A stretch of 64,000 nucleotides of DNA, taken from assembly GCA_018268395.1 (NCBI GenBank), contig JAFDWQ010000009.1, forward strand, positions 248,001 through 312,000. Reading direction: 5' to 3'. A program made the position numbers and the translations under genes. Below, piece after piece: positions 1 through 64,000 of this stretch (position 1 is its first letter; every line of letters begins with the position of its first letter). This DNA comes from Armatimonadota bacterium. Its GTDB lineage: Bacteria > Armatimonadota > Fimbriimonadia > Fimbriimonadales > Fimbriimonadaceae. The notes beneath the pieces are model-generated. The model saw nothing but the letters and a program-made list of their open reading frames with translations, was not told the DNA's origin and did no database searches.

Positions 1-725
1 CGGAAATCGGCCTTAACGGGCACGCTTTTCAGCCCGGCCCACGCCAGGGCCGCAGCTACGATCACGAAGGGGAGCCAGACCAACGCGGCGTTCTGGAGGT
101 AGACCGGATGCGACGTCTTGTCTTTCTCCACGAACGTCTGCCCCGTCCCGATCCAAGCCATCCCGATCACGGCAGGAATGAGGAACTGCGCTACGCTCAC
201 GCCGAAGTTGCCGACGCCGGCCTGGATGCCCAGGGCCGTCCCCTGTTTCGTCTTCGGGAAGAACAGCGACGTGCTCGGCATGAACGAGCTGAAGTTGCCC
301 CCTCCGAGTCCGGCTAAAAAGGCGAGGACGAGAAAGGTCGTATACGACGTCTGAGGGTTCTGGACTGCGGCCGTCCAGCCCAGGCACGGCACGACGAGGA
401 GCACGGTCGAGAGGGCCACGGTCTTGCGTGTCCCGAACAACGGGATGAGGAAGGTATGGACGATCCGGAGCGTCCCAGCGGCCAGGCCCGGCATTGCGGT
501 CAGCCAGAACAGTTGCTGCTTGTCGAACTTGAACCCGACGCCACTCAGTTTGACGACGATGGCGCTCACCATGAACCAGGTGCTGAACGACAGGAACAAG
601 GCGAACGTCGTGAGCCAGAGCGTGCGCCACGCCAGGCGCTTCCCTTCGCCGCCCCATGCTTGGACGTCTTCTGGGTTCCAAGTCGCGGGCAATGGATCTT
701 GATGGGCCGAGGTGGTCAAGGACAA
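1..725 (-). CDS. narK: NarK-type nitrate/nitrite MFS transporter, C-terminus cut by window edge
   Basis: Inner-membrane transporter expected to import nitrate or exchange it for nitrite. The reverse strand reads as one open frame of 241 codons running off the window start. It has hydrophobic helices from about residue 33 and the stretch PSTSLFFPKTKQGTALG followed by IQAGVGNFGVSV, which matches the signature region of NarK/NasA major facilitators (roughly the first half of a 400-450 residue protein). There is no ATG. I choose TTG at 725 because AGGAG (733-737) sits seven bases upstream; a second TTG at 719 is possible. It lies next to a nitrate-reductase-like enzyme on the same strand, which supports the substrate. 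A palindrome at 774-787 lies upstream. Confidence 0.88.
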   Translation of the reverse strand, partial: MSLTTSAHQDPLPATWNPEDVQAWGGEGKRLAWRTLWLTTFALFLSFSTWFMVSAIVVKLSGVGFKFDKQQLFWLTAMPGLAAGTLRIVHTFLIPLFGTRKTVALSTVLLVVPCLGWTAAVQNPQTSYTTFLVLAFLAGLGGGNFSSFMPSTSLFFPKTKQGTALGIQAGVGNFGVSVAQFLIPAVIGMAWIGTGQTFVEKDKTSHPVYLQNAALVWLPFVIVAAALAWAGLKSVPVKADF

Positions 726-773
726 GGTCGTACTCCTGTAAGAAGATCATTGACCTCATCGTCCAGGCACGCT

Positions 774-787
774 ATGACGCCCGTCAT
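774..787 (-). promoter_or_regulatory. Palindromic operator, copy 1, upstream of narK
   Basis: ATGACGCCCGTCAT is a perfect ATGAC-N4-GTCAT inverted repeat. Its centre (780.5) is 32 bases from the centre of a weak -10 box AATGAT (minus strand, 746-751), which is the spacing of a class II CRP/FNR-type activator site. Two further copies lie at 3061-3074 and 5650-5663. The regulator is not in the window; assigning it to the CRP/FNR/DNR family is inference. Confidence 0.6.
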
Positions 788-834
788 GCCCTAGGCCCAA
801 ACCGCCTTGCGGCCCGGGAGGACGACCGTTCCTC

Positions 835-3024
835 TTAGTCCGGTTCGGGACTGTCGGCCTTTGAGATCCGGACGACCGACTTCTTGAATTCGGGGATCTT
901 GCTCACCGGGTCAAGGGCTCGGACGGTCAGGTTGTTCGCCGACTTGCGCCCCGGCCAATGGTAGGGGATGAACACGGTGTCTGGCCGGATCGTGGTCACC
1001 ACCTTGGCCTTGAGGGTGACCGCGCCACGGCGGCTTTCGACGCGGGCCCAATCGCCGTCCTCAAGACCGTGCCGCCCGGCAAGCGTCGGATGGATCTCGA
1101 CATAGGGTTCCGGGCACAGGTCGACGAGCCCTCCGATCCGCCGCGTCTGCGTCCCGCTCAGATACTGCGTCACGATCCGTCCCGTCGTCAGGATGACGGG
1201 GTAGTCGTCGTCGGGCTCTTCGGCCGAGGGACGGTAAGGCGTCGGATGGAAGTGGGCTTTGCCGTCGGCGGTCGGAAACTTCAGGTCTTCGAAGAGCCGG
1301 GGCGTTCCGGGATGTCCGATCTCCGGGCACGGCCAGAAAACGCCCATTTCGTCGACGATCCGCTCGTACGTGATGCCGTAATAGTCGGCCGTCCCTCCTT
1401 TGCTCGCGACGCGGAGCTCGTTGAAGACGTCCTCGCTCGTCTTGAAGTGGTCGAAGAACCCGCCCCGCCCCAACCTCCGCGCGATGTCCAAGAGAATGGA
1501 CGTGTCCGTCCGCGCATCGCCGGGAGGATCGACGGCCTTATTGATCTTGATGACCCGCCCTTCTGCGCTCGTACTCGTCCCTTCTTCCTCTTCGTGCAGG
1601 GATCCCGCCAGCACGATGTCGGCATGATGGGCGGTCTCGCTCAAAAAGAAGTCGATGGCGGTGTAGTGCTCGAGACGGGACAGGGCATCGCGCGTAAAGT
1701 TCGAGTCCGGAAGTGAAACCAAAGGGTTAAAGCAAATCGAGATCAGGGCCTTGATCTCTCCGGCATGGATCCGTTCCATGATCTCCTGGGCCGAGTGGCC
1801 CTTCCGCGGCAGTTCAGGTTCCGGGATGCCCCATACACCGGCAATGTACGACCGGTGTTCCGGATTCTCAATGTCGCGGTTTCCGGGTAGCTGGTCGCAC
1901 TTGTGTCCGTGCTCGCGGCCGCCTTGTCCGTTGCCTTGTCCCGTGATCGTGCCGTATCCGCAACCCGGCCGGCCGATGCGGCCCGTCGCCAACACAAGGT
2001 TGATGCACCCGAGGACGTTGTCGACACCCTTGGTGTGGTGCTCGATCCCACGGGCGTGGAGGAGGAAGCTGGTCTTGGCCTGACCCCACAGACGTGCGGC
2101 CCGCCGGATGTCTTCGACCTCGACCCCACAGATCCGCGACGCCTCCTCCAGCGAAGTCGCCAGCGCGCTCTCTCGGGCGGCTTCGAAGCCCGTCGTGTGG
2201 TCGCGGACGAAAGCCTCGTCGACGTACCCTTCTTCGACCAGGACACGGAGCATCGCAGAGAACAGTGCGGAGTCCGTCCCGGGACGGACGGGCAGGTGGA
2301 GGTCGCACGTCCGGGCTAAGGGCGTGACCCGCGGATCGACCATGACCAGCTTCGCACCCCGGTCGCGGGCGCGCCAAATGTAGTCGGTCGTGATCGGCGA
2401 GCATTCGGCGACGTTCGTCCCCGCACACAGGATGACTTCCGCGGAAAGGATGTCGTCCCACGAATTCGCGGCCCGGTCCATCCCGAACGCCTTCTTGTTG
2501 CCTGCACCGGCGCTGACCATGCAGAGCCGACCGTTGTAATCCAGTTCTTTGGTCTGTAGGGCCACCCGCGCGAACTTGCCGACCAGGTAGCTCTTCTCGT
2601 TCGTCAGCGACACCCCCGACAGCATCGCGACCGCGTCTCTTCCGTACGCCTCCTGGACCCGCCGGATCTCGGACACCGTGGTGGAGAGCGCCTCCTGCCA
2701 GCCGATCGGAACGAAGCCTTGTCCCTCCATCCGCTTCATGGGAGCGAGCAGCCGGTCGGGATGGCTGCCCTGCAAGTAGCGTTTCACACCTTTGGGGCAG
2801 AGCTTGCCGCGGTTGAACGGGAACTCCTCCCACGGCTCGAAGCCGATGACTTTCCCGTCTTTGACTTTCAGTTGAATGCCGCACTGTTGGCCGCAGAAGC
2901 AGCAGTGCGTCTTAACGGTCTTGTCCGGGACACCTCGTCCGGTCCAGCCGCCCGGCGGCTGATGGTTGAGGTGCGGGCCGAACTTCTCGGCGAGCACGGA
3001 CACATCGACCGGCGGACGGGCCAT
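835..3024 (-). CDS. Molybdopterin oxidoreductase, nitrate reductase-like catalytic subunit
   Basis: Large molybdenum bis-MGD enzyme of the DMSO reductase superfamily, most likely reducing nitrate. In the 729-residue form the N-terminal [4Fe-4S] ligands are Cys41, Cys44, Cys48 and Cys76 (CCFCGQQC, then KLCPKG). The probable Mo ligand is Cys168 in GRLCMVSAG. The C-terminal 120 residues form the cofactor-binding domain ([17 protein letters not shown]). No Tat signal precedes the cluster, so a cytoplasmic location is likely. I start at ATG 3024 rather than the longer frame to 3102, because a -10 box CATAAT (3031-3036) lies six bases upstream and the extension has no protein-like character. Neighbours are narK, a NarI-like membrane protein and FeS/Rieske subunits. 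A formate dehydrogenase-like role cannot be excluded from sequence alone. Confidence 0.85.
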
Positions 3025-3140
3025 AGCGCTATTATGCGGCACCTTCGGGCGGTCCACGATATGACGGCTGTCATACGACGACGGACGGACGCATGACAGC
3101 ATAAAGCGGGCGAAGATGGGCTATCTTTATTCGTGAGACC
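3025..3140. promoter_or_regulatory. Divergent promoter region with palindrome copy 2 (3061-3074)
   Basis: ATGACGGCTGTCAT at 3061-3074 sits between the leftward molybdoenzyme and the rightward membrane protein. Leftwards, CATAAT at 3031-3036 is centred 34 bases from the palindrome centre and ends six bases before ATG 3024, implying a leaderless mRNA. Rightwards, CATAAA at 3100-3105 is centred 35 bases away and could serve the gene at 3141. One bound activator could therefore drive both directions. Confidence 0.5.
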
Positions 3141-4196
3141 ATGGTGACCAGCGATCAACGGCGCGATACGGCTTCCACGGCACGGGCCAAAGCGCTCGTC
3201 GCGGCCGTCCTGGCCGCCGGCGCGGTGACCGTCGCGATCGTGGTCGGTTCCGGTTGGTTCCGTCGGTTCGACCCGGCCCTCGCCGCGTACGCGTCGGCCA
3301 CCGTTTTCGCCGCGTTCGCGATCGCCTACCGCTTCGTGATGTGGGTACAACGCCCACCGACCTGGCACTATTTTACGGCGGGTCTGCGACTGTTCTTCCG
3401 ACCGGACCGCCTCGCCGCCAACCTTGTCCGCCTGGTCGTCCTGTTCTGGAACGACATCGTGGCCCAGACCTTCATCGAGAAACGGAGCACCAAACGGTGG
3501 CTCGCCCACATGTCGCTCGCCTGGGGCTGCCTGCTCGCGTTCGCGATCACGTTCCCGCTCAGTTGGGGTTGGATCCAGTTCGGCGTGGCCGCCAACGGCC
3601 ATGACTATGTCGTCGAATTCATGGGCCTTCCGACGATCGCCTTTCCTCCGGACAGCTTCCTAGCGTTCCTGTTCTTCAACGGGTTGAACATCAGCGCCGT
3701 GATGGTGCTCGTCGGAGTGGGTCTTGCCATGCACCGCCGGGTCTTCGAGAGCGGGGCTAGGGCCGTCCAGACCTTGGCCAACGACTTTATGCCCCTGTTC
3801 CTGTTGTTCTCCGTCGCGGTCACGGGCCTGATGTTGACGGCGAGCTATCGGCTGATGGGGGGTTCGCACTTTTCGTTCATCTCGCTCTTGCACGCGTTCA
3901 CCGTCATCGTCTTCCTGCTTTGGTTGCCGTTCGGGAAGTTCTTCCACGTCATCCAGCGGCCCGCTCAGATCGGAGTGGCCTACTACAAGACGGAAGGGGC
4001 CGAGGGGCCTCAGGCTGCTTGCGCCCGCAGCGGGCAGGAGTATCAGTCCCTTCTTCACCACGACGACCTCGTCAACGTCATGCGCCAGGTCGGGCAAGAC
4101 TTCGGGCCGCACCAAGACTTGAGCCCTCAGGAGAAGAGGAAGCTCGTCGCATTGAACCAAGCCGCACTGATCGACGGCGTTCCGTTCGTCGGTTAG
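3141..4196 (+). CDS. NarI/DsrM-like polytopic membrane protein of the nitrate reductase locus
   Basis: A 351-residue integral membrane protein with about six hydrophobic spans between residues 15 and 270 and a soluble C-terminal tail of about 75 residues. Histidines lie in or beside the helices (RWLAHMSLAWGC, LLHAFTVIVFLLW, KFFHVIQRP), as expected for haem b ligands in the NarI/DsrM/HdrE cytochrome b fold. It would pass electrons from quinol to the FeS/Rieske and molybdenum subunits. It is transcribed away from the molybdoenzyme across a shared control region, and its last codons overlap the end of the small membrane gene on the other strand. Haem ligation is inferred from helix-embedded histidines, not from a recognised full motif. 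Confidence 0.65.
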   Translation: MVTSDQRRDTASTARAKALVAAVLAAGAVTVAIVVGSGWFRRFDPALAAYASATVFAAFAIAYRFVMWVQRPPTWHYFTAGLRLFFRPDRLAANLVRLVVLFWNDIVAQTFIEKRSTKRWLAHMSLAWGCLLAFAITFPLSWGWIQFGVAANGHDYVVEFMGLPTIAFPPDSFLAFLFFNGLNISAVMVLVGVGLAMHRRVFESGARAVQTLANDFMPLFLLFSVAVTGLMLTASYRLMGGSHFSFISLLHAFTVIVFLLWLPFGKFFHVIQRPAQIGVAYYKTEGAEGPQAACARSGQEYQSLLHHDDLVNVMRQVGQDFGPHQDLSPQEKRKLVALNQAALIDGVPFVG

Positions 4197-4426
4197 GCGT
4201 CACGGTCGAGACGGTTCACCCCGACCATCATCCACGCGTTCACACCGAGGATCACCAAGCTCCCGAGCGCTGCCGGGACAGCGGCTCCCACCCGGTGCGC
4301 GAGCATGTTCTCGAACGCCATGACGAAGAGCCAGAGTTGAAGGAGGACGAGGACGACGCTGAAGAGCAGGAGCCCTACGAACACGGGCGCCTTCTGCGCC
4401 CGCTGAGGCTTATGCTCCGGCTTCAC
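4193..4426 (-). CDS. Small two-helix membrane protein (possibly DUF6755-like)
   Basis: A 77-residue protein with a basic, polar N-terminus ([12 protein letters not shown]) and two predicted membrane helices (about residues 14-37 and 46-68). It begins with GTG at 4426, overlapping the stop of the Rieske gene in GTGA, so it is probably translationally coupled to it. It resembles in size and layout the small membrane proteins found with Rieske/FeS/molybdoenzyme clusters. The family name is from memory and should be treated as a guess. A likely role is anchoring or assembly of the complex. Confidence 0.6.
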   Translation of the reverse strand: MKPEHKPQRAQKAPVFVGLLLFSVVLVLLQLWLFVMAFENMLAHRVGAAVPAALGSLVILGVNAWMMVGVNRLDRDA

Positions 4427-4926
4427 GCCCGCCCTCCCTCGCCACGTCGAACGCCGACGGCCCAGACCGCTCCGTCCCGTATCTCGAGCGCGATCCGCGG
4501 CAACGGTTCCGGAGGCGGGCCTTGCAGGACACGGCCGTCCTCCACCGCGAAGGCACCGTTATGGCACGGGCAGACGAGCCTCTCGGCGCTCGGGTCGAAG
4601 TCGACCGGACAAGAGAGGTGGGTACAGCGGCGGGAATAGGCCGCGAACTCGCCTGTACGCCTTCGGATCAAGATGCAGACGTCCTTGTCTCCCGGATAGG
4701 CGAAAGCCACCGAACTACCGGGGGGCACGTCGTCCACGGACGCGATTTTGAGGGGACGGTGCTCCTCGGGCTTCATGGGCAGCGACGTGACGAGGGCGAC
4801 CGCCGAAGTCCCGACGGCCAGGCCGCCGCTGGCGAGCGTCATGAAACGGAAGAACTCGCGACGGGACACGTAAGAGTCGTCGTCCCAATCGATCGGAAAC
4901 TCAGATGCCAAGCGTTCGTCTTTCAT
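4423..4926 (-). CDS. Rieske [2Fe-2S] protein of the nitrate reductase complex
   Basis: A 167-residue protein with an N-terminal SRREFF twin-arginine-like motif (residues 21-26) followed by a hydrophobic helix to about residue 49, so it is probably a Tat-exported, membrane-anchored subunit. The Rieske ligands are Cys101/His103 (CTHLSC) and Cys119/His122 (CPCH). Cys106 and Cys121 are also present, so the cluster-stabilising disulphide of high-potential Rieske proteins can form. The ATG at 4926 overlaps the stop of the upstream FeS gene (ATGA), and its own stop overlaps the next start, giving a tight three-gene operon. The export signal contrasts with the signal-less molybdoenzyme, which raises the question of topology. 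Confidence 0.88.
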
Positions 4927-5522
4927 CGGATCCTCGCACTCTCGAGCAGGTCGGTCTTGCGGACGAGGACGCCTGTCTTCACGTCCAACCGCGCGTGCCC
5001 GGCGGGCATCATCAGGCTGACCTTGGTCGTGACGACCTTGCCGCCGAACCGGAACTCGTTGACGGGCGTCCCGCCGCGCTGCGCGGCGATCTCCTCGGCC
5101 GTACCGAAGAACAGGGCTTGTGACGGGCACACCGTCGCGCACATCGGCTTCTTACCGACGGAGGTGCGGTCGTAGCACATGTCGCACTTCATCATTTGGT
5201 CGATCTGCGCGTCGTACTTCGGCACACCGAAGGGACAGGCGAACACACAGTTCGTACATCCGATGCACCTGGGTTTCAGAGAGCTTTGGACGACACCGTC
5301 CGGTGTCCGTTTGATCGCGTCCGCCGGGCAAACGGCGGCGCACGCGGGATCGTCGCAGTGCATGCAGACGACCGGGGTCGTCTGCACGGTGTCGCCCCGC
5401 GCGACCGTCTCCAGATGGATCATCGAAACGCCGGCGTGCGTGTCGCACTCGGCGCACGCTGCCACGCAAGCGTTGCATCCGATACACCGGCTCGGATCGA
5501 TGTAGAACCTTTTCTCCATCAT
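4923..5522 (-). CDS. Four-cluster ferredoxin-type electron transfer subunit (DmsB/NrfC/HybA family)
   Basis: A 199-residue FeS protein with sixteen cysteines in four ferredoxin motifs: Cys13/16/19/23, Cys53/56/61/65, Cys86/89/92/96 and Cys113/116/128/132, enough for four [4Fe-4S] clusters. Such subunits connect a molybdoenzyme to a quinol-oxidising membrane partner. There is no signal peptide. I choose ATG 5522 (MMEKRF) because CATACT (5529-5534) ends six bases upstream; a longer frame to 5630 adds 36 residues with no recognisable character. First gene of the operon FeS-Rieske-small membrane protein. Confidence 0.85.
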
Positions 5523-5747
5523 ACGTTCAGTATGCAACGGGCACCCTGCACTCGGGTTCGTAAGGAACCGACGCGGCTCAGGACTCCCTTCTTCGTCAGC
5601 GCGACCTCGCCCACCGAAGACAGTGTCCACCGTGCGCCGGGGTCACGACATGACGACCGTCATAGGCCCGGACCACAGCGGCCAAGGCTTATCGCACCGA
5701 TCCGATAACGGGCCGTACCGTCTGGTCCAGGATTCAGCCGGTGTGAA
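5523..5747. promoter_or_regulatory. Intergenic region with palindrome copy 3 (5650-5663)
   Basis: ATGACGACCGTCAT at 5650-5663 is the third copy of the ATGACGNCNGTCAT element. At class II spacing the minus-strand -10 would fall near 5622-5627 (GACACT, weak), giving a leader of about 90 bases. A separate box CATACT at 5529-5534 lies right before ATG 5522. Nothing else is recognisable here. Confidence 0.5.
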
Positions 5748-6866
5748 TCAGGGCGTGACGATCCAACCGACCTGATCGTGCTCTGAACACCACAGGGCCA
5801 CGCTGGCGATGCCGGTCTGACGGATGCGGTAGCGCGCTCGCAGGGCGTCTTGACCTTGGAAATACCGCGAGACGTCGCCCGTCGCGTCGAGCTTACGCGG
5901 CACGAAGGACGTACCGATCGGATCGGTCCGGACGTCACCGCCGGCATAACCGGACCCTGCAAAGTCGTACATCTCGAGGGTCTGGCTGAACTGGCCCGAG
6001 TTCGCCATTCTGCCGACGCTCCAGAGCGAGAGGTACTGCGGCACTTGGCCGTTCGCGGTGAACTCGACGTTGATCGGCGCCGCGTTGGCGTTGGGGACGA
6101 GGTACTTGCAGACCATCAAGGCGTCGCCGTCGAGTTCCCGCAAGCTCGCCGTGGTCCCCGATCCCAGTTTGCCGAGCGCGACGTTGAACCCGGTCGGACG
6201 GATCAAGTGCGCCGGCACTTGGCCCGACTGGTCGATGCCCGTCACGTCGACCCGGAGCGACCGGACTTTGAAGAGCGGCGACACGATGTAGCCCGAGACT
6301 TGGGCCGGGACTGCGGAGACGGTGCTGCCCCCTCCGGACGGATCGTCGTCGAGCTGGACGTCGCACAGTTCGCCCAAGACCGGATTCACCCAAGGGAGCG
6401 TCACCGAGTTGGAAGCTTGCGAATCGAGTTTGGCCGTGACGTGGACGTTTTGGACCGTGATGTCGACGTCGATGCCGTTGTAGACGCCTTGGATGTGGTA
6501 GGGGCCGGGAAGCACCGTGTCGGCCACGTGCCGCAACCGGTCGGAACCCAAGTCGGTACCCGCCAGCGTGACCGGGTCCGGAGGCAGGTTGACATCGAAG
6601 TCCGAGAGCTTGATCGTGAAGTCCAAACTGCCGGCCGCCTTGTCGCTCCTCGCTTCGGGCGTCGTCGTCGGCGAAGTGAACGACTGGTCTCCGAGGAAGT
6701 CCGCCTTGACAAGGATCGTGACCGTCGCGTCGAGGTTCCCATACCGGGCTTCGGCAGAACCGAAGCAGAACGTGAACCGGTCGGCCCCACGGAACCGCTC
6801 GACGGGCTGTCCGGCATGAGCGGCGGCGGCGGCCGCCGCGAGCGTGAACAAGACGATGTGCTTCAA
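5748..6866 (-). CDS. Secreted protein of unknown function
   Basis: A 372-residue protein with a Sec-type signal peptide (short basic start, hydrophobic stretch to about residue 16, AHAG cleavage region). The rest is beta-rich and low in charge, with many Asp/Gly/Thr turns and few Lys. It has no PEP-CTERM tail and no motif I recognise. The start is TTG at 6866, supported by GGAGAGG five to ten bases upstream. The C-terminal half contains two cysteines (MVCKYL, LWCSEH) besides one near the N-terminus, so disulphides are possible. It stands alone between the nitrate operon and the lipid operon. Function unknown. Confidence 0.75.
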   Translation of the reverse strand: MKHIVLFTLAAAAAAAHAGQPVERFRGADRFTFCFGSAEARYGNLDATVTILVKADFLGDQSFTSPTTTPEARSDKAAGSLDFTIKLSDFDVNLPPDPVTLAGTDLGSDRLRHVADTVLPGPYHIQGVYNGIDVDITVQNVHVTAKLDSQASNSVTLPWVNPVLGELCDVQLDDDPSGGGSTVSAVPAQVSGYIVSPLFKVRSLRVDVTGIDQSGQVPAHLIRPTGFNVALGKLGSGTTASLRELDGDALMVCKYLVPNANAAPINVEFTANGQVPQYLSLWSVGRMANSGQFSQTLEMYDFAGSGYAGGDVRTDPIGTSFVPRKLDATGDVSRYFQGQDALRARYRIRQTGIASVALWCSEHDQVGWIVTP

Positions 6867-7008
6867 ATGACCTCTCCGACAAGGGACATGATAGCCTGGC
6901 CTTGACCGCTTCCGGTCTGCCTCCCCCGCTTCATACGGTTTTTCTACGGGGGCTTCCTAAGAGGGTCAAGCAGGGGTCGGGTAGATTCGGAACCGGCCCA
7001 CCCTTTTT

Positions 7009-7878
7009 ATGACCTCCCTTAACCCTGCCCGGCTCCGGTATCGAGCGGTGTTCGTCTCCGACGTGCACCTCGGTTCGGCGGGCTGCCGGGTCGACGAGTT
7101 CCAGAGGTTCTTGGGAGCGGTCGACTGCGACTATCTCTATCTCGTCGGCGACATCATCGACCTCTGGGTGGTCATGAAAGCCGGCAAGTGGCAGCAGGCC
7201 CATACCGACGTCGTCCGACAGATCCTCAGCCTGTCCAAGCTCGGGGTCAAAATCTACTACACCCCCGGCAACCATGACGCCTTCCTGCGGCGGCTCAACG
7301 GCTCCGACTTCGGCAACATCCGGATCGACCACAGCGTGACCCACGTCTGCGCCGACGGCAAGCGGCTCGAAGTCGTGCACGGAGACCTTCTCGACAAGTC
7401 GGTCAAATGGGTTCCGCTCGCATGGGCCGCCGCTTGGGTCTACGAAAGCGTCACGGTGTTCAACGGCTGGGTCAATGCGCGCCGCAAACGGGCCGGAAAG
7501 GAACAGACCGACTTCAGCACGATCCTCAAGAAGAGGCTGAAGAAGTACATCGGGGGAAAGACCGATTTCGAAGACCGGCTCCTGAGCAACGCCCTTTCGG
7601 CAGGCTTTGACGGCGTGGTCTGCGGCCACATCCACCGTCCCGGCATCCAGGTCGGCGACGACGGGGGACTTTACATCAACACGGGAGACTGGGTCGAACA
7701 CGGCACCGCCGTCGTCGAACGGGACGACGGCAAACTCGAACTCGTCCTGTGGGACGACTTGAAGGAAGTCTGGGGGACGGGGCCGGACCCCGACGTGACG
7801 GCCTCCAAACCGAAGAGGCTGTTCCGCACGCGGAGACGCGGTGAGCGCGCATGCGCGTCAAGTTCTACGAGGCTCTAG
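7009..7878 (+). CDS. UDP-2,3-diacylglucosamine diphosphatase-like metallophosphoesterase
   Basis: A calcineurin-like phosphoesterase of 289 residues with the full dimetal signature: SDVHLG (residues 17-22), GDIIDLW (47-53), GNHD (87-90), VHGD and GHIHRP. The spacing and the DLW variant fit the LpxH/YbbF branch, which cleaves UDP-2,3-diacylglucosamine to lipid X in lipid A synthesis. The C-terminal 35 residues are basic and probably dispensable. It is the first gene of a three-gene run with a CrtO-like membrane protein (28-base overlap) and an MGDG-synthase-like glycosyltransferase, so its true substrate may be another envelope glycolipid precursor. Confidence 0.78.
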   Translation: MTSLNPARLRYRAVFVSDVHLGSAGCRVDEFQRFLGAVDCDYLYLVGDIIDLWVVMKAGKWQQAHTDVVRQILSLSKLGVKIYYTPGNHDAFLRRLNGSDFGNIRIDHSVTHVCADGKRLEVVHGDLLDKSVKWVPLAWAAAWVYESVTVFNGWVNARRKRAGKEQTDFSTILKKRLKKYIGGKTDFEDRLLSNALSAGFDGVVCGHIHRPGIQVGDDGGLYINTGDWVEHGTAVVERDDGKLELVLWDDLKEVWGTGPDPDVTASKPKRLFRTRRRGERACASSSTRL

Positions 7879-8609
7879 GCGTCCGGGCACTTTACGCCGC
7901 CGTCGCCTGGATCGTGCGCGAGCCGACGTTGCCGCCGTCTTCGGGCGCACCGCCGACGTCCGTCGACAAGCCCAAAATGGCCGAGATCCGGCGCGAATCG
8001 CGGTACTTCGCCGCCGCCAACCTGGCCCGGGCCGCCTGCTACGTCCCGCATTTCGTCGCGTTCCTCGTCTGGCCCTATAAGGCCGGGCTCGTCTATGTGA
8101 TCGGGCTCTTCGTCCTTCACGGGATCATGTTCGCCGTCGAGAACTACAAGACGGCGCTGTGCGACACCTGGGCGCCGCACCTTCCCGACAAGCTGGAACC
8201 GAAGAAGATCGCTCCGACATGGCCGACGGGCTGGTTCGCCCTGATGTCGTTCGAGACGGAACGCTTCTACAGACTGATCGGAATGGAGGCCTTCCGTCGA
8301 TTCGTGACCTACATGATGAACATGCTGACCTTCGGTTTCTCAGGGAAGAAGGTCGACTTCATCCCCGCTCCGAAACGGTCGCACACCGTGGTCTTCGAAC
8401 TCGAAACCCGGGTCTCGGAGACCGTCCACTTCTTCAGCGCACTCACGATCGGGCCCCTGGTCTGGTTCTCGTGGGCGGCCGCGCCCTTAGGCGTCAGCCT
8501 CTGGTCGACGGTCGTCGTGTTCGGAGATCTTGGCCTCGCTCTGCTCCAGCGTTACCACCGCGTCCGAGTCTGGCCCGTCTTGCGGCGCATGCTGGAGCGG
8601 AAGAAGTGA
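7851..8609 (+). CDS. Integral membrane protein, possible CrtO-like glycolipid acyltransferase
   Basis: A 252-residue membrane protein with hydrophobic spans near residues 62-100 and 185-225. Its C-terminal part, with ET..SETVHF, two membrane spans and a final LLQRYHRVRVWPVLRRML, resembles by eye the ending of staphylococcal glycosyl-diaponeurosporenoate acyltransferase CrtO (ET.RAE.IHW, then IVQRYNRPRL.QLLR). If correct, it acylates a sugar on a lipid. It overlaps the previous gene by 28 bases and its stop overlaps the next start (GTGA), so all three are co-translated. The resemblance is distant and needs a profile search; otherwise it is a membrane protein of unknown function. Confidence 0.55.
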   Translation: MRVKFYEALGVRALYAAVAWIVREPTLPPSSGAPPTSVDKPKMAEIRRESRYFAAANLARAACYVPHFVAFLVWPYKAGLVYVIGLFVLHGIMFAVENYKTALCDTWAPHLPDKLEPKKIAPTWPTGWFALMSFETERFYRLIGMEAFRRFVTYMMNMLTFGFSGKKVDFIPAPKRSHTVVFELETRVSETVHFFSALTIGPLVWFSWAAAPLGVSLWSTVVVFGDLGLALLQRYHRVRVWPVLRRMLERKK

Positions 8610-9715
8610 AGGTCTTGCTCCTCAGCGCGTCGACGGGCAACGGTCACATGAGCGCGGCGAGGGCGATCGAAGCCGAGCTGAAGGCCCGCGGTCACGACGC
8701 CACGACGGTCGACGTGCTCGACCACACGGGCAAGGGGTTCCGAGGTTGGTACCGCGGCGGCTATGAAGTGCTCGTCCGGAAGAAGCCGCAGCTCTGGGGG
8801 CGGCTCTACAAGGCCTCCGACAGAAAGCTTTTCAGTTACTACTTCCAGACCGGGCTCGACCACACCTTCGTCGGCCGCATGCGGCGGTACTTCGAGACCG
8901 AGCGTCCCGACTGGGCGCTGTGCACCCACTCCTTGCCCCAACCGGCGCTGGCCCGCTGGCGCAAGCGGACCCGTTTCAAGATAGGGGTCGTCGTCACCGA
9001 CCTCTATCCCCAGCTCATGTGGCTGCGCGGCGATCCGGACTGGTTCTTCGTCCCCGGCGAGTGGTCGCTCTCGACGCTGATCGAGCGCCATCCTCGCGCC
9101 AAGGGTCGGACGACGGTGACGGGCATCCCGATCGACCCGGTGTTCGCCGCTCCGCAGGGCCGCTCGGAAGCTCGGAAGGCGATGGGCCTCGATCCGGACA
9201 AGCGGACGGTCCTCGTGACGAGCGGCGGGATCGGAGGCGGGCCGATGGGCGAGGTCGCGACAGCCCTGCGCTCGCTCGAAGGGGATTTCCAAGCCGTGCT
9301 CGTCTGCGGCCGGAGCGAGGCCGCGGTCCAGTCGGCCAACGCTGCCGCACAAGGCGACCGTAGGTTGCAGATCAAGGGCCATCAACCGATCGAAGCGATG
9401 GCGGGCTTCATGCATGCGAGCGACCTGATCGTGGCCAAGCCCGGCGGCATCACGACCTTCGAGGCGCTGGCTTCGGGCCTTCCGTTCGTGGTCTTCGAGC
9501 CGTTCCTGATCCCAGGCCAAGAGGAGTTGAACGCCGAGTTTCTGGTCGATGAAGGGATTGGCGTACGGGTCGGGTCAGCGTCCGATCTCGGTTCCGTGCT
9601 TGGCGGCTTGTTGAGCGACGACGCTCGTCGCAGTGGGATGTCTGCCCAGGCGCTGGTCCATGCGCGGCCACGGGCCGCACGAGAGATCGTCACCCGGCTC
9701 GAAGAATTGGCGTAA
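8606..9715 (+). CDS. MGDG synthase/UgtP-type glycosyltransferase (GT28)
   Basis: A 369-residue family 28 glycosyltransferase. The N-terminal domain opens with LLSASTGNGHMSAARAI, typical of monogalactosyldiacylglycerol synthase and processive diacylglycerol glucosyltransferase. The C-terminal domain has the sugar-nucleotide-binding KPGGITTFEALASGLP. It should transfer a hexose from UDP-sugar to diacylglycerol or a similar lipid at the inner membrane. It starts at GTG 8606 inside the stop of the previous gene. MurG is the nearest alternative, but the N-terminal signature favours the lipid branch. Confidence 0.85.
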   Translation: MKVLLLSASTGNGHMSAARAIEAELKARGHDATTVDVLDHTGKGFRGWYRGGYEVLVRKKPQLWGRLYKASDRKLFSYYFQTGLDHTFVGRMRRYFETERPDWALCTHSLPQPALARWRKRTRFKIGVVVTDLYPQLMWLRGDPDWFFVPGEWSLSTLIERHPRAKGRTTVTGIPIDPVFAAPQGRSEARKAMGLDPDKRTVLVTSGGIGGGPMGEVATALRSLEGDFQAVLVCGRSEAAVQSANAAAQGDRRLQIKGHQPIEAMAGFMHASDLIVAKPGGITTFEALASGLPFVVFEPFLIPGQEELNAEFLVDEGIGVRVGSASDLGSVLGGLLSDDARRSGMSAQALVHARPRAAREIVTRLEELA

Positions 9716-9922
9716 GCGTGAGACCGACGGCATCCTGCGCTTCGATCGAGCGAACGGATGGAGCTGGACGGGTGGCCCGGTCTGGCAACGCGCCATAGCG
9801 AGCCCACCGAGCGCGACTGTCCCGTTGCAGACCGGGTCGAGGACGTTGGCTGCCTCCAGACTCCGGAAACGACCTCATGCCGCACGCCGCGGAACCTAGT
9901 CTAGAGGCAGCAGACGGCCCTT
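9716..9922. other. Intergenic gap between convergent genes
   Basis: About 200 bases separate the glycosyltransferase end from the sufC end. I see no gene, no strong hairpin followed by a T-run and no repeat here. Confidence 0.4.
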
Positions 9923-10696
<774 letters not shown>

Positions 10697-10785
10697 GGTG
10701 ATGCCAATAGTTTACGGTCTTATGAAGGAGGGTTCCGGGAGCCGGCCCACCGCAGACCGCCGGCGTCCGCGCCCCGAGCGGGTCT

Positions 10786-13581
10786 CTAAGCGGCGGCCGA
10801 ACCCTGGTCTTGGACGTACCGGGCGAAGTCCTCGGCGCTCATCGGTTTGGCCAGGTGATAGCCTTGTCCGGTCGTACAGCCCATGTCGCGGAGCTGTTCG
10901 ACCTGCCCCAGGGACTCCAGGCCCTCGGCCGTCACGTCCAGGTTCATGGCCTCGGACAACATCAGGATCGCGCTGATGATCGGAACGGCCTTCGTCTCGG
11001 AGTCCAGTTGGCTGACGAACGAACGGTCGATCTTGACCGTGTCCAGGGGGAAGTTCCCCAGGCTCGCCATCGACGAATAGCCCGTGCCGAAGTCGTCGAT
11101 CGCGAGCAGGACGCCAAGGTCGCGAAGGGCGACGAGCTTGACGTTGGCCTCCTCCACGTTCTCGATCAGCACGGACTCCGTGATCTCGAGCTTGAGGTGC
11201 CTCGGTTCCAGGCCCGTCTTATGGAGCACGTCCGAAACCGTCTCGACGATGTCCGGGCGCTGCAGTTGCTTCCCTGAGAGGTTGACACTGACGCCCAAGT
11301 CGGGAAGGCCCAAGACGCTCTGCCACGTTTTGACCTGACGGCACGCCTGTTCCAAGACCCAAGCGCCGATCGAAATGATCGACCCCGTTTCCTCGGCGAT
11401 CGGGATGAAAAGCCCGGGCGGGATCAGTCCCTTCGACGGATGACGCCAACGGAGCAAGGCCTCGACGCCTTGGATCTCGCCCTTGGCCAGGCCGATCAGG
11501 GGCTGGTAGACGATCTCGAACTCGTCGTTGACCAAGGCCTGCCGCAGTCCGGTCTCGATCTCGAGCCGTTCGACCGCCCGCATGTTCATCGAAGGTTCGA
11601 ACATGGCGAACGTCGACTTGCCGCTCCCTTTCGCGTGGTACATGGCGGTGTCCGCGTCCCGCAGCAGGGCCGGGGTCGTCGTGTCGCCGCTGTCCGTGTG
11701 CCGGATCCCGATGCTGGCCGAGACGTAGATTTCGGACTCTTCGAACCGGATCGGGGCCCTGAGGCGTTCGGCGATCCGATGGACGACGTGCAGCGCGGAA
11801 TCGGCGTCGGGGAGATCTTCGAGGAGGAGGACGAACTCGTCGCCTCCCCAACGGGCGACCGTGTCGCCTGGCCGGACGCAGTCTTGCAGCCGGGCCGCGA
11901 CTTCGACGAGGATCGTGTCGCCCGCGTCGTGTCCCAAGCTGTCGTTGACGACTTTGAAGTTGTCGAGGTCAAGGAACATGACGCAAAGCCCGGAGGTCTT
12001 CCGCCGGAGCATCTGGATCCCGTGATTGAGCCGGTCGAGGAACAACAGTCGGTTCGGCAGTCTCGTCACGTTGTCCTGAAAGGCCTGGCGCTCGAGTTCC
12101 AACTCCAAGACCTTACGGTCCGTGATGTCCTTCATGAACACGTGGGTGAAACCTTGTTGCCCGTTCCCGTGCCCCGAGGCGACGAGGACGATCTCGACGA
12201 AGATCCGGTCGCCGGACTTCGTCCGTGCTTCAGCTTCGAACTCCGCCTTCCCGTGGCTGCAGGCTTCGAGGAACCCGACCCGGACTTTGGCCTGCTGGCT
12301 CGGGTCGAAGGCGATGTTCCATTGGTCCGACGTCATCTCTCCGGACTCGAACCCGAGGATCCTTTCGAAAGCCGAGTTGACCTTGACGCACTTACCCTCG
12401 CTGTCGAAGATCGCGATCCCCTCGACCGCGAACTGGAGCGACTCGTTGAGGCGGCGCAGGTCTTCCGTGCGTTCCAGGATCTTCCGCTCGAGACCGTCGT
12501 GGCTCTGCCTGAGTTTGTCCTCGCTGTCCTTGAGGCTCTCATGAGTCCTTCCCAGACTCTCGAGAAGGCTGTTGATCTTGGACGATAGGCTCGTGATCTC
12601 GTCTTGGCCCGTGACCCCCACGCGGATCCTGACGTCGGTCTCGTCCGTGATCTCGTCGACTTCTTGGGTCAGCTTCGTGAGCCGGCGCAAGACCGACGCC
12701 TCCAACGCGAACAACGTGACGAGGGTAAAGGCGAAGGCGACGACCGCCAACTGCTCGGTGAGGAAGCTCGTACTTCGTTGTCCCTGGAGATAGATCGAGC
12801 GCGGTTCGATGATCTTGAGGATCCGGACGTTCTTGCCGAAGACGTCCTTCACCAAGGTGTAGCCCGCGATGTTGAACTCGTCGATCGGAGCGACGAAACG
12901 CCCGGCATGACCTTCGAGACCGTCCAGAGCCTTCGTGTCCGACTCCGAAAGGCGGGCCCGGTCGCCCGGCAAGAGCCGGAGCGGCAGGTGCACCTGGCGG
13001 GACACGGCTCCGAGGAACGCCCCGTCGAAGTACCGGACGAAGACGATCCAACCCCTCGCCGGACCCGTTCCCGCCGTCGTCATGATCGGTCGGACCGAGA
13101 ACGCGGTCAGGGCGCCTTGATGTTCGATGATCCCGCAGGCCGCCCGACCCTTGCCCGGCCTTTCGGCGAGCGGACGGTCGAACCGCAGTTGCCGGTAGAC
13201 GGCGGCCGCGTCCGGGCTCTTCGTGCCCGGTATCCGGTCGAGCGAGCGGGAGTAGAACAGCTTCCCGTCTGCGCCGACGTAGAGGATGGCGTCAATTTCG
13301 AGGCTGACGGTCGAGAGGTTGGATTCGATGTAGGCCGGGTTCTTGTCGGCCATGAACTTGTAGGTGTCGTCCCACTCCGACCAGTCGATGCTCTTGCCGT
13401 GGACGTCGTCGGACGCTTCCTTGATCGCGTCCAGGGTGCGGGAGACGTCCTGCTCGACGTGCTGTCGTTCGAGTTCGGTGAAGCTGCGTCCCAGGACGAA
13501 CTGCGACAGCCCGCTCGTCGCCGCAACGAGGCTTGCGGCCGTTACGAGGAGAATGACGAGCGTCCGCTGCCTTAACCTCAT
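10786..13581 (-). CDS. CHASE4-HAMP-PAS-GGDEF-EAL cyclic-di-GMP turnover sensor
   Basis: A 931-residue membrane sensor. A first helix (about 8-27) and a second (about 275-297) enclose a periplasmic domain with CHASE4-like features (SIDWSEWDDTYKFM). A HAMP-like linker, a coiled coil and a PAS domain (about 385-505) follow. The diguanylate cyclase domain has an intact GGDEF at 579-583. The phosphodiesterase domain has EAL at 707-709 plus EITES, DDFGTGYSS, KIDRSFV and AEGLES, so both activities look possible. The ATG at 13581 has AAGGAG upstream. The ligand is unknown. It probably feeds the same cyclic-di-GMP pool read by the HD-GYP and PilZ genes at 40.8-45.5 kb. Confidence 0.9.
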   Translation of the reverse strand: MRLRQRTLVILLVTAASLVAATSGLSQFVLGRSFTELERQHVEQDVSRTLDAIKEASDDVHGKSIDWSEWDDTYKFMADKNPAYIESNLSTVSLEIDAILYVGADGKLFYSRSLDRIPGTKSPDAAAVYRQLRFDRPLAERPGKGRAACGIIEHQGALTAFSVRPIMTTAGTGPARGWIVFVRYFDGAFLGAVSRQVHLPLRLLPGDRARLSESDTKALDGLEGHAGRFVAPIDEFNIAGYTLVKDVFGKNVRILKIIEPRSIYLQGQRSTSFLTEQLAVVAFAFTLVTLFALEASVLRRLTKLTQEVDEITDETDVRIRVGVTGQDEITSLSSKINSLLESLGRTHESLKDSEDKLRQSHDGLERKILERTEDLRRLNESLQFAVEGIAIFDSEGKCVKVNSAFERILGFESGEMTSDQWNIAFDPSQQAKVRVGFLEACSHGKAEFEAEARTKSGDRIFVEIVLVASGHGNGQQGFTHVFMKDITDRKVLELELERQAFQDNVTRLPNRLLFLDRLNHGIQMLRRKTSGLCVMFLDLDNFKVVNDSLGHDAGDTILVEVAARLQDCVRPGDTVARWGGDEFVLLLEDLPDADSALHVVHRIAERLRAPIRFEESEIYVSASIGIRHTDSGDTTTPALLRDADTAMYHAKGSGKSTFAMFEPSMNMRAVERLEIETGLRQALVNDEFEIVYQPLIGLAKGEIQGVEALLRWRHPSKGLIPPGLFIPIAEETGSIISIGAWVLEQACRQVKTWQSVLGLPDLGVSVNLSGKQLQRPDIVETVSDVLHKTGLEPRHLKLEITESVLIENVEEANVKLVALRDLGVLLAIDDFGTGYSSMASLGNFPLDTVKIDRSFVSQLDSETKAVPIISAILMLSEAMNLDVTAEGLESLGQVEQLRDMGCTTGQGYHLAKPMSAEDFARYVQDQGSAAA

Positions 13582-13788
13582 TCGTCTCCTTTGCCCGAGA
13601 CGGCCCTGGCGCCTCGTCCCATAGGACGGGCTGGAGCGACCCTCGCCAGATCCCGCCTTCCCGTGAGGTTGTTCCGGGTGCGGGAGTCGGCCCGCCCCTC
13701 ACCGTTACCGGTTGAAAGTCGCCGATTCTGAGGACATTCAGGTGCGGCGCCAGTTCCAGGCGACACGGACGGCCCTGCCCGTCTCGGT

Positions 13789-13800
13789 TAGAATGACGGC
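13789..13800 (+). promoter_or_regulatory. -10 box directly before GH127 start (leaderless)
   Basis: TAGAAT at 13789-13794 ends six bases before ATG 13801, which places transcription start at or beside the A of the start codon. There is no Shine-Dalgarno sequence. The rest of 13582-13788 shows no feature I can name. Confidence 0.5.
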
Positions 13801-16158
13801 ATGCTCGTCGCTGCGCTGATGACCGCGATCCTGCCAAGGAGCCACGCCCGGCCTCTGGTCAAGCTGGAACCGGTCCCCTTCACCCAGGTCACGGTCCAAG
13901 ACCGCTTCTGGTCGCCCCGGCGCGAGACCAACCGGAAGGTGAGCCTGGCCCACAGCCTCGACCAGCTCGAGAAGGCGGGGAACATCGAAGACCTCGAACT
14001 CGCCGCTGCTGGAAAGCGCACGGGGTTCAAGGGACTGGTCTTCATGGATTCCGACCTTTACAAGACCATCGAAGCGTGTTCCTACAGCCTGGCCACGGAC
14101 CCTGACCCAGCGCTCTCCAAACGGCTCGACGGCGTCATCGAGAAGATCGCCGCCGCCCAGATGCCTGACGGCTACCTCAACACGTATTATCAGATCAACG
14201 CGCCGGACAAGCGGTTCACGAACCTCGCTTGGAACCACGAGCTCTATTGTGCCGGCCACTTGTTCGAAGCCGCCGTCGCGCACCACGCCGCCACGGGCCG
14301 CTCGAACCTCCTGTCCGTCGCGACGAAGTTCGCCGACCTGTTGTGCCGGACGTTCGGCGACGGGCCTGGACAGCGCGAAGGCTATTGCGGCCATCCGGAA
14401 ATCGAACTGGCCCTTGTCAAACTCTGGAAAGAGACGGGGAACAGGGAGTACTTCCGCTTGGCCAATTACTTCATCGAAGCGAGGGGCTCCAAGTTTTTTG
14501 CCAAGGAGCAGGGCGTCCCGCTCGACAAATATGACGGCGAGTACTACCAGGACAACGTCCCGATCCGGGAGCACGATGCGATCGTCGGGCACGCCGTCCG
14601 CGCCGGCTATCTCATGTCGGGGGTCGTGGACGTCGCCCGGGAGACCGGGGACGACGGACTCCTCCAAATGGTCGATCGGGTTTGGAAGAACACCGTCCTA
14701 AAGAAGATGTACCTGACCGGCGGTATCGGCCCGAGCGGAAGTAACGAGGGCTTTACCGTCGACTATGACCTTCCGAACGCCACGGCTTATCAAGAAACGT
14801 GCGCATCGGTGGCGATGGTGATGTGGAACCACCGCTTGGCCGTCCTTTACGGCGACGCCCGGTACGCGGACGTCATGGAGCGCTCGCTCTACAACGGGGT
14901 GCTCGCGGGGTACTCGATGGACGGTAAGCGCTACTTCTACGTCAACCCGCTCGAATCGAGGGGAGGACACCACCGACAGGACTGGTTCGGCTGTGCGTGT
15001 TGTCCGCCCAACGTCGCTCGGACCTTGGCCCAGCTCGGCGGATACGCTTACGCGACGTCGTCCGAAGCCCTCTGGGTGAACCTCTTCGTCCAAGGATCGG
15101 TCAAGGCCCGTGTCGCAGGCGGAGACGTCAAGGTCGACGTCAAGACCGATTACCCTTGGGACGGCACGGTCGAGTTCACCGTCCGGTCGTCCCCGCAAAG
15201 GCCGTTCGGACTTCGGGTCCGGATCCCGGATTGGTGCCGCAGTGCCAAGGTCCAGGTCAACGGCCGGTCCACGTCCCTGCCCGCGACGACCGACGGGTAT
15301 GCGGAGTTCAAGAGGTCGTGGAAGCCGGGCGACCGCCTGACGGTCCGCCTCGACATGCCGGCGAGGGCCGTTCAAGCCAACCCTATGGTCAAAGACGACG
15401 CAGGCAAGCTGGCTTACATGCGAGGGCCGCTCGTCTATTGTGCCGAGCAGACCGACAATGAAGCCCCCCTCGACCGGACGGCGATCCCGGCGATGGTCGC
15501 GCTCGATGTCGTGCGCCGTCCCGACCTCTTCGGTGGGGCCGTGGTCCTCAAAGCCCATGGAACGGTCTCGCCGAGCGCAAAGTGGGAAGGCGGCCTCTAC
15601 CGCGACGCCGGAAGCGTCGGACAGTCCGAAGTGACGATGGTCCCCTATTACGCCTGGGACAACCGGAAGGCCGGGCTGATGAAGGTCTGGTTCCCAGTCA
15701 ACCCGCCCCCGCCCGTGGTCGCGGGCCTCGAACACGACGCCAAAGTGTCCTTGTCGTTCGTCAGCGGCAACGCCCAGCCGTCCGGGATCAACGACGGTGC
15801 CGAACCGAAGTCGAGCGGCGAACAACCTGCCGCCCTCACCCATTGGTGGCCCCACAAAGGCGGGACGGAATGGGTGCAGTACACGTGGACGAAGCCCGTG
15901 ACGACGGGCCGGTTGCAGGTGTACTGGTTCGACGATACGGGACGCGGCGAATGTCGACTGCCGGAGTCTTGGAAGGTCGAATACGAATCGGGCGGCACCT
16001 GGAAACCGATCGAAGCGAAGTTCGACGTGAAGAAAGATTCGTGGTGCGAGGCGACGTTCCGGACGGTCACGACCCAAGCCCTTCGACTGTCGGTGAAGAT
16101 GAAGGACGGATGGGCGGCCGGTATTCACGAATGGCGCGTGTGGGCGGCCGGGGACTGA
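13801..16158 (+). CDS. GH127 beta-L-arabinofuranosidase-like glycoside hydrolase with C-terminal carbohydrate-binding-like domain
   Basis: A 785-residue protein with a short signal-like N-terminus. The (alpha/alpha)6-barrel carries GH127 (formerly DUF1680) features: an acid/base candidate Glu in PSGSNEGF, a zinc-site Glu-x-Cys in YQETCASVAM and the catalytic Cys pair in FGCACCPPN. A beta-sandwich follows (about residues 440-620). The last 130 residues (LQVYWFDDTG, WRVWAAGD) look like an F5/8-type C discoidin fold. The expected role is releasing L-arabinofuranose from plant-type glycans. No sugar transporter or arabinose catabolic gene is adjacent. Other GH127 activities are possible. Confidence 0.88.
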   Translation: MLVAALMTAILPRSHARPLVKLEPVPFTQVTVQDRFWSPRRETNRKVSLAHSLDQLEKAGNIEDLELAAAGKRTGFKGLVFMDSDLYKTIEACSYSLATDPDPALSKRLDGVIEKIAAAQMPDGYLNTYYQINAPDKRFTNLAWNHELYCAGHLFEAAVAHHAATGRSNLLSVATKFADLLCRTFGDGPGQREGYCGHPEIELALVKLWKETGNREYFRLANYFIEARGSKFFAKEQGVPLDKYDGEYYQDNVPIREHDAIVGHAVRAGYLMSGVVDVARETGDDGLLQMVDRVWKNTVLKKMYLTGGIGPSGSNEGFTVDYDLPNATAYQETCASVAMVMWNHRLAVLYGDARYADVMERSLYNGVLAGYSMDGKRYFYVNPLESRGGHHRQDWFGCACCPPNVARTLAQLGGYAYATSSEALWVNLFVQGSVKARVAGGDVKVDVKTDYPWDGTVEFTVRSSPQRPFGLRVRIPDWCRSAKVQVNGRSTSLPATTDGYAEFKRSWKPGDRLTVRLDMPARAVQANPMVKDDAGKLAYMRGPLVYCAEQTDNEAPLDRTAIPAMVALDVVRRPDLFGGAVVLKAHGTVSPSAKWEGGLYRDAGSVGQSEVTMVPYYAWDNRKAGLMKVWFPVNPPPPVVAGLEHDAKVSLSFVSGNAQPSGINDGAEPKSSGEQPAALTHWWPHKGGTEWVQYTWTKPVTTGRLQVYWFDDTGRGECRLPESWKVEYESGGTWKPIEAKFDVKKDSWCEATFRTVTTQALRLSVKMKDGWAAGIHEWRVWAAGD

Positions 16159-16204
16159 GCGACGCGGCACCCTCGGACAGCGTAGACAGAATCAGGGCAC
16201 AACT

Positions 16205-17089
16205 ATGAAAGTCGTCATCGGTACGGACTTGGCACGCAACTTCGAGCAGGCTGTCGAAGTCTTGACCGCCCTCAAGTTTCCCGACCTCGAAGCCGTCGTC
16301 GTCAACGTCGTCGAACCTGTGGTGACGGCCGCTGGCTCAGGCGAGTTCGCGTCCATGGGGGTCATGTCGCTTCTCGTCGAAGACCTTCAAAACGCGGGGC
16401 ATGCGGTCGTCAAGGAGGCCTCTGACGAATTGATCGGCCGCGGAATCCGGTGCGAATCGACCGTCCTGTCCGGTCAGCCTGCAGGTTGCCTCACGGACGT
16501 CGCCAAGGAAAAGGGTGCGGACCTTGTCGTCATCGGCGGGCCCGTCCGCTCGCTGTTCGAGAAGTTTTTGACCGGAAGCGTGTCACGGGACCTGGCCGTT
16601 TCGGCCGAACAGTCGGTCTTGATCGGGAGAAAGAGCCCGTCATCGGACAATGGGCTCACAGTGCTCTTTGCCCACGACCACTCTGACTATTGCGACCGTG
16701 CCCTGGACCGTTTCGTGGCGATGCGGCCCGCAGGGATCGTCAAAGTCGTCTTGGTGACGGCCGACACGACCGATTCCGCGATCGTCGCCCTGACCGAGAG
16801 GGACATGCCCCAGATCCCGGGTGAAGCGATCGTCTCGGTCAAGGACTTCCTCGCCCAGCGGACCGAAGCGGCAAAGACCAGGTTGCAAGCGTTGGGCTGC
16901 CCGGTCGAGAGCCACGTCGTCGAGGGCGACGCGAACGCCGTCCTGTCCCGGGCGATGAAGGAGCACGCGGCCGACCTTATGGTGATGGGAGCGAAAGGCC
17001 ACGGGTTCATCGAACGGCTGTTCTTGGGGAGCGTCGCGCTGCACCATGTCGTCCGGGAAGACTACAACCTGCTTCTGGTCAGAGCCTGA
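16205..17089 (+). CDS. Tandem universal stress protein (two UspA domains)
   Basis: A 294-residue protein made of two UspA folds of about 145 residues. The second domain has the ATP-binding signature GAKGHG-x9-GS near its end (MGAKGHGFIERLFLGSV). The first has a degraded version, GGPVRSLFEKFLTGSV. So nucleotide binding is probable in the C-terminal half only. Such proteins act in the cytoplasm during starvation or stress. It lies between GH127 and the Lnt-like gene without overlap. The target is unknown. Confidence 0.88.
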   Translation: MKVVIGTDLARNFEQAVEVLTALKFPDLEAVVVNVVEPVVTAAGSGEFASMGVMSLLVEDLQNAGHAVVKEASDELIGRGIRCESTVLSGQPAGCLTDVAKEKGADLVVIGGPVRSLFEKFLTGSVSRDLAVSAEQSVLIGRKSPSSDNGLTVLFAHDHSDYCDRALDRFVAMRPAGIVKVVLVTADTTDSAIVALTERDMPQIPGEAIVSVKDFLAQRTEAAKTRLQALGCPVESHVVEGDANAVLSRAMKEHAADLMVMGAKGHGFIERLFLGSVALHHVVREDYNLLLVRA

Positions 17090-17128
17090 CTTCGAACCAG
17101 ACACCTCGCTTCCACCGTCCTGTCCACC

Positions 17129-18493
17129 ATGGACAAGGTGAGACCCTGGCTATGGGCGTTCCTCGCGATCGCCCTTTCGGGCGCCCTGTTCCAGGCGTCC
17201 CTCCCGCCCGTCGGCGCCGCACCTTTGGCGTGGATCGCGTTCGTCCCGACCCTCTACGCTTCGAAGGGTCGAGGGTTCGTCCTTGGCTTCGTTTCGGGAC
17301 TTGGGTCGATGATGCTCGCCGGAGCCTTGGCGGCCCGGGGCCTCTGGTGCGCCCCAACGTTGACCGATGCCGATCCGGGTTGGATCTACGCGGGGTTTGC
17401 CGTGTTCGGCGTCGTGAACGCCGCCGTCCACGGCATCGTAGGCGAAAGCAGGCCAGATACCACCGTTTGGTGGACTCCGCTCCTTTGGGCGGCGTGGGCC
17501 GTCCTGTTCGAGGCCGCGACGCTGGTGTACCTGCCCGTCCACTGGGCGCTGACGCAAGGGACGCACCACCCGTTGCTGCGGATCGCGTCGGTCACCGGAA
17601 TTTGGGGCGTCTCGCTCCTCGGTTGGGCGGTCAACTTCGGCATCGCGACGTCCACGCGCCGGAACAGCGCGATATGGGCTACTGTGGCGGTCGTGGCGGC
17701 GGCGCTCGGCTTCCTGAAGTTTCCTCCTGCGCCCGGCAAAGCTTTGGCCGTCGCCGTCCAGTCGTCGGCCGACGATGAAGACGTCCTGGTCCGGTCCCTC
17801 GGCCCTCGCGACGGCGTCGTGCCCGCCATCGTCGTCTGGCCCGAGGCCTCGGGCATCCTGTTCGTGTCCGGCGGAGACGTTTCCCGACTTTGCTCCCTTG
17901 CTTCGACCCCGGACGCGCCGAACTTCGCGACCACGTACGACGACGCGCAACGGCCCCTGCCCCACAACACGATGGCCGTGTTCTCGGAGGGCCGCATCCT
18001 CGGCTCGTATCGGAAGCGAAAGCTCTTCGGCGGAGAGCGCAACACCCACACGCCTGGCGAAGAGGCCGCATCGGCGGGCCCGTTCGGGTTGAACGTCTGC
18101 TTCGATTCCTGCTTCCCTGCCGTGATGCGGGAGACCGCTCTCGTCCGGGGCGTCAACGTGATCCTGCTCCCGACGCTCGATCCGGCATCTCCGTACGGAG
18201 TCACCCAAGCGATCCATGCCGCCTACACGCCGTTCCGATCGGCCGAACTGGGCGTCGCCATCGTCCGCGCCGAAGCCAACGCATACTCGATGGTCACGGA
18301 TTCCAACGGGGCCGTCCTCGCGATGGCCGGATCAGGAACGGAAGAAACGGTCGCTGCCCGGGTCGGAATGACCCATGGAACCGTCTACAAGACTCTAGGG
18401 GACTGGCTCCTAGTCTTCTGCGCGGTCGGGGCGGGGTCCGGTGTTTACGGATGGTGGAGCCGGAGGCCTAAGAGCCCGCGCAAGGAGCAGTAA
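17129..18493 (+). CDS. Apolipoprotein N-acyltransferase-like membrane nitrilase
   Basis: A 454-residue protein with about six membrane helices (residues 8-205), a periplasmic carbon-nitrogen hydrolase domain and a final membrane helix (about 425-445), the Lnt layout. The nitrilase triad is present: Glu in VWPEASG, Lys in RKRKLFGGE and Cys in NVCFDSCFP. Lnt adds the third acyl chain to lipoproteins. The protein is shorter than typical Lnt (about 500-520 residues) and the hydrolase domain is compact, so a paralogue acting on another amine or lipid is possible. The short membrane protein gene at 18503 follows nine bases after the stop. Confidence 0.78.
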   Translation: MDKVRPWLWAFLAIALSGALFQASLPPVGAAPLAWIAFVPTLYASKGRGFVLGFVSGLGSMMLAGALAARGLWCAPTLTDADPGWIYAGFAVFGVVNAAVHGIVGESRPDTTVWWTPLLWAAWAVLFEAATLVYLPVHWALTQGTHHPLLRIASVTGIWGVSLLGWAVNFGIATSTRRNSAIWATVAVVAAALGFLKFPPAPGKALAVAVQSSADDEDVLVRSLGPRDGVVPAIVVWPEASGILFVSGGDVSRLCSLASTPDAPNFATTYDDAQRPLPHNTMAVFSEGRILGSYRKRKLFGGERNTHTPGEEAASAGPFGLNVCFDSCFPAVMRETALVRGVNVILLPTLDPASPYGVTQAIHAAYTPFRSAELGVAIVRAEANAYSMVTDSNGAVLAMAGSGTEETVAARVGMTHGTVYKTLGDWLLVFCAVGAGSGVYGWWSRRPKSPRKEQ

Positions 18494-18502
18494 CCTCGGC
18501 CC

Positions 18503-18964
18503 GTGTTAGAGCAGGTCAAGGACGTTTCGATCGTTCTCGCCGGACTGATCGCCTTGATCACGTTCGTCAAAGGCACGCTCGAATTCGCGCAACGTGGACG
18601 ACAAGAGCGGGCCGAGACGTTCGTCCAAATGAGGCGGCGTTTCTTGGAGTCGCCGATCTTCAACGAGTGCCTCCCGTTGCTGCAAAGCGACGATCCCGCT
18701 CTCGCCCGACTGCCCGTGCAAGACAGGCGGAGTTTCCTCGGGTTCTTCGAGGAAGTGGCGCTCATGGTCAACAGCGGACTGCTCAAACCACCCGTCGCGA
18801 GCTATATGTTCGGCTACTATGTGGACTTGTGCGCCCGGAGCGTCCACTTTTGGGAAGGCTTGGACCCAGACAGCCGCTACTGGACACTGTTCCGGAACTT
18901 TGCCGTCCAAATGAAGGATATCGAGTCGCGGACGGACGTCTCGAGCGGTACGATGGCGTTCTGA
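18503..18964 (+). CDS. Short membrane-anchored protein of unknown function
   Basis: A 153-residue protein starting at GTG. One N-terminal hydrophobic helix (VSIVLAGLIALITFV, about 8-22) is followed by a soluble alpha-helical domain rich in Arg, Glu and Phe. It recalls the DUF4760-like group (an N-terminal anchor and a helical cytoplasmic domain), but I cannot confirm that. It lies between the Lnt-like and deacetylase genes on the same strand, so a cell-envelope role is possible. Function unknown. Confidence 0.6.
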   Translation: MLEQVKDVSIVLAGLIALITFVKGTLEFAQRGRQERAETFVQMRRRFLESPIFNECLPLLQSDDPALARLPVQDRRSFLGFFEEVALMVNSGLLKPPVASYMFGYYVDLCARSVHFWEGLDPDSRYWTLFRNFAVQMKDIESRTDVSSGTMAF

Positions 18965-18980
18965 CGGCGGAACCTACGTC

Positions 18981-19934
18981 ATGACCGGTTTCAAAAGGAT
19001 TTGGAGTTCGCGCTGGACGCCTGCCGTCTTGGTCGCCGTCGCCTTCGGTGCCTACGCCGTTCTCCGTCCCAAGGCGATGACCCGGGAGACGTTCGACCTT
19101 CGCGGAGACCTGCTCGTGTCCGGGAACCCGCACCTGCGCGAAGTGTGCCTCACGTTCGACGACGGGCCGCACCGGGAGTCGATGACCAAGATCCTGGACG
19201 CCCTTCGCGACGCCAACGTCCGTGCGACGTTCTTCGTCGTCGGCAAAGTCGTTGAAAAAGAACCCGCCTTGGTGCGGCGGATGATGCAAGAAGGACACGA
19301 AGTCGGCAACCACACGTATTCCCACAAGCGGCTGACCCAGATGGCGCTGGAGAGCGCGAAGCAGGAGATCCGCGCGTGCGCGTCCTCGGTCGAGCGGGCG
19401 ACCGGCGCGAAAATGTCGTTGCTGCGTCCGCCCGGAATGTCCTACGACCGAAGCGTCCTGGACCTCGCACGCGAACTCGGCTACGTGACCGTACATTGGA
19501 ACGTGGTCGCCGCCGACTATGTCCCCGTCGCACCGGACACGATCCGGGCGCGCGTGATGCGGCAGGTCAAGGACGGGAGCGTCGTCTTGCTCCACGATTC
19601 GCCGGACACGGCCGCCGCTTTGCCCCTGATCATCCGCGACCTCAGGGCCAAAGGGTTCGGCTTCGTCACGGCGAGCCAGATGCTGGCCCGGCTCCCCCGG
19701 CCCGTCTTCGTTGCGACGAACGCGTATTCCGTGAAGCCGGCCGTACCGAAACCGGAAACGGCCCCGGCCCGGCTCGTGAGGCAAAAGCCGCCTGTCCGGG
19801 CGAAAACCGACTCCGGCCCAAGGCGGGAGGGGCCGGATCCGACCCCACGCTCGCCACAAGACGTCCCGGTCTGGGACGGAGGCCCGGCAGGTTCGCCGGA
19901 CCGTCACGAGGAAAGCTTCGGCCCCCTCTCGTAG
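18981..19934 (+). CDS. Membrane-anchored polysaccharide deacetylase (NodB family, CE4)
   Basis: A 317-residue protein with an N-terminal anchor (about residues 14-30) and a NodB homology domain (about 55-235). Motif 1 TFDDGP is at 58-63, motif 2 is NHTYSHKRL, motif 3 LRPPGM, and motif 5 VVLLHDS. All residues for the metal (Asp, His, His) and the catalytic base are present, so it is probably active on N-acetylated glycans such as peptidoglycan or an exopolysaccharide. A Pro/Arg/Lys-rich tail of about 75 residues follows. Its last 31 bases overlap the end of doxX on the other strand. Confidence 0.88.
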   Translation: MTGFKRIWSSRWTPAVLVAVAFGAYAVLRPKAMTRETFDLRGDLLVSGNPHLREVCLTFDDGPHRESMTKILDALRDANVRATFFVVGKVVEKEPALVRRMMQEGHEVGNHTYSHKRLTQMALESAKQEIRACASSVERATGAKMSLLRPPGMSYDRSVLDLARELGYVTVHWNVVAADYVPVAPDTIRARVMRQVKDGSVVLLHDSPDTAAALPLIIRDLRAKGFGFVTASQMLARLPRPVFVATNAYSVKPAVPKPETAPARLVRQKPPVRAKTDSGPRREGPDPTPRSPQDVPVWDGGPAGSPDRHEESFGPLS

Positions 19935-20413
19935 GGTCCGGACGACGAGACAGCGGGTGGACCAAGGCCCGTCAAAGCCTTGTCGACCGACCACGCACCC
20001 GCACCGCGCCAGAGAAGGATCGCCAGCACAGGCAGCGCGAACAAGAAGTACTCGATCCCCTCGCCCTTTTGCTGGCCCGTCCAATTCATGAAGAACCCGT
20101 TCGGAAGGTGGACCATCACGACCGCGACGGCGAGCGTCGAGAAGATCCCGAGAGCGGCGACCCGCGTCAGGAGGCCAAGGGCCAAGGCGATGCTCCCGAA
20201 GAACTCGGCGATGATGACGAGCCACGCGAGCGCCGGTGGAACTCCCAGAGCCTGGCCCATGAACCCGACCGTTCCTTCCGGGCCGTGCCCCCCGAACCAG
20301 CCCAACAGCTTTTGGGCGCCGTGGGGCCAGACGACCACGGCCGCCGAGATCCGAAGGACGGTCAGAGCGAAGTCGTCCGACGTCGATAGCACCCTTTGCC
20401 AAGATGCCTTCAC
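19904..20413 (-). CDS. DoxX-family membrane protein
   Basis: A 169-residue protein with four hydrophobic helices and the DoxX pattern: RISAAVVVWPHGAQKLLGWF near the start, an LAWLVIIAEFFGSIALALG helix and VMVHLPNGFF later. DoxX proteins are small inner-membrane proteins linked to redox and thiol stress; their catalytic role is not settled. The start is GTG at 20413 with GGAGG eight bases upstream. It is divergent from a MarR regulator at 20636 and close to msrB, suggesting a regulated redox-stress group. Confidence 0.82.
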   Translation of the reverse strand: MKASWQRVLSTSDDFALTVLRISAAVVVWPHGAQKLLGWFGGHGPEGTVGFMGQALGVPPALAWLVIIAEFFGSIALALGLLTRVAALGIFSTLAVAVVMVHLPNGFFMNWTGQQKGEGIEYFLFALPVLAILLWRGAGAWSVDKALTGLGPPAVSSSGPYERGPKLSS

Positions 20414-20602
20414 GCTGACGGCCTCCTCGTCAAGCGGGCTTGGCCCCGGGTGTGTGACAGGTTTCTCTGCCCTTTAGGGTCCATAATGGAACTTCGACGC
20501 AGGTTTGCTGACGGGCCCCGATCCGACGAACGGCCGGACCGGGCCGCAGAGGTGCTTGCGAATGCAATCATTGCTGACACAATATTATGAACGCCTACGA
20601 TC

Positions 20603-20616
20603 GTTGCGCGTGCAAC
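20603..20616. promoter_or_regulatory. Candidate MarR operator (GTTGC-N4-GCAAC)
   Basis: A perfect five-base inverted repeat GTTGC-GCGT-GCAAC lies 20 bases before the MarR start and just downstream of a -10-like TATTAT (20583-20588). Its position over the probable transcription start suggests autorepression. The rest of the 222-base doxX-marR gap shows no other clear element. Confidence 0.45.
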
Positions 20617-20635
20617 TAAATGGGTCTCTATTCTT

Positions 20636-21136
20636 ATGGACGGTCTGAACGAAGTGAAACAGGAGGCGTTCCGCTCTCTTCTGACGGTACACGCTCGCTT
20701 GATCGAGCGGCTCGACCGAGATTTTGCGGCTGCGAACGTCCTTCCCCTCAGTTGGTACGATGTCCTTGTCACCCTGGAATACGAAGAGCACGGCGCACTT
20801 CGCATGAGCGAACTGGCCGAAAGGGTGCTCTTGAGCCGTTCGGGCTTGACCCGTCTTGTCGACAGGCTGGTCGAGCAGGGGTACGTGGAACGGAAACAGT
20901 GCCCGTCAGACCGTCGCGGTCAGCACGCCGTCCTGACGCCGGCGGGTCAAAAAGCGCGAGAAGACGCTTGGCCGATCTACAACCAGAAGATCCAGGAGGT
21001 CTTCGGTTCGAAGATCACGGACGAAGAAGCCAGTGCGCTCACAGGAATCCTCCAACGCGTCATCGAGTCGACGGGAGGCTTCCGGGGGCACGGGAACGCT
21101 ACTTGTCCGGGACGAACTTCAGAACCGTGCCGTTGA
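20636..21136 (+). CDS. MarR-family transcriptional regulator
   Basis: A 166-residue winged-helix regulator. The DNA-binding region reads MSELAERVLLSRSGLTRLVDRLVEQGYVERKQ with the wing motif CPSDRRGQHAVLT typical of MarR. Flanking helices would form the dimer. It probably represses itself and the divergent doxX, and may respond to phenolic or oxidising compounds as relatives do. One cysteine precedes the wing (KQCPSDRR) and another lies near the C-terminus, so redox sensing is possible but unproven. Its 3' end overlaps the end of msrB on the other strand by 38 bases. Confidence 0.88.
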   Translation: MDGLNEVKQEAFRSLLTVHARLIERLDRDFAAANVLPLSWYDVLVTLEYEEHGALRMSELAERVLLSRSGLTRLVDRLVEQGYVERKQCPSDRRGQHAVLTPAGQKAREDAWPIYNQKIQEVFGSKITDEEASALTGILQRVIESTGGFRGHGNATCPGRTSEPCR

Positions 21137-21629
21137 TGCAGTAGCGAAGCCCCGTAGGCGGGGGGCCGTCGTCAAAGACGTGCCCAAGATGACCGTCGCA
21201 ACGGGCGCAGAGGATTTCCGTCCTGACCATCCCGAACTCGCGGTCCGACTTGTACCAGACGTTCGCCTTGTCGATCGGATTAAAGAACGACGGCCATCCC
21301 GTACCGGAATTGAACTTGCCGTCGGACTTGAAGAGCGGTAGGCCGCACCCGACGCACTCATAGACGCCCGCCCCCTTGTTCTCGAGGTTGATGCCGCAGA
21401 ACGGACGTTCTGTCCCCGCGTGGCGCAAGATCTTGTACTGCTCTTCAGTCAGCTGTGCCTTCCACTCCGCATCGGTCTTGACGACTTTGTCGGCACGTTT
21501 CGGGCTTTCCATGTTCAGGTTCACGACGGGTGCGTCCACTTTCGGTTTCTCCTGTCGAGCGGCGGAAAACGCCAGGGCAAGGGCAGCGGCTGCTCCTAGG
21601 GCGACGGTCACTCCGACGTTTGGTGTCAT
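21099..21629 (-). CDS. msrB: Peptide-methionine (R)-S-oxide reductase MsrB, secreted form
   Basis: A 176-residue protein with a signal peptide (about residues 1-23) and a complete MsrB domain. Zinc cysteines are in ECVGCG and CARCDG, the catalytic Cys164 is in RYCINGT, and substrate residues are in GTGWPSF and GHLGHVFDDG. It repairs oxidised methionine in exported proteins. The start has GGAGAAG upstream. Position beside MarR/DoxX on the redox locus supports an oxidative-stress role. The resolving cysteine expected in some MsrB proteins is not obvious, so recycling may use an external thiol. Confidence 0.92.
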   Translation of the reverse strand: MTPNVGVTVALGAAAALALAFSAARQEKPKVDAPVVNLNMESPKRADKVVKTDAEWKAQLTEEQYKILRHAGTERPFCGINLENKGAGVYECVGCGLPLFKSDGKFNSGTGWPSFFNPIDKANVWYKSDREFGMVRTEILCARCDGHLGHVFDDGPPPTGLRYCINGTVLKFVPDK

Positions 21630-21694
21630 TCGCTTCTCCGACTCTCCACTTTAATCCGGCGGGTAGGGTCCGGGTTCCCGGACCCGGCCGAAAG

Positions 21695-21708
21695 TATGAT
21701 GGACCCCC
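21695..21708 (+). promoter_or_regulatory. -10 box before rRNA methyltransferase start
   Basis: TATGAT at 21695-21700 ends eight bases before ATG 21709. There is no Shine-Dalgarno sequence, so the transcript is probably leaderless or nearly so. Confidence 0.4.
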
Positions 21709-22872
21709 ATGCCCGAAGGCGTCGTCCACTTGAAAAAGGGCAAAGAACGGAAGGTCACGAACGGCTACCCTTGGATCCAGCGCGGGGAGTGCCGCGCCGA
21801 CGGCGTCGAAGACGGTTCCGTCGCCCGTCTGGTCGACCATGAAGGCCGCTTCCTCGCCAGAGGAACCTACAACGCAAAAAGCCGGTTCCAGTTCAGGATC
21901 TTCTCGCTCGAAGACCGGCCCCTGGACGAGGCGTTCTTCGTCGAGCGGTGGTCGGCGGCCCAAGCCCTGCGCGAACGGCTTTTCCCAGGGCTCGAGGCAT
22001 GGCGGCTCTCGCACAGCGAAGCTGACGGCCTACCAGGCCTGATCGCCGACCGTTACGGTTCTTCGGTCATCGTCCAGGTCCGGTCGTTGGGAATGGAACG
22101 GCTCCGTGAAGCTTGGCTTCCCGCTTTGACCCAGGTCACTGGAGCCGAAGGCGTTCTGGAACGGAGCGAAATGGCCGGGCGCGAGGAGGAGGGCCTTTCC
22201 CCGAAATCGGGCTTGCTCTATGGAGCCGTACCGGATGACGTCGACATCGTCGAAGGTGGCCTGACTTACTCGGTCCCGTTGTCCAGCGGACTGAAGACCG
22301 GCCACTACTTGGACCAGCGAGAGACCAAACGGCGGTTTTCCGAGAGGGTGGAGAAAGGCCAGAAAGTGCTGGACTGTTTTTGTTACACGGGCGCGTTTTC
22401 CCTGACCGCCGCCCAAAACGGCGCGCTGGCCTATGGGATCGACCTCAACGGACCGGCCATCGAACGGGCCCGCGAAAACGCTGCCCGAAACGGACTGGAG
22501 GCCGTGTTCGTCCAAGCGAACGCATTCGAATACCTTGAGTCCGATTCTCTTGGACCTTACGATTGGATCGTCCTCGATCCTCCCGCGATCGCGAAGACGG
22601 CCGAAAAGCGCGACTCGCTCAAGTGGGCGGTCTGGAAGCTGGTCAAGAACGCTTTGCCCCTGCTGAAACCGGGAGGCAAGATGGTCGTGTGTTCCTGCTC
22701 GTACCAGCTCGGACTGCACGAACTGCTCGAAACGTGCCGCCTAGCGGCCGGCGACGCGGGCACGCGGTTGACCCTTGAGGACGTGACGGTTCAAGACCTC
22801 GACCACCCCGCTCCCTTGAGCTTCCCCGAGTCTCTGTATCTCAAATGCGCGTGGCTGCGAAAATCCCCTTAG
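21709..22872 (+). CDS. RlmI-type 23S rRNA (cytosine-C5) methyltransferase
   Basis: A 387-residue class I SAM-dependent methyltransferase. An N-terminal PUA-like RNA-binding domain (about 1-80) is followed by a Rossmann domain with motif I VLDCFCYTGAFSL, an acidic motif II YGIDLNG, and the catalytic region DWIVLDPPAI. A later cysteine lies in MVVCSCSYQL. This is the layout of RlmI (YccW), which modifies C1962 of 23S rRNA; exact site specificity is inference. It stands alone, between msrB and a hypothetical gene on the other strand. Confidence 0.88.
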   Translation: MPEGVVHLKKGKERKVTNGYPWIQRGECRADGVEDGSVARLVDHEGRFLARGTYNAKSRFQFRIFSLEDRPLDEAFFVERWSAAQALRERLFPGLEAWRLSHSEADGLPGLIADRYGSSVIVQVRSLGMERLREAWLPALTQVTGAEGVLERSEMAGREEEGLSPKSGLLYGAVPDDVDIVEGGLTYSVPLSSGLKTGHYLDQRETKRRFSERVEKGQKVLDCFCYTGAFSLTAAQNGALAYGIDLNGPAIERARENAARNGLEAVFVQANAFEYLESDSLGPYDWIVLDPPAIAKTAEKRDSLKWAVWKLVKNALPLLKPGGKMVVCSCSYQLGLHELLETCRLAAGDAGTRLTLEDVTVQDLDHPAPLSFPESLYLKCAWLRKSP

Positions 22873-22926
22873 CTCTTCAAACCAGTCAGGAACAGAACGA
22901 CCGCGAAGGTGATCGGGCGTGCCCAC

Positions 22927-23385
22927 TCAGTTGAACGCGCACCATTCGAACAGCGTCGCCCATTCCTTCCGCTGAAGCGCGACGGCGGAAGGATCGTTCT
23001 CCTGGGCCAACCGCACGATCTCTTCAGGATCGTATCCGGGGATCCGGTCCATGACCGGGTGGTGGCGGGCTTGCCGGTACCAGTAAAGCGCGTTGGAAAA
23101 ATCGCCCTCCCGGCGGTGGACGATCGCGTGCCAAAAGCTGCCCGTCAGGGACGACGACGATTGGCAAAGGACATGGGCCGCTTCGAGCTCGTCGACGTAA
23201 AGCCAGACTCCGGCAGCCAGCATCGGGCTCTTGTCCAGAACGGGGTCAGCGACGATGCCGCGTGCAAGCTTCAGGACGGTCTGATCGGCCCTGTGGCGCA
23301 CCACGGCCTGGCCCATCGCTTTGTCCAGCGCCATGGCGCTGAACAAGGGGCCGACGACTTCGGAAACCTGGGGCGGTAGGGTCAA
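22927..23385 (-). CDS. Conserved-looking helical protein of unknown function
   Basis: A 152-residue soluble protein. A region with LTGSFWHAIVHRREGDFSNA followed by LYWYRQARHHPVMDRI has an anti-TPR or TPR-like look, and this His/Arg/Trp-rich block is the sort of segment that stays conserved in families. No catalytic motif is recognised. The start at TTG 23385 overlaps the stop of an upstream small frame (TTGA), which suggests coupling with it. Function unknown. Confidence 0.6.
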   Translation of the reverse strand: MTLPPQVSEVVGPLFSAMALDKAMGQAVVRHRADQTVLKLARGIVADPVLDKSPMLAAGVWLYVDELEAAHVLCQSSSSLTGSFWHAIVHRREGDFSNALYWYRQARHHPVMDRIPGYDPEEIVRLAQENDPSAVALQRKEWATLFEWCAFN

Positions 23386-23654
23386 GACGTCTTGGCCTCC
23401 GGACGCTCTTTCGTCACGTCGTCCTCAATCGGACGTATTCGCTCGACCGACGTTGAAGCGTCTGTCGGCGGAACGCCCGTAGAGCCGTCGGCGTCTGCTC
23501 CGGCGGTCCCTTCGAGATCGATCGTGCCAAAGTATCCGGATCCAAAAACGGCCTCCCAAGCGAGGGCCTTCACCGCTTCACTGTACCACGCGAAAAGCTT
23601 CGTACAGAGTGGAAACCGCAACCGCGGCGCGGCTACGGCGGTACTCTGGAGCAT
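23382..23654 (-). CDS. Possible small protein, unknown function
   Basis: A 90-residue frame whose stop overlaps the start of the next gene on the same strand (TTGA), typical of coupled genes. The N-terminal half is mixed hydrophobic/aromatic (KLFAWYSEAVKALAWEAVF); the C-terminal half is acidic and Ser/Thr/Pro rich. The proposed ATG at 23654 shares the palindrome GCATGC with the divergent start at 23653, so the two starts overlap base for base, which is unusual. A later start is possible. Real only if the coupling is meaningful. Confidence 0.35.
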   Translation of the reverse strand: MLQSTAVAAPRLRFPLCTKLFAWYSEAVKALAWEAVFGSGYFGTIDLEGTAGADADGSTGVPPTDASTSVERIRPIEDDVTKERPEAKTS

Positions 23655-25488
23655 GCGCCGCACTCCGCTCCTCCTGATCGCGTTTCTCGTGCTGCCTGCG
23701 GCCGGACAGGGCCTTAAGGACAAGTACACCAAGTACGAGTACCGCATTCCCATGAGGGACGGGACACGGCTCTACACCAGCGTCTACGTTCCCAAAGGAA
23801 AACCGGGCAAGCACCCGGTCTTACTGGAAAGGACCCCCTACGGAGCCGGCCCTTACGGCCCGGACAACTATCGAGGGCACAGGGGCAGCCAGAAGTTTCA
23901 GGAAGCCGGATTCATTTTCGCGTACCAGGACGTGCGCGGCATCCACATGTCCGAAGGCGTGTTCGAAGACGTCCGACCGCAACTCCAGTTCACGACCGGG
24001 AAAAACGACGTCGACGAGAGCACCGACACGTACGACACGGTCGACTATCTCGTCAAGAACGTTCCGGAGAACAACGGCCGCGTCGGCCTGTGGGGGATCA
24101 GTTATCCCGGCGGCTACACCGCCCTCGGTGCGATCTCGAACCATCCCGCGCTGAAAGCCGTCTCGCCCCAAGCACCGACGAGCGAGTGGTTCATCGGAGA
24201 CGACATGCACCATCACGGCGCGTTCTTCCTTCAGGACTGTTTCAGCTTCTTCAGCGGCATGGGTGCGCCGAAGAACAACCCGTCGGCGAGTTGGCCCCCC
24301 GTCTTCCGGTTCGACATCAAGGGCGACGCCTACAAGTTCTTCCTGGACCTCGGGCCGATCAAGAACGCGAACGGGCCCGAATATTTCGGAGGAAAAAGCA
24401 AGTTCTGGAACGACGCGACCTCGCACCCGGATTACGACGAGTTCTGGCAGGCGCGCAACGTCGGCCACAACATGAAGAACGTGACCTGCGGCGTCTTGAA
24501 CGTCGGTGGCTGGTTCGACGCCGAAGACCTCTTCGGCGCCCTACACGTCTATCGGTCGACGGAAGCCCAGAACCGCACGTGGAACGCGCTCGTGATGGGA
24601 CCGTGGTCGCACGGAGGCTGGGCGAGCGGTTCCTTCGCGTCGCTCGGTGACGTCCCGTTCGGATCGAACACCTCCAAGTTCTTCATGGACGAAGTCGAAT
24701 ACCCGTTCTTCGAAGCGTTCTTGCTGAAGGACGGCAAGCCGAACGTCTCGGAAGCCACGGTCTTCGAAACAGGTCGGAACGAATGGCACAAACTGCCGGC
24801 CTGGCCCCCTAAGTCGGTCAAACCGACCGCCTATTACTTCGGACCGGCCAAGAGCCTGTCGACGACCGCGCAGCCCGGTTTCCAGGTCACAGAGGCCTAT
24901 GACGAATACGTGAGCGACCCGATGGACCCGGTCCCGTACGAAGGCGGGACGTTACGGGGCCGTTCGCGGACCTACATGCTCGCCGACCAGAGGTTCGCCT
25001 CTCAAAGACCTGACGTCCTGACGTATCAGACCAGAGTGCTGGCCAAGGACGTCACATGGGCAGGCCCGGTCGTAGCGGATCTCGTGGCATCCGTGAGCAC
25101 GACCGACGCCGATTTCGTGGTCAAAGTGATCGACGTCTGGCCGGACGGGTCGAAAGGCGCCCGGGACAAGGACATGTCGGGGTTCCAACAGCTCGTCCGG
25201 GGCGACATCTTGCGGGGCAAATACCGCCATAGCTATCAGAACCCGTCTCCGTTCGTTCCGGATAAGTCCGACTCTGTTAAGTTCCCCTTACCGGACGTCT
25301 ATCACACGTTCCTCAAGGGACACCGCATCATGGTGCAAGTGCAATCTTCATGGTTCCCGTTAGCCGACAGGAACCCACAAACGTTCTGTAACATCTACAC
25401 GTGCGGCCCTGAAGCCTTCGTCAAATCGACCGTGAGGATCTATCGGGGTTCCGAAGGATTGTCCAAGCTCACCGTCGGCACGATGTGA
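23653..25488 (+). CDS. Secreted CocE/NonD-family alpha/beta hydrolase
   Basis: A 611-residue S15-type hydrolase with a signal peptide (MRRTPLLLIAFLVLPAAGQG). The N-terminal catalytic domain has the nucleophile elbow GISYPGG, a preceding EDVRGIHMSEG and ERTPYGAGPYG region, and a late His in MGPWSHGGWASG. The C-terminal 200 residues form a jelly-roll domain (GPVVADLVASVSTTDADFVV). Family members hydrolyse acyl or peptide bonds, such as glutaryl-7-ACA, cocaine or Xaa-Pro peptides; the substrate here cannot be told. I start at ATG 23653 because the extension upstream lacks a signal peptide. Confidence 0.88.
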   Translation: MRRTPLLLIAFLVLPAAGQGLKDKYTKYEYRIPMRDGTRLYTSVYVPKGKPGKHPVLLERTPYGAGPYGPDNYRGHRGSQKFQEAGFIFAYQDVRGIHMSEGVFEDVRPQLQFTTGKNDVDESTDTYDTVDYLVKNVPENNGRVGLWGISYPGGYTALGAISNHPALKAVSPQAPTSEWFIGDDMHHHGAFFLQDCFSFFSGMGAPKNNPSASWPPVFRFDIKGDAYKFFLDLGPIKNANGPEYFGGKSKFWNDATSHPDYDEFWQARNVGHNMKNVTCGVLNVGGWFDAEDLFGALHVYRSTEAQNRTWNALVMGPWSHGGWASGSFASLGDVPFGSNTSKFFMDEVEYPFFEAFLLKDGKPNVSEATVFETGRNEWHKLPAWPPKSVKPTAYYFGPAKSLSTTAQPGFQVTEAYDEYVSDPMDPVPYEGGTLRGRSRTYMLADQRFASQRPDVLTYQTRVLAKDVTWAGPVVADLVASVSTTDADFVVKVIDVWPDGSKGARDKDMSGFQQLVRGDILRGKYRHSYQNPSPFVPDKSDSVKFPLPDVYHTFLKGHRIMVQVQSSWFPLADRNPQTFCNIYTCGPEAFVKSTVRIYRGSEGLSKLTVGTM

Positions 25489-25796
25489 GACAAGGATCAC
25501 AGAGGCTTAACGGTTAAGGCCGGGCCCGTGCCCTTTTCGGCCCCCCCCGACTCTGGTATCCTTTCGGGCCAGAGCCAAGACCTGGATGCGTGCCGTTCTT
25601 CGGAGCGCCCCAAGGGACGTTGCGATGAGCGGCATTCAGACTCGCTTGGCCACGGAGTGCGGTGGCATGTTGCCGCTTCGAGGCCAATCCCGCGCCGATC
25701 GGCGCGGCAGCTCTGCGGGCCGGACCGTCTGCCAAGACGCGGCGTGACGGCATCGCGGGCGGAAGCAGCCTTCCGTACTCCCAGCGAGTGAAAACT
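25489..25796. other. pnp leader / intergenic region
   Basis: About 300 bases between cocE and pnp. It contains a TTAAC-G-GTTAA inverted repeat (25507-25517), a weak GGGC/GCCC hairpin followed by TTTT near 25521-25537 that may end the cocE transcript, a -10-like TATCCT near 25557, and an 18-base perfect palindrome CCGCGCCGATCGGCGCGG at 25690-25707. pnp leaders in other bacteria are often structured and self-regulated; a role here is inference. Confidence 0.4.
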
Positions 25797-28205
25797 ATGA
25801 TCCATTCCCACTCTTTCGAGGTTGGTGGCAAGACCATCAGCGTCGAGACCGGTCGCGTGGCGAAACAATCGGGCGGAGCGGTCCTTCTCGGCATGGGCCA
25901 GACCGTCGTCCTCGGTACGGCTACGATGAGCAAGGAAGCTCGAGAAGGCATCGACTTTCTCCCCCTCGTCTGCGACTTTGAAGAACGCAAATATGCGATC
26001 GGCAAAATTCCTGGCGGGTTCATCAAGCGCGGCGGTAGGCCGAGCGACAAGGCCGTCCTTGTCAGCCGCTTGATCGACCGCCCCATCCGCCCCCTTTTCC
26101 CGAAGGGCATGCGCAACGACGTCCAGGTCATCACGATGGCCTTCAGCGTCGACAAGACCGTCCCGCCGGACGTGATGGCCGTCAATGCGGCCGGAGCCGC
26201 GCTCGCCGTCAGTGACATCCCGTTCAACGGCCCCATCGCCTGCGTCCGGGTCGGACGCATCGACGGCAAGTTCGTGCTGTTCCCCAGCAACGAGGAACTG
26301 AAACAGTCCGATCTGGACCTCATCGTCGCCGGACACAAGGGCGCGATCAGCATGGTCGAAGCCGGCGCGGACGAAGTTTCCGAAAAGGTCATGGCCGAAG
26401 CCTTGAAGGTCGGCCACAAGGCGATCCAGAAGATCTGTGAGGAGTTCGAGAAGTTCGCCAAGACGGCGGGCAAGGCCAAGCGCGTCCCGATCGTCGTCAA
26501 GGCGGACGAAAAGCTCTCCGAAGAGATCAAGAAAAAGGAAGCGAAGTTCATCGCGGCCAACATGTTCGACCCCGACAAAGCCAAGCGCGAGTCGGCGATG
26601 GACGACTTGGCCAAAGAACTCATCGCCAAGTACAAGGAAAAGTTCCCCGACGAGGCCGCCCAGATACCGGGCGCCGTCGACAAAGCGATCAAGGAAATCC
26701 TCCGCAAGTCGATCATCGACGACGGGAAGCGGCCTGACGGCCGCGGCGTCCGCGACATCCGCCCGCTCGAGGCGGTGGCCGGCCTGCTGCCCCGTGTCCA
26801 CGGGTCGGGCCTCTTCACCCGCGGTCAGACGCAGGTCATGACAGTCCTGACCTTGGGCATGCCGAAAGACGCCCAGATGATGGACACGCTCGACGAGGAA
26901 GAGGGCGACAAGCGCTACATGCACTTCTACAACTTCCCGCCCTATTCGGTCGGCGAAGTCCGGATGCTCCGGGGCGCGGGCCGCCGAGAAGTCGGCCACG
27001 GTGCCCTTGCCGAACGGTCGCTCCGGTCGGTGATCCCGCTCGACGACCCGAACTTCCCGTACACGATGCACCTCATCAGCGAGGTCCTCGAATCGAACGG
27101 CTCGACGTCGATGGCGTCGGTCTGCGGCTCGACCCTCGCCCTCATGGACGCCGGCGTCCCGATCAAGGCTCCTGTGGCCGGCATCGCGATGGGCCTCATG
27201 AGCGACGGCAAGAAGTTCGTCGTCCTGACCGACATCCAAGGCGTCGAGGACTTCTCCGGCGATATGGACTTCAAGGTCGCTGGGACCCGCAAGGGCATCA
27301 CCGCGCTGCAGCTCGATACGAAGCTGGAAGGCATCCCCGACAAGGTCTTGGCGGAAGCGCTCGACCAGGCGCTCGACGCCCGGCTCGAAATCCTCGACGT
27401 CATCGACGCCGAGATCCCCGAACCGAGGAAAGGCCTTAACCCGAACGCCCCTCGCGTCGAGACCATCCAGATCGAGCCGTCGAAGATCGGCGCCCTCATC
27501 GGACCGGGCGGCGCGAACATCCGCAAGATCACCGAAGCGACCGGCGTCGAGATCGACGTCCAGCAAGACGGTCGCGTGTTGATCGCCTCGACGGGCGGCG
27601 ACGCGGCCGAGCAGGCCATCGCCATGGTCAAGGCGAGCACGATGTCGCTCGAAGTCGGCACAGAGTTCACGGGCAAGGTGACGAGACTCATGGGCCGCGG
27701 CGCCATGGTCGAGATGCCCGGCGGCAAGGACGGCATGGTCCCGCTTGACAAGCTCACGAAGGCAAGGATCGGCCGACCGGACGACGTCGTCAGCGTGGGC
27801 GACGTGATCAACGTCAAGGTCTTCGAGGTGGACGGCCAAGGCCGCGTCAACCTCACCGCCCTCGACTTGAACCCGGACAACGCCCGTCTCAACGATCCGA
27901 ACCCGCCGGCCTCGCCGAGACCGGCCTTCGGCGACCGCGACCGCGGAGGACGCGACCGGGGCGGAAGGGGCGGACGTGACGACCGCGGGGGACGCGACCG
28001 CGGCGGCCGTGACCGGGGCGGCTTCCGAGACCGCGACCGGGGCGAGACCCGGGCCGCCGTCGAGACGGTCGAAGAAGAGGCTCCGCGACGTCGCAGCCGG
28101 TCCGAAGAAAGCGGTCCGTCCGAAAGCGTTCCGGAAGTTCCCGAAGAATTCCCGACGAAGAAACGGGACGAAGACGTCAACGCACGGTTCCGGCCGCGCC
28201 GCTAA
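25797..28205 (+). CDS. pnp: Polyribonucleotide nucleotidyltransferase (PNPase) with Arg/Gly-rich tail
   Basis: An 802-residue phosphorolytic 3'-5' exoribonuclease. It has two RNase PH domains (FEERKYAIGKIPGGFIKR in the first, TRGQTQVMTVLTLG in the second), a KH domain (KIGALIGPGGANIRKI) and an S1 domain (GTEFTGKVTRLMGRGAMVEM). Beyond the usual end at about residue 700 lies a tail of about 95 residues. It begins with repeated DRGGRDRGG units and continues into a Glu/Arg/Ser-rich segment. I start at ATG 25797; GTG at 25788 is also in frame. A strong terminator follows at 28223. Confidence 0.95.
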   Translation: MIHSHSFEVGGKTISVETGRVAKQSGGAVLLGMGQTVVLGTATMSKEAREGIDFLPLVCDFEERKYAIGKIPGGFIKRGGRPSDKAVLVSRLIDRPIRPLFPKGMRNDVQVITMAFSVDKTVPPDVMAVNAAGAALAVSDIPFNGPIACVRVGRIDGKFVLFPSNEELKQSDLDLIVAGHKGAISMVEAGADEVSEKVMAEALKVGHKAIQKICEEFEKFAKTAGKAKRVPIVVKADEKLSEEIKKKEAKFIAANMFDPDKAKRESAMDDLAKELIAKYKEKFPDEAAQIPGAVDKAIKEILRKSIIDDGKRPDGRGVRDIRPLEAVAGLLPRVHGSGLFTRGQTQVMTVLTLGMPKDAQMMDTLDEEEGDKRYMHFYNFPPYSVGEVRMLRGAGRREVGHGALAERSLRSVIPLDDPNFPYTMHLISEVLESNGSTSMASVCGSTLALMDAGVPIKAPVAGIAMGLMSDGKKFVVLTDIQGVEDFSGDMDFKVAGTRKGITALQLDTKLEGIPDKVLAEALDQALDARLEILDVIDAEIPEPRKGLNPNAPRVETIQIEPSKIGALIGPGGANIRKITEATGVEIDVQQDGRVLIASTGGDAAEQAIAMVKASTMSLEVGTEFTGKVTRLMGRGAMVEMPGGKDGMVPLDKLTKARIGRPDDVVSVGDVINVKVFEVDGQGRVNLTALDLNPDNARLNDPNPPASPRPAFGDRDRGGRDRGGRGGRDDRGGRDRGGRDRGGFRDRDRGETRAAVETVEEEAPRRRSRSEESGPSESVPEVPEEFPTKKRDEDVNARFRPRR

Positions 28206-28222
28206 GACGCCACCGACAGTGG

Positions 28223-28255
28223 ACAGGGCGCGACCGCAAGGTTGCGCCCTGTTTT
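28223..28255 (+). terminator. Rho-independent terminator of pnp
   Basis: A 13-base stem, ACAGGGCGCGACC pairing with GGTTGCGCCCTGT (one G-U), closes a GCAA tetraloop and is followed by TTTT. Confidence 0.85.
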
Positions 28256-28281
28256 GCGCCTATTGGGTAAGAACGAACCAG

Positions 28282-28737
28282 ATGCAGCATTACGTGCACG
28301 GCTCCGACGGCGAGAAGTACGGTCCCGCCGACCTGGCCGTCCTTCGACAATGGAAGGCCGAAGGGCGGCTCCTGCCCGACACGTTGCTCGAACCTGAAGT
28401 CGGGGGCGCCCCGTTTCCGGCCAAGTCGTTGCCGGAACTCTATCCGGAAGAACAGCAGCGCCAATCCTACGGACAAGCGGACTGGTCGTACGTGCCCTAC
28501 CCGCATCCGTCGAAGCCTGTCGACTTGGGGAAGAGCCAGGCGATCGCAGCCTGGATCCTGGGCGCGGTCTCGATCTGCGTCTGCCCCGTCGGACTTGGCG
28601 CTGTCGCGATCTACATGGCGACCCAAGCGAAGTCCAAAGGACACCCGCAAGGCAACGTCTTGATCGGCTACACCATCGCGTGCCTCGCCGTCGGGATCGG
28701 GCTCGCGATCGCGGCCTACGCCATGTTCAAGTTCTAG
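28282..28737 (+). CDS. GYF_2 (DUF4339) domain membrane protein
   Basis: A 151-residue protein. The first 55 residues form a GYF_2-like domain (YVHGSDGEKYGPADLAVLRQW...GRLLPDTLLE). A Pro/Tyr/Gln-rich linker is followed by two membrane helices (about 85-110 and 124-148) joined by a short KSKGHPQGN loop, as in DUF4190-type proteins. GYF_2 domains bind proline-rich peptides, so it may be an adaptor at the membrane. Its end is two bases from the convergent gene at 28740. Partner unknown. Confidence 0.75.
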   Translation: MQHYVHGSDGEKYGPADLAVLRQWKAEGRLLPDTLLEPEVGGAPFPAKSLPELYPEEQQRQSYGQADWSYVPYPHPSKPVDLGKSQAIAAWILGAVSICVCPVGLGAVAIYMATQAKSKGHPQGNVLIGYTIACLAVGIGLAIAAYAMFKF

Positions 28738-28739
28738 GC

Positions 28740-29579
28740 TTACCAGGGCATCAAGTCGAGCGTTTTGTGGTCGGCGACGATCCGGACGCTTCCGTTAAAG
28801 ACCTTTTTGACCTTGACGCCGTCCGCGAGCTCGTCGCCGGCTTGCGCATATTTGACGCGGTTCTCATTGACGAACACTCCGGTCGACTGTCCGTCGACCT
28901 GGGCCGTCCCCCGGAACGTCCAGCCTTTGAGGGCCGAGGAAAACGTCGGTTTCTCCTCGGGCTTCGGCTGAGTCGTCGCGGCCGTACTTTGAGGGGAGGC
29001 TCCAACGGCCGAGAAGACGGCTTTGTCGAAACCGTGGATCATGCTTCCGGACTGAGGCTCGCGGATCTTGCCCGCGTAGGTTCCCGAAACCTGGACCTGA
29101 GCCTTCTCGGGAAACGCCGGAAGTTGCGCGTCGAGCGGACGGAATCCGAGCAACTGGAACTTGTTCGGGCCATCGATCCGGACGAGCACCACGACGCGGT
29201 GTTTCTCGACGATGCCGTCGAACACGACCGTGCCGTCCGTCGCGTACGTCCGACCTTTGACGGCCGATTTCTCGTCGAACAACGCGACTTCGGCAGGACC
29301 TGCCTGGCCTTGGGCCGCCCTGCGCCCCTTCGATGGCGAAGAGACGGGCTCTTCTGGCTGATAGGAGCCGCCACGGGCCTCTGAAGCCTGGCGCGCGAGC
29401 GCCCTCGCCTTTCCGGGAGCATGGATGTTGGTGTTGTTCAACGAATGCATCGATCCACTGATCGACGTCGCCGTCGCGGATTCGGCCAATTGTCCGGCCT
29501 GCGAAATCCGGGGCAAGACCACTCCGGCTTCGATGATCCCTAAGACGGCAAAGGCCGCGAAGACGCCACGCACGCTCAT
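28740..29579 (-). CDS. Membrane-anchored secreted protein, GspC-like C-terminus possible
   Basis: A 279-residue protein with an N-terminal hydrophobic segment (about residues 5-22) and then a low-complexity Ser/Ala/Gln linker. It has two beta-rich segments, VVFDGIVEKHRVVVLVRIDG and a C-terminal GVFVNENRVKYAQAGDELADG followed by VKVKKVFNGSVRIVADHKTL. The last segment has the shape of a type II secretion GspC or pilus PilP domain (an ornate of small beta strands ending in a hydrophobic residue). This is a pattern impression only. An ATG at 29597 would add six residues. Function unknown. Confidence 0.6.
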   Translation of the reverse strand: MSVRGVFAAFAVLGIIEAGVVLPRISQAGQLAESATATSISGSMHSLNNTNIHAPGKARALARQASEARGGSYQPEEPVSSPSKGRRAAQGQAGPAEVALFDEKSAVKGRTYATDGTVVFDGIVEKHRVVVLVRIDGPNKFQLLGFRPLDAQLPAFPEKAQVQVSGTYAGKIREPQSGSMIHGFDKAVFSAVGASPQSTAATTQPKPEEKPTFSSALKGWTFRGTAQVDGQSTGVFVNENRVKYAQAGDELADGVKVKKVFNGSVRIVADHKTLDLMPW

Positions 29580-29669
29580 AGTGCTTGCGTTCCACATCGC
29601 CAGGCAAGGGGAGCCGGCAGATGTGCCGGCCTCGACGACCGCTTAGCCGCGTCGAGCGCGCTTACGGGC

Positions 29670-29682
29670 GATAATGAAGGGC
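29670..29682 (+). promoter_or_regulatory. -10 box directly before SGNH hydrolase start
   Basis: GATAAT at 29670-29675 ends seven bases before ATG 29683. This favours the second methionine over an ATG at 29674 that lies inside the box. Confidence 0.45.
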
Positions 29683-30519
29683 ATGACGCTCCGCTTTCGG
29701 TCGTTCGTGCTGTTCGCGGTCCTGGCCGGTACGGTCCCGGCCTTCGCGCAGACGAAGACGTACATCGCGCTTGGCGACTCGGTGGGTTGGGGCTATCAAC
29801 CGGACGATACGAGCCGTGGCCCCGGAGACAAAGGCTATGTCCGCCCTGTCGCAGACTGGATCGGTACTCAGCAGGGCGGCGTCAGGCCCGTCGTCATCAA
29901 CCTTTCCGTCCCGGGCGAAGACTCCGACAGCTTCTTCGACACGAGCGAGATCGGCGCGCTTTTAAACTCGAACTACCCGGTCTTGTTCCGGAAGAGCCAG
30001 GCCGACCTCTTCAAGTCGAAGGTCGCCAGCGAACTGGGCAAGGGTCACGTGATCACTCACGTGACGTACGCCATGGGGGCGAACGACCTTCTCGAACTTC
30101 TGAGTTCACAGTTCTTGGCCCTGCCGTTCGAGCAACAACAGGCCCTAGCGGACCAAGCCCTTGCAACGGTCCGGTCGAACGTCGGTTCCCAGTTCGCGCT
30201 GATCCGCCAGCAGTGCCCGACGGCCAAGATCGTCGTACCCGGCTATTACAACCCCTATGGAGCGTTCCCGGGATCTCCCGAAGACCGGATCGGCCGTTAC
30301 GCGATCCCAAAGCTCAACGTGATCCTCCAGTCGCTCGCCAAGCGGGCGAACGCCCGGTTCGCGACCGACTATCCGCTGTTCGTGGGCCAGGAACTGGCCC
30401 TCACATGGATCGGTGAGGACGACGTCCATCCCCGCGATGCGGGTTACGGCCTCATCGCGACGCAAGTGATCGCCCGGTTCGCCGTTCCGCTGGATCACGT
30501 CGGCCCCGTCGGACGTTAA
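29683..30519 (+). CDS. Secreted SGNH/GDSL-family hydrolase
   Basis: A 278-residue esterase or lipase-like protein. The signal peptide (FVLFAVLAGTVPAFAQ) is followed by block I ALGDSVGWG with the nucleophile Ser, block II Gly in NLSVPGEDSD, block III GANDLL with the oxyanion Asn, and block V DDVHPRDAGY with the catalytic Asp and His. The full catalytic set is therefore present. The substrate is unknown; relatives act on acyl esters of lipids or polysaccharides. Its end is six bases from the convergent acs gene. Confidence 0.88.
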   Translation: MTLRFRSFVLFAVLAGTVPAFAQTKTYIALGDSVGWGYQPDDTSRGPGDKGYVRPVADWIGTQQGGVRPVVINLSVPGEDSDSFFDTSEIGALLNSNYPVLFRKSQADLFKSKVASELGKGHVITHVTYAMGANDLLELLSSQFLALPFEQQQALADQALATVRSNVGSQFALIRQQCPTAKIVVPGYYNPYGAFPGSPEDRIGRYAIPKLNVILQSLAKRANARFATDYPLFVGQELALTWIGEDDVHPRDAGYGLIATQVIARFAVPLDHVGPVGR

Positions 30520-30525
30520 AGCTCT

Positions 30526-32631
30526 CTAACCTTCGGTCCCTTCGTACTTGTCCTTGAGGGCTGCGACGACGGCCGGGTCGGCCAGCGTGGTCGTATCGCC
30601 CAAAGCTCTGCCCTCGGCGACGTCCCTTAGGAGGCGGCGCATGATCTTGCCCGAACGGGTCTTCGGCAGTTCGGCGCAAAAGTAAACGTCGTCGGGCCGC
30701 GCGATCGCACCGATCTTGTGGGCGACATGGGTCTTCAGTTGCTGGGCGAGGGCCAGCGGGTCGTCGTCGTGCGGGTCGAGGTGTCCGACCCCGCGCTCGA
30801 ACTCCGTACGGACGTCTTCGCCGGGCACACGGTCGACGTGCTGCCGCAGGATCACGAAGGCCGCGATACCCTGACCCTTGATGTCATGGGCTTTGCCGAT
30901 CACGGCCGCCTCGGCGACCGCCGGGTGGTCGACGAGCGCGCTCTCGACCTCCATCGTCGAGATGTTGTGACCGCTGACGAGCATGACGTCATCGATCCGG
31001 CCCAGCAGCCAGAAGTAGCCGTCTTCATCGACCTTTGTGCCGTCGCCGGGGAAGTAGGCGCCTTCGAACCGGCTCCAATACGTCCGTTGGAACCGGTCCG
31101 GGTCGCCCCAAATGCCTCGGAGCATCGAAGGCCAGGGCCCCTCGATCGTGAGAATGCCACCGACTTCGGACCCGGTCGAAGGGGCTTGGCCATCATGAGA
31201 ACGAGCGTAGTAACCCAGTGCGCCCTGCACAGGCGTGATCTCGCTGCCTGACTCGCTGTAAACCGCCGCTTTGATGCCGGGAAACGGCTGCGTGGCCGAT
31301 CCTGGCTTGGTGGCCGTGATACCCGGAAGGGGCGTGATCATGATCGCTCCGGTCTCGGTCTGCCACCACGTGTCGACGACGGGGCAGGCGTCCTTCCCGA
31401 TCGTCCGTCGGTACCAGATCCAGGCTTCCGGATTGATCGGCTCACCGACCGAACCGAGCAAGCGAAGGGACGAAAGGTCGCACCGTTCCGGAAAGTGGTC
31501 GCCCCACTTCATGAAAGTCCGGATCGCGGTGGGGGCCGTATACAGGACCGTCACCTTGTGCCTTTCCACGACCCGCCAGAACCGGTCTTTGTCGGGCGTG
31601 TCCGGCGTCCCCTCGTAAACGACCATCGTCGCCGCGTTGGCCATCGGCCCGTACACGATGTAGCTGTGACCCGTCACCCAGCCGCAATCGGCCGTACACC
31701 AGTAAACGTCGTCCGGCTTGAGGTCGAACACCCACTTCGTGGTCGCGTAGGTTTGGACCAAGTATCCGCCCGTCGTGTGCATGATGCCTTTCGGCTTACC
31801 GGTCGACCCGCTCGTATAAAGGATGTACAGGAGGTCCTCGCTGTCCATCGGTTCGCACGGACACTCCGTGCACTGGTCGAGGACCGCGTCACGCCAATGG
31901 ACGTCGCGGCCCGGCACCCATGAGCCCAGGTCGAACTTGTCGAGTTGGGACGCTGAAGACTCGATCCGGTCGAGGACCAGGACGCTCTCGACGGTCGGGC
32001 ACCCTAAGTCCAGAGCGTCGTTCGTGATCCGTTTCAGCGGGACCACGCCCCCTCGGCGCCAGCCCCCGTCCGCCGTCACGACGACCTTGGCCCCTGCGTC
32101 GTTGATCCGCTCGTGGAGCGATTCGGCCGAGAAGCCGCCGAAGACCACGGAATGAGCCGCGCCGATCCGGGCGCAGGCCAGCATGACCATCGGAAGCTCG
32201 GGCACCATCGGCATGTAGACGCACACCCGGTCGCCCTTCTTGACCCCGAGACCTTTCAAGGCGTTCGCGATCCGGCAGACCTCGTCTTTGACCTGGGAGT
32301 ACGTGAACGTCCGGACGTCACCGGGTTCGCCTTCCCCTATGAAGGCCGTCTTGTCGCCACGCCCTGCCTCGACGTGCCGGTCGACGCAGTTGAAGCAAGC
32401 GTTCAGCTTTCCGCCGACGAACCATTGGGCGTACGGCCGCTCCCAGACCAACGGGACCGACCAAGGCTCGGACCAGGCCAGTTCCTTCGCCCATGCTTCC
32501 CAAAACGCGACCGGATCGGCGAGCGCATCGGCGTACACGGCGGGGTCGTTCACGTTCGCCTGGGCCACGAACGCGGGATCCGGCGGGTACTTGCGTCCTT
32601 CGACCAGCAGGGTGTCGAGCGTATCCGACAT
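30526..32631 (-). CDS. acs: Acetyl-CoA synthetase
   Basis: A 701-residue AMP-forming acyl-CoA synthetase of the Acs type, converting acetate, ATP and CoA to acetyl-CoA in the cytoplasm. Visible motifs are VFGGFSAES, the P-loop YTSGSTGKPKG, WWQTETGAIMITPLPG for the acetate pocket (Trp as expected for short acyl chains), and the C-terminal KTRSGKIMRR. In that last motif the second Lys is the residue commonly controlled by acetylation. Length is slightly above the usual 650, mainly from insertions such as RSHDGQAPSTGSEVG and a loop near HVDRVPGEDVRTEFERG. A -10 box TAGAAT (32641-32646) ends nine bases before the start. Confidence 0.93.
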   Translation of the reverse strand: MSDTLDTLLVEGRKYPPDPAFVAQANVNDPAVYADALADPVAFWEAWAKELAWSEPWSVPLVWERPYAQWFVGGKLNACFNCVDRHVEAGRGDKTAFIGEGEPGDVRTFTYSQVKDEVCRIANALKGLGVKKGDRVCVYMPMVPELPMVMLACARIGAAHSVVFGGFSAESLHERINDAGAKVVVTADGGWRRGGVVPLKRITNDALDLGCPTVESVLVLDRIESSASQLDKFDLGSWVPGRDVHWRDAVLDQCTECPCEPMDSEDLLYILYTSGSTGKPKGIMHTTGGYLVQTYATTKWVFDLKPDDVYWCTADCGWVTGHSYIVYGPMANAATMVVYEGTPDTPDKDRFWRVVERHKVTVLYTAPTAIRTFMKWGDHFPERCDLSSLRLLGSVGEPINPEAWIWYRRTIGKDACPVVDTWWQTETGAIMITPLPGITATKPGSATQPFPGIKAAVYSESGSEITPVQGALGYYARSHDGQAPSTGSEVGGILTIEGPWPSMLRGIWGDPDRFQRTYWSRFEGAYFPGDGTKVDEDGYFWLLGRIDDVMLVSGHNISTMEVESALVDHPAVAEAAVIGKAHDIKGQGIAAFVILRQHVDRVPGEDVRTEFERGVGHLDPHDDDPLALAQQLKTHVAHKIGAIARPDDVYFCAELPKTRSGKIMRRLLRDVAEGRALGDTTTLADPAVVAALKDKYEGTEG

Positions 32632-32739
32632 GTCGAACCGATTCTATCCGCGTGCACGCGACGACCGCCGACCAAAAGCCGGCAATTCGCCATAGACCGC
32701 TTGCGCCCAAGTACGGAACGAGCAGACAGGAAGTGGGTG

Positions 32740-33417
32740 ATGGCATTGGTAGTCAGTCCGTGCGTCGGTCTCGTCACTCCGGACCCCGGAGCGGCGGCGG
32801 GCTTCCTGTGCGACGTCCTCGACATGGAGATCGTCGGAACGGACGCCGGGATCGAACTCTGGGGCGGGCCGTTACGGTTCTTCATCGATCCGGGACAGCC
32901 TAGACCTCTTGTCTTCGAACTCGCCACGGACGACCATGCCCAAGCACGGCAGCTCGTCCGGTCGTTCGGCTTTGAAGAACTCGTCTGGCGCGGTCCCGGT
33001 CAATCGTGCCTGGCCCGCGACCCGTTCGGCCTCGTCTTCAACATCCATCAAGACAGTTCCGGGCTGGGAAGCTTCGACCTGGAAGGGTTCGAACCCGCCC
33101 TCATCAAGCCGTGCATCGGCGCCGGACTCCCGGATCCGCACGAAGCAGCGTCGTTCTATTCAGAGGTGCTCGACAGCCCGTTCAGCCGTCTTCCGGACGG
33201 TTCCTACGTCGTCGGGAGCGGGCCCGTCCGACTCCGGTTCCGGTTCGGCGTCGGCACCGCTCCGATGGTCTGGCTCAGAGCCGACGCGCCGGTCAAGAAA
33301 CTCCTGACGAACGGATGCCGCAAGTCGGACGGGAACGCCGTGGTCGACCCGTACGGCGTCCACTGGTGCGTCGAAGCCGCTCCGGAAGCACGGACGGCTG
33401 TGGTCTGTCCTCTATAA
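32740..33417 (+). CDS. Two-domain VOC (glyoxalase/bleomycin-resistance fold) protein
   Basis: A 225-residue protein made of two VOC modules of about 110 residues: GLVTPDPGAAAGFLCDVLDM in the first and PHEAASFYSEVLDSPFSRLPDG in the second. Each ends in a DPFG or DPYG turn (ARDPFGLVFNI, VVDPYGVHWCV). Metal ligands of enzymatic VOC proteins are only partly present, so it may bind rather than convert a ligand. ATG 32740 has AGGAAGTGGG upstream. It is divergent from acs; the TATAAT of the next gene lies within its final codons. Confidence 0.75.
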   Translation: MALVVSPCVGLVTPDPGAAAGFLCDVLDMEIVGTDAGIELWGGPLRFFIDPGQPRPLVFELATDDHAQARQLVRSFGFEELVWRGPGQSCLARDPFGLVFNIHQDSSGLGSFDLEGFEPALIKPCIGAGLPDPHEAASFYSEVLDSPFSRLPDGSYVVGSGPVRLRFRFGVGTAPMVWLRADAPVKKLLTNGCRKSDGNAVVDPYGVHWCVEAAPEARTAVVCPL

Positions 33418-33427
33418 TCAGGCCGGA
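33413..33427 (+). promoter_or_regulatory. Perfect TATAAT nine bases before the gene at 33428
   Basis: TATAAT at 33413-33418 lies over the stop of the VOC gene and nine bases before ATG 33428, so transcription would begin two or three bases before the start codon. Confidence 0.45.
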
Positions 33428-33928
33428 ATGGTCCTGAACGTCGCCTTCGAGCATGTCGCGGAGGAAGCGAAGCGCCACGGAGTGAAACCTTGGGCATACG
33501 TCTCACCCGTGTCCAACGGTTCGATCGTGACGATCGCCGACCCCTCTCACCGGCTCTTGATCCAATCGTTCACGAACCTGACCGGGGAACGCCTGACGTC
33601 GGCCCTCGTGGGCCAGGGACTGCTCGTCGCCCACGGACGGTGGCTCCCAGACCCCCTCGCGGGCGAGATCCAGATCCAGGAGATGCTTTGGACGGCTTCG
33701 GTCGCCTACAAGAGCGCTTCGGACAAGCCAGGTTTGTGGGTCCACGGGTACCGGGGCGCGCCTTCTGTCGGAGACGTCGTCCGTGACTTTTACGAGGAGA
33801 TGTCCCGCGAGTCCGGCCTCGTCGGAGTGTCGCTCGAAGATTTCGTTTCGGCCGTCGATCCCAACGTCGTGATCACGGGGCCTGACGAACTGGCCGCCAT
33901 GGCCGCAGCCTCGAACGGCTGCCCGTGA
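33428..33928 (+). CDS. Soluble protein of unknown function
   Basis: A 166-residue protein without a signal peptide or membrane span. The first half has beta character (GSIVTIADPSHRLLIQSF), the second is more helical with an acidic C-terminus. I recognise no domain. It has its own consensus -10 box directly upstream and is followed by a DUF885 gene that also has its own box, so it is probably monocistronic. Function unknown. Confidence 0.6.
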   Translation: MVLNVAFEHVAEEAKRHGVKPWAYVSPVSNGSIVTIADPSHRLLIQSFTNLTGERLTSALVGQGLLVAHGRWLPDPLAGEIQIQEMLWTASVAYKSASDKPGLWVHGYRGAPSVGDVVRDFYEEMSRESGLVGVSLEDFVSAVDPNVVITGPDELAAMAAASNGCP

Positions 33929-33936
33929 TCCACGGG

Positions 33937-33948
33937 TAGATTCCTCTG
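33937..33948 (+). promoter_or_regulatory. -10 box directly before DUF885 gene
   Basis: TAGATT at 33937-33942 ends six bases before ATG 33949, implying a leaderless transcript. Confidence 0.45.
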
Positions 33949-35646
33949 ATGCCCGCGATGATCCCGGCCGTCCTACTTCTCGGGTTTGCGGGACGTCCGG
34001 CAGGCCCGACTATGGAAGACACCGTCCGACGCTATGCCACCGATCTCGAGTCCATCGAACGCTACTACGATGTACCTCTCAGCCAAAAGGGCGCGGCCAG
34101 GACAGAGGCCCTTGTCACCGAGACCCTTAAGGGACTCGAGTCGGTCGACTTCGGCCGTCTGGACCGAGCAGGCCGGGTCGACTGGCTCTTACTGAAGAAC
34201 CTGTTGGAAGCGGAGCGAAGGTCACTGTCCACCGAAGAGGCCAAGAACGCCCCGACCCTCCGGCTCTTGCCTTTCGCACGCAGGATCGTCGCTCTCGAAG
34301 AAGGGCGCTGGACGTTAGAAAAGCTCGATCCAGAAAGCGCTGCCACGGAGATCGAGACGGTGCGAAGGGAAGCCGAGAAAGCGCTCGAATCGGCCCGCAC
34401 CGCGCTCGAAAAGAAGGAAGCCGACCCGTCCGAAGCCTTGCGGGCCTCCAAGACCTTGGACGCACTGTCCAGAGTGTTCCGACGCTGGTACGACCACTCC
34501 AACGGTTACAAGCCGAGCTTTTCCTGGTGGTGCGCCAAGCCCTACGAGGAGTGCGTCAAAGCGCTCGAAGGCCTCGAAAAGTTCCTCAAAGAAGACGTCG
34601 CAGGACAGCGCGGGGCCGAGAACGATCCCCTTGTCGGCGACCCGATCGGCAGGAAGCGGCTCGAAGACGATCTCAAACGCGAGATGTTGGCCTATACGCC
34701 GGAAGAACTCGTCGCGATCGCCGAACACGAATACGACTGGTGCCTCAAGGAAATGATCAAGGCATCGCGCGAAATGGGGTGCGGCGACGACTGGAAGGCG
34801 GCGATCGAACGGACGAAAGCCGACCACGTGGCCCCAGGAGAGCAGGACGACCTCGTGATGGCCCAAGGGCGGGAAGCCGTCGAGTTCGTCGAGTCCCGCG
34901 ACCTCGTGACGCTGGAACCGCTCGTCAAAGAAACCTGGCGGGTGAACATGCTGACCGCCGAACAGCAGAAGAACTGGCCGTTCGCGTTCTACGGCGGCCA
35001 GCACATGGCGACGTCGTATCCCGTGCCCGAAATGTCGCACGACACGAAACTCATGGCGATGAGAGGGAACAACCGTCACTTCCTACGGGCCGTGACCCAT
35101 CATGAGCTCATCCCCGGCCATCACCTGCAGCTCTATATGGCCGACCGGTACAACGCTTACCGCAAAACGTTTTCGACCCCGTTCTTCGTCGAAGGGTGGG
35201 CCCTGCATTGGGAGATGCTTCTCTGGGACCTGGACTTTCCGCAATCGCCGATGGACAAAGTCGGCATGCTGTTCTGGCGGATGCACCGCTGTGCCCGGAT
35301 CATCGTGTCGCTGAAGTACCACCTGGGAGAGATGACCTCGGCGCAAATGATCGACACGCTCGTCGACAAAGTCGGCCACGAGCGATGGACGGCGACCTCG
35401 GAAGTCCGCCGCTATGTCGGGGACATGTACTCTCCCCTCTACCAGGCGGCCTACATGATCGGCGGGCTTCAACTACGGGCCCTCTACAAGGAACTCGTCC
35501 CGAAGTCCATGACCCCGAAGCAGTTCCATGACGCCGTGCTCAGGCTCGGTCCGATGCCGATGGAAGGCGTCCGGCTCAGCTTGACGGACCGTGAGGTCAC
35601 AAAGGACTGGAAGCCCGGCCGGAACGTCCTCGCGTCAGATCACTGA
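33949..35646 (+). CDS. DUF885-family metallopeptidase-like protein
   Basis: A 565-residue protein with a short signal-like N-terminus. The C-terminal half has the zinc-site sequence HHELIPGHHLQLY followed by FVEGWALHWEMLL, the pair of motifs that marks DUF885 proteins and is thought to form a gluzincin-like metal centre (His, His, Glu). The N-terminal half is alpha-helical and rich in Glu and Lys. DUF885 members are predicted secreted or periplasmic peptidases; the substrate is unknown. Its end overlaps the convergent plsC gene by seven bases. Confidence 0.85.
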   Translation: MPAMIPAVLLLGFAGRPAGPTMEDTVRRYATDLESIERYYDVPLSQKGAARTEALVTETLKGLESVDFGRLDRAGRVDWLLLKNLLEAERRSLSTEEAKNAPTLRLLPFARRIVALEEGRWTLEKLDPESAATEIETVRREAEKALESARTALEKKEADPSEALRASKTLDALSRVFRRWYDHSNGYKPSFSWWCAKPYEECVKALEGLEKFLKEDVAGQRGAENDPLVGDPIGRKRLEDDLKREMLAYTPEELVAIAEHEYDWCLKEMIKASREMGCGDDWKAAIERTKADHVAPGEQDDLVMAQGREAVEFVESRDLVTLEPLVKETWRVNMLTAEQQKNWPFAFYGGQHMATSYPVPEMSHDTKLMAMRGNNRHFLRAVTHHELIPGHHLQLYMADRYNAYRKTFSTPFFVEGWALHWEMLLWDLDFPQSPMDKVGMLFWRMHRCARIIVSLKYHLGEMTSAQMIDTLVDKVGHERWTATSEVRRYVGDMYSPLYQAAYMIGGLQLRALYKELVPKSMTPKQFHDAVLRLGPMPMEGVRLSLTDREVTKDWKPGRNVLASDH

Positions 35647-36275
35647 CCCGAAAGGCGTCGAAGTTCGGATCCGATCCAGTCGAGGATGTCTTCGGCCTTC
35701 GCGTCAGGCCCGAAACTCCGTGGCTCGCCCCAATGGGCGGTCACGGTCGTGAAGGCCCACCTCGGGGTCGCCGTCGGATACGGCATCATCTTTTCGACAC
35801 CGCGGATTCCGACGCAGACGCAGGGAGCGCCGGTCTTCCGGACGAGCAGGGCCGCGCCCGGCAGAAGTTCGATCAAACGGCCGTCCGGACTGAGTTGCCC
35901 TTCAGGGAAGACACCGACCGCGTGCCCCGATCCGACGAGGTCGAGGGCACGCCGGATCGCGCCCTTGTCGGCGGAGCTTTGGGTCACGGGGAACGCCTTG
36001 AACCACCTGATGAAGCGGCCCATCAGCCCCATCGTGAACAGCTCCCTACGGGCCATGAAGTGCAACAACCTCGGGCTCGCGTATTGGACGAGAACGGGGT
36101 CACTGTTCGACACATGGTTCGAGAAGACGAGCAGCGGACCCGTCCTGGGGACGTTTTTCGCGCCCTTGACCCGGATCGGGGCGGCAAAGAAGGCGAACAG
36201 CGACCAGGCCACGATCTTAAGGAACGGAAAAGCGATCCTCAGACCGAGCGAATGCCGGTCGTCTTCGTTACTCAT
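35640..36275 (-). CDS. 1-acyl-sn-glycerol-3-phosphate acyltransferase (PlsC family)
   Basis: A 211-residue LPLAT-fold acyltransferase. A membrane segment near residues 13-32 precedes the catalytic NHVSNSDP (His-x4-Asp, residues about 52-59) and the substrate-binding FPEGQLSPDG. It transfers an acyl chain to lysophosphatidate or a similar lipid at the inner membrane. The start ATG 36275 overlaps the stop of purN by eight bases (ATGAGTAA), so it is translated from the same message. PlsC is most likely, but other LPLAT substrates such as lipid A precursors are possible. Confidence 0.85.
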   Translation of the reverse strand: MSNEDDRHSLGLRIAFPFLKIVAWSLFAFFAAPIRVKGAKNVPRTGPLLVFSNHVSNSDPVLVQYASPRLLHFMARRELFTMGLMGRFIRWFKAFPVTQSSADKGAIRRALDLVGSGHAVGVFPEGQLSPDGRLIELLPGAALLVRKTGAPCVCVGIRGVEKMMPYPTATPRWAFTTVTAHWGEPRSFGPDAKAEDILDWIGSELRRLSGQ

Positions 36276-36849
36276 CCCCCTCCACGACTTTCTTTAACGC
36301 GAGCGGAAAGGCGCGGTGTTCCAAAGCCAAGACCCTCTCGGCCAAGGTCTCCGGCGTGTCGTCAGGCAAAACCGGGCAGGTCAGTTGGAGCACGATCGGA
36401 CCTTCGTCGTAGTTTTCGGTGACGATGTGGACGGTACAGCCGGATTCAAGGTCTCCGGCCGCCAAAACGGCCTCATGGACGTGCCGCCCGTACATGCCCT
36501 TCCCCCCGTGCCGGGGCAACAAAGCCGGGTGGATGTTCAGGATCCGGCCGGGCCATCGGTCGAGGACTTCGACCGGCAGCTTCGTCATGAGTCCGGCCAA
36601 GCACAACGTGCCGACTTCAGCCCCACGGAGGACGTCGACGAGCCGTCCGGCATAGTCGGCTTCCTTCGGTGACAGGGCGACCACGGGGACGCCGAGGGCC
36701 TGGGCGGTCTCGAAGGCGGGCGAGTCGTCGCGCGGCGAGACCACCAGCACGATTTCGGCAGGAACCTCTCCCGAACGGCACGCTCGGACCAGGGCGGTCA
36801 TGTTCGAACCCCGGCCTTTGGAGCCGACAAGGACCGCCACCCGGTTCAC
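36268..36849 (-). CDS. purN: Phosphoribosylglycinamide formyltransferase
   Basis: A 193-residue folate-dependent GAR transformylase, the third step of purine synthesis. It shows the phosphate loop GSKGRGSNM near the start, the catalytic Asn/His in LNIHPALLPRHGGKG and the Asp in ENYDEGPIV. Length is normal for PurN. The start codon is GTG at 36849, preceded by TAAAAC six bases upstream, which could be a leaderless promoter. It forms a two-gene unit with plsC, an unusual pairing of purine and lipid genes. Confidence 0.92.
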   Translation of the reverse strand: MNRVAVLVGSKGRGSNMTALVRACRSGEVPAEIVLVVSPRDDSPAFETAQALGVPVVALSPKEADYAGRLVDVLRGAEVGTLCLAGLMTKLPVEVLDRWPGRILNIHPALLPRHGGKGMYGRHVHEAVLAAGDLESGCTVHIVTENYDEGPIVLQLTCPVLPDDTPETLAERVLALEHRAFPLALKKVVEGDE

Positions 36850-36945
36850 AGGGGCGTTTTACCCCCGTCAAATTCCCGGTTCATCGCCGCCCTGCGAAGA
36901 CGCGGCACCGATGTTGCGTAGAGGTGGAATGAAGGTTCCGCTCCT

Positions 36946-37221
36946 ATGCTCTTTTCCGTCGCGACCCCGCAGCCTCCCGTGATCGACAGCTTCACCATCG
37001 TCCACATCGACCGCCACTCGTCTTTCGCCGGGCGTCAAGGACGAGAGGTGCGTGAGACATGGACCGTGCGTCAGGACGGCCGGGAACGCACCGTCGTGGT
37101 CAGCCCCTATCACACGAACACCGCCCGGACGACCGCTTTCCGTGAAGGGGACACCGTGACGATCCGCTCGCGCGAACGCCACGGCGTCATCAAAGTCTGT
37201 CTCAGCGACGTCGGTCGCTAG
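36946..37221 (+). CDS. Small protein of unknown function
   Basis: A 91-residue protein, strongly basic in the middle (GRQGREVRETWTVRQDGRER) with alternating beta-strand character. No signal peptide, no metal motif and no family that I recognise. It is convergent with the beta-barrel-like gene at 37226. Start choice is uncertain; AGGTGG and GAAGG lie 13 to 25 bases upstream. Codon positions look coding, but the gene is short and unsupported by a family. Confidence 0.45.
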   Translation: MLFSVATPQPPVIDSFTIVHIDRHSSFAGRQGREVRETWTVRQDGRERTVVVSPYHTNTARTTAFREGDTVTIRSRERHGVIKVCLSDVGR

Positions 37222-37225
37222 GTCG

Positions 37226-37846
37226 TCAAAAGCGGAACGCGTAGACCAGCCCGATCGTGTGATTGACCGGATCGGCATGGTCGTTCGGAACGCCAACGTT
37301 GACGTTCGCCGTGAGGCCGGCGATGCCCGGAACGCTGTAGAACAGGCCCGCCCAAGTCGATCCGCCCACGCTCGACGTGTGGTCGGCGGCCAGGGTCAGA
37401 CCCGGACAGATCTGAACGTCGCAACCGCAGACAAACCTGTCGCGGTCGTTACGGATCCAGCCTCCATGGAACCTGACCGGGCCGACATTGTAGCGGCCGA
37501 CCGCGAACGGCGTGCTCTCACCGCCCCGAATGGCCTGGTAGCCCAATCCGACGGCCCACCGACCGCCCTTGTCTGCGACGGGCTGGACTTTGAACGCCCA
37601 GGTATTGAGTCCGGACCAATCGGTCGCTGCAGCGGCTTCCACATACTCGGAGATGCCGACGAGCAGGTAGCTCGAATGGTAGTAGCGTTTGTCGACGTTC
37701 CGCTCGGTGCCGGACACGTAGTGCCCGACCTCGGCTTCGCGGACACCCTTGATGTCGGCGATCGGAATCGTCACCAAAGACGTGACTTGTGCAAATGACG
37801 CGCAAACGCCGGCCAGCGCTGCGACCGTGAGAATGGCCCTCAACAT
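37226..37846 (-). CDS. Secreted, possibly outer-membrane beta-barrel protein
   Basis: A 206-residue protein with a signal peptide (MLRAILTVAALAGVCASFAQ). The rest alternates hydrophobic and polar residues with strands such as RWAVGLGYQAIRGG, FAVGRYNVGPVRFHGGW and LTANVNVGVP. It ends in an aromatic residue (GLVYAFRF), the usual C-terminal signal of outer-membrane barrels. I choose ATG 37846 because AGGGG lies seven bases upstream. A transport or porin role is possible but cannot be named. Confidence 0.65.
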   Translation of the reverse strand: MLRAILTVAALAGVCASFAQVTSLVTIPIADIKGVREAEVGHYVSGTERNVDKRYYHSSYLLVGISEYVEAAAATDWSGLNTWAFKVQPVADKGGRWAVGLGYQAIRGGESTPFAVGRYNVGPVRFHGGWIRNDRDRFVCGCDVQICPGLTLAADHTSSVGGSTWAGLFYSVPGIAGLTANVNVGVPNDHADPVNHTIGLVYAFRF

Positions 37847-37930
37847 GGTTACCCCTCGTCCGAATCCGGACATGGGGTGATTCCGCGTCAAAGCCGTCAG
37901 GGCCTAAGTCAGATTGCCGGTCGTAAGCTT

Positions 37931-39091
37931 CTATCGGGGATCGTCGCGCGTGACCCGGACCGGGGTCGACGTCCAGAAGGACAGGCCGAATGCTTCCAGC
38001 CGGCGGGCGACGAACGCGGCCGTCCAACCGTCTCCGACAGGCCGTGAGAGCTCCAAGGACGATGCCCATTCGGCGGCGGTGAAGTTACGGTCCGCCGATC
38101 GTGCAGACCACAGGACGTCCCCCGGACTCGGACAGACTTCAGCCGACGTCGGGCCGTTTGGTGGCCAGAATCCCGGAACCGTCCATTGCGGCAGGTGCCC
38201 CCCGGCCACCGCCCCTCGGGAGAAAGCGGCAAGAGTCGGAGTCCAGTAGTCCGTCGAGCCCCATCCGTGGGCCATGTTCGGCACCATCACCAGGTTCTTC
38301 GGTACGGTCACGTCCTCCCAGTACAGCGTGTGCGCGTCCACCGTCCAGTACGCATCGTTGGTTCCGAGGATCATCAAGACCGGGACCCGGAGCGACCCGA
38401 GGTTCTGGGCTGGATCGACGAGTCCAAGGAGCCTGGCGCCGTTGTCCGTATCGACCGATTCCTCCAGTTCGCGCGTCGTGTAGTCGCTGATCATGGGGCT
38501 GAGAACGCCCCAGTCCCGCGCTTGCTTCTCGAGTTGTTCGGGCATTTTGAGAAAGTCGAACACCATCGGGGCGATGCCGGCGATCCGAGGGTCGCCGGTA
38601 CATCCCGCCAACCAAGACGTCCATCCCCGCTTGCTCGCGCCCGTTACGACGAACGGGCCATCGGCCAGACCGGAAGCGGCCAACGCGTCCATGGCCCTCG
38701 TGACGCTTCGGACCATCGGCATCAAGAGCGGCCAAGTGTCGTCGCCCGACTCGAGGAACATTTCGAACGTATGGGCGATCAGGTCGTCTTCCCGGAAACC
38801 CCATAACGGTTGGACAGGAATGTCGAACAGAGTCGCCACGTTCATCCCTGAAACGAGCGCCAAACCGTCGGCCCATAAGAGGTCCGGTTCGTTCGCCGGC
38901 CCCCCCGTGACGTGGAGCACGCATCCGGGTACGGTCGCGCCACGGGGAGGAACCGATACGACGAGACCGTGGTTCCATCGATGGTCCCGCCAAACTTGGG
39001 ACGTCAGTTCCAGGGCGTCTCGGCCCGCAAAGGCGGACGCCCGGACCCACCGAAACCCCTCCGTGTCACCTAGGAATCCTGCCGGTACCAT
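37931..39091 (-). CDS. PhoPQ-activated pathogenicity-related (PqaA-like) alpha/beta hydrolase
   Basis: A 386-residue protein with the PqaA family signature GASKRGWTSWL (nucleophile elbow G-x-S-x-R-G) and a C-terminal VPNMAHGWG with the likely catalytic His. The middle has PVLMILGTNDAYWTVD with the acid. The family is widespread in environmental bacteria; its biochemical role is not established. There is no obvious signal peptide at the chosen start. A -10-like TATCAT (39107-39112) lies upstream. Neighbouring genes give no pathway hint. Confidence 0.82.
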   Translation of the reverse strand: MVPAGFLGDTEGFRWVRASAFAGRDALELTSQVWRDHRWNHGLVVSVPPRGATVPGCVLHVTGGPANEPDLLWADGLALVSGMNVATLFDIPVQPLWGFREDDLIAHTFEMFLESGDDTWPLLMPMVRSVTRAMDALAASGLADGPFVVTGASKRGWTSWLAGCTGDPRIAGIAPMVFDFLKMPEQLEKQARDWGVLSPMISDYTTRELEESVDTDNGARLLGLVDPAQNLGSLRVPVLMILGTNDAYWTVDAHTLYWEDVTVPKNLVMVPNMAHGWGSTDYWTPTLAAFSRGAVAGGHLPQWTVPGFWPPNGPTSAEVCPSPGDVLWSARSADRNFTAAEWASSLELSRPVGDGWTAAFVARRLEAFGLSFWTSTPVRVTRDDPR

Positions 39092-39146
39092 GCGTGTCTT
39101 GGAACGATGATAGTCCGCCGTTCCGCCCTCTACCGCACCTTTCGAC

Positions 39147-39176
39147 TTGACAAATGCGTCCCCTAGGTTGAAAAAT
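39147..39176 (+). promoter_or_regulatory. Sigma70-like promoter before the gene at 39202
   Basis: A consensus -35 TTGACA at 39147-39152 is followed after 18 bases by AAAAAT (39171-39176), an acceptable -10. It is one of few full -35 elements in the window. Confidence 0.5.
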
Positions 39177-39201
39177 ACGGTGTCCTGCCGAATATTCTGG
39201 G

Positions 39202-40683
39202 ATGGATGTTATGAGTGGTCTTGCCAAAACGCGCATCGCCTTAGTGGCGGGCCTCGCCTTGACGTCGTTGCTCGCGAGAGCCGCGTACGTCCCGCAAGAG
39301 GTCGTGGTCACGAAAGCTTCGGACAACCGGACGCTGACGGTCCGGTATTCCGGTGCCAAAGCTTCCCTCATCGAAGTCCGATTGAACGGCAAGAGCGTCG
39401 CGAACCGCGCCGTCAACGCTGAGTCGAGCAACGGCGAGACCAATTTCACGCTGGAGACGGCGCAATTGGCCGACGGCGACAACAACCTCGAAATCCGGCT
39501 CCTCGACGCCGACGGCAAGGTGCTTGCGACCGAGAAGACGGTCGTCACGGTAGACCGAACGGCGTCCGGACCGATCTTCCTGGCCAAACCGACGCCCGGC
39601 GAATCCGTCCAGGGCTTCGTCGAGATCAGCGTCGGGTTCCAGCACCAGATCAAGAACGCCTATGTGTCGTTCTTCGTCGACGATCAGTTCAAATCTCTTC
39701 GCAACTATGCTCCGTACACGTACCTTTGGGACACGAGCAAGGCTACGAACGGATGGCACGAGGTCGAAGCCTGGGTCGTCGACGAATCCAGCAACACGTT
39801 CAAGACGCAGCGCCTCCGCGTGTTCGTCAATAATCCCGGGGGACGCACCGGGCGCCTGACGAACCCGGCGGGCAACCCTCCGGCCAAGCCCGTTACCCCG
39901 GCCAGACCGAACGTGACCGCTCCGAAAGCCGCTTCCAGCCTCCCGCTCGACCTGACCAACGGCGCGCCTCTCCTGGCCGTGTCGAAGCCGACGGGCGGCA
40001 AGGCCGTCGCCGTCGGGCACGGCACCATGACCGGACTGAGGGTCATGAGGCCCACGGGCGGTCGCGTCGCCGGGACGAAACCGTCGGTCGGTGCCGCTAA
40101 CGCCCCCAAAGTCAAGATGCAGGCCGCTCCGGCCCAAGGCCCGGCACAGAAACAGGTCCAGTCCGCCGTGCCGAAAAACCTCGTCGCGAAGGCCGCCGCT
40201 CCAAAGGCGAACGCCCCGAAACCTGTCGTGACCAAGGCAGCTCCCAAGGCCGCCTCGACGAAGCCTGAAGTCAAAGCCGCCCCCTCGAGGATCGTGCTCG
40301 ATTACGGAACACGGTTCGGAAGCAAGGGGACTTACGACGTCTACATGAACGGGCACAAAGTCGGTTTCGACGTCCAACCCCGGTTCGACGCCGGTATCGC
40401 CCTCACGCCGTTCCGGCACCTGTTCGAGTCCGCGGGCGGCGAAGTCGCCTGGAACGGAGGCGCGAAGGCGGTGACGGCGAAGGGCCAGGGCCAGAACGTG
40501 CGGTTCGTCATCGGCGACGGTTTCGCGACCGTCAACGGAGACCGCTTCGAGTTCGAAAGAGCCGCGTTCCTCGACCGTGGCCGTGCGATCGTGCCGATGA
40601 GTTTCATGGGACGCCTTTTGAACGTCGAAGTCGCCTATGATCCCGCGACGAAGCACGTCCTCGTGACCAAAGCTTCGAAATAA
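39202..40683 (+). CDS. Secreted Ig-like and stalk-domain (Cu amine oxidase N-like) protein
   Basis: A 493-residue exported protein. The signal peptide ends near LLARA. Two beta-sandwich, Ig-like segments follow (about residues 30-210), including AYVSFFVDDQ and VEAWVVDESSN typical of Ig_7 domains. A long Ala/Lys/Pro-rich linker (about 215-355) leads to a C-terminal copper amine oxidase N-like stalk domain (PRFDAGIALTPFRHLFESAG, GRAIVPMSFMG). The combination suggests a cell-surface structural or adhesive protein. ATG 39211 is an equally good start. A strong terminator follows. Confidence 0.75.
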   Translation: MDVMSGLAKTRIALVAGLALTSLLARAAYVPQEVVVTKASDNRTLTVRYSGAKASLIEVRLNGKSVANRAVNAESSNGETNFTLETAQLADGDNNLEIRLLDADGKVLATEKTVVTVDRTASGPIFLAKPTPGESVQGFVEISVGFQHQIKNAYVSFFVDDQFKSLRNYAPYTYLWDTSKATNGWHEVEAWVVDESSNTFKTQRLRVFVNNPGGRTGRLTNPAGNPPAKPVTPARPNVTAPKAASSLPLDLTNGAPLLAVSKPTGGKAVAVGHGTMTGLRVMRPTGGRVAGTKPSVGAANAPKVKMQAAPAQGPAQKQVQSAVPKNLVAKAAAPKANAPKPVVTKAAPKAASTKPEVKAAPSRIVLDYGTRFGSKGTYDVYMNGHKVGFDVQPRFDAGIALTPFRHLFESAGGEVAWNGGAKAVTAKGQGQNVRFVIGDGFATVNGDRFEFERAAFLDRGRAIVPMSFMGRLLNVEVAYDPATKHVLVTKASK

Positions 40684-40709
40684 CACACGGCTATAAAACC
40701 TTCCTAAAA

Positions 40710-40747
40710 GAAGGGCCCCTCGAACGAGGGGCCCTTCGATCGTTTTT
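40710..40747 (+). terminator. Rho-independent terminator
   Basis: A perfect 13-base stem, GAAGGGCCCCTCG pairing with CGAGGGGCCCTTC around an AA loop, is followed by GATCG and TTTTT. Confidence 0.85.
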
Positions 40748-40803
40748 AAAGAACCTTCAGAGCAGCCGCCTTCCGACCGAAAATCTGACATGCAGGGCAT
40801 ACG

Positions 40804-43062
40804 GTGAGCGGGATCCTGGTCCATCATGGGACGCGTTGGAGGGCGGCGGTCGCTGCGGGCGTTTTGTTCGCGGCCATTTCGATGTGCGCCTGCTTCCTTG
40901 TCGCCGCTTGGACGAGTCAAGCGTTCCAGAAGACGCAGACTGACGAACTGGCCTCCATCGCCCGGCTGAGTGCCCTCCAGGTCGACGGCGACGCCCACGA
41001 GCGACTGACCGAACCCGGACAAATGTCCTCCAAGTCGTACGAAGAGCAGTCCGAACGGCTCCGGAGGGTCTTGTCCAACGTCCGAAACGTCCGGTTCGTG
41101 TACACCGTCCGACCCGCGCACGGAGGATTCGTCTTCATCCTTGACCCGACCGTGTTCGGCGACGCCGACCGGGACGGCGTCGACGACAAGTCGTACCTCA
41201 TGGATCCGGTCGAAGCCGTCACGCCGGGCATGGTCAACGCCCTCGCGACCGGGCTCGTCCAGGTCGACGACAAGCCACTTAAAGACAAATGGGGGACATG
41301 GCTGTCGGCCTACGCCCCCGTTAGGGACTCGTCCGGCAAAGTCGTGGCAGTCCTCGGCATCGACCGGGATTACAGGCTCGTCCAGGCCCGATTGGACCAA
41401 GTGTGGACGAACGCCGTCCTGATCGCGCTCCTCGCGGGCGCGTTGGCCATCGCGGCGACCCTCATCCTTGCAAAGACCGAGAGTCTGCGGTGGGCGTCGA
41501 TGCGGCGGCGCGGGAACCGCCTCAGGCGCCGCCTGCTCGAGTTTCTCTTGATGACCTGCGTGTGCGGCATTCTGATCGAAGGCGCCAGCCTTGCGTCGCG
41601 GGCTCAGCAGACTTCGGATCAAAAGCGCTCGATCACGGTCGATATGACCGCGACCGAGTCCGTCCGGACGGCCGTTTCAAAGGCCGGAAGGGCGGAACGC
41701 GTGGACGAAAGGGAATGGCAGGCCGTCGCCGAAAAGGCGGCGACCAGTTCGATGACGTGGCTTGGTATCGAAGCCGACCAAGTCCGGCGGTCGGATCCGC
41801 CCCTGGCGAAGGTCAGGGCCGCCGTGTTGACCGAAAAGTGCGACCAGGTCATGGACGAGCTACGGTCCCAACTGTCGGTCAGCGCTGCCCAAGAAGCCAG
41901 TTTCATCCGCTCCGTCGTCACGCTCCTCATGCTCGCGATCTCTCTTGCGGTGGGGTGCGTCCTCGTCCTCAGACTGACCTCGACCCACGACGAGCGGCTT
42001 GCGGCCGCCGTCGTCGCTAACGACGAGTTCGTCCAAGACCAACGGTCGTTCCTTCACAGCCTGCCGATCAGCGTCTTTGCGTTCACCGCCCAAGAGTGCG
42101 TGTTCCGGAACCCGAGTTGGGAGGAAATGACAGGGTGGCACGAGGGGCGAGAGCCGATGACGTGCTTCCTCGAGGCTGTGCACTCTGAAGACACCGCCTC
42201 CGTCAAAGCCGCTCTTGAGAACGCCCGGACCCTCCACCAGGCGGTCGTCGTCGAGCACCGCATCGTGAAGCCGACGGGTCAAGTCCTGTGGGTCGAAACC
42301 CGTCTCTCGACGGTCAAAGCCAACGACGGGACCTACCGCTACACGTTGGCCTTTAGTCTGGACACGACTGCGACTCGGGCCGCCGAGCGGGCGATGAGCG
42401 AGAAAAACGACGAGATCGTGCGTAAGAACGCCCTCTTGTCGCGGACGTTGACCGAACTAGAAGACAACCTGGAGTCCATCGTGCGGGCCATGGTGCGGGC
42501 CATTGAGGCCAAGGACATCTATACGGCGGGACACTCAGAGCGGGTCATGCAGTATTCGCTTTGGATCGGTCAAGAAATGGGGCTCGGCCCTTATGAGCTG
42601 CGCGTGCTTGAAATGGGGGCCCTCGTCCACGACATCGGCAAGATCGGTGTCCCCGACGATGTCCTGACGAAGCCTGGAAAGTTGACGGAAAGCGAGTTCA
42701 GGCTTGTTCAGAAGCACCCCGTCTACGGAGCCAACATCATGGGCGGGATCCCATCCTTCAAGGATTGTCTTCCGATCGTGAAATGGCACCACGAACGGTT
42801 GAACGGCACGGGCTACCCCGATGGCCTCGTCGGGGACGAAATCCCGTTGTTAGTCCGTATCGCAGCCGTCGCAGACGTCTTCGACGCGATGACGACGACC
42901 CGGTCGTACAGGTCCAGCATCCCGATCGCAGAGGTCGTGCAAATGATGTGGGGCGAGGTCGAAGCCGGCAAACTCGACGGGGCCGCGCTCCAGGCTTTAG
43001 AGTCTGCGTTGCGCAAAAGGTCCCCTCTCATGCGCGAAAGAAGCGAGGAACAGGCCGCTTGA
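40804..43062 (+). CDS. Membrane sensor with PAS and HD-GYP cyclic-di-GMP phosphodiesterase
   Basis: A 752-residue protein starting at GTG. Four membrane helices (about 15-38, 200-222, 240-262 and 360-382) frame two extracytoplasmic regions, so it may sense two signals. A PAS domain (about 410-530) has NPSWEEMTGW. A short coiled coil leads to the HD-GYP domain in the last 200 residues, with HSERV, HDIGKIGVPD, HP-x4-N and HHERLNGTGYPDGL all intact. It should degrade cyclic-di-GMP. A PilZ gene follows 65 bases downstream, so sensor and effector are probably co-expressed. Confidence 0.9.
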   Translation: MSGILVHHGTRWRAAVAAGVLFAAISMCACFLVAAWTSQAFQKTQTDELASIARLSALQVDGDAHERLTEPGQMSSKSYEEQSERLRRVLSNVRNVRFVYTVRPAHGGFVFILDPTVFGDADRDGVDDKSYLMDPVEAVTPGMVNALATGLVQVDDKPLKDKWGTWLSAYAPVRDSSGKVVAVLGIDRDYRLVQARLDQVWTNAVLIALLAGALAIAATLILAKTESLRWASMRRRGNRLRRRLLEFLLMTCVCGILIEGASLASRAQQTSDQKRSITVDMTATESVRTAVSKAGRAERVDEREWQAVAEKAATSSMTWLGIEADQVRRSDPPLAKVRAAVLTEKCDQVMDELRSQLSVSAAQEASFIRSVVTLLMLAISLAVGCVLVLRLTSTHDERLAAAVVANDEFVQDQRSFLHSLPISVFAFTAQECVFRNPSWEEMTGWHEGREPMTCFLEAVHSEDTASVKAALENARTLHQAVVVEHRIVKPTGQVLWVETRLSTVKANDGTYRYTLAFSLDTTATRAAERAMSEKNDEIVRKNALLSRTLTELEDNLESIVRAMVRAIEAKDIYTAGHSERVMQYSLWIGQEMGLGPYELRVLEMGALVHDIGKIGVPDDVLTKPGKLTESEFRLVQKHPVYGANIMGGIPSFKDCLPIVKWHHERLNGTGYPDGLVGDEIPLLVRIAAVADVFDAMTTTRSYRSSIPIAEVVQMMWGEVEAGKLDGAALQALESALRKRSPLMRERSEEQAA

Positions 43063-43127
43063 CACTAAAGACCACAAGATTACGACCAAAAATCCTTAGA
43101 GAGGATCCCACACCGGGTCACAAGAAC

Positions 43128-43508
43128 ATGGGCGAGACCAACGACTACCAGGATTCGAGAAAGCACGCACGTTTCGAGCTTCTCGAATACGCCGTGATCC
43201 AGGACGGGGCGACAGGCCAAAGCGTCCGATCGGTGGTCACCGACGTGAGCCTAGGCGGACTCCAGATCCGGTCGCGACACCAGTTCGACCCTGGTCAGCA
43301 GTACACGCTGAACATTGGCAGGATCAGCTCAGAACCGCTCGTGGTGACGGCCGAGGCGCGCTATTGCATCCACATCGAGGACACCGACCTCTATGCCACG
43401 GGCTTCCGCTGTCAACTGTCATCGACAGCTGAAAGGATCGACTGGGTCGAGTACGTGCACGGGATCTTCCAGACGAAGGGCGAGTCCCTCGTCCAGGAAG
43501 GGGCTTAA
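43128..43508 (+). CDS. PilZ-domain cyclic-di-GMP effector
   Basis: A 126-residue stand-alone PilZ protein. The c-di-GMP-binding motifs are intact: RKHAR (residues 11-15, RxxxR) and DVSLGG (39-44, D/NxSxxG). There is no output domain, so it probably works by binding a partner. It lies directly after the HD-GYP phosphodiesterase on the same strand and its end overlaps the A-type carrier gene on the other strand by four bases. Confidence 0.9.
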   Translation: MGETNDYQDSRKHARFELLEYAVIQDGATGQSVRSVVTDVSLGGLQIRSRHQFDPGQQYTLNIGRISSEPLVVTAEARYCIHIEDTDLYATGFRCQLSSTAERIDWVEYVHGIFQTKGESLVQEGA

Positions 43509-43885
43509 CCGCAGCCGCAGCCACCGCCGCAGCCGCCGCCCTCGCCTTCAGACCCCTCGGTCTTGAACGAGGAACCGCAACCGCAGGAGCTGACGGCGTT
43601 CGGGTTTTCTATCTTGAAACCGCCGCCCATCAGGTCGTCGACGTAGTCGACGGAGCTGCCGTCCATGTACTGGAGGCTAAGGGGATCGATGAACACCTTG
43701 ATGCCGTCGTGGTCGAAGACGTTGTCGCCCTCTTCGGGCTGACCGTCGTCCAAGGCCATCCCGTACGACAGGCCAGAACATCCGCCGCCCGCGACCCAGA
43801 TCCGGAGGGCCGCGCTCGCCTTCTGTTGGCTTACCATGAGGTCGCGAAGCTCGCAGACTGCACGTTCGGTCAATGAAATCGCCAT
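43505..43885 (-). CDS. A-type iron-sulphur carrier (ErpA/SufA/HesB) with Cys/Gly-rich tail
   Basis: A 126-residue FeS carrier that delivers clusters to apoproteins. The three conserved ligands are Cys36 (AGGGCSGLSY) and Cys101/Cys103 (SSCGCGSSF). After the normal end, a tail of about 20 residues is nearly all Gly, Glu and Cys with three further cysteines at 119, 123 and 125. Such a tail is not part of the usual family. The start has AAAGGG upstream. A 7Fe ferredoxin gene lies divergent at 44038. Choice between ErpA, SufA and IscA cannot be made here. Confidence 0.88.
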   Translation of the reverse strand: MAISLTERAVCELRDLMVSQQKASAALRIWVAGGGCSGLSYGMALDDGQPEEGDNVFDHDGIKVFIDPLSLQYMDGSSVDYVDDLMGGGFKIENPNAVSSCGCGSSFKTEGSEGEGGGCGGGCGCG

Positions 43886-44025
43886 GTTGTCCCTTTGACC
43901 CTCTGACCGGGATCCCAGAATCCATTGTGCCACAGGTATCTGGACGTCATGGGTCAGATTCTGCTCCCGGAAGGTCCGTTCGGCCCATTGGACCGGTCCG
44001 TCCGAGGGGGCGCCCGGCGTCTGAG

Positions 44026-44037
44026 TAGAATTTTCGG
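44026..44037 (+). promoter_or_regulatory. -10 box directly before ferredoxin start
   Basis: TAGAAT at 44026-44031 ends six bases before ATG 44038, with no ribosome binding site between. Confidence 0.5.
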
Positions 44038-44286
44038 ATGCCGTACGTCGTGACATCGCCTTGCATCGGGGTCAAGGACAAGTCCTGCATGACGGTCTGC
44101 CCCGTGGACTGCATTTACGAAGGCGACGACATGGTCTATATCCACCCGGACCAGTGCATCGATTGCGGCCTCTGCGAGCCGGAATGCCCGGTCTCGGCGA
44201 TCTTTGTGGACACGGACGTTCCTGCGGACTGGAAAAGCTACATCGAAGAGAACCGGACGATGTCCGAGAAGCTCTCCGGCGGCTAA
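44038..44286 (+). CDS. 7Fe ferredoxin (FdxA type)
   Basis: An 82-residue ferredoxin. Cys9, Cys17 and Cys21 together with Cys50 fit the [3Fe-4S] site, and Cys25, Cys40, Cys43 and Cys46 fit the [4Fe-4S] site, the pattern of FdxA-like seven-iron ferredoxins. It is a small cytoplasmic electron carrier; the partner enzyme is not obvious. Its end overlaps the convergent PilZ-like gene by four bases. Confidence 0.88.
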
Positions 44287-44864
44287 GCCGCGTGAAGGAA
44301 GACCCGGCGCCAGCGCCCCAGCATGGTCCGGTCGTCGATCCGGATCGAGAATCCGATCCGGAACCCTCCCTGGCAAGGTTCGGGCCGGCAATATCGTACA
44401 GTGCCTTGGGCCTCGACCGGACCGGTCGGGGTGAGCAGCGCGATCTCCAGTTCGTCCCCCTTCATCAGTTCGTACGGAACGACACCGCCGACACCGCCCG
44501 GGCTGACGTCGAGGACTTCGAAATCCACGGTGCCCCAGCAGTTCCGCAGTGTCCCGACGACACCGGCGCCGGACAACCGGACTTCCTCCGTAGACTCCGT
44601 CTTTCGAGGGTCGCACGCGAAATCGAACCGGGCCCAATCGTCACCCACGTTCCTACAAACGGCCGGAGCACTGAGGTCTTGGCCCGCCCCGAAGACCTGG
44701 ACGAACACGTCGTCTCCGTCGCGGAGGTCGTCGGTCGACGGGATGCGGACGACCACGGCCCGCCGGTCCAGGTTCAACGTCCAACCCGTAAAGAACCGGG
44801 CGTCGCGGACGCGTTGGACGCGGACGCGCGTCCCTTTGAAGGAGCCGGCCTTTTGGTGCACCAT
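44283..44864 (-). CDS. PilZ-like protein, second of a tandem pair
   Basis: A 193-residue protein with an N-terminal segment beginning [20 protein letters not shown] and a C-terminal beta-barrel part with [10 protein letters not shown]. The latter matches the second PilZ motif (DxSxxG); the RxxxR motif is not clearly present. It is homologous to the upstream gene over its length (GTR.R..R.......GW near the start, DVS..G later). Its ATG overlaps the upstream stop in TGATG, so the two are translated together. Cyclic-di-GMP binding is uncertain. Confidence 0.65.
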
Positions 44865-45511
44865 CAGTCGCCGCTCACGAAGCGGTCCCACCGCGGCTGG
44901 TCGATCCGGCCCATCCGGTCCAGTTCGACGCCGATCCGGTATTCGAGACCGTCTTCAGAGCGGCTGTTCCGGATCGTTCCCGACCCTCGGACGCTTCCGA
45001 TCGGAGTCTCGACGATGAGGCCGACCTTGAGGCCCGACGCAAGCGGCACGAACGCCTTGACGGCCAAACCGTGCTGAGAGACGTCGATCACTTCCGTGTA
45101 GACCGTCTCGCCGTCCATGACCAGTTGGGCCTTAACGCCCTCGGCCCGCGCTCGGAACGGCTTGATGGCGTTGGAATATCGGAACTGGCCGTCGACGTAG
45201 AACTGAAGGACCACCCAACTGGCTTCGATGATCTTGACGTTCGACCCTTCGACGGCATAGGAATCGCCTTTACCGGACATGTCGAAGGGCTCGACCGACT
45301 CTAAGCTGGCGTCGAACACGGCCGACGTCCGTCTTCCGTGAAGTTCGAACCGGTATTTCTCTCCGATCTGGACGGGCTGATCGGTCGGTGAAACGATCTC
45401 TACCCTCGACCCGAAGACGTTCCTGACCCATCCGTGGAAGATCTTTGAGTCGTGAAGTCGGAACAGCCGAGCGCGCGTGCCCGCAAAGTCCTTTGGCGTC
45501 AGCTTGGCCAT
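44864..45511 (-). CDS. PilZ-like protein, first of a tandem pair
   Basis: A 215-residue protein with the same layout as its downstream neighbour: FAGTRARLFRLHDSKIFHGW at the start, then a beta-rich domain with DVSQHGLAVKAF (DxSxxG). No clean RxxxR precedes it, although FRARAEG lies at the right distance. I read it as a degenerate or divergent PilZ/YcgR-like protein. A -10-like GACAAT lies upstream (ten bases before ATG 45511). The pair probably arose by duplication. Confidence 0.65.
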   Translation of the reverse strand: MAKLTPKDFAGTRARLFRLHDSKIFHGWVRNVFGSRVEIVSPTDQPVQIGEKYRFELHGRRTSAVFDASLESVEPFDMSGKGDSYAVEGSNVKIIEASWVVLQFYVDGQFRYSNAIKPFRARAEGVKAQLVMDGETVYTEVIDVSQHGLAVKAFVPLASGLKVGLIVETPIGSVRGSGTIRNSRSEDGLEYRIGVELDRMGRIDQPRWDRFVSGD

Positions 45512-45599
45512 CCCACTAGGAATTGTCGGCCCTTCGACGGGCTCGCTTGAGTCTGCCCTGCCCCACAAATCTTTACGGTTTCCAAGAGTCTGGCGGGCG

Positions 45600-45612
45600 T
45601 AGAATCCGTTCC
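45600..45612 (+). promoter_or_regulatory. -10 box directly before the GbsR-like regulator
   Basis: TAGAAT at 45600-45605 ends seven bases before ATG 45613, implying a leaderless transcript that may also cover lon. Confidence 0.5.
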
Positions 45613-46179
45613 ATGGATCCGAACGGGCCGAACCGATCCGCTCAGACCGCCCTGGCCCAGGAGATGTTCGTGCTCCAGTGGGGCCGCATGAGTTCGAGTT
45701 GGGGGATCAACCGGACGATGGCGCAGATCCACGCTTACCTGCTGAGTTCAGGACGCCCGACGACGGTGGAGACCCTGATCGAAAGCCTCCATATCAGCCG
45801 TGGCAACGCCAGCATGAACCTGCGGGACCTGATGGACTGGGGGATCGTCCGACGGTCCCGGATGCCGGGCGACCGGAAGGACGTCTACCAGTGCGAGGGG
45901 GACGTGCTCCACATGTTCGCCCGCGTCGTCCGGGAGCGGAAGCGGCGCGAACTCGACCCGACCGTCGCGGCGATCCGAGAGTGCCTGTCCATGGTCCCTG
46001 CCGACGACCGCTCTGAGGACGCCGTCGTCCTGCGCGACCGCCTTTCCGCCCTCGTGGAGCTTTTCGGCGTCATCGATCAGGTCTACGAGCAGGTGTTCGA
46101 GTCGGAGGAGAGCCTCGAAGCCACGCTCCAGTTCTTCCGGGAAGCGGGCCGACGGGCAACCTTTCCCACCGACGGGTAA
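45613..46179 (+). CDS. GbsR/MarR-like winged-helix regulator
   Basis: A 188-residue regulator. The winged helix (about residues 35-95) reads INRTMAQIHAYLLSSGRPTT, then ESLHISRGNASMNLRDLMDW and RRSRMPGDRKDVYQCEGD as the wing. This is the GbsR branch of the MarR superfamily, whose members often sense osmolytes or act on envelope genes. A helical C-terminal domain follows. It lies 13 bases before lon on the same strand, so it may control lon or share its transcript; its own targets are unknown. Confidence 0.82.
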   Translation: MDPNGPNRSAQTALAQEMFVLQWGRMSSSWGINRTMAQIHAYLLSSGRPTTVETLIESLHISRGNASMNLRDLMDWGIVRRSRMPGDRKDVYQCEGDVLHMFARVVRERKRRELDPTVAAIRECLSMVPADDRSEDAVVLRDRLSALVELFGVIDQVYEQVFESEESLEATLQFFREAGRRATFPTDG

Positions 46180-46192
46180 GGTGACGTCAGCG

Positions 46193-48520
46193 ATGGCGGA
46201 GACGAAGGGCGACTACCGCAAAGTCCCGGTCATGCCGACAAGGGACACGGTCCACTTTCCCGGCGTGATCCAAACGATCTTGATCGGCCGCGAGATGTCG
46301 GTCAAGGCCCTCCATCAGGCTCTCAGGAGGGACCGCGAGTCTCTGATCCTGGGCCAGCGCGACCAGACCATCGACGAACCGAAAGCCGACGAGCTGTACC
46401 GGGTCGGTACGCTGAGCGAAATCCTCCACGTCCTGCCTTTGCCGGACGGGACGCTCCGGGTGGTCCTTCGCGGCCTTGTTCGAGCCAGGGTCAAAAAGCT
46501 CCAGTTCCGGAACGGGTCTTTCTCGGCCGAGTACGACGTCGTCGAAGAGATCGACGAAGGCGGCCCCAACGTCGAAGCCCTCGGTCGGGAGGCCGTCTCC
46601 CAGTTCCAGCAGGCCGCGTCGCTCGGACTGAACGCCCCGCCCGAAGTCGTCGAGACCGTAGCGGTCGTCGACGATGCCCGGTATCTCTCGGACCTGCTCG
46701 CCCATCACCTGCCCAGTCCTTCCGCGGTCAAGCAGTCGCTCTTGGAGGATCCGGTAGTCGCCACCAGGCTCGAAACCCTCGTCCAGATCTTGGCCCGCGA
46801 ACGCGAGGTCTTGGAGCTCCAAGCCAACCTTCGGACGAAGGTGGAACGGGAGTTGGGCCAGACGCAGCGCGAGTTCTATCTCCGGGAGCAGCTACGCGCC
46901 ATTCAGAACGAACTCGGCGGAGAAGAAGTCCTCAGCGAAGAGGGGGAGGAGTACCGGGCCCGTCTCGCGGCCAGCGGGATGCCCGAAGAAACAATGGGCA
47001 AGGCCATGGCCGAGCTCAAACGGCTCGAACGGGCCCCTTCCAGTTCTCCCGAGGGCATGGTCATCCGGAACTACCTTGACTGGCTCGCGTCTTTGCCCTG
47101 GGACACGTCGAGCGAAGACCAGATCGACGTCAAGAAGGCGGCCCAGATCCTGGAACGCGACCATTACGGCCTGGCACAGGTCAAAGACCGGATCCTGGAT
47201 TTCCTCGCCGTACGGCAACTTTCCAATTCGCTGCGCGGGCCGATCCTGTGCTTCGTCGGCCCTCCGGGAGTCGGCAAGACGTCGATCGGACGGTCGATCG
47301 CCGAAGCCCTTGGTCGCCAGTTCCACAGGATCTCGCTCGGTGGGGTCCGGGACGAAGCCGAAATCCGGGGCCACCGACGGACCTACATCGGCTCGATGCC
47401 TGGTCGCCTGATCCAGGGGGTCAAGGCCTGCGGCACGAAGAACCCGGTCTTCATGCTGGACGAAATCGACAAGATGGGCTACGACTTCCGTGGCGACCCC
47501 ACGTCGGCCCTCTTGGAAGCCCTCGACCCCGAGCAGAACGCCAACTTCAGCGACCACTACATCGAAGTCCCGTTCGACCTTTCGGGCGTCATGTTCATCG
47601 CGACCGCGAACCTGATCGAAAACGTTCCGGCGGCGCTGAGGGACAGGATGGAAGTGATCCGGTTTCCGAGCTACACCGAACAGGAGAAACTGCACATCGC
47701 GCAGAAGTACCTGCTGCCCAAGAAAATGCACGAGCACGGTCTGGACAAAGGCCGCCTTAAGGTCCCCCGCACGACCGTAGAGGCCCTTGTGCGCGAATAC
47801 ACGAGGGAAGCGGGCGTCCGCTCCCTCGAACGCGAAATCGCCACGGTGTGCCGGAAAGCCGCCCGACGGATCGCCGACGGGACAGACCGCTCGGTGGACG
47901 TCGACAAGGACGTCTTAAGCGCGATGCTCGGTAAACCCAAGTTCCGGTACGGCGTCAAAGGGCGTAAAGACGAGGTCGGTGCAGCGACGGGCCTTGTTTA
48001 CAGCGAGTACGGCGGCGACATCGTCACCATCGAAGTCTCGCTCTCGCCGCCGTTCGGCGAACAGCCACAAGTGCGCCTGACCGGCTCGCTCGGCGACGTC
48101 ATGAAAGAGTCTGCACTGGCCGCCATGACCTATCTCCGCGCGAACCAGGGCAAGTACGGGACGGGCGAATTCCGCTACGACCTCCATGTCCACGTCCCGG
48201 AAGGGGCAGTCCCGAAGGACGGCCCGAGCGCGGGCGTCACGATCCTCACGGCCCTCGTCTCGGCGTTTTCCGGCCGTCCTGTCCGACGGGACGTGGCGAT
48301 GACGGGCGAAGTCACGTTGCGCGGCAAGGTCCTCCCGGTCGGAGGCGTGAGGGAAAAGGTCTTGGCCGCCCATCGGGCCGGTATCAAGCACGTCGTTTTG
48401 CCCGATGAGAACCTTCGAGACCTTGACGACCTCCCGGAGACCGTCAAAAAGGACGTGGCGTTCCATCCGGTCGCAGAAGCTGCGGAAGCGCTTCGTCTCG
48501 CTCTGGTCTCGAGCCCCTAG
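46193..48520 (+). CDS. lon: ATP-dependent protease Lon
   Basis: A 775-residue Lon-A protease that degrades damaged and regulatory proteins in the cytoplasm. It has an N-terminal substrate-binding LAN domain (about 10-200), an AAA+ domain with Walker A GPPGVGKTS and Walker B VFMLDEIDKMG, and the C-terminal protease with the Ser-Lys dyad (Ser in KDGPSAGVT, Lys in REKVLAAHRAG). ATG 46193 is preceded by AAGGTG; a GTG at 46181 is in frame. It ends overlapping nadA on the other strand by four bases. Confidence 0.95.
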   Translation: MAETKGDYRKVPVMPTRDTVHFPGVIQTILIGREMSVKALHQALRRDRESLILGQRDQTIDEPKADELYRVGTLSEILHVLPLPDGTLRVVLRGLVRARVKKLQFRNGSFSAEYDVVEEIDEGGPNVEALGREAVSQFQQAASLGLNAPPEVVETVAVVDDARYLSDLLAHHLPSPSAVKQSLLEDPVVATRLETLVQILAREREVLELQANLRTKVERELGQTQREFYLREQLRAIQNELGGEEVLSEEGEEYRARLAASGMPEETMGKAMAELKRLERAPSSSPEGMVIRNYLDWLASLPWDTSSEDQIDVKKAAQILERDHYGLAQVKDRILDFLAVRQLSNSLRGPILCFVGPPGVGKTSIGRSIAEALGRQFHRISLGGVRDEAEIRGHRRTYIGSMPGRLIQGVKACGTKNPVFMLDEIDKMGYDFRGDPTSALLEALDPEQNANFSDHYIEVPFDLSGVMFIATANLIENVPAALRDRMEVIRFPSYTEQEKLHIAQKYLLPKKMHEHGLDKGRLKVPRTTVEALVREYTREAGVRSLEREIATVCRKAARRIADGTDRSVDVDKDVLSAMLGKPKFRYGVKGRKDEVGAATGLVYSEYGGDIVTIEVSLSPPFGEQPQVRLTGSLGDVMKESALAAMTYLRANQGKYGTGEFRYDLHVHVPEGAVPKDGPSAGVTILTALVSAFSGRPVRRDVAMTGEVTLRGKVLPVGGVREKVLAAHRAGIKHVVLPDENLRDLDDLPETVKKDVAFHPVAEAAEALRLALVSSP

Positions 48521-49644
48521 TCGACGTGGGCGACCGGGACTTTGCCGATCTCGAGCATCCGTTCGAGGGCGACGAGGGCCCATCGCTTGACGTCCGCCGG
48601 GACCGTGACTTGGTTGACGACGTTGCCGTCCACCAAGTTTTCGAGCGCCCAGCAAAGGAACGACGGATGAATCCGGTACATCGTCGAACAGGGACAGATC
48701 TGAGGGTCGAGGCAGAAGACCGTACGGTCGGGGTTTTCCTTGGCGATCCGGTTGACAAGGTTGATCTCGGTCCCGACGGCCCACGCCGAACCCGGTCCGG
48801 CCCCTTCGATCTGGTGCAGGATGTACTCGGTCGAACCGTAAAAGTCTGCGGCCTGAACGACTTCGCGCTCGCATTCCGGATGGACGATGACCTTCAGCCC
48901 CGGGTAGGCGGCCCGGGCTTGTTCGATCTGGTCCACGGTGAACCTCTTGTGGACCGAACAGTGCCCCTTCCACAAGTAGAACTTCGCTTCCCGGATCCGC
49001 TCGGGCGTGTTCCCTCCAAGAGGTTTGAAGGGGTCCCAGACGATCATGTCCCGCTCGACGTCGTAGCCCATCGCGGCGGCCGTGTTCCGGCCCAAATGCT
49101 GGTCCGGAAAGAACAAGACCTTTTGGCCACGGTCGAGGGCCCATTCGAGCGCGCCCGGCGCGTTCGTGCTCGTGCACACGACGCCTCCGTGCTCGCCCAC
49201 GAAAGACTTCAAGTTGGCGGCCGAATTGATGTAGGTCACCGGAACGATGGTCGGAGCCGCGGGAGACCCCCCTAAGGCACCCTGAAGTTCGGCCCAGCAT
49301 CGCTTGACCTGAAAGATGTTGGCCATGTCCGCCATCGAACACCCTGCTGCGAGGTTCGGCAGGATGACCTTCTGCGTGTCCGGCGTCAGGACGTCTGCGC
49401 TCTCCGCCATGAAGTGCACGCCGCAGAAGACGATGAAATCGGCATCGGGAGTCTGCCGGGCGTGTTGCGCGAGCTTATAGCTGTCGCCCCGGAAGTCGGC
49501 GTGCTCGATGATCTCGTCGCGCTGGTAATGGTGGCCGAGGACGACGGCGCGGGAGCCGAGCGAGGCCTTGGCGGCGCGGATCCTGTGCCGCGTCTCGTCC
49601 TCGGTCAGGAGCATGAACTCCTGAGGAAGCGGAGTTTGAACCAT
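48517..49644 (-). CDS. nadA: Quinolinate synthase NadA
   Basis: A 375-residue [4Fe-4S] enzyme that condenses iminoaspartate with dihydroxyacetone phosphate to quinolinate in NAD synthesis. It has the HHYQRDEI region, cluster cysteines in AAGCSMAD, HPECEREV and CPCSTMYRI, and conserved FCGVHFMAESA. I start at ATG 49644, which has GAGG eight bases upstream; ATG 49725 would add 27 residues without a ribosome binding site. nadB and nadC are not in the window. It is divergent from dxs. Confidence 0.93.
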   Translation of the reverse strand: MVQTPLPQEFMLLTEDETRHRIRAAKASLGSRAVVLGHHYQRDEIIEHADFRGDSYKLAQHARQTPDADFIVFCGVHFMAESADVLTPDTQKVILPNLAAGCSMADMANIFQVKRCWAELQGALGGSPAAPTIVPVTYINSAANLKSFVGEHGGVVCTSTNAPGALEWALDRGQKVLFFPDQHLGRNTAAAMGYDVERDMIVWDPFKPLGGNTPERIREAKFYLWKGHCSVHKRFTVDQIEQARAAYPGLKVIVHPECEREVVQAADFYGSTEYILHQIEGAGPGSAWAVGTEINLVNRIAKENPDRTVFCLDPQICPCSTMYRIHPSFLCWALENLVDGNVVNQVTVPADVKRWALVALERMLEIGKVPVAHVD

Positions 49645-49737
49645 GTCTTCGTCCTCGTCTTTCGTTCCGGACGCTTCGGCCAGGAAGTCGGTGCCTCGGC
49701 GCGTTCCGGACGGCGACAGGGCCATGGCCCGGGGATG

Positions 49738-49766
49738 TTGTCGCCGCTTTCGGACTATTCTACAAT
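49738..49766 (+). promoter_or_regulatory. Sigma70-like promoter of dxs
   Basis: TTGTCG (49738-49743) and TACAAT (49761-49766) are separated by exactly 17 bases. The implied leader is about 110 bases and includes a small hairpin GTCCT-ATC-AGGAC around 49820-49832. Confidence 0.55.
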
Positions 49767-49882
49767 CGGGAGGAACGTTGAGTTCGCCCAGGCCCATCGT
49801 TCACAATGGGGGGAACCGTCCTATCAGGACATAGGGCCCTTTCCGGTAACGGATCGGCCCACACTGAGAGTTGAGATACCCG

Positions 49883-51808
49883 ATGGCCTCGAACTACGAG
49901 CTGCTCAGCACGGTCACCCGACCGACCGACCTTCACAAGTTCTCCGACAAGGAACTCGTACAGGTCGCTGAAGAAGTGCGCCAGGCCATCCTGGACAAAG
50001 TCAGCCAGACGGGAGGGCACCTCAGCTCCAACCTCGGCACCGTCGAGCTCACGGTCGCGATGTACGCGGCCTACAACATCCCGCCCGACAAAGTCGTGTG
50101 GGACACCGGGCACCAGGCCTATCCCCACAAGCTGCTGACGGGCCGCCTCGACAGGTTCGACACGCTCCGCAAACACCAAGGCTTGAGCGGATTCCTGCGC
50201 CGAGAGGAGCACGAATGCGACGTCTTCGGAGCGGGGCACGCCGGGACGGCGATCTCGGCCGCACTCGGGTTCGCTGCTGCCCGCGACAGGCTCGGAACGG
50301 CCGAAAAGGTCGTCGCGGTCGCAGGAGACGCGGCCATAGCCAGCGGAATGAGCTGGGAGGCCTTGAACCATGCGGGAGAACTACGGACGGACATCTGCGT
50401 CGTCCTGAACGACAACCGCATGTCGATCGCTCCCAACGTCGGCGCCCTGCACAATTACCTGGCCCGGCTCCGGTCGCGGCCCGACTTCCAGGGCCTGGCC
50501 CGGGCCGCCAAGAACGTCATCGAGAAGATCCCAGGGCCCGCTCCTAGGATCGCCGCCGGTCTTCGGCACGGGATCACCCACTATCTGGCGCCTGAGGACA
50601 CGGGAACGATCTTCGAGGAAATGGGCTTCGAGTACATCGGCCCGGTCGACGGACACGACCTCCCGACGCTGCTCGACGTCTTCCGTAAAGTCCGCGAGCT
50701 CGACTATCCGGTCTTCGTCCATGCGCTGACCGTCAAGGGCAAAGGGTACGAAGTCGCCGAGGGCGACAGCCGCAAGTGGCACGGGGTCGTCCCGTTCGAC
50801 GTCCTCTCGTGCGAAATGCCGAAAAAGGGCGGGGCGCCCGCCTACACCCAGGTGTTCGGCGAGGCCATGGTGGAACTCGCCAACGAAGATGAGAAGGTCG
50901 TCGCGATCACCGCGGCGATGCCGGACGGCACGGGCTTGACCGCGTTCTCGAAAGAGCATCCCGAGCGCTATTACGACGTCGGTATCGCAGAGCAACACGC
51001 CGTCACGTTCGCTGCGGGCCTGGCCGCCGGCGGGCTCAAACCGTTCTGTACGGTCTACTCGACCTTCCTCCAGAGAGGGTTCGACCAAGTGCTGCACGAC
51101 GTCGCCCTTCAGAACTTGCCCGTGCGGTTCGTCATGGACCGGTCCGGCCTGGTCGGCGACGATGGACCGACCCACCACGGCGCCTTCGACGTCTCTTACC
51201 TCTCCTGCATTCCGAACATGACCCTCGTGGCGCCGCGGGACGCGACCGAACTGCGCGAAATGCTGAAATTCATGGCCGGATATTCGGACGGCCCGATCGC
51301 CGTGAGATACCCGCGCGGAACGGCCGAAGACATCTTGCCGGAAGCCCGGACGCCGGTCCAATTCGGCCGTTGGGAACCGCTCGGCACCCCTGGAGGGGCG
51401 CCCGGTGAAGGCCCCTACGATGTCGCGATCCTAGCGACCGGGTTCATGGTCCAGGAATCCTGGAAGGCGGCCCAAAGCCTCCAGTCCCAAGGTGTCAAGG
51501 CCCTGGTCGTGAACGCCAGGTTCATCCGCCCGATCGACAAGGAGTGTCTCGCCGAATCGGTCCGCGGGGTCCGTGGAGTGGTCACGGTCGAGGAAAGCGT
51601 CAGGACGGGCGGTTTCGGCCAACAGGTCCGGGACGCCCTGGCCGAACTGGGACTGGGCAACGTCCCGTTGCGGATCCTGTCGCTTCCCGATGCCTTTGTC
51701 GAACACGGTGCCCAGCCCATCATTCGGGCCGAAGTCGGACTGTCTCCGGACAACATCGCCCGGGTCGCGGCCGGACTCGTCGCTGCGAAGTCGGGCCGCT
51801 TGGCTTAA
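49883..51808 (+). CDS. dxs: 1-deoxy-D-xylulose-5-phosphate synthase
   Basis: A 641-residue thiamine diphosphate enzyme that condenses pyruvate with glyceraldehyde 3-phosphate, the entry step of the MEP isoprenoid pathway. It shows GGHLSSNLGTVELT, the TPP motif GDAAIASGM...LNDN, the transketolase region YYDVGIAEQHAVTFAAGLA and DRSGLVGDDGPTHHG. The TPP motif reads GDA in place of the textbook GDG, a variant seen in many Dxs proteins. ATG 49883 is chosen over TTG 49871. The rest of the MEP pathway is not in the window. Confidence 0.94.
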   Translation: MASNYELLSTVTRPTDLHKFSDKELVQVAEEVRQAILDKVSQTGGHLSSNLGTVELTVAMYAAYNIPPDKVVWDTGHQAYPHKLLTGRLDRFDTLRKHQGLSGFLRREEHECDVFGAGHAGTAISAALGFAAARDRLGTAEKVVAVAGDAAIASGMSWEALNHAGELRTDICVVLNDNRMSIAPNVGALHNYLARLRSRPDFQGLARAAKNVIEKIPGPAPRIAAGLRHGITHYLAPEDTGTIFEEMGFEYIGPVDGHDLPTLLDVFRKVRELDYPVFVHALTVKGKGYEVAEGDSRKWHGVVPFDVLSCEMPKKGGAPAYTQVFGEAMVELANEDEKVVAITAAMPDGTGLTAFSKEHPERYYDVGIAEQHAVTFAAGLAAGGLKPFCTVYSTFLQRGFDQVLHDVALQNLPVRFVMDRSGLVGDDGPTHHGAFDVSYLSCIPNMTLVAPRDATELREMLKFMAGYSDGPIAVRYPRGTAEDILPEARTPVQFGRWEPLGTPGGAPGEGPYDVAILATGFMVQESWKAAQSLQSQGVKALVVNARFIRPIDKECLAESVRGVRGVVTVEESVRTGGFGQQVRDALAELGLGNVPLRILSLPDAFVEHGAQPIIRAEVGLSPDNIARVAAGLVAAKSGRLA

Positions 51809-53277
51809 GCTGCTCCGGGAAGGGCGAGCTTCAGCAGCCCTTCTTCGGTCGCTTCCTCTCTCGGGACGGAGGCCACGATCCTGCCCGAGTTCATCACGAG
51901 GATCCGGTCGCAGACTCCCATGACCTCGGGAAGTTCGCTGGACACGAGCAACACGCCAAGTCCCTTTTCGGCCAGTCCATAGATGATCTCGTAGATCTCG
52001 CTCTTGGCACCGACGTCGATGCCCCGGGTCGGCTCGTCCAGAAGGATCACCTTCACGTCCCCGCCGAGCCAACGGGCCAGGATCGTCTTCTGCTGGTTTC
52101 CTCCCGAGAGATTTTTCACCAACTGGTCGGTACTCGGAGTCTTGATGCCTAATGATTTCACCATTTGGTCGGCCAACCTCGATTCGGCGCGCTCGTCGAT
52201 CCATATCCCCCTTCTTCCGGCGAGGTTGATGTTCTCCTTGACCGACCGCAGGGCGATGATGCCCTCCTTCTTCCGGTCCTCCGGGCACAAGACGACGCCG
52301 CACCGGATCGAGCCTCGTGGCGTCTTAAGGGTGACGACGTCGCCGTCGACCTTGAAACGGCCCTTTCCTCCGCCGAAGACACCTTTCAGCAGTTCGGTGC
52401 GTCCGGCTCCGACGAGCCCGAAAACGCCGACGATCTCACCCTTCTTGACCGTAATGGAAGCGGCCTCCTCGAGGCCGGGTGCGGTCAAGTCCTCGACTTC
52501 GAGGACCGGTCCGCCGACCGTCCGCGACCGGTAATGGAAGATGTCTTCGATCTTCCGACCGACCATCCGCTCGACGATCTTGTCGGTCGTGACGTCCGTC
52601 AGGGAATCGAACGTCTCGACGTGCTTGCCGTCCCGCAAGACGGTCGCTGCGTCGCACATCCTTGCGACTTCGTCCATACGGTGGGACACGTAAAGGATGA
52701 CCCGCCCTTGGTCCTTGAGCCGCGAGATCGTCGCGAAAAGGCTCTCGACCTCCCGCGAGCTCAAGCTGCTCGTCGGTTCGTCGAACGCGATGACCTTCGC
52801 GTCCCGGGTCAAGGCCTTTGCGATCTCGACCATTTGACGTTGGGCGATCGGAAGGTCGCCGACCCGGTCTTCCGGCCGGACCTCCAGTGACAGCTCCTCG
52901 AGCATGGCCAGGCAGTCCTTTCGCAGCCGGCTCCGATCGACCCAACCGCCGTGCGCTGGGAAATGGCCGAGGTAAAGGTTTTCCGCCACCGTAAGGTCGG
53001 GGACAAGGTGGAGTTCTTGGTAGATGACGGCGACTCCAGAGCGGATCGCATGGGCCGCGTCCTCGAATACGGCGTCCTTGTCCCCCAGTTTCAGGGATCC
53101 GGAATCTGGACGATGGACGCCGGATAGGACCTTTAGGAGCGTGCTCTTGCCTGCGCCGTTTTCGCCGCACAAGGCGTGGACCGATCCCTCGCGCACCCCG
53201 AACGTGACGTCGTAGAGCGCCATGACGCCTGGAAACGACTTCGTCACGTGCTCGAACTGAAGGAACGGTGCGTCCAA
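51805..53277 (-). CDS. Sugar ABC transporter ATP-binding protein (MglA/RbsA type)
   Basis: A 490-residue protein with two fused ABC domains. The first has Walker A GENGAGKST and signature LPIAQRQMVEIAKAL; the second has the degenerate GLVGAGRTE typical of this family and a full KNLSGGNQQKTILARWL. Such proteins energise import of ribose, galactose or similar sugars. No permease or binding protein gene lies beside it in this window: dxs is convergent on one side and a divergent gene lies on the other, so it appears to be an orphan subunit. The substrate is unknown. Confidence 0.9.
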   Translation of the reverse strand: MDAPFLQFEHVTKSFPGVMALYDVTFGVREGSVHALCGENGAGKSTLLKVLSGVHRPDSGSLKLGDKDAVFEDAAHAIRSGVAVIYQELHLVPDLTVAENLYLGHFPAHGGWVDRSRLRKDCLAMLEELSLEVRPEDRVGDLPIAQRQMVEIAKALTRDAKVIAFDEPTSSLSSREVESLFATISRLKDQGRVILYVSHRMDEVARMCDAATVLRDGKHVETFDSLTDVTTDKIVERMVGRKIEDIFHYRSRTVGGPVLEVEDLTAPGLEEAASITVKKGEIVGVFGLVGAGRTELLKGVFGGGKGRFKVDGDVVTLKTPRGSIRCGVVLCPEDRKKEGIIALRSVKENINLAGRRGIWIDERAESRLADQMVKSLGIKTPSTDQLVKNLSGGNQQKTILARWLGGDVKVILLDEPTRGIDVGAKSEIYEIIYGLAEKGLGVLLVSSELPEVMGVCDRILVMNSGRIVASVPREEATEEGLLKLALPGAA

Positions 53278-53394
53278 AGCGACGCGGTTTTACCCTGCGA
53301 ACGCCGGATCCTGCCTTTCGCGGACGGTCAGTGGGCGACCGGTAAAAACGCTTGCTTGCATTCTCTTGCCCGAAAGCTTTAAGCTCAGAAACGA

Positions 53395-53760
53395 ATGAAC
53401 TTCATCCTGGTCACGCGTGATCCGGCGGTGGTTGAGGCGACGAACGGGGCTTTCCAACAAGAAGACACCCTGCAAGTGTTCGAAGAGTGGGGGCGTGCGT
53501 TGGACGCTTGCGAGTCGGCGGACATGCTGTTCGTCGACCTTGTCGCGACCTTGGAGCAACCGCACAGGATCGCAGGCTACGAGAAGTTCGCCCACGCCAA
53601 AATGGCGCATGAGCACGCGTCCACAGTGCCGCTCGTCATCATTTCGCCGCCCGCCAACTACGAGATGGATTTCTTCGTAGGGTGGCCGAACTTCGTCTTC
53701 GCGCACCTGTCACGGCCCGTGACCTACAAACTCTTCCGAAGGGCGACGACCTGGATCTGA
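53395..53760 (+). CDS. Small response-regulator-like protein, unknown function
   Basis: A 121-residue protein. The opening NFILVTRDPAVVEATNGAF and MLFVDLVATLE have the alternating strand-helix feel of a receiver domain, with an Asp after the third strand. The pattern then diverges, and Lys of the active site is not evident, so this may be a degenerate receiver without output domain. No partner kinase is near. It is divergent from the sugar ABC ATPase and convergent with xerC/D. Confidence 0.5.
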   Translation: MNFILVTRDPAVVEATNGAFQQEDTLQVFEEWGRALDACESADMLFVDLVATLEQPHRIAGYEKFAHAKMAHEHASTVPLVIISPPANYEMDFFVGWPNFVFAHLSRPVTYKLFRRATTWI

Positions 53761-54648
53761 TCAGTCGTCCCGGTGCCGTCCCTTAGGGTGGGCTTTGCCC
53801 ACAGCTTCGCGAAGTCTCTCGATGCTGACGTGCGTGTAGATCTGCGTCGTCGCCAGATTTTCGTGTCCGAGGAGCTGTTGGACCGTCTTCAGGTCTGCTC
53901 CGCCGTCGAGCAGGTGCGTGGCAAAGCTGTGGCGGAGGGTGTGGGGCGATACGTCGGGCGGAAGACCGGCCTGAAGCGCCCAACGCTTGATGACGTTCTG
54001 AAGCGTCCTAGTCGTCAGCCTTCCGCCTTTGTCGTTCGTAAAGAGGGGCCGGCCGGAGGTCGGCGCCACGCGCTCCGAATCCGTGTACTCCCGTATGGCC
54101 CTGCGGCACGACTCGCCGAAAAAGGCGACCCGTTCCTTGTTCCCCTTTCCTAAGACCTTGACGGTGCCGGACTCCCAGTCCAGGTCGTCCACGTCCACTC
54201 GGACGACCTCGCTGGCCCTTAGCCCTGCCGCATAGGCCAGTTCGAGCATGGCCTGGTCCCGCAGAGGCGTCCGGCCCGGTGGGGCCTGGTCTAGAAGCCC
54301 GACCGCTTGGTGCTGCGTCAGCGTCTTGGGAAGGGGACGCCTCCGGATCGGGGCCTCGATGCCCTCCGTCGGATCGTTCTCTAGAAGTCCTACCGTCTTC
54401 AGGTGACGCACGAACGAGCGGAGCGTGCTCAGCTTTCTGGCCCTTGTTACGGGCGTGGCCCCGTATGTCCGGAGGTACCGGAGCAGTGTCGCTTCGGAGA
54501 GGTCCGCCCGCCCGTTCGTCAACGATGACAACTGGGCCAGATCCGCGCCGTAACTCCGGACCGTATGGGGAGAGCGCGTCGCAGCCAGGAGGTCGAGAAA
54601 CCCTTGGATCCAAGGGTCCAGTCCGTCGTTCCGTGCGGCCGGATCCAC
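53761..54648 (-). CDS. XerC/XerD-type tyrosine recombinase
   Basis: A 295-residue site-specific recombinase. The N-terminal SAM-like core-binding domain (about 10-100) is followed by a catalytic domain with Arg in AAGLRASEV, Lys in VLGKGNKERV, HTLRHSFATH, His in LGHENLATT and the nucleophile Tyr in QIYTHVS. Length and sequence fit the chromosome-dimer-resolving XerC/XerD rather than a phage integrase, and there is no adjacent tRNA. Which of the two it is cannot be decided here. It is co-directional with fabF-acpP upstream but separated by ten bases. Confidence 0.9.
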   Translation of the reverse strand: MDPAARNDGLDPWIQGFLDLLAATRSPHTVRSYGADLAQLSSLTNGRADLSEATLLRYLRTYGATPVTRARKLSTLRSFVRHLKTVGLLENDPTEGIEAPIRRRPLPKTLTQHQAVGLLDQAPPGRTPLRDQAMLELAYAAGLRASEVVRVDVDDLDWESGTVKVLGKGNKERVAFFGESCRRAIREYTDSERVAPTSGRPLFTNDKGGRLTTRTLQNVIKRWALQAGLPPDVSPHTLRHSFATHLLDGGADLKTVQQLLGHENLATTQIYTHVSIERLREAVGKAHPKGRHRDD

Positions 54649-54658
54649 GACCTGCCCT

Positions 54659-55915
54659 TTAAGCGGTGTTCCGCTTGAGGATCAGTGTCACGTTGTGGCC
54701 TCCGAACCCGAAACTGTTCGACATCGCGTAGTCGTACTCTGCTTTCCGGGCCGTGTTCGGGACGTAGTCAAGGTCGCAGGCCTCGTCCGCCTCCTCATAG
54801 TTGATCGTCGGAGGAAGGACCGAATCCCGCATCGACAAGAGGCAGAAGAGCGCTTCGATCGCCCCTGCCGCACCGAGCGTATGGCCGATCATCGACTTCG
54901 TACTGCTGACGGGCACCTTGTACGCGGTCTCACCGAACACGCGCTTGATCGCTCCGGTTTCGGTCCGGTCGTTCAGCGGGGTCGACGTGCCGTGGGCGTT
55001 GATGTATCCGACCTCTTCCGGCGTGATCCCGGCCCGCATCATCGCCATACGCATCGACCGGACCGCCCCGTCGCCGTCAGGGTCTGGCGCGGTGATGTGG
55101 TAGGCGTCGCCGCTCATGCCATAGCCTGCGATCTCGCCCAGGATCTTGGCTCCGCGAGAGACCGCATGCTCGTAATCCTCTAACATCAGGACGGCCGCCC
55201 CTTCCGCAATGACGAAGCCGTCGCGGCGGGCGTCGAAGGGCCGGCTGGCGTGGACGGGGTCGTCGTTGTTCGTGGTCATCGCCCGCGCCGCGCAGAACCC
55301 GGCCAGACCGATCTCGTTGATCGGGGCCTCGGTGCCCCCGCACAACATCGCCGTCGCATCGCCGCGCTTGATGATGTGATAGGCCGTACCGATCGCGTCA
55401 GCACCGGTCGAACAGGCGGAGACCACGCACGTGTTGGGCCCCTTCAGGCCCTGCAAGATCGAGACGTAGCCGCTGGCCATGTCCGGGATCATGTAGGGCA
55501 CGAGGAACGGAGACACGCGGCTCGGCCCGCCTTCGTAGAGCTTACGGGTCTGCTCCCCCATCATCGTCAGGCCGCCGATCCCGGATCCGATCAGGACGCC
55601 CGTATCGAGCTTCAGCTCTTCGTCCTGAGGGAAACAGGCATCGTCCATCGCCATTTGGCTTGCGGCCGCCGCGAACGCGATGAACCGGTCGACCCGGCGG
55701 GCTTCTTTCTTCTCCAGCCAGTCCTCAGGGTTGAAATCGTTGACCTGACCACCGATCCGGGTCGGATAGTCACTGACGTCGAAGATCGTGATCGGCCCGA
55801 TCCCGTTCTCGCCGGTCACGATCCGTTGCCAGGTCCGGTCGACACCGACGCCGAGGGGCGTGACGGCCCCGGCTCCCGTGACCACGACCCTGCCGCTGGG
55901 CTGGGGGATTGGCAT
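54659..55915 (-). CDS. fabF: Beta-ketoacyl-ACP synthase II
   Basis: A 418-residue condensing enzyme of fatty acid elongation. The catalytic Cys is in VSACSTGADAI, and the two His are in NAHGTSTPLND and SMIGHTLGAAGA. N-terminal VVVTGAGAVTPLG is typical. It lies directly downstream of acpP (three bases apart), the standard arrangement. Cytoplasmic. Confidence 0.95.
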   Translation of the reverse strand: MPIPQPSGRVVVTGAGAVTPLGVGVDRTWQRIVTGENGIGPITIFDVSDYPTRIGGQVNDFNPEDWLEKKEARRVDRFIAFAAAASQMAMDDACFPQDEELKLDTGVLIGSGIGGLTMMGEQTRKLYEGGPSRVSPFLVPYMIPDMASGYVSILQGLKGPNTCVVSACSTGADAIGTAYHIIKRGDATAMLCGGTEAPINEIGLAGFCAARAMTTNNDDPVHASRPFDARRDGFVIAEGAAVLMLEDYEHAVSRGAKILGEIAGYGMSGDAYHITAPDPDGDGAVRSMRMAMMRAGITPEEVGYINAHGTSTPLNDRTETGAIKRVFGETAYKVPVSSTKSMIGHTLGAAGAIEALFCLLSMRDSVLPPTINYEEADEACDLDYVPNTARKAEYDYAMSNSFGFGGHNVTLILKRNTA

Positions 55916-55918
55916 GGG

Positions 55919-56161
55919 TCAGTCGGTCTTCTTGTCCTGAATGTAATTGACCGCGTCGCCCACGGTCTTCAGGTTCGTGACGTCATCGTCGGGGATGTCG
56001 ATACCGAACTCCTCTTCGAGCGCCATGACGAGTTCGACGACGTCGAGAGAGTCCGCTCCGAGGTCGTCGGTGAACGACGCGGTTTCGATGACTTCGTTCT
56101 CACTGACGCCGAGTTCTTCGCACGTGACCTTCTTGACTCTTTCCAGGACGGTTGCGGACAT
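55919..56161 (-). CDS. acpP: Acyl carrier protein
   Basis: An 80-residue acidic protein with the phosphopantetheine Ser in [13 protein letters not shown]. It carries acyl chains in fatty acid synthesis. The start has AGAGGTGG upstream. The acpP-fabF order is conserved across bacteria. Confidence 0.95.
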
Positions 56162-56272
56162 GTCGTGTTTCCACCTCTAGCCCCGCAGGAAACCGGGGGC
56201 CGAGTTCCGACCATGATACACCCTGGTCCCTCCCCCCGGGAGGGAAGCCCACGGTCCGGTGCAAAATGCCCT

Positions 56273-57103
56273 ATGCCGCACGCGGTCAAGATCGACCGGC
56301 CCCGAAGCGTCGACCTCTCGGAAATCCCACAAGGTGCTCCGGACGGGACGGACAAAGACGAAGCCCTGGAACGGACGGCCGAACTCGGAAAAGAACTGTC
56401 CGAGCTTCAGGAGACCCTCTTCTACGCAGGCAAGCACGCCCTTCTTATCGTTCTGCAAGGCATGGACACGAGCGGGAAGGACGGGACGATCCGGCATCTT
56501 CTGAATTTCTCGAACGTCCAGTCGACCCGTGTCGCGGCCTTCAAAGTCCCGACGCCGAACGAACTCGCGCACGACTTTCTGTGGCGGGTCCACGACCACA
56601 CGCCCGGTAAAGGGTGCATCACCGTCTTCAACCGGTCGCACTATGAGGACGTCTTGGTCGTCCGGGTTCACGACTTGGTGCCGAAAGACGTCTGGAAACG
56701 GCGTTACGACCACATCAACGCGTTCGAGCGACTGGTCTCGGACTCGGGCACGCTCATCCTCAAGTTCTTCCTGCACATCAGTAAAGAGGAGCAGGAGGAG
56801 CGGCTCCTCGAGCGCGAGCAGGACGTCGAGAAAGCCTGGAAACTCTCTGTCGGCGATTGGAAAGAGAGAGAGCTCTGGAAAGACTATCAAGAAGCCTACG
56901 AAGACGCGATCGGCAAGTGTGCGGCGCCAGAGGCTCCCTGGTTCATCGTCCCGGCGAACCAAAAGTGGTACCGGAACCTCGCCGTCACGGAAGCGGTCGT
57001 CGAGGCGTTGCGGCCCTTGAAGGACGGCTGGCTCCGGTCGTTGGACGAGGTCGGCAAAAAAGCGAAGGCGGAACTGGAGCAATATCGGTCTACGACAAGC
57101 TGA
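56273..57103 (+). CDS. Polyphosphate kinase 2 family protein
   Basis: A 276-residue PPK2-type kinase. Walker A is GMDTSGKDG (residues about 68-76), the lid region carries ERLVSDSGTLILKFF, and the Walker B-like element is FNRSHYEDVLV. These enzymes use polyphosphate to phosphorylate nucleotides or the reverse. The single-domain form here fits class I/III rather than the two-domain class II. Divergent from acpP. The nucleotide specificity is unknown. Confidence 0.9.
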   Translation: MPHAVKIDRPRSVDLSEIPQGAPDGTDKDEALERTAELGKELSELQETLFYAGKHALLIVLQGMDTSGKDGTIRHLLNFSNVQSTRVAAFKVPTPNELAHDFLWRVHDHTPGKGCITVFNRSHYEDVLVVRVHDLVPKDVWKRRYDHINAFERLVSDSGTLILKFFLHISKEEQEERLLEREQDVEKAWKLSVGDWKERELWKDYQEAYEDAIGKCAAPEAPWFIVPANQKWYRNLAVTEAVVEALRPLKDGWLRSLDEVGKKAKAELEQYRSTTS

Positions 57104-57299
57104 CTCTCCTGGTCTGAACCTTGTCACGACCCGGTCGACGACAGGGCAGGGCAGAAGATGGCCGAAACCGGGCCATTGGGCAGTGCGCGTAGCAAGACTT
57201 GCTGAAAGGCAACCTCTCAGCCGACCCCGACGAAACAGAGACCAGGTGACGATATCACTGCCAAGGTCACGTTCGTCCCCTGAGAGGGGGTACGACGGC
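57104..57299. other. Gap between convergent genes
   Basis: About 200 bases with no convincing gene. I see no T-run terminator. Confidence 0.35.
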
Positions 57300-59810
57300 T
57301 CACGGGCCGTACTGGACGACAGCCATGTCCCGACCGTTCTCGGCAGTTTTGCCAAGGCACGTGGTCGTGACCGTCAAGCCGGGGCCCAAGAAGACGCTGA
57401 CGCCGGTCTGCGATCCGCTGTCGCCCCGGTCGAAGAGGGCTCCGCCGCTCAGGTACACGCCGCCGGAATCCGGCCAAATGAAGCGGCCCTCTGGATCAAG
57501 CAGAACCGTGAAGACCGGGTGGTCAAGCTTGTTCTTCGTCCCCTTCGGCGCATACCTGCCCGCCATTGCCACGTATCCGTCGGAAGACACCGCTACAGCG
57601 TCCCCAAAGGTCTGATCGAACGAGCTATGCGTCCAATACGTCTGCCAGAGCAGGCTTCCATTGCGGTCGAGCTTGGCCGCAAAGGCCGCAGTCTTGGACT
57701 GAGTCGGCTCGGTGGAGGTCGCCACAATGTTGCCGCCAGGGTCAAACGACATCAGCGTGTGGTCTGAAGCGACCGAAAACACCCTCTTCGACCATCTCCA
57801 ATCCCCAGTCGGCTCAAGGATCGCGAAATCTTTGCCCGAGCAGACCGCAAGCTCACCGTTCGGGCCGACTTTGAAGTCCGGGTCGTTGCCCAGCTTGAAA
57901 CCGATCAGCGCAGACCACAGACTTTGGCCATCGAGCCCCCGACAGACTACGAGATGCTTCTGAAGGACACGGTCGTACTCGATCCAATAGATCCTGTCCG
58001 ACGCCAAAAGCAGAGGGCCGAGCGCATATTGGTCTGGCCCGTAGAGGATTCGCGACGTTTCGCGTCCCATAGGATCCAGCGTGAATCTGAACCTGTCGTA
58101 CCGGCCGTTTCCGTACGCATACTGGGCCGTACCTGCCACTGCTCCGTCCGGAAGGACGACGAAATCCTTCACCGAGCCCTGTGACGTGCCACCTGCAAGC
58201 CAAACCCACTCTTGACCTGCGTCCGGCCCATATCTGACCATGTACGGCCCTGCGACGCCCGTACCGTCGAACCGACGGCCGAAGACCTCACCGGCCACGA
58301 CGATTCCGCCCTCCGGCTCCGTCCGCACGGTCGTGCTTCGAACTTGGCCCGGGACGGTCCCCAATAGCGGTCGACTCCAAGTCGTACGACCAACGGAGTC
58401 GACGAGCGCAATCCCTCCCCGGACCATGAGGTCGGTACGGCCTGCGTCATTGACCAAGAGGAACGATCCGTCCAGCAACCGATGAGCCTGCATGGACTTC
58501 TCCGTTCCCCCCAACATGACGTTGGACACGAAGCCGGCAAGGCGCTCGCCGTTCGGTCCTAATTTGGTTACGAAGACGTCCGTGTCGGCGAGGAGGCCTT
58601 TGGCTCCGAACGATTGGAGGAGTGATCCGTCTCGGTCCGCTCTCAACCTGATGTCCCGATAGTCACGGATCGGCGCCGAGAGCACGGACGTCCAATCGAG
58701 ACCTCCGTCAAGGTCAAAGACGATGCATGAACAAACTCGCTGGGCGTCCAACACGGCGTTCGAGCCGATCGCCAGGCGACCGTCCGAAGTCCGGGTCATG
58801 AGAGGAGGGCCAAAGTTGTAGTGATAACCCGGAACTTCCCGGGTCCAGGCCGATCTCAGGTCGGGGGAAACCTTGCTTAGACTCAATCGACTCGAAAAGG
58901 GAGGCTGTCGGGTGCAGTACAAGGCTCCGTCTGGTCCGGCGGTACTCCCGAAAGTGTCGGTAGCCGCCAGCGAGTCGCCCAGGACCATGGTTCCGGCGAG
59001 GCCCCCCATTGAGTCCACATAACGGATCAGGACAGGAGCAGGTACGGCGGTAGTGGACCGCTCGACCACGTAGACGCCGCCGCCAGGATGTGGTGCCAAG
59101 TTGACACGCTTGCTTTCATCGAGCGGCTTCACCCAACTCACGTGCCCGTCCGCATCGAGACGGACAAGATCGAGCAATGCGCTCAGTCCCGTGCCGGCGC
59201 CCCGCAAGACGTAAATGCCGCCTCCTTCGTCCTCGACGAGGTTCGAGACGCTCGACCCCTTCAGCCCAGCCACAGCCGCGGACCACTCCCAGGCGATGGT
59301 CCCGTCCGAACGGACCAAAGACAGCGCCGAATCCGGCCGGGTCGTGCCCGTACTCCGGGTCCGTTTTACGGGCTTGGAGCCGCCCGCCAAGATGCTCCCG
59401 CTACCCAGGAGGATCGAGTTGGCCGAGCCGTCCTTCTCTAAGAAGCCGACGTACCGAGTCCACAAGGGCTTGCCCCAGGAGTCGACCCTCTCGATGACGT
59501 TGTCCCGGCACAGATAGACGGTGTCGTCCGAATGCCGATAAAGGGTGGAACCGGATGACGCTTTGACGGCCCGGCTCGTGAGAACGGCTCCTTCACCGTT
59601 CCAGCGGACGATGCGGCCCCGCGAGTCGACCCCTACGACCCCGAGAAATCCACGATCGGCGGTTTCGATAACGGAATAGGGGATGTCGTCGGTCCGAGTT
59701 CCGGAGTCGACGAACGTCGACCACCTCTCACTGGGCTGCGCGACCGCACTGGCACAGAAGACCAATGTGCTTGAGGCCGCCAGGATTCGGACGTGCCACT
59801 GAAGAACCAT
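57300..59810 (-). CDS. Large secreted beta-propeller-like repeat protein
   Basis: An 836-residue exported protein with a signal peptide (ILAASSTLVFCASAVAQ). The rest is built of repeating blade-like segments with W/DG turns, for example LVRSDGTIAWEW, VRLDADGHVSWVKPL, ALVDSVGRTTWSRPL and FTLDPMGRETSRI. This is the pattern of SBBP/PQQ-like or VCBS-type propellers. No enzyme motif is visible. A canonical promoter lies at 59831-59858 and the leader is short. It may be a surface-exposed binding protein or a reporter-like secreted protein of unknown role. Confidence 0.75.
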   Translation of the reverse strand: MVLQWHVRILAASSTLVFCASAVAQPSERWSTFVDSGTRTDDIPYSVIETADRGFLGVVGVDSRGRIVRWNGEGAVLTSRAVKASSGSTLYRHSDDTVYLCRDNVIERVDSWGKPLWTRYVGFLEKDGSANSILLGSGSILAGGSKPVKRTRSTGTTRPDSALSLVRSDGTIAWEWSAAVAGLKGSSVSNLVEDEGGGIYVLRGAGTGLSALLDLVRLDADGHVSWVKPLDESKRVNLAPHPGGGVYVVERSTTAVPAPVLIRYVDSMGGLAGTMVLGDSLAATDTFGSTAGPDGALYCTRQPPFSSRLSLSKVSPDLRSAWTREVPGYHYNFGPPLMTRTSDGRLAIGSNAVLDAQRVCSCIVFDLDGGLDWTSVLSAPIRDYRDIRLRADRDGSLLQSFGAKGLLADTDVFVTKLGPNGERLAGFVSNVMLGGTEKSMQAHRLLDGSFLLVNDAGRTDLMVRGGIALVDSVGRTTWSRPLLGTVPGQVRSTTVRTEPEGGIVVAGEVFGRRFDGTGVAGPYMVRYGPDAGQEWVWLAGGTSQGSVKDFVVLPDGAVAGTAQYAYGNGRYDRFRFTLDPMGRETSRILYGPDQYALGPLLLASDRIYWIEYDRVLQKHLVVCRGLDGQSLWSALIGFKLGNDPDFKVGPNGELAVCSGKDFAILEPTGDWRWSKRVFSVASDHTLMSFDPGGNIVATSTEPTQSKTAAFAAKLDRNGSLLWQTYWTHSSFDQTFGDAVAVSSDGYVAMAGRYAPKGTKNKLDHPVFTVLLDPEGRFIWPDSGGVYLSGGALFDRGDSGSQTGVSVFLGPGLTVTTTCLGKTAENGRDMAVVQYGP

Positions 59811-59830
59811 GATCCGACCCGCTGCGTCCC

Positions 59831-59858
59831 ATTATAGCGACGGGGCTTTCCGGATCAA
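59831..59858 (-). promoter_or_regulatory. Promoter of the propeller gene
   Basis: On the minus strand TATAAT (59831-59836) is preceded after 16 bases by TTGATC (59853-59858). Transcription would start about 13 bases before ATG 59810. Confidence 0.55.
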
Positions 59859-59876
59859 AATCGCTCGGTCGTTCCT

Positions 59877-60782
59877 TTACCAGCCCCTGCCGGCCATGAG
59901 CTCGTGCTCCGGCAGGGACGAAACGCTCACACCGACCATCGGTTCGCCGAGGTTCCGACTGATTTCGGCCAGTCTCTTGGCGTCCTTGTAGAACAGAACG
60001 CTTTCGACGATCGCTTTCGCGCGCCTAGCCGGATCGCCGGACTTGAAGATCCCGGAGCCCACGAAGACAGTTTCCGCACCCAGTTGCATCATCAACGAGG
60101 CGTCGGCGGGCGTCGCGATGCCGCCGGCCGAAAAGTTGGGGACCGGAAGTTTGCCGGTCTCATGGACGATGTTCACCATGTCCAACGGGGCCTGAAGCTC
60201 CTTGGCGATCACGTAGAGCTCGTCCGGACGGGCGTTCTGCACCGAACGGATCTGAGACATGATCGTCCGCATGTGGCGGACGGCCTCCACGACGTCTCCC
60301 GTCCCGGCCTCACCCTTCGTCCGGATCATCGCGGCACCTTCGCCGCACCGCCGCAGGGCTTCCCCCAGGTTCCGGGCCCCGCAGACGAAGGGGACGGTGA
60401 ACCCGTGCTTGTCGACGTGGTTCTCTTCGTCGGCCGGGGTCAAGACCTCGCTTTCGTCGATAAAGTCCACCTCGATCGCTTCCAAGATCTGGGCTTCGGC
60501 AAAGTGTCCGATCCGGCACTTCGCCATGACCGGGATCGAAACCGCTTCCTTGATCTTGAGGATCATGTCCGGGTCGCTCATCCGGCTGACGCCGCCCTCC
60601 CGGCGGATGTCGGCGGGGACGCGCTCCAGGGCCATCACGCTGACCGCACCGGCGTCTTCGGCGATCCGCGCCTGCTCGACGTTCGTGACGTCCATGATCA
60701 CGCCGCCCTTGAGCATCTCGGCGAGACCGACCTTTTCGCGCCATGTCTTCTGTGCGGTCGCGGGTGCACCTGTCGTCGTCAT
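59877..60782 (-). CDS. pdxS: Pyridoxal 5'-phosphate synthase lyase subunit PdxS
   Basis: A 301-residue TIM-barrel enzyme that builds PLP from ribose 5-phosphate, glyceraldehyde 3-phosphate and ammonia. It has [19 protein letters not shown], the lysine in [13 protein letters not shown] and [12 protein letters not shown] for phosphate binding. The glutaminase partner pdxT is not adjacent in the window. ATG 60782 is preceded by TACAAT (60790-60795) with seven bases between, so the message is probably leaderless. Confidence 0.93.
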
Positions 60783-61081
60783 GACGAGTATTGTACGGGC
60801 GCGCGCGAGCACGAGCCGGGACAAACTGGATGCAGGCCTACGGAAAAGCGTCGATACGGCTACCTCTTGGTGACTCGACCGGTCGATTCTTCCGCGTTGA
60901 TCCGGAACGGACTGGACGCACCTTAGAAACGTGACACTTGGCGGACCGTGTTTTTGCCGGTTTTAGGGCGGGATTTGGAGTGTGAGCCTCGTATGTGGCC
61001 TGTCTTGTGCTAGATTATGATTCGTCTCTAGATGATGACCGAATCTTGTCGGTCGGATCTGGCGAGTTGGAGAGTACATTC
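60783..61081. promoter_or_regulatory. Divergent region between pdxS and a PEP-CTERM gene
   Basis: Contains the leaderless-type TACAAT box of pdxS (60790-60795). For the rightward gene a TATGAT at 61016-61021 is a plausible -10 without a clear -35. GGAGAG lies seven bases before ATG 61082. Confidence 0.4.
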
Positions 61082-61759
61082 ATGAAAACGAAAACTCTGA
61101 TTCTCATGGCGCTGGTCGCCGTCCCGATGGCTGCCAACGCTGTGACCCTGTACGACCATTCGGTCGGCTCGGGCTTTGGCTACAACGCCGGCAACGGTTC
61201 GACCGACGGCGGCATCAACGACCTCGGCGCGAACTCCGGTCTGCAGGTCGGCCAGCTGTTCACGGCTGTCGCCGGCGGCACGGTCGTCACGGACGTCGAA
61301 GCCACCTATGTCGGCTTCGGTGGCACGAACACCCAGGCCTTCGTCGAAATCTATGACGCTTCGGGCAACACGCTCATCGCTTCGTCCGGTCTGATCGGCG
61401 TCAGCGACACCGCTTTCAGCGACGGCGTGTTCGGCCTCGTCGGTCACACGGTCAAGGCCACCGGCCTGAGCCTCGGCGGTCTGACGGCCGGCACGACGTA
61501 CATGATGTCGATGCAGTCCGTCGGTTCCAGCTGGTACTACATCACCCGCGACGCCAACGGTCTCGTCGAGTCCTTCGGCCGCGACTTCTCGCACTTCGGC
61601 TACGGTGGCGGCTACGGCACGACCAACTGGACGTCGATGGGCGCCTTCGGCTTCGGCGACGGCCAGGTCAACATGAAGATCAACGCGGTTCCGGAGCCGG
61701 TCAGCATGATCGCTCTCGGCGCTGGTCTCGTGGCCCTCGCTCGCAAGCGCCGCAAGTAA
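61082..61759 (+). CDS. PEP-CTERM sorted secreted protein
   Basis: A 225-residue exported protein with a signal peptide (ALVAVPMAANA) and a C-terminal exosortase signal: VPEPVSMIALGAG, a hydrophobic segment and a final basic ALARKRRK. The mature part is Gly/Thr/Ser-rich and beta-like (FVEIYDASGNTLIAS), with low charge. It should be processed and anchored by an exosortase that is not in the window. The mature domain is not recognised. A terminator follows. Confidence 0.88.
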   Translation: MKTKTLILMALVAVPMAANAVTLYDHSVGSGFGYNAGNGSTDGGINDLGANSGLQVGQLFTAVAGGTVVTDVEATYVGFGGTNTQAFVEIYDASGNTLIASSGLIGVSDTAFSDGVFGLVGHTVKATGLSLGGLTAGTTYMMSMQSVGSSWYYITRDANGLVESFGRDFSHFGYGGGYGTTNWTSMGAFGFGDGQVNMKINAVPEPVSMIALGAGLVALARKRRK

Positions 61760-61786
61760 GCTCTAGCTCGACTAGAGTCACGACAA

Positions 61787-61820
61787 GGCCAGCGCCCTCG
61801 GGCGCTGGCCTCTTTCTTTT
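61787..61820 (+). terminator. Rho-independent terminator of the PEP-CTERM gene
   Basis: An 11-base stem GGCCAGCGCCC pairs with GGGCGCTGGCC around a two-base loop and is followed by TCTTTCTTTT. A second inverted repeat CTCTAG-N5-CTAGAG (61761-61777) lies just after the stop. Confidence 0.85.
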
Positions 61821-62926
61821 GCCGGCGAAGGGAACCCGATCCCCGTCTTCCAGCAGCGCGTTTCTTAAGGTGGGCCATTCGGCAATGCCCTGGCAAGGAT
61901 CCTAGGGCGGCGCCTGCCCTCTCCGTCTTGCTCGACCGTCCGAAACACCGGCACACTGGCGCGACTCGGCCCAGTGTTCAGGCTTCCATCGGCCCGAATT
62001 GAACGGACCGAAACGCTCCGGAACGTCAGATCGGACGCCCTCTGAGACACCAGCAGGAACCTGATGATACGTACGAGTCTGCTGAGCACCTCCTCAGACC
62101 AATGAACGAGATCCTTGAGCCAGTACCGGCGCCCGTCGCTACAGGAGCCTCTTGGAAGCCGTCCGATCCACCGCAACAGGGCCGAATCCGCTCGGCCCAA
62201 AGCCGGTCGATTTGCAGTCGATGGATGACGGGTTCCATGGCCCCTTTTCCTCGTCGCCAGGATCCAATTCTCCGTGGAATCGAGCGCTCGTCCCCGTGTC
62301 ACAGGAGTGACGACGGGGGGACGTCGAACAGGCGGGACGTCGGCGACCTCGAAGGTGCCCCGCACTACGGGCCCAAGTCAAGGCAAGGTTAGACCCGCTC
62401 ATGGGGCTAAGAAGGCTCAAAGCCTTGGCGACCGACCATCCTCGAATCCCGTTGACCGGAGCCGGTGTACACGCCTCGACCCTGGACTCTCGGTAAACCG
62501 GTCTGTGGGGCAGCCCCGCCCCCATATGAAGAGGGCTCTTCTTGCCTGGCACGTCGAGGGCCAAGCGGCACCTGACCCTTACGGGCTCCCAGAACCCTGC
62601 ACGCCGGAACCCATGCTGGGCCACCTGCCTCCGACCCCTCACTATTGCGGGAGAGGTCACTGTCGGGAAGCGGGAAGGGCTCTTGGCCGTTCGATCGGTC
62701 GGCCACTCGTCCACCTCGATCGCCCCGTGTAGGTTCTCGTGCGCTCCCTCTGCAGCCAGGTCGTTTGACCTCGAATCCAGGTTCTATGGGTGCTACCACA
62801 ATCCGCAACTGACGGGGGTTAGCCCGGAACGGGTGTCACGTCCGCTCTAGACAACGGGCAAGTATCGTCCACAGCGTCCATGTCGGCCAGGGGCGTTCAA
62901 GAGAGAATCCATCCCCTTATAAAGGC
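61821..62926. other. About 1.1 kb without a convincing gene
   Basis: Frames of up to 190 codons occur on both strands but none has a plausible domain, signal peptide, ribosome site or -10 box. The base composition is like the rest. It could be a decayed gene, a region holding small RNAs, or spacer. No tRNA or IS end is recognisable. Confidence 0.5.
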
Positions 62927-62956
62927 GGAACCCCGCGACTTTCGTAGCGGGGTTCC
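62927..62956 (-). terminator. Terminator of the second PEP-CTERM gene
   Basis: GGAACCCCGC and GCGGGGTTCC form a perfect 10-base stem with a 10-base loop. On the minus strand it is followed by GCC and TTTAT. Confidence 0.65.
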
Positions 62957-62999
62957 ATTGAGTCAGCCCGGTGGACCGACTCTGTGACCGTTTCCGGTC

Positions 63000-63725
63000 T
63001 TACTTGCGGCGGCGGCGAGCCAGCGCGACGAGACCAGCGCCGAGGGCGATCATGGTCGTCGGCTCCGGCACGACGGTGTTGACGCCGAGGGCCACGTTGT
63101 CCGGGGCGACGCTGATCAGCGAACCGCTGCCCCAGCCCTGACCCGGGTTGGCGACCATACCATTGTTCATGGTGGTGCCGTAGTTGGCGCCGGCGTTAAC
63201 CTGGTTCATGAAGAACGTCTGGTTGCCCGAGCCGAAGTCCAGGTAGGGGGTGAGCGAAGCGTAGTAGCTGGTGCCAGCGGCAACGTTGCCGAAGCCGGCA
63301 GCGTCGCGAGCGTCGATCCAGAACGCGCCGACGGTCGAACCCGAGGCGACCGAGGTAGCCACGACGTTGACCTTCTTGCTGATGACGTCACCGAACTGGC
63401 TGGCGCCAGCGGCGGCCGAGCTGCTCCAAACGGAGAGCTGCCAGCTGATGCCTTCCAGCACAGCCTTGTTGATCGAGCTGCTGTTGACCTCGACGACGAC
63501 GCCGACGGCGTTGACGATGCTGCCGCTCGCCTTGAACTCTTCGATACCGTAGGACGAAAGGCTCTCGAGGCCCGCGTCACCGAAAATCTGGTGGACGCCG
63601 AAGTTCTGCTGGGTGGTCAGGTTGGCCGCACCCGTCTGCGTCACGCAGTCCAGGTCGTTATACTGAGCATTCGCAGCGACGCCGGCGGCAACGAACGACA
63701 GACACAAAAGGGTTCTCATCTTCAT
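63000..63725 (-). CDS. PEP-CTERM sorted secreted protein
   Basis: A 241-residue exported protein with a signal peptide (LLCLSFVAAGVAANAQ) and the exosortase tail VPEPTTMIALGAG followed by ALARRRRK. The mature part is Asn/Gly/Ser/Val-rich. Its tail DNA matches that of the gene at 61082 at about 60 of 72 bases, though the mature domains differ. ATG 63725 is chosen for its downstream signal peptide; GAGG lies 12 bases upstream. Confidence 0.88.
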   Translation of the reverse strand: MKMRTLLCLSFVAAGVAANAQYNDLDCVTQTGAANLTTQQNFGVHQIFGDAGLESLSSYGIEEFKASGSIVNAVGVVVEVNSSSINKAVLEGISWQLSVWSSSAAAGASQFGDVISKKVNVVATSVASGSTVGAFWIDARDAAGFGNVAAGTSYYASLTPYLDFGSGNQTFFMNQVNAGANYGTTMNNGMVANPGQGWGSGSLISVAPDNVALGVNTVVPEPTTMIALGAGLVALARRRRK

Positions 63726-63801
63726 TTTGGTTGATGTCCTCACTATCCGAATAAACGCTGCCAGGCTAGTGCCGGGCAACGCACATTGCTGTGCGTGAGG
63801 A

Positions 63802-63830
63802 ATTGTACTACGAGATTCCGGCCACGGCAA
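63802..63830 (-). promoter_or_regulatory. Promoter of the second PEP-CTERM gene
   Basis: On the minus strand TTGCCG (63825-63830) and TACAAT (63802-63807) are 17 bases apart, giving a leader of about 70 bases before ATG 63725. Confidence 0.55.
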
Positions 63831-63912
63831 CGGACCCCGCCCAAAACCCGCATTAATGCCTGTCACGGTGAGCCGTTGAACTTGAAAACGTGCCCCTTTT
63901 GTAAAAAATCCG

Positions 63913-64000
63913 TTAATTATCAGTGCGGTTTCCGGGGTCGGAGGTCCCGTCTGAAACGCTCCCTTCCAGCAACTTCCGGAGACGCTCCCGCTCTTCGCGT
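63913..64000 (-). CDS. C-terminal fragment of a gene entering from the right edge
   Basis: The reverse strand has an open frame from the edge to TAA at 63913-63915. The 28 residues include ERERLRKLLEGS followed by a polar tail, a helical, charged ending that looks like a true C-terminus. The function cannot be told from this fragment. Confidence 0.4.
   Translation of the reverse strand, partial: REERERLRKLLEGSVSDGTSDPGNRTDN

Follow-up and report, generated by a model that had tools for sequence, protein, structure and literature searches.

The window, by which we mean the whole stretch of 64,000 nucleotides that was analysed, opens with genes of nitrate metabolism. The 5' part of a gene for a NarK-family nitrate/nitrite transporter occupies positions 1 to 725 on the reverse strand, with a TTG start at or near 725 preceded by AGGAG, and continues past the window; its product (L016:18388-19725) matches PF07690 and scores 309.4 bits against TIGR00886, slightly below the cut-off of 311.7. 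Next to it on the same strand, positions 835 to 3024 encode a NasC-like molybdopterin nitrate reductase catalytic subunit of 729 aa (PF00384, PF01568 and PF04879), for which the best NCBIfam model is NasC NF047855 at 823 bits, under the cut-off of 1100. Divergent from the molybdoenzyme gene, at 3141 to 4196 on the forward strand, lies a gene for a NarI/QmoC-like membrane protein with weak similarity to QmoC/DsrM and orthologues in 22 of 61 genomes. An operon on the reverse strand encodes a 4Fe-4S electron-transfer protein of the DmsB/NrfC type (4923 to 5519; PF13247, with TIGR02951 below cut-off) and a Rieske [2Fe-2S] protein (4423 to 4926; PF00355).

Three predicted operators in the nitrate locus

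Exact copies of the palindrome ATGACNNNNGTCAT were found at 774-787, 3061-3074 and 5650-5663, all of them intergenic, and an exact search of the window returned no others; the first-pass annotation of this DNA had given the same three positions and the same absence of further copies. Operator 1 (ATGACGCCCGTCAT; 774-787) is upstream of the leftward narK-type gene. Operator 2 (ATGACGGCTGTCAT; 3061-3074), which has the full form TATGAC-N4-GTCATA, lies between the divergent genes, with 36 bases between it and the ATG of the leftward molybdoenzyme gene at 3024. Operator 3 (ATGACGACCGTCAT; 5650-5663) precedes the leftward FeS-Rieske operon; some 130 bases lie between it and the ATG predicted for the FeS gene at 5519. 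The three are given no strand. The single copy in the window with one mismatch, ATGAAAGTCGTCAT at 16205-16218, looks like a chance occurrence. All three operators match ATGACGNCNGTCAT, a form whose spacer is not kept elsewhere; on the sequence evidence the true consensus reaches further out, as TATGA[C/T]-N4-[G/A]TCATA.

A predicted regulon that extends beyond the window

The first-pass annotation had proposed a compact set of leftward nitrate promoters and a genome scan for ATGAC-N4-GTCAT. Within the 3.72 Mb genome, 156 places lie within one mismatch of that pattern, 15 of them exact; the remaining 141 are spread over 30 variants, so about 4.7 exact copies per genome are expected by chance, and three in 64 kb have P ~8e-5. 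Nine of the 15 exact copies are placed as promoter elements next to genes for nitrate, nitrite or related respiratory functions, and the other six are close in number to the estimated background of about five, which is far from the many random copies that would speak against a regulon. The proposal of a nitrate regulon is supported; the predicted set reaches beyond the window and is not confined to leftward promoters. Its sites include one at C3:24170, followed by an NnrS-like gene and then by a gene for a CRP/FNR-family protein, and two, C9:238199 and C9:238295, that both lie between divergent porin and molybdoenzyme genes. An HAO-like gene behind another site is present in only 3 of 60 relatives. 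We excluded C1:471373, which lies within a coding frame, lacks the T/A flanks and was counted as background, together with C3:467123, C4:9409, C5:391274, C6:15372 and C10:130217, for which no link to nitrogen oxides was found; none of these five has the full tATGAC...GTCATa form and at least two sit in ABC-permease frames.

The candidate regulator

The regulator is very likely the CRP/FNR-family protein encoded elsewhere in the genome at C3:25656-26366 (G000; L018:12157-12870, forward strand), directly behind the site-bearing NnrS-like gene; a gene of this family, which the first-pass annotation had suggested looking for, was found in a gene pair that itself carries a site. The protein has a cNMP-binding-like beta barrel and a Crp-type helix-turn-helix, as expected of the CRP/FNR superfamily (PF00027, 62 bits; PF13545, 65 bits; both above cut-off), and GlxR, CRP, NtcA and FNR are matches to the fold confidently predicted for an orthologue (pLDDT 92). 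Its recognition helix, GTTVE[S/T]xIR, has V, E and R at CRP positions V180/E181/R185, an FNR-like combination: FNR has V/E/R in its recognition helix as well. No FNR-type set of Fe-S cysteines was seen: none of the columns of A1 or A2 that are invariant, or nearly so, contains Cys. In a profile alignment to GlxR the cassette that binds the phosphate of cAMP (E72 and R82-S83 in E. coli CRP numbering) has its Glu and Arg-Ser/Thr replaced.

Conservation and the link between motif and regulator

We scanned 11,264 palindrome types, without bias, around orthologues of the regulator at 30 loci, nearly all from Fimbriimonadia. TATGA-N6-TCATA ranked first, with 33 copies at 23 loci where 0.07 were expected, and the ATGAC-N4 palindrome was also top-ranked. 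Computed across genomes, the density of sites was 2.08 per Mb where a close orthologue of the regulator is present and 0.66 where it is not (Mann-Whitney P 2e-7), against 0.21 and 0.28, respectively, for a reversed-pattern control; P-values of this kind are rough because related genomes are not independent. Some genomes (G006, G025 and G026) have a close orthologue yet only two exact sites. In relatives, too, an NnrS-like gene is found preceded by a site and followed by the regulator, and the regulator, NarI-like and molybdoenzyme genes lie head to tail in G012 and G030.

The three sites of the window are themselves kept in related genomes; their absence there would, by the first-pass annotation, have spoken against the regulon. 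With this genome included, an exact site is found upstream of 13 of 17 narK orthologues, 14 of 23 molybdoenzyme orthologues (13 of these sites start 48-51 bases before the ATG) and 13 of 24 FeS orthologues, the commonest distance to the ATG in this last group being about 52 bases. The searched upstream stretch held no exact site in 4 of 17, 9 of 23 and 11 of 24 cases, respectively, some of which are operon-internal. Taken together, these data support the regulon of nitrate genes under a CRP/FNR-type protein that had been proposed.

Promoter geometry

At a class II activator promoter the site is centred near -41.5, about 31-32 bases from the centre of the -10 element. Such spacing had been claimed for two of the three operators, and -10-like boxes were indeed found at 32 and 34 bases: a candidate AATGAT (4/6) at 746-751 on the reverse strand for operator 1, and a candidate CATAAT (5/6) at 3031-3036, also on the reverse strand, between operator 2 and the molybdoenzyme gene, whose transcript is expected to start close to the ATG at 3024. 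A weak rightward candidate, CATAAA (3100-3105, forward strand), has its centre 35 bases from that of operator 2 and might in addition drive the NarI-like gene (start at 3141), which possibly shares operator 2 with the molybdoenzyme gene; a conserved rightward site of its own for the NarI-like gene was found in none of the orthologues outside this genome, and that idea was dropped. A good -10 at the class II distance is absent for operator 3, C5:286579 (nrfHA) and C9:238199 (porin).

Among relatives (174 non-redundant oriented sites) TAnnnT peaks 31-33 bases from the site centre, with 25 occurrences against 2.7 expected, the class II distance that only some sites in this genome fit. A clean -10 is present in only a minority of site orientations, partly because each palindrome is read both ways. 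ATG codons of the relatives are most frequent 48-50 bases from the start of the site (38, with 8 expected), and their clustering at the expected transcript start suggests leaderless mRNAs.

A model for the regulon and its alternatives

These observations make it highly probable that the palindromes are operators of a dimeric CRP/FNR-family activator that switches on a nitrate-to-ammonium programme. The dimer, encoded by the C3 gene, would read the half-site TATGA[C/T] through its GTTVE[S/T]xIR helix; once its signal is present, it would act as a class II activator, occupying DNA some 41-42 bases ahead of the transcript start and bringing in RNA polymerase. Its targets would comprise nitrate uptake by NarK, two nitrate-reductase-type molybdoenzymes and their partners in electron transfer, NrfHA (the nitrite reductase that forms ammonia), an HAO-like multihaem cytochrome, a porin of the outer membrane, and the gene of the regulator itself together with the NnrS-like gene, and from the enzyme reactions that we infer for these products the outcome would be the respiratory conversion of nitrate to ammonium. 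Nitric oxide or some other nitrogen oxide is the probable signal, given that the targets include the NnrS-like, HAO-like and NrfHA genes and the protein has neither FNR-type cysteines nor a cAMP pocket.

That the same protein binds the sites mainly to repress, or with dual effect, and is displaced by nitrate or nitric oxide, is unlikely. The pair of sites between the divergent porin and molybdoenzyme genes would suit it, as would the distance of operator 3 from the FeS ATG, so not all positions fit activation; for repressor sites, however, one would expect a more variable overlap with the -10 or the start, and the -10 peak at 31-33 bases has class II geometry. It is more improbable still that the sites belong to another regulator. 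Three HTH_Crp_2 proteins in this genome exceed the family cut-off, two of them encoded at C10:96953 and C10:198084, and a PAS-LuxR gene adjoins the site at C1:470932, but it is around orthologues of the C3 regulator that the motif is enriched, close orthologues adjoin target genes in relatives, and nine genomes of genus g37 with only a distant homologue hold 0-4 copies each. Chance or coding-driven palindromes have next to no likelihood as the source of the three copies in the window: although six of the genome's 15 copies resemble background (five without a nitrogen-oxide link and one within a coding frame), three intergenic copies within 4.9 kb that are kept in place across genera are incompatible with it, and both this conservation and the copy-number statistics led us to reject it.

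Relation to known regulators

A literature search for the motif string returned only the description of HcpR, a regulator of delta-proteobacteria and cyanobacteria with the motif wyTTGACnnnnGTCAArw and targets centred on hcp and frdX (PMC1274295). HcpR shares with the C3 regulator its CRP/FNR family, a connection with nitrogen-oxide genes, the TGAC-N4-GTCA core and the lack of FNR cysteines. It differs in that here the outer base is A and not T, the site extends to TATGA...TCATA, and the targets are those of nitrate and nitrite respiration rather than hcp/frdX; TTGAC-N4-GTCAA was not among the top enriched palindromes of the 30-locus scan. DNR of Pseudomonas and beta-proteobacteria, a CRP/FNR activator of nitrogen-oxide respiration with the motif CTTGATnnnnATCAAG (PMC1274295), is of the same family and type of role, and its structure (3dkw) is a distant match at 44.8 bits. 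NnrR of alpha-proteobacteria, also of the CRP/FNR family, likewise has nnrS and nitrogen-oxide targets, but its motif, ctTTGcgnnnncgCAAag (PMC1274295), differs from the operator described here. FNR has the fold, the N4-spaced palindrome and the class II geometry in common with our system and differs in its conserved Fe-S cysteines and its motif, TTGATnnnnATCAA. The FNR/DNR-type box TTGAT-N4-ATCAA has no match in the window within one mismatch and does not rank among the most enriched palindromes of the Fimbriimonadia loci. GlxR (4byy) is the best structural match to the model of the orthologue, at 20% identity, but the positions that contact cAMP are replaced (GELSIFDPGPRTSSAV in GlxR, GllavlegrpyplsAv in the profile), and motif and spacer differ. 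The recently described RedB subgroup of CRP/FNR proteins was rejected as a match, its motif being non-palindromic and AT-rich (PMC9603854).

The regulon predicted here is new, and so is its motif, but the regulator belongs to a family already known. The literature searched held no account of nitrate or nitrite regulation in Armatimonadota, and this is the first predicted nitrate/nitrite control circuit for the poorly studied Fimbriimonadia. For a group whose members are known largely through metagenomes, a regulator, an operator and a list of targets allow function to be predicted from sequence. Its apparent class II promoters, at which start codon and transcript start seem to coincide, would make leaderless translation in the phylum easy to test. 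The balance of evidence tips slightly towards a wider proposal, in which an old, unnamed CRP/FNR subfamily with the operator TATGA[C/T]-N4-[G/A]TCATA would run nitrogen-oxide respiration from leaderless class II promoters in at least Armatimonadota and Rokubacteria/Methylomirabilota, and possibly in Myxococcota, with neither Fe-S cysteines nor cAMP involved in sensing its signal. In 10 loci from Rokubacteria/Methylomirabilota, TATGA-N6-TCATA again ranked first.

Distribution and conservation of the palindrome

The pattern ATGACNNNNGTCAT matches the 64 kb window at exactly three positions, 774-787, 3061-3074 and 5650-5663, in agreement with the first-pass annotation, which had described three palindromes and no further copy. 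The complete genome (3.72 Mb) contains 15 exact copies and none of the control, the same pattern read in reverse. Places with at most one mismatch number 156, and the 30 one-mismatch variants average about 4.7 copies each, which is a fair background figure for the exact pattern. Against it, 15 copies have a P of about 1e-4, and three copies inside one 64 kb window a P of about 8e-5.

The downstream genes were listed as had been proposed, by inspecting 20 kb around every copy, and nine of the 15 proved to be promoter-placed; the other six have no nitrogen-oxide or respiratory link and are as many as background predicts. All nine have a T before or an A after the 14-mer, and four have both. The window's three sites precede a NarK-type transporter, a NasC-like molybdoenzyme and an FeS-Rieske operon. 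Two more (C9:238199 and C9:238295) lie 10 kb left of the window, flanked on one side by a porin gene (PF13372) and on the other by the gene of a second molybdoenzyme, which resembles DMSO-reductase type II; cytochrome c, Rieske, cytochrome b and NarK-like genes come next. The site at C5:286579 is followed by genes for a small NrfH-like multihaem protein and for NrfA (PF02335, 499 bits), that at C3:22756 is upstream of an HAO-like multihaem cytochrome (PF13447), and behind that at C3:24170 come an NnrS-like gene (PF05940, below cut-off) and then a regulator gene. The weakest of the nine, C1:470932, separates a PAS-LuxR gene from a membrane protein/Rieske/cytochrome b/bd-like group whose bd-like member has a cytochrome c domain. 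The group behind one site (L017:10149-14202) comprises a membrane protein without a family, a Rieske protein, cytochrome b and a protein that resembles bd oxidase and has a cytochrome c domain fused to it.

The window's sites persist in related genomes, as the earlier proposal of a regulon would have it. The numbers of orthologues with an exact ATGAY-N4-RTCAT upstream are 13 of 17 for narK, 14 of 23 for the molybdoenzyme and 13 of 24 for the FeS gene (this genome included in each), where chance would give about 0.002 per searched stretch, judging from 22 copies in the 3.72 Mb genome. Of the 14 molybdoenzyme sites, 13 begin 48-51 bases ahead of the ATG.

A candidate regulator

A CRP/FNR-family gene, which the first-pass annotation had suggested seeking, is present directly 3' of the site-bearing NnrS-like gene (L018:12157-12870). 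It encodes a 237-residue protein (PF00027, PF13545) that ranks first among the genome's three HTH_Crp_2 proteins over cut-off. Of the 61 genomes searched, 31, counting this one, hold a close orthologue (E below 1e-50); the named relatives belong to the Fimbriimonadia, within Armatimonadota. The AlphaFold model of an orthologue (mean pLDDT 92) matches GlxR, CRP, NtcA and FNR at 16-25% identity. The family alignments contain no conserved cysteines, and other residues stand at the cAMP-contact positions. The sequence of the recognition helix is GTTVE[S/T]xIR; by the correlation given in PMC1274295, its V-E-R combination (CRP positions 180/181/185) agrees with an FNR-like TGA core. An Hsp20 gene (L018:12993-13562) lies directly 3' of the regulator gene.

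All 5-base palindromes with a spacer of 0-10 bases were counted, the motif not being used as input, in 30 loci that surround the regulator; 29 of these carry the title Armatimonadota or Fimbriimonadia, and the other is L088. TATGA-N6-TCATA headed the ranking, with 33 copies spread over 23 loci where 0.07 copies were expected; next came ATGAC-N4-GTCAT, with 29 copies over 20 loci and an expectation of 0.17. Most Fimbriimonadia-clade loci have at least one site. TATGA-N6-TCATA was again first, with 11 copies in eight loci, around more distant homologues in ten Rokubacteria/Methylomirabilota loci, which are not independent since their proteins are closely related to one another. Sites are also present in each of the three Myxococcota loci and in a small number from Nitrospirota. 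Across the 61 whole genomes, site density is 2.08 per Mb with a close orthologue and 0.66 without; the reversed pattern has no such difference, and the difference holds inside the window's own family (P 3e-4). In two relatives (G012 and G030) the genes for the regulator, the NarI-like protein and the molybdoenzyme follow one another directly on a single strand. On this comparative evidence, regulator and motif are predicted to belong together. L088 (JADZEW010000018.1) is titled Methanoregulaceae archaeon, yet its regulator nests inside the Fimbriimonadia clade, so the contig is probably wrongly binned.

Promoter architecture

Among 174 non-redundant oriented sites, TAnnnT is most frequent at 31-33 bases from the site centre, with 25 occurrences where 2.7 are expected (P about 4e-16). 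FNR and CRP promoters of the class II activator type share this spacing, and by this analogy the peak is read as class II activation. In the same set ATG is most frequent 48-50 bases from where the site begins (38, against an expectation of 8), which places the start codon on the expected transcript start or a few bases away from it; many of the targets may therefore have leaderless transcripts. Because each palindrome was counted in both orientations, these counts understate the true fraction. The clearest example in this genome is the site at 3061-3074, with CATAAT at 3031-3036 and ATG at 3024. In the oriented sites of relatives ATG also has a minor peak 40-41 bases from where the site begins (14 and 9, about 2.7 expected).

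Predicted signal and wider targets

The predicted targets suggest that the signal is a nitrogen oxide. The published motifs of HcpR, DNR and NnrR all differ from the one found here, and literature searches returned no Armatimonadota nitrate regulon. In named loci of relatives, the genes behind sites encode NarK-type transporters, the second molybdoenzyme, porins, the FeS protein and the NnrS-like protein, together with MoaA, MobA-like molybdenum-cofactor proteins and a CMD-family protein. Sites in Rokubacteria precede DUF2249 genes; at L104:7180 and L113:3801, beside CRP/FNR homologues, the same operator overlaps predicted DUF2249 starts, and the motif thus reaches beyond Armatimonadota.

A further molybdoenzyme gene in this genome (C6:7641-9683), with 35% identity to the one in the window, contains a single in-frame TAG. 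In G015 and G029 the counterpart carries a single in-frame TGA, a codon that could encode selenocysteine, as in some formate dehydrogenases.

What the first reader, a model, noticed from the sequence alone, without database searches (positions are those of the whole stretch)
835..5522. Nitrate-reductase-like complex that includes a high-potential Rieske protein
The set is molybdoenzyme, four-cluster FeS subunit, Rieske subunit with both disulphide cysteines, two-helix small protein and a NarI/DsrM-like cytochrome. Classical Nar, Nap and Nas systems do not carry a Rieske protein. The molybdoenzyme and FeS subunit lack export signals but the Rieske protein has a twin-arginine-like motif, so the topology and electron path are unclear and may represent a distinct class of respiratory or assimilatory nitrate reductase.
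Basis: partly seen in the sequence, partly recalled or inferred. Interest (0 to 1): 0.65.

Follow-up and report, generated by a model that had tools for sequence, protein, structure and literature searches.

The report
Quinol-linked Nas-type nitrate reductase with Rieske
A little-known bacterial enzyme set appears to let cells use nitrate as a respiratory electron acceptor by joining the catalytic protein normally used for nitrate assimilation to a membrane cytochrome, an iron-sulphur wire and a Rieske protein, a combination I found no description of in the literature I could search.

Summary
Window 835-5522 encodes a Nas-type molybdoenzyme, a 16-Cys four-cluster FeS protein, a Tat-type Rieske protein, DUF6755 and a NarI/QmoC-like cytochrome b (the last on the opposite strand). 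A NarK nitrate transporter follows the molybdoenzyme and runs off the window's left edge. The set recurs in Armatimonadota, Acidobacteriota and Deinococcus, often as one operon. In three Acidobacteriota the cytochrome is fused to NarK. Among 41 related genomes the molybdoenzyme and Rieske occur in the same 15, and the cytochrome in 14 of those. The molybdoenzyme is a fully supported sister clade of assimilatory NasC, with nitrate-type Cys-Met (not formate-type Cys/Sec-His) at the active site. No carrier among those 41 has a sirohaem nitrite reductase; another genome carries this set and a separate nasC-narK-nirBD cluster. Best reading: a quinol-linked, cytoplasm-facing dissimilatory nitrate reductase, working like NarGHI but built on a Nas subunit. 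Corrections: Rieske proteins do occur with haloarchaeal Nar and some Nap, and 'high potential' is doubtful because the Ser and Tyr that raise the potential are replaced. The role of the Rieske is unproven.

The parts
1..725 (-). NarK-family nitrate/nitrite transporter, cut by the left edge of the window (ORF is window -612..746; exact start uncertain)
   Evidence: TIGR00886 309.8 bits at G000:C9:247538-248626; ORF read in L007
835..3021 (-). Nas-type molybdenum-bisPGD catalytic subunit, no signal peptide, about 38-aa clade-specific N-terminal extension before CCFCGQQC
   Evidence: NasC NF047855 823 bits (cut-off 1100), Fdh-alpha 583 (cut-off 666); RLCMVSAG motif; trees; N-terminal extension
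3141..4196 (+). Membrane cytochrome b, NarI/QmoC/EtfD-like, three invariant membrane histidines (H123, H251, H269)
   Evidence: QmoC 40 bits; invariant residues; AlphaFold pLDDT 87.7; Foldseek EtfD and NarI, prob 0.98-1.00, E 0.02-0.19; H251/H269 align with the two His of the NarI helix ending PFSRLIH
4193..4426 (-). DUF6755 two-helix membrane protein, starts by GTGA overlap with the Rieske gene
   Evidence: PF20540 86 bits; two hydrophobic segments; distribution
4423..4926 (-). Rieske [2Fe-2S] protein with twin-arginine N-terminal membrane segment; four ligands and two disulphide Cys; CPCHNGAF box
   Evidence: PF00355; alignment of 30 members with invariant R22 R23 and C101 H103 C106 C119 C121 H122
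4923..5522 (-). Four-[4Fe-4S] ferredoxin-like subunit (NarH/DmsB/HybA type), 16 cluster cysteines, no signal peptide
   Evidence: Fer4_11; DmsB family 110 bits; all 16 Cys conserved
3022..3140 (.). Divergent intergenic region between the catalytic and cytochrome genes; no FNR-like box found

Best explanation
The genes encode a membrane-bound, quinol-dependent, dissimilatory nitrate reductase whose active site faces the cytoplasm. NarK imports nitrate (and probably exports nitrite). Menaquinol is oxidised in the membrane by the NarI/QmoC-like cytochrome b together with the outward-facing, Tat-exported Rieske protein. Electrons pass from haem b to the four-[4Fe-4S] subunit, then to the [4Fe-4S] cluster and Mo-bisPGD of the Nas-type catalytic subunit, which reduces nitrate to nitrite. 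DUF6755 probably helps anchor the Rieske protein or cytochrome. It works like NarGHI but uses a catalytic subunit from the Nas family. Shown by sequence and comparison: the parts, their conserved motifs, co-occurrence, link to NarK, catalytic-subunit phylogeny, absence of sirohaem nitrite reductase in carriers. Inferred: nitrate as substrate, quinol as donor, electron path, Rieske role.
For: Catalytic subunit: all set members aligned read [10 protein letters not shown], the Cys-Met of Nas/Nap, where formate dehydrogenases have Cys/Sec-His; sister to NasC-type enzymes encoded beside nirB. Nitrate link: NarK beside the genes here, in 21 of 50 loci, directly downstream in four Deinococcus plasmids, and fused in frame to the cytochrome in three Acidobacteriota (L062, L069, L064; TIGR00886 147-241 bits plus QmoC-like domain). 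Electron chain: 16-Cys FeS subunit and cytochrome with NarI-like H-x17-H. Functional unit: Rieske (>=235 bits) in exactly the 15 genomes with the catalytic subunit; cytochrome in 14 of the 15 and in 0 of 26 others, even when unlinked (Fisher 4e-10, relatedness not corrected). Dissimilatory: NIR_SIR in none of the 15 carriers; NrfA in only 3; NirK none over cut-off; neighbours include Crp/Fnr, NnrS, FeS-repair RIC and Mo-cofactor genes. Five-gene operon on one strand in Deinococcus; cyt-nasC-fes-rieske in Acidobacteriota.
Against: No biochemistry exists for any member that I could find. The cytochrome has three invariant membrane His where NarI has four ligands, so a NarI-style two-haem path is not assured. 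Foldseek E-values for the cytochrome are weak (best 0.02). One carrier (G008) has no detectable cytochrome. Fimbriimonas ginsengisoli, a probable carrier, is reported not to grow anaerobically (PMC4072686), so nitrate reduction may serve redox balance rather than growth. A second NarK-associated molybdoenzyme cluster next door could be the main nitrate reductase in this genome.
Confidence: 0.72

Rival explanations
1. Assimilatory nitrate reductase that draws electrons from the quinone pool instead of NADH or ferredoxin; nitrite then goes to ammonium for biosynthesis.
For: Closest catalytic relatives are assimilatory NasC; the catalytic subunit is cytoplasmic; this genome also has NrfA at C5:284563 which could make ammonium.
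Against: No NIR_SIR nitrite reductase in any of the 15 carriers among 41 relatives, although the same search rings in 11 of 14 control genomes; 12 of 15 carriers also lack NrfA. G183 has both a nasC-narK-nirB-nirD cluster and this set. No nirB/nirD beside the Deinococcus operons.
Confidence: 0.1
2. Formate dehydrogenase (or another oxidase) feeding electrons into quinone, the complex running in the opposite direction.
For: Second-best family is Fdh-alpha (583 of 666 bits); best solved-structure matches are formate dehydrogenases; four-cluster FeS plus cytochrome b is also the FdnGHI plan.
Against: Active-site Cys is followed by Met, not by His as in the formate dehydrogenases aligned, in every member; the clade is sister to NasC, with formate dehydrogenases outside (100/100); NarK next door or fused to the cytochrome.
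Confidence: 0.06
3. The nitrate reductase is real, but the Rieske and DUF6755 proteins are side parts: the Rieske protein takes electrons from or gives them to periplasmic cytochromes, or serves assembly, rather than being a step in the quinol-to-nitrate path.
For: The Rieske is closest to arsenite-oxidase and Thermus/b6f Rieske proteins; in haloarchaeal Nar and Caldithrix Nap the Rieske partners a bc-type cytochrome b, which this set lacks; the cytochrome gene is sometimes unlinked while fes-rieske-DUF6755 stay together.
Against: Rieske and FeS genes are overlapping neighbours in nearly all loci and the Rieske co-occurs perfectly with the catalytic subunit, so it belongs to the complex in some role.
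Confidence: 0.3

Closest known systems
NasC-type assimilatory nitrate reductase (Bacillus/Actinobacteria NasC, NF047855)
   Same: Catalytic subunit homologous over its length, cytoplasmic, Cys-Met at the Mo site; sister clade
   Different: No nirB/nirD neighbours; about 38-aa extra N-terminal extension; encoded with a four-cluster FeS subunit, cytochrome b, Rieske and DUF6755. A published survey states that no member of the Nas/Nap/Aio/cytoplasmic-Fdh clade is associated with four-[4Fe-4S] or membrane-anchor subunits (PMC7331816)
NarGHI membrane nitrate reductase
   Same: Same plan: cytoplasmic Mo subunit, four-cluster FeS subunit, NarI-like cytochrome b, NarK transporter
   Different: Catalytic subunit is Nas-type with Cys ligand (NarG only 56 bits); Rieske and DUF6755 present; three instead of four invariant His in the cytochrome
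Haloarchaeal Nar (narB Rieske, narC cytochrome b, narGH)
   Same: A Rieske protein and a cytochrome b encoded with a nitrate reductase (PMC2483277)
   Different: NarG-type catalytic subunit and 486-aa cytochrome b in haloarchaea; here Nas-type and NarI/QmoC-like
Nap clusters with Rieske/cytochrome b (Caldithrix)
   Different: NapA is periplasmic and works with NapM/NapGH; here the catalytic subunit has no export signal and groups away from NapA
Arsenite oxidase AioAB
   Same: Mo enzyme plus Tat-type Rieske; AioB is the nearest solved relative of this Rieske
   Different: AioA lacks the Cys ligand and both Aio subunits are periplasmic; no FeS or cytochrome b subunit

Membership tests
Assimilatory NasC (NF047855) | Catalytic subunit scores over the curated equivalog cut-off | tested here: not met
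   823 against 1100 bits
Assimilatory NasC (NF047855) | Falls inside the NasC clade | tested here: not met
   Set is its own clade (100/100), sister to the NasC-type clade (96/92)
Assimilatory NasC (NF047855) | Works with sirohaem nitrite reductase for assimilation | tested here: not met
   NIR_SIR absent from all 15 carriers
NarGHI | NarG-type catalytic subunit of about 1200 aa | tested here: not met
   narG TIGR01580 only 56 bits; 729 aa; Cys motif
NarGHI | Four-cluster FeS subunit | tested here: met
   16 cluster Cys conserved in 53 sequences
NarGHI | NarI cytochrome with four haem-ligand His | tested here: not met
   Three invariant membrane His; fold match to NarI weak, prob 0.98-0.99 but E 0.1-0.2
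NarGHI | Quinol:nitrate oxidoreductase activity | not testable with these tools
   Needs membranes or purified enzyme
NapA | Tat signal and NapA clade | tested here: not met
   No signal peptide; groups away from NapA
Formate dehydrogenase alpha | Sec/Cys-His at the Mo site | tested here: not met
   Cys-Met in all members; 583 of 666 bits
bc-type Rieske protein | Two Cys and two His ligands with two disulphide Cys | tested here: met
   Invariant in 30 members
bc-type Rieske protein | High-potential box HGSxY (Ser and Tyr hydrogen bonds) | tested here: not met
   CPCHNGAF or CPCHEG(F/Y)F in all members aligned

The most novel reading that the evidence does not exclude
A further class of respiratory nitrate reductase, beside Nar and Nap, that arose by recruiting a Nas-type catalytic subunit to a quinol-oxidising membrane module. 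In it an outward Rieske cluster takes the place of the distal haem b: the position ten residues after H123, where NarI has its second helix-II ligand (recalled), is an invariant Ala133. The nitrate transporter is sometimes fused to the cytochrome.
Probability: 0.35. Interest if true: 0.78.

Novelty: new variant of a known kind. Interest (0 to 1): 0.62.

Why it matters
Nas-type catalytic subunits are annotated as assimilatory by default and are counted that way in metagenome surveys. A published survey says that none of this clade has the four-cluster FeS or membrane-anchor subunits (PMC7331816). If this set is respiratory, nitrate respiration in Armatimonadota, Acidobacteriota and some Deinococcus is being miscounted, and the origin of quinol-linked nitrate reduction must include a second recruitment event. 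Deinococcus plasmids carry the whole operon in cultured strains, so it can be tested directly.

Tried and rejected
Formate dehydrogenase, NapA, NarG and arsenite oxidase identities were tested and rejected by motif and tree. FNR-like boxes: none near the genes, and window total at chance level. Inverted repeats in 3000-5800: one chance palindrome. Sequence search of the cytochrome against solved structures: nothing with a single sequence, only weak NarI with a profile. Foldseek gave no E below 0.001; NarI and EtfD are named on probability, not on E-value. NirS/NirK hits in relatives were weak or below cut-off and discounted. One family scan failed on a wrong frame. Literature: no paper in the held library mentions DUF6755, and none combined the terms for this set; subscription papers are not covered.

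Full report
WHAT IS THERE. A NarK-family transporter follows the catalytic gene on the same strand and is cut by the window edge (window -612 to about 725). The window is G000:C9:248001-312000 of a 3.7-Mb genome whose nearest relatives are Fimbriimonadales, Armatimonadota.

CATALYTIC SUBUNIT. The best families are NasC (823 bits, cut-off 1100) and Fdh-alpha (583, cut-off 666). The Mo-site motif is [10 protein letters not shown] in all members aligned there. Nas and Nap references have Cys-Met at that place (one Curtobacterium reference Cys-Thr), while formate dehydrogenases have Cys/Sec-His. In a 42-row IQ-TREE analysis the set is one clade (100/100), sister to NasC-type enzymes (96/92), the pair supported 100/100, with formate dehydrogenases, NapA and NarB-type Nas outside (a larger quick tree agrees on the clade). 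It has no export signal but a conserved extension of about 38 residues, MA(K/R)xP...FGP...GG...THCCFCG, absent from the assimilatory relatives inspected.

FES, RIESKE, CYTOCHROME, SMALL PROTEIN. The FeS protein conserves all 16 Cys for four [4Fe-4S] clusters. The Rieske protein has an invariant twin-arginine followed by one hydrophobic segment, so by analogy with known Tat-dependent Rieske proteins its domain is outside. Ligands and disulphide cysteines are invariant, but the HGSxY box reads HNGAF or HEG(F/Y)F. From established mutational work on bc1 Rieske proteins (recalled, not tested here), loss of the Ser and Tyr hydrogen bonds lowers the potential, so 'high potential' is not secure. The cytochrome is QmoC/DsrM/TcuB-like by sequence. 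Its AlphaFold model (pLDDT 87.7) matches EtfD and NarI by fold, with high probability but weak E-values. H251 and H269 align with the two His of the NarI helix ending PFSRLIH. Only one further membrane His, H123, is invariant. From helix order and the positive-inside rule I infer that H123 and H269 hold the haem nearest the cytoplasm and that the distal site lacks its second His; this is inference, since model coordinates could not be read.

THE SET IS A UNIT. A Rieske-based scan found about 50 loci. Gene order varies in Armatimonadota, but in Acidobacteriota the order is cyt-nasC-fes-rieske, and in four Deinococcus plasmids it is cyt-nasC-fes-rieske-DUF6755-narK on one strand. In three Acidobacteriota NarK and the cytochrome are one reading frame. 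Among 41 relatives the catalytic subunit and the set Rieske occur in the same 15 genomes; the cytochrome is in 14 of these and in none of the other 26, even when on another contig. Fisher's p is 4e-10, without correction for relatedness. In Armatimonadota overall, 68 of 291 genomes match the catalytic subunit at E<=1e-200; matches of 58% identity or more look like the set, while those of about 48-50% include ordinary NasC beside nirB.

DISSIMILATORY RATHER THAN ASSIMILATORY. NIR_SIR is absent from all 15 carriers while ringing in 11 of 14 control genomes. NrfA is in 3 of 15, including this genome, and no NirK is over cut-off. Neighbours across loci are NarK, Crp/Fnr, NnrS, RIC and Mo-cofactor genes. 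G183 holds nasC-narK-nirB-nirD at 1.08 Mb and, separately, the full set with narK at 3.51 Mb.

MECHANISM. Most likely menaquinol -> cytochrome b (with Rieske) -> four [4Fe-4S] -> [4Fe-4S] -> Mo -> nitrate, in the cytoplasm, with NarK for nitrate entry and nitrite exit. The place of the Rieske protein in this path is the weakest step.

COMPARISON AND NOVELTY. It works like NarGHI, but its catalytic subunit fails NarG, NapA and Fdh tests and lies outside the NasC clade. Wells et al. state that no member of the Nas/Nap/Aio/cytoplasmic-Fdh clade is associated with four-cluster or membrane-anchor subunits (PMC7331816); this set contradicts that. Rieske proteins with nitrate reductases are not unprecedented: haloarchaeal Nar (PMC2483277) and Caldithrix Nap (PMC5317091). 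I found no paper describing this set in the held library, which lacks most subscription papers. I rate it a new variant of a known kind.

LIMITS. All functional claims are inferred. The phylogenetic profile covers 41 genomes of one order. The reference rows of the tree are mostly plasmid-borne, because that was the annotated collection that could be searched by protein.

Noticed in passing
G000:C9:238323-245836 (L006 10323-17998), about 2-10 kb left of the window: A second Rieske-bearing molybdoenzyme cluster: DMSO-II/PcrA/NarG-like enzyme (probable Asp ligand) without signal peptide, four-cluster FeS subunit, cytochrome c fused to a QmoC-like domain, b6f-type Rieske, full-length cytochrome b and a NarK. 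Present in 14 of 41 relatives, 8 of which also carry the Nas-type set.
   Followed up: partly
L062:2873-5137, L069:2891-5137, L064:1-1902: NarK transporter fused in frame to the cytochrome b of the set in Acidobacteriota; related cytochromes in Deinococcus are annotated 'MFS transporter', perhaps because of such fusions.
   Followed up: yes
Cytochrome C-termini, e.g. L058, L060, L067, L108: Many cytochromes outside Fimbriimonadia carry a C-terminal CxxC...CxxC domain (rubredoxin or zinc-ribbon-like); in the window's own protein only one of these Cys remains.
   Followed up: no
L074, L078, L083, L086, L093, L100, L101: In Planctomycetota a Rieske gene lies about 2-4 kb from a gene that groups with NapA, another Rieske and nitrate-reductase neighbourhood.
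   Followed up: partly
L027 (labelled Methanoregulaceae), L030 (labelled Planctomycetaceae): Set genes about as close to the window as Fimbriimonad sequences are, under unrelated taxon labels; probably misbinned contigs.
   Followed up: no
G000:C5:284563-285777: NrfA-type cytochrome c nitrite reductase (500 bits) in this genome, far from the nitrate reductase genes.
   Followed up: no
L108-L111 (Deinococcus plasmids): FmdE-family proteins, a second NarK and a GAF-domain or BTAD-type regulator flank the Deinococcus operons; possibly Mo-related or regulatory.
   Followed up: no
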